Shown: positions 1-10,514 of the stretch, piece after piece
How positions within the stretch are numbered: the first letter of the stretch is position 1
Layout: every line of letters starts with the position of its first letter
Assembly (NCBI GenBank): GCA_029933125.1
Contig: JAOZOU010000025.1
Location: 1-10,514 of the forward strand
Direction: 5' to 3'
Length of the DNA stretch: 10,514 bases
From: a bacterium
GTDB lineage: Bacteria; Arandabacterota; Arandabacteria; Arandabacterales; Arandabacteraceae
The notes under the pieces: generated by a model
Database searches by the model: none
The model's input: the letters and a program-made list of their open reading frames with translations, nothing else
Told to the model about the DNA's origin: nothing
Program-made: the position numbers and the translations under genes

Positions 1-459
1 ACCCGAAGGCCTTCATCGCCCACGCGGCGTCGCTTGGTCAGGGTTTCCCCCATTGCCAAAGCCTCTCGACTGCTGCCTCCCGAAGGAGTCTGGGCCGTAT
101 CTCAATCCCAGTGTGGCTGACCATCCTCTCAGACCAGCTACCCATCATCGCCTTGGTGAGCCGTTACCTCACCAACAAGCTAATGGGACGCGGGCCCATC
201 CTCAAGCGACAGCTTGCAAGCAGAGGCTGCCTTTGATCACGACAGCATTTGCTGCGTGATTTTATTCGGTATTAGCACCCCGTTAGGAGTGTTATCCCCA
301 ACTCGAGGGTAGGTTGCCCACGCGTTACTCACCCGTTCGCCACTCTACTAGGGACCCGCTCATACCCGAAGGTATGTTAAGATCCCGTTCGCGTTCGACT
401 TGCATGCCTAATCCACGCCGCCAGCGTTCGTTCTGAGCCAGGATCAAACTCTCCGTTGT
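1..459 (-). rRNA. rrs: 16S ribosomal RNA, 5' part (runs off the left edge)
   Basis: This is the 5' third of small-subunit rRNA, read on the minus strand. The universal 27F site (AGAGTTTGATCCTGGCTCAG) matches exactly at 452-433. E. coli position 8 therefore falls at 452 and the mature 5' end at about 459. Further landmarks are ATGCAAGTCGAACG, GAGTAACGCGTGGG, CAGCCACACTGGGATTGAGA and the GGAGGCAGCAGT block. The window edge lies near E. coli position 430. One clear variant is in the hairpin around E. coli 339-350, where the loop reads UUCG instead of UACG (base 83). The text after GCAGCAGT begins CGAGAGGCTTTGGCAATGG rather than GGGGAAT. That reminds me of PVC and related candidate phyla, but I made no alignment or tree. 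The 5' boundary is exact to a few bases only. Confidence 0.97.
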
Positions 460-590
460 CGGAATATCTGAAGCGACTCAAAGGCCGCTCCTTTTACGAC
501 AAGGGCTCCTAAGCTTTGAGCATGCCTGTGTACGCTATTCTGTTTTCAAAGAGCGAAGCGGGCAACTGGCAGAAACTCCCCCGTTGCCGA
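460..590 (-). other. 16S rRNA leader (precursor 5' region)
   Basis: This transcribed leader lies between the expected start from the proximal rRNA promoter (about base 590) and the mature 16S 5' end. It contains no tRNA and no credible coding region. A boxA-like element sits about 85 bases before the 16S start. I saw no long RNase III-type stem half that could be paired here, and its partner would lie 3' of 16S, outside the window. Confidence 0.6.
542..554 (-). promoter_or_regulatory. boxA-like antitermination element in the rRNA leader
   Basis: On the minus strand this reads GCTCTTTGAAAAC, close to the boxA consensus (GCTCTTTAACA in enteric rrn leaders, GCTCTTTGAAAA in many other bacteria). 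BoxA RNA is bound by NusB/NusE and allows transcription of long untranslated rRNA without premature Rho termination. Its place, downstream of both promoters and upstream of mature 16S, is where boxA is expected. The assignment rests on motif and position only. Confidence 0.7.
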
Positions 591-596
591 CCTTAA

Positions 597-625
597 TGTA
601 TAATTCGAAGCCCGGATTATGTCAA
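597..625 (-). promoter_or_regulatory. Proximal rRNA promoter (sigma-70 type)
   Basis: On the minus strand there is TTGACA (625-620), a 17-base spacer and TATACA (602-597). The -35 is perfect and the -10 has five of six consensus bases, so this is a near-ideal vegetative promoter. Initiation would be near base 590, about 130 bases before 16S. A second TTGACA lies 13 bases upstream (638-633). It has no -10 of its own at 17 bases. Confidence 0.85.
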
Positions 626-666
626 GCTATTTTGTCAATCTCGGTCTTTATTCTCTTCCGTCCGAT

Positions 667-695
667 AATTTATCAAAAGCCCAATCTCGTGTCAA
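667..695 (-). promoter_or_regulatory. Distal rRNA promoter (sigma-70 type)
   Basis: On the minus strand there is TTGACA (695-690), a 17-base spacer and TAAATT (672-667), giving a perfect -35 and a fair -10. As in the proximal promoter, a second TTGACA sits just upstream (709-704, 14 bases away). The surrounding text (ATTGACAAAA, AGCTTGACA, GGGCTT) is shared with the proximal promoter, which suggests that one arose from the other by duplication. Tandem promoters are usual for rRNA operons. Confidence 0.75.
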
Positions 696-781
696 GCTCT
701 TTTTGTCAATGTTAGGCTTTGCCCTGCTTCCTACCGCGCTCAATCTGCATCTTTGATATTCGGATCGATGTGGCAACGGCT

Positions 782-2026
782 TTAGCTCATCTTCCTTCTT
801 AGCTCAACTCTCCGAAAACGCTTGCCGAGTTTTATGAGATACTTTCTTCCCGGCTGAGCGGGCAGGTTAGCATCTATATTTTCAATGCGTTCACCGTCAA
901 TTCTTAAAGCACCTTCGGTGATTTTGCGACGAGCCTCGGCTCCGCTGCGCACAAGTCCAAGCTTTCGCAGGAGATCAACAATCCAGATGCTTGAATCCTC
1001 TATCTCAATCATTGTCTCCTCAACATCCCCAAGATCTAGTGTACCGCGCTTCGATCCAAATCGTTTCTCAAACTCCTCTTGAGCTTTCGTTGCAGCCTCT
1101 CCTCCGTGATACATGCGCACTATCTCACGAGCAAGCTCAGCTTTTACTTCCTTGGGATTTTCTCTTTCAAGCCGTGCTTCTATTTCCTCAAGCTCCTCTT
1201 CGTTCAGCTCAGTTGCAAGCCTGAAGTAACGCATGATGAGACTGTCAGGAATCGACATTATCTTCCCATAGATCTCATTAGGATGCTCTGCTATGCCAAC
1301 ATAGTTGCCCAGTGACTTCGACATTCGCTCTTTTCCATTTATACCCTCAAGTATTGGGACTGTTATTGCAATCTGGGGCTCCTGGTCGAAGTTCTGCTGT
1401 ATCTGACGTCCAAGTAGAAGATTGAATTTCTGCTCAGTGCCGCCGAGCTCAACATCTGCCTCCATCGCAACTGAATCGTAGGCTTGCATAAGTGGATAGA
1501 TGAGCTCGTGAAGGCTTATCGGCTCACCTGCCTTGTAGCGCTTCTCGAAATCATCACGTTCGATGATGCGAGCAACAGTGATCATCGCTGTGAGATTGAG
1601 GGTGTCTAGAAAAGAGAACTTGCTAAACCACTCGCCATTACGCCTTATCTCGGCTTTGCTTGCATCAACAATCTTTGAGAATTGTTCAAGATATGTGGTT
1701 GCATTCCTCTCAACCTCTTCTTTGCTAAGACGTGGACGTGTTTTCGATCTTCCACTGGGATCGCCTATCATTGCAGTGTAGTCCCCGATTATGAGGACAA
1801 CCCTATGACCGAGATTCTGAAAGTCACGCAATTTCCTTAAACCCACCGCATGGCCAAGATGGATATCGGGTGCTGTTGGATCGAAGCCCTGCTTCACCCT
1901 TAACGGCCGGCCCTCTTCGAGCGAGCGCCTAAGCTTTGCGCGAAGCTCGTCTTCTGATATGATTTCCTCAACGCCTTTTCTTATCACCTCAATCTGGCGT
2001 TCGACTTCCCTTTCAAGGTCTTTCAA
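782..2026 (-). CDS. tyrS: Tyrosyl-tRNA synthetase
   Basis: This cytoplasmic enzyme charges tRNA-Tyr with tyrosine using ATP. The 414-residue protein is full length for the family. The class I Rossmann domain shows HLGH (56-59, the HIGH motif), IGDYTAMIGDPSGR around 80-93, YPLMQAYDS (177-185, tyrosine pocket), GGTEQKFN (195-202) and ERMSKS (233-238, the KMSKS loop). The C-terminal part from about residue 350 (LVRSGAEARRKI...LRIDGE) is an S4 RNA-binding domain. A true KMSKS loop, rather than KFGKT, places it with the TyrZ-type branch. The start is TTG, chosen because GGAGG (2038-2034) lies 7 bases upstream. The only nearby ATG runs straight into a stop. The gene reads toward the rRNA promoters with no clear terminator between. 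It is divergent from the PBP gene, 168 bases away. Confidence 0.97.
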   Translation of the reverse strand: MKDLEREVERQIEVIRKGVEEIISEDELRAKLRRSLEEGRPLRVKQGFDPTAPDIHLGHAVGLRKLRDFQNLGHRVVLIIGDYTAMIGDPSGRSKTRPRLSKEEVERNATTYLEQFSKIVDASKAEIRRNGEWFSKFSFLDTLNLTAMITVARIIERDDFEKRYKAGEPISLHELIYPLMQAYDSVAMEADVELGGTEQKFNLLLGRQIQQNFDQEPQIAITVPILEGINGKERMSKSLGNYVGIAEHPNEIYGKIMSIPDSLIMRYFRLATELNEEELEEIEARLERENPKEVKAELAREIVRMYHGGEAATKAQEEFEKRFGSKRGTLDLGDVEETMIEIEDSSIWIVDLLRKLGLVRSGAEARRKITEGALRIDGERIENIDANLPAQPGRKYLIKLGKRFRRVELRRKMS

Positions 2027-2033
2027 ACTAAAA

Positions 2034-2038
2034 CCTCC
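2034..2038 (-). promoter_or_regulatory. Shine-Dalgarno GGAGG that fixes the tyrS TTG start
   Basis: The minus strand reads GGAGG, seven bases and then TTG. The ATG overlapping this site meets an in-frame stop after a few codons, so TTG at 2026 is the only sensible start. Confidence 0.85.
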
Positions 2039-2116
2039 ATCGTCCTATTTTGAAGAAGAAACTATCATGAGCCCCTTGGACATGCAAGCAAAATGGACTC
2101 CTCAGCGTCTAAGGTG

Positions 2117-2136
2117 AAGAAGACTCTTATCTTCTT
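2117..2136. repeat. Perfect 7-bp inverted repeat between tyrS and the PBP gene
   Basis: AAGAAGA (2117-2123) and TCTTCTT (2130-2136) are exact inverted copies around a 6-base centre. The right arm overlaps the first bases of the putative -35 of the PBP gene (2135-2140), where a repressor could block polymerase. The arms are simple purine/pyrimidine runs, so chance is a real alternative. No T-run follows on either strand, so this is not an intrinsic terminator. Confidence 0.4.
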
Positions 2137-2163
2137 GAACTCGCACAGGCTTTAACTTAGATT
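2135..2163 (+). promoter_or_regulatory. Candidate promoter for the PBP gene
   Basis: TTGAAC (2135-2140), a 17-base spacer and TAGATT (2158-2163) each match four of six consensus bases. Transcription would start near 2170, leaving a short leader before the start codon at 2195. The spacing is ideal but the boxes are only moderate. Confidence 0.45.
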
Positions 2164-2194
2164 TGCTTGCGAACACGAAAGAAGGTGACATGGA

Positions 2195-4219
2195 TTGAAT
2201 CGTAAGGGGATTGTGCTTCTTATACTTGTTTGCCTACCCATCGGGAGCCTTCTCGGGCTATACTTCTGGTACGCACGTGATCTTCCATCGACTGATGAGC
2301 TTGTAAAGGTCAAGCCCTGGACACGAACAGTTCTCTATGACATAAACGGTATCCCCATAAGATCATACTATGAACACAACCGCGTGATAGTTCCTCTCGA
2401 TGAGATTCCCCAGGATCTTACAAATGCCTTCATTGCAATTGAAGACCGCCAGTTCTATCGCCACTGGGGATTAAATGTTTTTGCAATAGCCAAAGCTCTC
2501 ATGCAGGACATCCTTGCGAGGCGTATCGTGCGTGGTGCCAGCACAATAACCCAGCAGCTTGCACGCAATCTTTTTCCCAAGCACCTGCCACTTGAGCGCA
2601 CCTTGAGTCGCAAGATAAAAGAGGCAATTGTTGCTATAAGAATCGAGCGCCACTTCACCAAGGATGAGATAATGCAGATGTATCTCAATCAAATCTATTT
2701 TGGTGAAGGTGCATATGGGGTTGAAGCTGCTTCGCGTAAGTTCTTCGGAAAGCACGTTTCGGACCTCTCACTTGCTGAATGTGCTATGCTTGCTGGCATC
2801 CCACGCGATCCTTCAGCCTACTCCCCGCGCAGGCACTTTGATCGTGCCAAGAAGCGCCAGGCTTTAGTTCTTGCTTCCATGGTTGAGATGGGGATGATAA
2901 TGCCTCAGATGGCTGCCAAAGCAAAGAATGATACCATAAGGATTCTGCAAACTCCCAAGCCTGAGGTTGGAGCCTATTTCTGCGAATACGTTAGAAGACA
3001 GATTGAGTCAAAATATGGAAGCGATGCAATCTATCGCGAAGGGCTCAATATCTATACGACGCTTGATCTCAGCCTTCAGCGAGCAGCAGAGCAGGTGGTC
3101 GAAAGCAACTTGCGCTCTATGGAGAAGCGACTTGGCCTGGCTGCAAAGGATACGACACAGGAGCACGTGCTTGCGGATTCCCTCAAGACCGACTACATCC
3201 AGGGTGCCCTCGTTGCCATAGACCCGCAAACTGGCTATATCAAAGCGATGGTAGGAGGAAGGGATTTCGTGGAGAGTCAGTGGAATCGCGCAACTCAGGC
3301 ACCTCGTCAACCAGGTAGCGCTTTCAAGATATTTGTCTATACTGCAGCCATAGACAATGGCATGACTCCAGCTGACATCATCATGGATGCACCAATTGTC
3401 GTAAACATGCCTGATAGTACACAATGGCGCCCACGCAACTTCACCGGAACCTTCTCAGGTCCTGTTACCTTAAGGCATGCACTGGCCAAATCGATCAACA
3501 TTCCTGCAGTGAAGCTAGCCGAGCGAATTGGTCAAGAGACTGTCATCAACTATGCAAGGCGTATGGGGATAAGAAGTCCGCTGAGACCCTATATGTCAAT
3601 TGCCCTCGGCTCTTTTGAGGTTACCCTGCTTGAATTGACTTCAGCCATAGGTGTACTTGCGGCCTCGGGAATAAGAGCTGAGCCCATGGCAATCATCAGA
3701 GTGGAGACAAGTGATGGTCGCATCCTTGAGGAAAACATGCCAAGTCGCTCCGAGGTCCTGAGTGCCCAAACAGCATACATCATGAATAGCATGCTTGAGA
3801 GTGTTGTCAAGGAAGGTACTGCTCAGTCAATCAAGTGGCGAGGGCTCAACCGAACTCTTGCTGGAAAGACAGGAACAACAAATGATTACACAGATGCATG
3901 GTTTATTGGATACTGCCCCGACCTCATTGCCGGTGTATGGGTTGGCTTTGACGAGAAGCGCTCAATGGGCGAGAAGGAAACCGGGGCAAGAGTTGCTCTA
4001 CCCATATGGGTTGATTTCATGAAAAAGGCTCTTGAGAATATACCAGATAGAGCCTTCCCCGAGCCTCATGGAATCGTTCGGCGAGAAATCTGTACAGGAA
4101 CCGGACTTCTTGCAACAAGCCGATGTCCGAGTACTCGAACCGAAGTTTTCATAAGCGGAACCGAGCCCTTAAGATTCTGCGACCTGCACGGCTCTCAAGA
4201 GATCTCAAGCAGGCCTTGA
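2195..4219 (+). CDS. Class A penicillin-binding protein (PBP1A-like, glycosyltransferase/transpeptidase)
   Basis: This bifunctional peptidoglycan synthase polymerises lipid II and cross-links the peptides on the outer face of the cytoplasmic membrane. It has 674 residues. An N-terminal membrane anchor spans about 6-26. The GT51 domain shows EDRQFYRHWG with catalytic E83, GASTITQQLARNLF (114-127), KIKEAIVAIRIE (140-151) and MYLNQIYFGEGAYGVEAAS (162-180). The transpeptidase domain shows SAFK (nucleophile S375, K378), SIN (433-435) and KTGT (558-561). The C-terminal tail has cysteines at 633, 644 and 662 in a CTGTGLLA...CP...GTEPLRFCDLH pattern, common at the end of PBP1A-type proteins. The start is TTG with AAGGTGA (2182-2188) six bases before it; the nearby ATG at 2190 is followed at once by a stop. 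It is monocistronic by layout, divergent from tyrS and convergent with the phosphorylase. Confidence 0.95.
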   Translation: MNRKGIVLLILVCLPIGSLLGLYFWYARDLPSTDELVKVKPWTRTVLYDINGIPIRSYYEHNRVIVPLDEIPQDLTNAFIAIEDRQFYRHWGLNVFAIAKALMQDILARRIVRGASTITQQLARNLFPKHLPLERTLSRKIKEAIVAIRIERHFTKDEIMQMYLNQIYFGEGAYGVEAASRKFFGKHVSDLSLAECAMLAGIPRDPSAYSPRRHFDRAKKRQALVLASMVEMGMIMPQMAAKAKNDTIRILQTPKPEVGAYFCEYVRRQIESKYGSDAIYREGLNIYTTLDLSLQRAAEQVVESNLRSMEKRLGLAAKDTTQEHVLADSLKTDYIQGALVAIDPQTGYIKAMVGGRDFVESQWNRATQAPRQPGSAFKIFVYTAAIDNGMTPADIIMDAPIVVNMPDSTQWRPRNFTGTFSGPVTLRHALAKSINIPAVKLAERIGQETVINYARRMGIRSPLRPYMSIALGSFEVTLLELTSAIGVLAASGIRAEPMAIIRVETSDGRILEENMPSRSEVLSAQTAYIMNSMLESVVKEGTAQSIKWRGLNRTLAGKTGTTNDYTDAWFIGYCPDLIAGVWVGFDEKRSMGEKETGARVALPIWVDFMKKALENIPDRAFPEPHGIVRREICTGTGLLATSRCPSTRTEVFISGTEPLRFCDLHGSQEISSRP

Positions 4220-4262
4220 GAGGATCGGTGGATGAGGATGGGTCGGTAGGGAGTCGTCGGCC

Positions 4263-5609
4263 TTAGGGTAAGGGGAGATGCTCAATCCCTCGTGAAGTTA
4301 CCTTTCCAATTACTGTGCGTAAGGTTGAAGGACGCTTGCCGCTAATCATGATGGCTTCCTTCAAGAGATCGGTAAACCTTCTGCCCTCCCTTCGATTGCG
4401 AGCATATATGAGAGCAATTGCTTCGCCCCTACGAACCTTATCCCCTCTCTTCCTAAGAAGCTCAATGCCGACCGAATGATCAACACTATCTTCCTTTCTC
4501 ATCCTACCCGCGCCAAGCATAGTTGCAATCCGTCCAACTTCATAGGCATCAATTTCAGTAATATATCCCGATACAGGTGCGACAAGACGCATCCTGCTGG
4601 GCGAGAGGGGCAAACGTTCAGGTTCATCAACAATTCTTGGATCCCCGCCCTGTGCCCTTACCATCTCCCTAAACTTTGCAAGAGCTCTTCCTGAGAGAAG
4701 CTCCTGACGCAAAAGCTCGTAGGCACGATTGCGTCCTTTGACCTTGCGTGCGAGAAGAAGCATTTCGGCACCGAGCGCCATTGTTACATCAATGAGATCA
4801 GGAACCCACTTACCCTTCAAGACCTCTATTGTCTCTCTTACCTCGATGGCATTTCCAATACAATAACCAAGCGGTTCATCCATCCGGGTAAGAATCGCTG
4901 TTGCCCTCAGGCCAAGCATCCGTCCAACTTTTATTAGAAGCCTCGCAAGGTTGCTCGCATCACGCGCATTCTTGATAAAAGCTCCACTACCAGACTTTAT
5001 GTCAAAGACGACCGCATCTGAACCTGAGGCTATCTTCTTGCTGAGTATGCTACTTGCCATCAATGGAGGGCATGCCACAGTTGACGTTACATCGCGAATT
5101 GCATAGAACTTGCGGTCAGCTGGGGCAATTTCATCAGTCTGCCCAACAATCGCAATTCCAACCTGGCGAACGACGCGCTCGAAAGCTCTTGGTGTGAGGT
5201 TTGTTCTGAAGCCAGGAATGGATTCCAGCTTATCAAGCGTGCCACCTGTATGCCTAAGGGCTCTACCTGAAACCATGGGGACATGCACACCAAGTGAAGC
5301 GACAAGTGGTCCAAGGATGAGTGATATCTTGTCACCAACACCACCGGTTGAGTGCTTATCGACTTTGTAATCCTGAATGCTTCGAAGAGTAAGGCGCTTT
5401 CCCGAGGCTATCATTGAGGCAGTAAGATCGCGTGTCTCACGCAGGCTCATACCGCGGAAATAGACAGCCATGAGCAAAGCGGAGATCTGGTAGTCAGGAA
5501 TCGTGCCAGCTACTGAGCCTTTGACGAACCATGAGATCTCCTCAGAGGTGAGACTCCTACCGGCCTGTTTCCGCGCTATTATGTCAACAGCAGCATAATT
5601 TCCTTGCAT
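4263..5609 (-). CDS. pdp: Pyrimidine-nucleoside (thymidine) phosphorylase
   Basis: It cleaves thymidine, deoxyuridine or uridine with phosphate to the base plus (deoxy)ribose 1-phosphate. The 448-residue protein has the family layout: an N-terminal helical domain, the phosphate-binding KHSTGGVGDK (85-94), the signature SGRALRHTGGTLDKLES (114-130), the DEIAPADRKFYAIRDVTSTV segment, SKKIASGSDAVVFDIKSGSGAF, and a C-terminal alpha/beta domain. Sequence alone does not separate the broad pyrimidine enzyme (pdp) from thymidine-specific deoA; pdp is my preference. The start ATG lies 3 bases after the deoC stop, so the two are surely cotranscribed. It is the last gene of the minus-strand cluster, and its stop faces the PBP stop across 43 bases. 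No hairpin with a T-run is visible there. Confidence 0.93.
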   Translation of the reverse strand: MQGNYAAVDIIARKQAGRSLTSEEISWFVKGSVAGTIPDYQISALLMAVYFRGMSLRETRDLTASMIASGKRLTLRSIQDYKVDKHSTGGVGDKISLILGPLVASLGVHVPMVSGRALRHTGGTLDKLESIPGFRTNLTPRAFERVVRQVGIAIVGQTDEIAPADRKFYAIRDVTSTVACPPLMASSILSKKIASGSDAVVFDIKSGSGAFIKNARDASNLARLLIKVGRMLGLRATAILTRMDEPLGYCIGNAIEVRETIEVLKGKWVPDLIDVTMALGAEMLLLARKVKGRNRAYELLRQELLSGRALAKFREMVRAQGGDPRIVDEPERLPLSPSRMRLVAPVSGYITEIDAYEVGRIATMLGAGRMRKEDSVDHSVGIELLRKRGDKVRRGEAIALIYARNRREGRRFTDLLKEAIMISGKRPSTLRTVIGKVTSRGIEHLPLP

Positions 5610-5612
5610 CTC

Positions 5613-6464
5613 TCATTGACCTGAAACAATCTTTACGCTCGCACTCGCACCTATTCGCGTCGCTCCAGCCTCAACCATTTTGGCAGCTGTCTCCGCATCA
5701 CGGATGCCACCAGAAGCCTTGACCCCGAGCTTTTCTCCGACAACACTCCGCATAAGGCGTACATCCTCAACAGTTGCGCCACCGGGTCCGAAGCCTGTCG
5801 ATGTCTTGACAAAATCCATACCGCTTGCTTTAGCTATCTCACATGCCCTTATCTTCTCCTCATTAGTAAGAAGAGCCGTCTCAAGAATTACCTTGGTTAT
5901 TATGCGCGAGCCGCATGTCTCCTTGACAAGCCGCATATCCTCTTCGACGAGCTTGTAGTCACCCGACTTAAGAGCACCTATGTTCATAACCATATCAATT
6001 TCAGTTGCGCCATCAAGGATTGCCCTTCTTGCCTCATAGGCTTTAACTTCCTTCTTGTTAGCTCCAAGCGGGAAACCAACAACCGAGCAGACCTTTATCG
6101 CAGCTCCTGTAAGAAGCGTTGCCGCAAGTTTTACATTGCATGGATTTACGCAGACACTTGCAAAACCAAATTGTTTTGCCTCAGCACACAGGCGCTCGAT
6201 ATCTGCTCTTGTTGCATCAGGCTTAAGCAGAGTATGATCGATGAGACTGGCGATATCTTTGCCAACCGATTTTATTCCAGGAGCTGAACTGATGCGACTC
6301 GCTCCTGCATCACGTATGTTTGCAACTGCGTTGGGAGCTTTCTCAGCGCACTGGCCACACTGCACGCAAACTGTACACTCCGTAGCTCCGGTGGGTTGAG
6401 TTTCACCAAGCTTGCGGACTACTTCTCTTACCACTTGCTCAACAATTGCCTCAAAGTCCTCCAT
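5613..6464 (-). CDS. deoC: Deoxyribose-phosphate aldolase with an N-terminal targeting-like extension
   Basis: It splits 2-deoxyribose 5-phosphate into acetaldehyde and glyceraldehyde 3-phosphate. The DERA barrel runs from about residue 67 to 283. It has [11 protein letters not shown] (75-85), [11 protein letters not shown] with D157 (E. coli D102), [15 protein letters not shown] with the Schiff-base lysine K220 (E. coli K167), and [12 protein letters not shown] with K249 (E. coli K201). Catalytic residues are intact. The first 65 residues are extra: an amphipathic helix ([20 protein letters not shown], hydrophobic at 4, 7, 8, 11, 12, 15, 16, 19), a linker, and four cysteines at 30, 33, 36 and 39 (C-x2-C-x2-C-x2-C). 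The helix resembles encapsulation peptides of microcompartment enzymes, and the cysteines suggest an Fe-S or zinc site. GGAAGG precedes the ATG by 5 bases. The start overlaps the rpiB end by 14 bases. Confidence 0.95.
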
Positions 6465-7047
6465 CGAGACCTTCCTTCTCTATGCGAGCTATCTTCTCAA
6501 TTCTGCGGGTATGCCTTCCACCCTCAAAGGGCGTCTCAAGCCAAACCTTAACTAGACGTCTTGCAAGTCCGCGATTGACAAAATCAGCACCAAGTGAGAG
6601 TACGTTGGCATCATTATGGAGTCTACTAGACCGTGCTGCATCGACGTCATAGCAGGTTGCTGCTCTAATGCCCTTGACCTTATTTGCGGCTATCGCTGAG
6701 CCAATACCAACGGCATCGATAACGATACCAAAGTCACAGATTTTGCGCGCAACTTTCTCAGCTACGCTCAAGGCGATGTCTGGATAGTCCCCTGTTTCGC
6801 CTTCCTTGATTCCACAGTCAACAACCAGGTGACCGAGCTCGGCAAGGTATTCTCTGAGGCGCTTCTTGAGCACAACTCCACGATGATCCGAACCAATTGC
6901 AACCTTGTATTGCACTTTTGATCTCACTGGCAATTGTTCCTCAGGCATTCGAACCGTCTCAAAACGCACAGTTTCCCCATCACAGGTGAAGGTCCTCTCA
7001 ACTACATTCTGAATGCGCTTTTCAAAATCGTAGGTTCCCTCGTTCAT
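6451..7047 (-). CDS. rpiB: RpiB/LacAB-family sugar-phosphate isomerase homologue, N-terminally extended, catalytic Cys replaced
   Basis: The family interconverts aldose and ketose phosphates, typically ribose 5-phosphate and ribulose 5-phosphate. The fold is clear: VAIGSDHRG (49-57), [10 protein letters not shown] (83-92), [18 protein letters not shown] (113-130), [13 protein letters not shown] (141-153) and [13 protein letters not shown] (174-186). The protein has 198 residues, whereas the family usually has about 145-150. About 47 residues are added at the N-terminus, with an amphipathic stretch (F8, I12, V15, V16, F20). The active-site motif, CGTGIG in E. coli (Cys65), reads DAVGIG here (D111), aligned without gaps up to AANK. 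Isomerase activity on the usual substrate is therefore uncertain. The start codon overlaps the cdd stop (ATGA) and the end overlaps the deoC start by 14 bases, so translation is probably coupled. Confidence 0.9.
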
Positions 7048-7439
7048 TTCAGTCTGAATGGTTTGGGAAGAAGCTCGCCAATGGTGTAAGCATCATAGCC
7101 ATCGGGACGCCCAATGAGGATGCGCTTTATCCCGAACTCACTCATTAGCTGCAGGCAAGCACCACAGGGCAAAGGTTCAGGAATATCTCTTGAGACGATA
7201 GCAATTGTGTCGAGCTTTTTCTCACCATTTGCAACGGCTGAAAGGATCGCGACTCTCTCAGCGCAGACAGTAAGACCATAGGATGCATTTTCGACATTGC
7301 ATCCCATGTAGATCCTGCCTGATTCCGATCTTACTGCTGCTCCAACATGAAGACCTGAGTATGGAGCATAAGCATTGCCAGAGACATCCGAAGCTTTGGA
7401 AATCAAGATCCCATCATCTCTCTTTTGTGGGTCGTTCAT
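7044..7439 (-). CDS. cdd: Cytidine deaminase
   Basis: This homotetramer-type zinc enzyme hydrolyses cytidine and deoxycytidine to (deoxy)uridine and ammonia. It has 131 residues, normal length. Visible motifs are AYAPYSGLHVGAA (24-35), GCNVENASYGLTVCAERVAI (46-65) with zinc ligand C59 and proton-shuttling E61, and PLPCGACLQLMSEF (89-102) with zinc ligands C92 and C95. The usual PCGACRQ is PCGACLQ here; the ligands themselves are intact. The start leaves a normal short N-terminal helix before AYAPYS. The ribosome-binding site is weak (AGG, 8 bases before ATG). A 64-base gap separates it from the Tudor-like gene, the largest gap in the cluster. Its stop overlaps the rpiB start. It would feed uridine or deoxyuridine to the downstream phosphorylase. 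Confidence 0.95.
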   Translation of the reverse strand: MNDPQKRDDGILISKASDVSGNAYAPYSGLHVGAAVRSESGRIYMGCNVENASYGLTVCAERVAILSAVANGEKKLDTIAIVSRDIPEPLPCGACLQLMSEFGIKRILIGRPDGYDAYTIGELLPKPFRLK

Positions 7440-7503
7440 CGATCAAACCTAATGAAATAGCTGTGAGCCTAAAGAAAAAGCCTTTGAAAGATTCGCTCCC
7501 AAC

Positions 7504-7728
7504 CTATGAGTCAGATTCCTCGGGCTCAGGCTCTACAGGCTCTTCCTCCTTCTTCACCAGCTCGAGCTTTCCGTACTTGAGAAGGATCTTCTTCTGCCCG
7601 AGTTTCTCAAATGAAACCACGACAACGGTTTCATCTCGGAATGGGTAGATGTCAATCACATCTCCCTCGCCAAACTTGGGATGTCTTATTCTGTCGCCAA
7701 TACTAAAGTCGTACTTGCCAAGTGCCAT
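7504..7728 (-). CDS. Small stand-alone Tudor-like protein resembling the UvrD/PcrA helicase C-terminal domain
   Basis: The product has 74 residues. Residues 7-57 (DFSIGDRIRHPKFGEGDVIDI...VVVSFEKLGQKKILLKYGKLELV) match the pattern at the C-terminus of UvrD/PcrA helicases: F-x-x-G-[DE]-x-V-x-H-x-x-[FW]-G-x-G-x-V, then a V-x-F strand, then G-x-[KR]-x-[LI]. In those helicases this SH3/Tudor-like module contacts RNA polymerase. Here it stands alone, followed by an acidic, proline-rich tail (KKEEEPVEPEPEESDS, 59-74). There is no helicase part nearby. A role in binding RNA polymerase or another protein is possible but unproven. A relation to the CarD/TRCF RNAP-binding fold is an alternative. The start has GAGGG 7 bases upstream, and only 14 bases separate it from the alr stop, so it is very likely cotranscribed with alr. 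Confidence 0.7.
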   Translation of the reverse strand: MALGKYDFSIGDRIRHPKFGEGDVIDIYPFRDETVVVVSFEKLGQKKILLKYGKLELVKKEEEPVEPEPEESDS

Positions 7729-7742
7729 TGCTCGACCCTCTC

Positions 7743-8921
7743 CTAGCTCAGTTGTATGCGCTCCTTTGGTAAACGTTCGCCAACGAGTGTTACGATGCCC
7801 GTTATTCTTCCGTTTTCGATATAGACACGCGGAACGCGCTTACCGATACCACATGTCACCTCATAGGAAATCGTGCCACACCAATCTGCCACTTCATAAA
7901 CACTGATCTCAGCATCCCCCTGGCGGCCGAAGATAACAACCTCATCTCCCACAGTCACATCTGGTATGCCAGTGACATCGATAAGGGTGACATCCATTGT
8001 CACCATGCCAACTATGGGTGCACGCTTCCCTCGGACAAGAAGGTAACCCCTATTTGAGAGTGCTCGTGAGAGCCCGTGACCATAGCCAGCAGCAACTGCT
8101 GCAACCGTTGCGTCGCGGTCAAATGTGTAGGTTCTCCCGTAGCTCACGCTTGTTCCTTTTCTGACTCGCTTCACATTGACCACACGTGACTTGAAGGACA
8201 TCACGGGTTTGAGTCCCCCACCATTGAAATCGGGACGTGGAAACATTCCATAGATCATTCCACCCGGTCTCACCATGTTGAAGTGACTATCGGGATACTG
8301 GGTTATGGCTGCACTATTGGCTGTATGCCTGAGGGGAAACTCGATCCCCTGGGCTGAGAGCTTATCAAGAAGGCTTGCGAATCGTTTGACCTGAGATTCT
8401 GTGAATTCCGGATCATCAACATAGGTTGAAGGGAAATGGGTGTATATTCCTTCAATCCCTAGATTACCTAAACGTGAGAGCTCGTGAATGAAAGCAATTG
8501 CCTCATCTTCGTTGACACCCGCCCGTGTCATTCCTGTATCAATCTCAACGTGAACCTTAACCACCTTCCTACCTGCAAGACTAAATGATAAGGCACGAGC
8601 GAACTTAAGATCGGAAACTGTTGGGGTAAGATCCCACTCGAGTATCTCATCTATCTCGCTTATGAGTGATGGACTGAGAATGAGGATCGGCACGTCTATC
8701 CCGCAGCATCTGAGTTCAATCCCCTCGTGGAGAGTGGCCACGCCAAGCATGTCAACTCCTTCAGAAACAGCGGCTCTTGCGATCCTCGGTGCACCATGGC
8801 CATATGCATCAGCCTTTATGGTGAGTAGTATCCTGACATTTTCGCCTACAAGGGATCTTGTAGCGCGAACGTTGTGTCTCAGAGCATCAATGTCTATCTC
8901 AGACCAAGTGGGAAACTCCAT
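7743..8921 (-). CDS. alr: Alanine racemase
   Basis: This PLP enzyme converts L-alanine to D-alanine for peptidoglycan. The product has 392 residues from ATG at 8921. TIKADAYGHG carries the PLP lysine K36. VEIDTGMTRAGV, the GIEGIYTHFPS strand, HTANSAA, VRPGGMIYGMFP, SYGRTY (with the second catalytic tyrosine region), AAGYGHGLSRALSN and VGMVTMDVTLIDVT follow in the usual order. The frame stays open for 85 more codons upstream, but that text is unlike any racemase and overlaps mazG. The ATG before EFPTWSEIDIDALRHN is preceded by GGAGGGG (8933-8927) at 5 bases. This Shine-Dalgarno sits inside a small hairpin (see 8921-8936). It is the first gene of the minus-strand cluster and divergent from mazG. 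Its co-location with nucleoside genes looks organisational, not functional. Confidence 0.95.
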   Translation of the reverse strand: MEFPTWSEIDIDALRHNVRATRSLVGENVRILLTIKADAYGHGAPRIARAAVSEGVDMLGVATLHEGIELRCCGIDVPILILSPSLISEIDEILEWDLTPTVSDLKFARALSFSLAGRKVVKVHVEIDTGMTRAGVNEDEAIAFIHELSRLGNLGIEGIYTHFPSTYVDDPEFTESQVKRFASLLDKLSAQGIEFPLRHTANSAAITQYPDSHFNMVRPGGMIYGMFPRPDFNGGGLKPVMSFKSRVVNVKRVRKGTSVSYGRTYTFDRDATVAAVAAGYGHGLSRALSNRGYLLVRGKRAPIVGMVTMDVTLIDVTGIPDVTVGDEVVIFGRQGDAEISVYEVADWCGTISYEVTCGIGKRVPRVYIENGRITGIVTLVGERLPKERIQLS

Positions 8922-8936
8922 GTGGACCCCTCCACA
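8921..8936 (-). promoter_or_regulatory. Hairpin enclosing the alr Shine-Dalgarno
   Basis: The minus strand reads TGTGGA-GGGG-TCCACA, a perfect 6-bp inverted repeat with a 4-base loop. The 3' arm ends on the A of the alr ATG. The GGAGGGG ribosome-binding site is split between the 5' arm and the loop, so folding would partly hide it. The structure is read directly from sequence; any regulatory role is inference, and chance is possible. Confidence 0.45.
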
Positions 8937-8974
8937 ATCACACAAACCGATAACACATACATTAGACGTTTGCA

Positions 8975-8996
8975 AGCTGCTTCTGGTGTCGCAGCT
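8975..8996. repeat. 6-bp inverted repeat in the alr-mazG intergenic region
   Basis: AGCTGC (8975-8980) and GCAGCT (8991-8996) are perfect inverted copies around 10 bases, in the middle of the 160-base divergent region. It could be an operator for either gene. It is short and lacks a T-run downstream on either strand, so it is not a terminator. Confidence 0.3.
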
Positions 8997-9052
8997 AAAA
9001 AACTGCCACAAACCCCGCACCAAACATCTCGCTTTCCTCACGCCCTTTGATG

Positions 9053-9058
9053 TACAAT
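9053..9058 (+). promoter_or_regulatory. Possible -10 box for mazG
   Basis: TACAAT lies 23 bases before the mazG start codon and matches five of six -10 consensus bases. At 17 bases upstream there is no good -35 (CGCTTT). The call is weak. A start from here would give a very short leader that still includes AGGAGG at 9071-9076. Confidence 0.3.
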
Positions 9059-9081
9059 ATGGGAGCTCAGAGGAGGCGGTT

Positions 9082-9843
9082 ATGAGCGAGGCATTTGACA
9101 ATTTGAAGGATCTGATAATCCACCTGCGGAGCCCTGAGGGTTGTCCGTGGGACCGCGAGCAGACGCTGAGGAGCATCGAACCTCACATACTTGAGGAAGC
9201 CCACGAGATAAGCGAAGCCATTCGCTCAGGGGACAAAGATCGGCTTTGTGAGGAACTCGGCGATCTCATCTTCCTTCTCATGTTCACAGCAAGAATTGCG
9301 GAAGAGGAAGGGCTCTTCGACATCGAAGAAGTTCTCAACAATTCCCTTGCAAAGATGAAACGGCGCCATCCCCATGTCTTCGGAGACAGCAAGGCCAAGG
9401 AGGCTGAAGAGGTTCTCAACGAGTGGGAGAAGAACAAACAAAGAGAGCTCAGTGCCAAGGGAAAGTCAGTGATGTCCGGGATTCCGAAGTCGCTGCCAAG
9501 CCTCATAAAGGCACAGCGGATTCAGCAGCGAGCAGCAAGCCTTGGCTTTGACTGGGAAAAGACTGAGGATGTCTTTGCCAAACTCAAGGAGGAGATAGGC
9601 GAGTTTGAGGAAGCGTGGAAAGAGGAAAGGCTCGACCGGGTTGAAGATGAACTTGGGGATATACTCTTTGCACTCGTCAACCTTGCACGCTTCTTGGGCA
9701 TAAGAGCCGAGGATGCTCTGCAGAGGACGATTGAGAAGTTCCTTGACCGATTCGCCAGGGTTGAAGCTGAAATCGTCAAACGCGGCAAGATGACGCTCGA
9801 GGAGATGGATTCTATATGGGAGCAGAGCAAGAAGAAGGAATAG
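9082..9843 (+). CDS. mazG: Nucleoside triphosphate pyrophosphohydrolase MazG
   Basis: It hydrolyses (d)NTPs to NMP and pyrophosphate, a house-cleaning activity that can also affect alarmone levels in some bacteria. The product has 253 residues, close to the E. coli protein. It has the classical two tandem MazG domains. The first carries CPWDREQT (21-28), EEAHE (38-42) and EELGD (57-61), the metal-binding acids of the active family pattern. The second carries KEEIGEFEEA (169-178) and DELGD (189-193). HPHVFGD (96-102) is typical of the N-terminal half. The frame is open for 140 codons upstream, opposite alr, and is rejected. The ATG chosen has AGGAGG 5 bases upstream and starts right before the conserved LRSPEGCPWD region. 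It is divergent from alr and convergent with the Nudix gene, with stops 25 bases apart. Confidence 0.96.
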   Translation: MSEAFDNLKDLIIHLRSPEGCPWDREQTLRSIEPHILEEAHEISEAIRSGDKDRLCEELGDLIFLLMFTARIAEEEGLFDIEEVLNNSLAKMKRRHPHVFGDSKAKEAEEVLNEWEKNKQRELSAKGKSVMSGIPKSLPSLIKAQRIQQRAASLGFDWEKTEDVFAKLKEEIGEFEEAWKEERLDRVEDELGDILFALVNLARFLGIRAEDALQRTIEKFLDRFARVEAEIVKRGKMTLEEMDSIWEQSKKKE

Positions 9844-9868
9844 GCGCTGTGAGACCCCTGCCCGATTC

Positions 9869-10339
9869 CTAATACCGCCCGCTCAGGTAATCCTCGATTA
9901 TCTGCCTGTGGTCGAAGACAATATCCTCGGGGAGTTCATCAGGTCGAAAGGCTTGAGCCTCAGCTGCATCATCTCCCCCACTCGGATTTCCTGAAGCCGT
10001 AGCAACAAACACCACCGATACCATATGCCCCCTCGGGTCGCGCCCCGGATCCGAATAGGTGTGAAACTGTCGCTTAAGATCAACCTTAAGCCCGGTCTCC
10101 TCAAAGGCCTCCCGCATTGCCGCCTCCTCAACCGTCTCACCATAGTCAACAAAACCGCCAGGAAGTGCCCATCCCCGGGGCGGATTCTTGCGCTTTACAA
10201 GCACAATCGAGTGCCTCTGTTGATCTCCCAGATCAATAATGACATCAACCGTCAAGAGTGGGTTTCTTCGCCTCCACGCATAACCACACTTCGGACAAAC
10301 CTCCCTCCCAAACCTGGGGTCGGAGCTAAAAATCTCCAT
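9869..10339 (-). CDS. Nudix hydrolase (ADP-ribose pyrophosphatase-like)
   Basis: It hydrolyses a nucleoside diphosphate linked to another group. The product has 156 residues. A perfect Nudix box, G-x5-E-x7-REUxEExGU, spans about 62-84 ([23 protein letters not shown]), after WALPGG. The GFVDYGE form is common in ADP-ribose and NADH-type pyrophosphatases, but the substrate cannot be read from this. The N-terminus has a [13 protein letters not shown] segment (15-27), one half of a zinc-ribbon type motif. The ATG has GGAGG (10350-10346) 6 bases upstream. Its first eight codons (MEIFSSDP) are copy 1 of a three-copy repeat. The frame stays open upstream to the window edge without an ATG, GTG or TTG. 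It is convergent with mazG; both deal with nucleotide by-products. Confidence 0.92.
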
Positions 10340-10412
10340 TTCTCGCCTCCTTGGGGTCGGAGCTAAAAATCTCCATTTTGGTATTTTGGGGGTCGGAGCT
10401 AAAAATCTGCAT
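10316..10412. repeat. Three-copy direct repeat, 36-37 bp period, overlapping the Nudix gene start
   Basis: A 24-25 base unit beginning GGGGTCGGAGCTAAAAATCT recurs at 10316-10340, 10353-10377 and 10389-10412. The first two copies are identical (ending CCATT) and the third ends GCAT. The spacers of 12 and 11 bases differ in sequence. Within copies 1 and 2, GGAG and CTCC form a 4-bp stem around CTAAAAAT. Copy 1 encodes the first residues of the Nudix protein on the minus strand. Three copies with non-conserved short spacers do not make a CRISPR array. A REP-like or RAYT-associated element, or a tandem regulatory site, are the options I consider. No transposase is in the window. Confidence 0.8.
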
Positions 10413-10514
10413 ACGTAGCGCGACCCTCTCCAAGCCTCAAAACGCCCTAGTCTGGACGACTTCGATTCTACAGCAACTGTTGACCCTGGGCAAGCACAGC
10501 AATAGATGGGAGAA
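10413..10514. other. Window end, no gene identified
   Basis: These 102 bases contain no recognisable protein, tRNA or promoter. On the minus strand the Nudix frame is open through here without a start codon, but its translation is not like any family I know. Another minus frame is open for about 25 codons from the edge. It may be the tail of a gene beyond the window, but I cannot support one. Confidence 0.3.

Follow-up and report, generated by a model that had tools for sequence, protein, structure and literature searches.

The deoxyribose-5-phosphate aldolase (DeoC) encoded in the window, the whole stretch of 10,514 nucleotides analysed here, is in our assessment luminal cargo of a sugar phosphate utilization (SPU)-type metabolosome (probability roughly 0.87). 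Its first ~20 residues would act as an encapsulation peptide, placing it with a tagged RpiB-type isomerase in a core with an aldehyde dehydrogenase (AldDH) and PduL. The genes, the tags, their conservation and their association with shell genes are observed. SPU compartments have already been described (Axen 2014, PMC4207490; Sutter 2021, PMC8217296), and one with a tagged aldolase is most likely of a kind already known; what may be new is the cysteine/GAxRI module behind the tag. We found no published description of such a module in the open literature, the scope of our search. SPU compartments are among the most widespread bacterial microcompartment (BMC) types, and the literature searched yielded no experiment on any of them. 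The relevant features of the window are as follows.

4263..5609, minus strand: pyrimidine-nucleoside phosphorylase (Pdp/PynP), predicted cytosolic; TIGR02644, 533 bits
5613..6464, minus strand: DeoC, deoxyribose-5-phosphate aldolase, 283 aa; TIGR00126, 290.6 bits
6267..6335, minus strand: helix-GAxRI module, DeoC residues 44-66; G54 and R57 invariant, resembles barrel residues 261-280
6339..6380, minus strand: cysteine core, DeoC residues 29-42, with Cys 30, 33, 36 and 39; conserved in family relatives
6405..6464, minus strand: predicted encapsulation peptide of DeoC, residues 1-20; amphipathic helix, seen by AF2, like tags on other cargo
6451..7047, minus strand: RpiB-type isomerase with a 47-residue N-terminal extension resembling an encapsulation peptide; TIGR01120, 152.8 bits from residue 48
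7044..7439, minus strand: cytidine deaminase (Cdd), predicted cytosolic; TIGR01354, 121.6 bits

The gene order is Cdd-RpiB-DeoC-Pdp. DeoC (PF01791) and RpiB (PF02502) both score over their cut-offs and are encoded by adjacent genes, and a genome-wide search returned a single DeoC match. The DeoC start is credible, because the ATG has the ribosome-binding sequence AAGGAAGG upstream and overlaps the end of rpiB by 14 bases, an overlap of a kind kept in relatives. The curated DeoC model TIGR00126 begins at residue 71, and the barrel is the normal one with intact catalytic residues that an earlier note on this DNA had described: D157, K191 and K220, which correspond by motif to the catalytic residues of the E. 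coli enzyme, do not vary among 32 aligned sequences, and the AF2 barrel superposes on Bacillus halodurans DERA 6d33 with a target TM of 0.94-0.97. The RpiB extension contains a helix with a moment of 0.62 and is retained in relatives. Cdd has low terminal moments and no tag-like terminus, and Pdp has a low N-terminal moment and no N-terminal tag. Positions 7504-7728 of the window encode a stand-alone 74-aa protein with a PcrA/UvrD tudor domain.

The 65-residue DeoC extension with its amphipathic helix, which the earlier note had read from the letters, is exactly placed: positions 6270-6464 are the first 65 codons, upstream of the barrel. The hydrophobic residues (F4, I7, V8, V11, V12, V15, V16 and L19) and the four cysteines also lie where they had been put. 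The helix spans 19 residues with a moment of 0.61 (shuffle p 0.013), and AF2 places a helix at residues 2-20 with low confidence. DeoC therefore presents what is taken to mark an encapsulation peptide, a terminal amphipathic helix of 15-20 residues followed by a linker. Tags of the same type are carried by three enzymes of the shell locus described below (AldDH, PduL and class II aldolase) and by DeoCs of BMC genomes. In the shell locus it takes the form YDIAKLSQEVARRVISRM in PduL, DEKVISAIVEEVLRKLK in AldDH and ERAELIKLIAEEVSKILK at the C-terminus of the class II aldolase; the class II aldolases of relatives in the class terminate in ELVKIIVEEVVKILREG and RLVKMIVEEVVKTLREG. Extended DeoCs come in two forms, one with the tag and a plain linker (Bacillus, Spirochaetota and some Bacteroidota) and the other with the tag and the module. 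The earlier statement that ordinary DeoC has neither helix nor cysteines is largely right, as seen in the DeoCs of Bacillus, Listeria and Halanaerobium that begin at the barrel, but other DERAs can also be extended at the N-terminus: the alignment to Thermotoga maritima DERA 3r12 starts only at its residue 41.

The proposal that this DeoC is targeted to a shell gains support from the rest of the genome (3.23 Mb, 97% complete), where the shell genes, PduL and aldehyde dehydrogenase that the earlier note had suggested looking for are all found on contig C172. The order there is PduL, BMC-H, BMC-H, BMC-P, EutE-type AldDH, a PduS/RnfC-like protein, BMC-T, BMC-P, BMC-P and class II aldolase. The shell is represented by four PF00936 domains in three genes (two BMC-H and one BMC-T) and by three PF03319 genes (BMC-P), and the core by AldDH (PRK15398, 679.7 bits) and PduL (PF06130, 248.3 bits). 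What the earlier note had missed is that these shell genes are not on the contig of the window and are accompanied by a class II aldolase. The locus is preceded by genes for a molybdopterin oxidoreductase and a RACo-type corrinoid reductive activase (positions 4311-8234 of L005); the activase is also found beside shell genes in G001, G003, G004, G005 and G006, and no B12 enzyme was seen in the locus.

Among relatives, the Cdd-RpiB-DeoC-Pdp order is kept in six genomes of the class (G000, the genome of the window, and G001, G002, G004, G005 and G006, the contig of the last ending after DeoC), each of which has shell genes elsewhere. Another genome of the class, G007, encodes RpiB and DeoC as one fusion protein, four cysteines lying between the two enzymes, on one contig with BMC-H, BMC-T, BMC-P, AldDH and class II aldolase. 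In a Gemmatimonadota locus (L010, 5380-9969), three BMC-P genes are interleaved with the same set, in the order Cdd-BMCP-RpiB-BMCP-BMCP-DeoC-Pdp. More broadly, PF00936 shell genes are present in 38 of 42 genomes with an extended DeoC versus 9 of 34 with a plain one (Fisher p 1e-8), the genomes having been picked by similarity to the query and not being independent by descent. When the 38-residue module alone was searched against 386 genomes at E <= 1e-5, 13 genomes outside the class matched; the module directly precedes DeoC in all 13, and all 13 have shells, compared with 10 of 52 non-class genomes in a comparison sample. This second test is not fully independent of the first, because some of these 13 genomes seem to be the ones that hold loci already included (G177 with L011 and G201 with L010, for example). 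In this search and at this threshold the module matched only DeoCs of BMC genomes, which makes it a usable marker. The earlier note had held that its proposal would fail if the genome lacked shell genes and the extension were common in organisms without compartments; what we see instead is the C172 locus and an extension tied to shell genes.

It is very improbable that the extension has nothing to do with compartments, being no more than an ordinary N-terminal helix on a product of a housekeeping deo operon. The operon is indeed a normal set for pyrimidine nucleoside salvage, and other DERAs such as 3r12 have N-terminal extensions, but the strong association with shell genes, their interleaving in L010 and their position beside the fusion in G007, and the matching tags on core enzymes all argue otherwise. 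Several observations nevertheless weigh against the cargo reading. G003, of the same family, has the shell locus but yielded no DeoC match, and four extended DeoCs come from genomes without detected PF00936, possibly incomplete MAGs. No DeoB phosphopentomutase scored over its cut-off in G000, where the sole PGM/PMM-family match, on contig C42, is a candidate pentomutase. AF2 models the extension with low confidence. DeoC may also be an additional cargo and not the signature enzyme, since the shell locus is separate from it, on C172, and brings a class II aldolase with it. In the Anaerolineales, DeoCs L065 and L078 carry an extension of 60 residues that looks helical, and no PF00936 shell genes were detected in their genomes.

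Comparison with known systems places the gene set as an SPU-type cargo satellite and not a canonical SPU locus, because DeoC and RpiB are on C174 and the shell genes on C172. The families pfam01791 and pfam02502 are common to SPU loci (PMC8217296), and here, too, a DeoC-type pfam01791 and an RpiB-type pfam02502 enzyme occur in one genome with PduL, AldDH, PduS, BMC shell proteins and tagged cargo. The aldolase/isomerase pair, all three shell types (BMC-H, BMC-T and BMC-P) and AldDH with PduL are thus present, but the signature enzymes lie outside the shell locus (they share one locus with it in G007): DeoC and RpiB are part of a satellite for nucleoside salvage, together with Cdd and Pdp, and the shell locus has a class II aldolase instead. 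The SPU-like locus of Latescibacteria (PMC4207490) likewise has AldDH, PduL, PduS and a class II aldolase among its shell genes; there, however, RpiB is in the locus and the class II aldolase replaces DeoC, whereas here DeoC and RpiB form the satellite. Some HO genomes encode, elsewhere in the genome, a pfam01791 enzyme with an EP-like extension (PMC8217296). They resemble our case in having a DeoC-type enzyme with an EP-like N-terminal extension away from the shell genes, but here the satellite adds RpiB, Cdd and Pdp, and the extension holds the cysteine/GAxRI module.

From these observations we infer encapsulation, the flux through the compartment and the function of the module. The untagged Cdd and Pdp would work in the cytosol, freeing deoxyribose-1-phosphate from pyrimidine deoxynucleosides, while DeoC and RpiB would act inside the shell encoded on C172. 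Acetaldehyde from DeoC would be oxidised to acetyl-CoA by the EutE-type AldDH (PMC8217296, and established knowledge), from which PduL would form acetyl-phosphate. Electrons may exit via PduS, which has a 4Fe-4S dicluster domain, and the PduT-like BMC-T, a route that is possible because the latter carries CPGKY, the motif employed for a [4Fe-4S] cluster in PduT-type proteins (PMC6325248). The cysteine core between tag and barrel may bind metal, and the helix-GAxRI segment may dock onto another core protein or another DeoC subunit. The conserved Cdd-RpiB-DeoC-Pdp order, with shell genes interleaved in one lineage, suggests that the compartment is probably fed with pyrimidine deoxynucleosides.

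The C-x2-C-x2-C-x2-C spacing is expected only ~1e-6 to 1e-4 times by composition. Under a loose pattern, the GAxR segment occurs in 49 of 111 distinct DeoCs, 18 of these 49 having CxxCxxC and 6 having CxxCx5C. The cysteines recur across many lineages and are absent in several relatives, and the earlier suggestion that the core could bind metal, as Fe-S or zinc, is plausible. Searched against the PDB, the extension by itself had no significant match (best E 0.25). In the AF2 models, the mean pLDDT of the extension blocks is 45-73 for the window DeoC (24 sequences) and stays below 77 for this protein and L011 (22 sequences) alike; these values being low, no metal geometry was read from the models. 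The module between tag and barrel is a hint that a plain aldolase may have acquired a metal site inside an organelle.

That the core ligates a [4Fe-4S] cluster, involving DeoC in the redox wiring of the compartment or in O2 or redox control of its assembly or activity, has somewhat less than an even chance, and would add to the encapsulation explanation, not replace it. It is favoured by the combination of CxxCxxC with a fourth cysteine whose place varies by lineage: at +4 in L011, L044 and L141, whose DeoCs have the ferredoxin-like CxxCxxCxxxCP; 6-9 residues upstream in L145, L149-L151, L154, L155 and L025; and at -3 in the window. The dicluster domain of PduS and the CPGKY motif of BMC-T in the host locus, and the ferredoxin-type domains among the non-significant PDB matches, point the same way. 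C33, C36 and C39 of the window DeoC correspond to the first three cysteines of the [4Fe-4S] ferredoxin peptide CxxCxxCxxxCP, which L011 and L044 have in full, but here Ala43 takes the place of the fourth cysteine, and Cys30 is extra. The cysteines have moreover been lost in L026, a close sister of L011 (83% identical), and number only two or three in the core of Planctomycetota DeoCs, with tag and GAxRI kept. Alternatively, and rather tentatively, the cysteines could bind zinc or form disulfides that merely stabilise the linker or an inter-subunit contact. Their differing number and spacing between lineages would suit such a role, as would the short strands that AF2 draws around them at 30-32 and 39-41, small and knuckle-like and of low confidence. 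Cysteine triplets at i, i+3 and i+6, however, are generally found more often in Fe-S sites than in Zn sites.

The earlier note had overlooked helix-GAxRI, a second module that is conserved. G54 and R57 are invariant across 24 aligned sequences, and residues 44-66 resemble the protein's own alpha7-beta8 (261-280; shuffle p 0.003), the same position that gives the extension's best barrel match in most module-bearing DeoCs. A module HMM searched against 9154 ORFs ranked the alpha7-beta8 of DeoCs as the best non-self matches, above all non-DeoC ORFs, in a set that is rich in DeoC. Outside DeoC, the module gave only weak partial matches in the 386 genomes, to the CxxCxxC part, to DeoC C-termini and to other short stretches. 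The two GAxRI segments were also compared directly by profile, a result that is not relied on because the choice of both segments biased it. A barrel tree gave no single origin for either module or tag, and, its deep forks being poorly supported, it is not read as a history of them.

The segment could be a degenerate partial copy of alpha7-beta8 by which DeoC associates with itself or docks and is thereby packed in the core, a reading that is possible but on balance doubtful. The recurrent match, its significance for the window and the HMM ranking speak for it, and there is a precedent in GRM2 glycyl radical enzymes, whose N-terminal extension resembles a portion of the enzyme itself (PMC6325248). 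Against it, AGAxRI is a simple helix-turn-strand pattern that may be convergent, the ORFs searched are rich in DeoC, and AF2 draws a low-confidence helix at 44-52 and no strand for the GAxRI segment. It is unlikely that both elements combine in an undescribed SPU-aldolase module, with an Fe-S cysteine core and a degenerate alpha7-beta8 copy coupling DeoC to the PduS/PduT chain or to redox-dependent assembly, in a compartment with two signature aldolases.

In L118 (G007:C166), the class II aldolase has the C-terminus SLCNLCGTCGKDA, a CxxCxxC tail; at this place the enzymes of G000, G003 and G004 carry an encapsulation peptide. Triplets of cysteines may turn up on two BMC aldolases that are unrelated.
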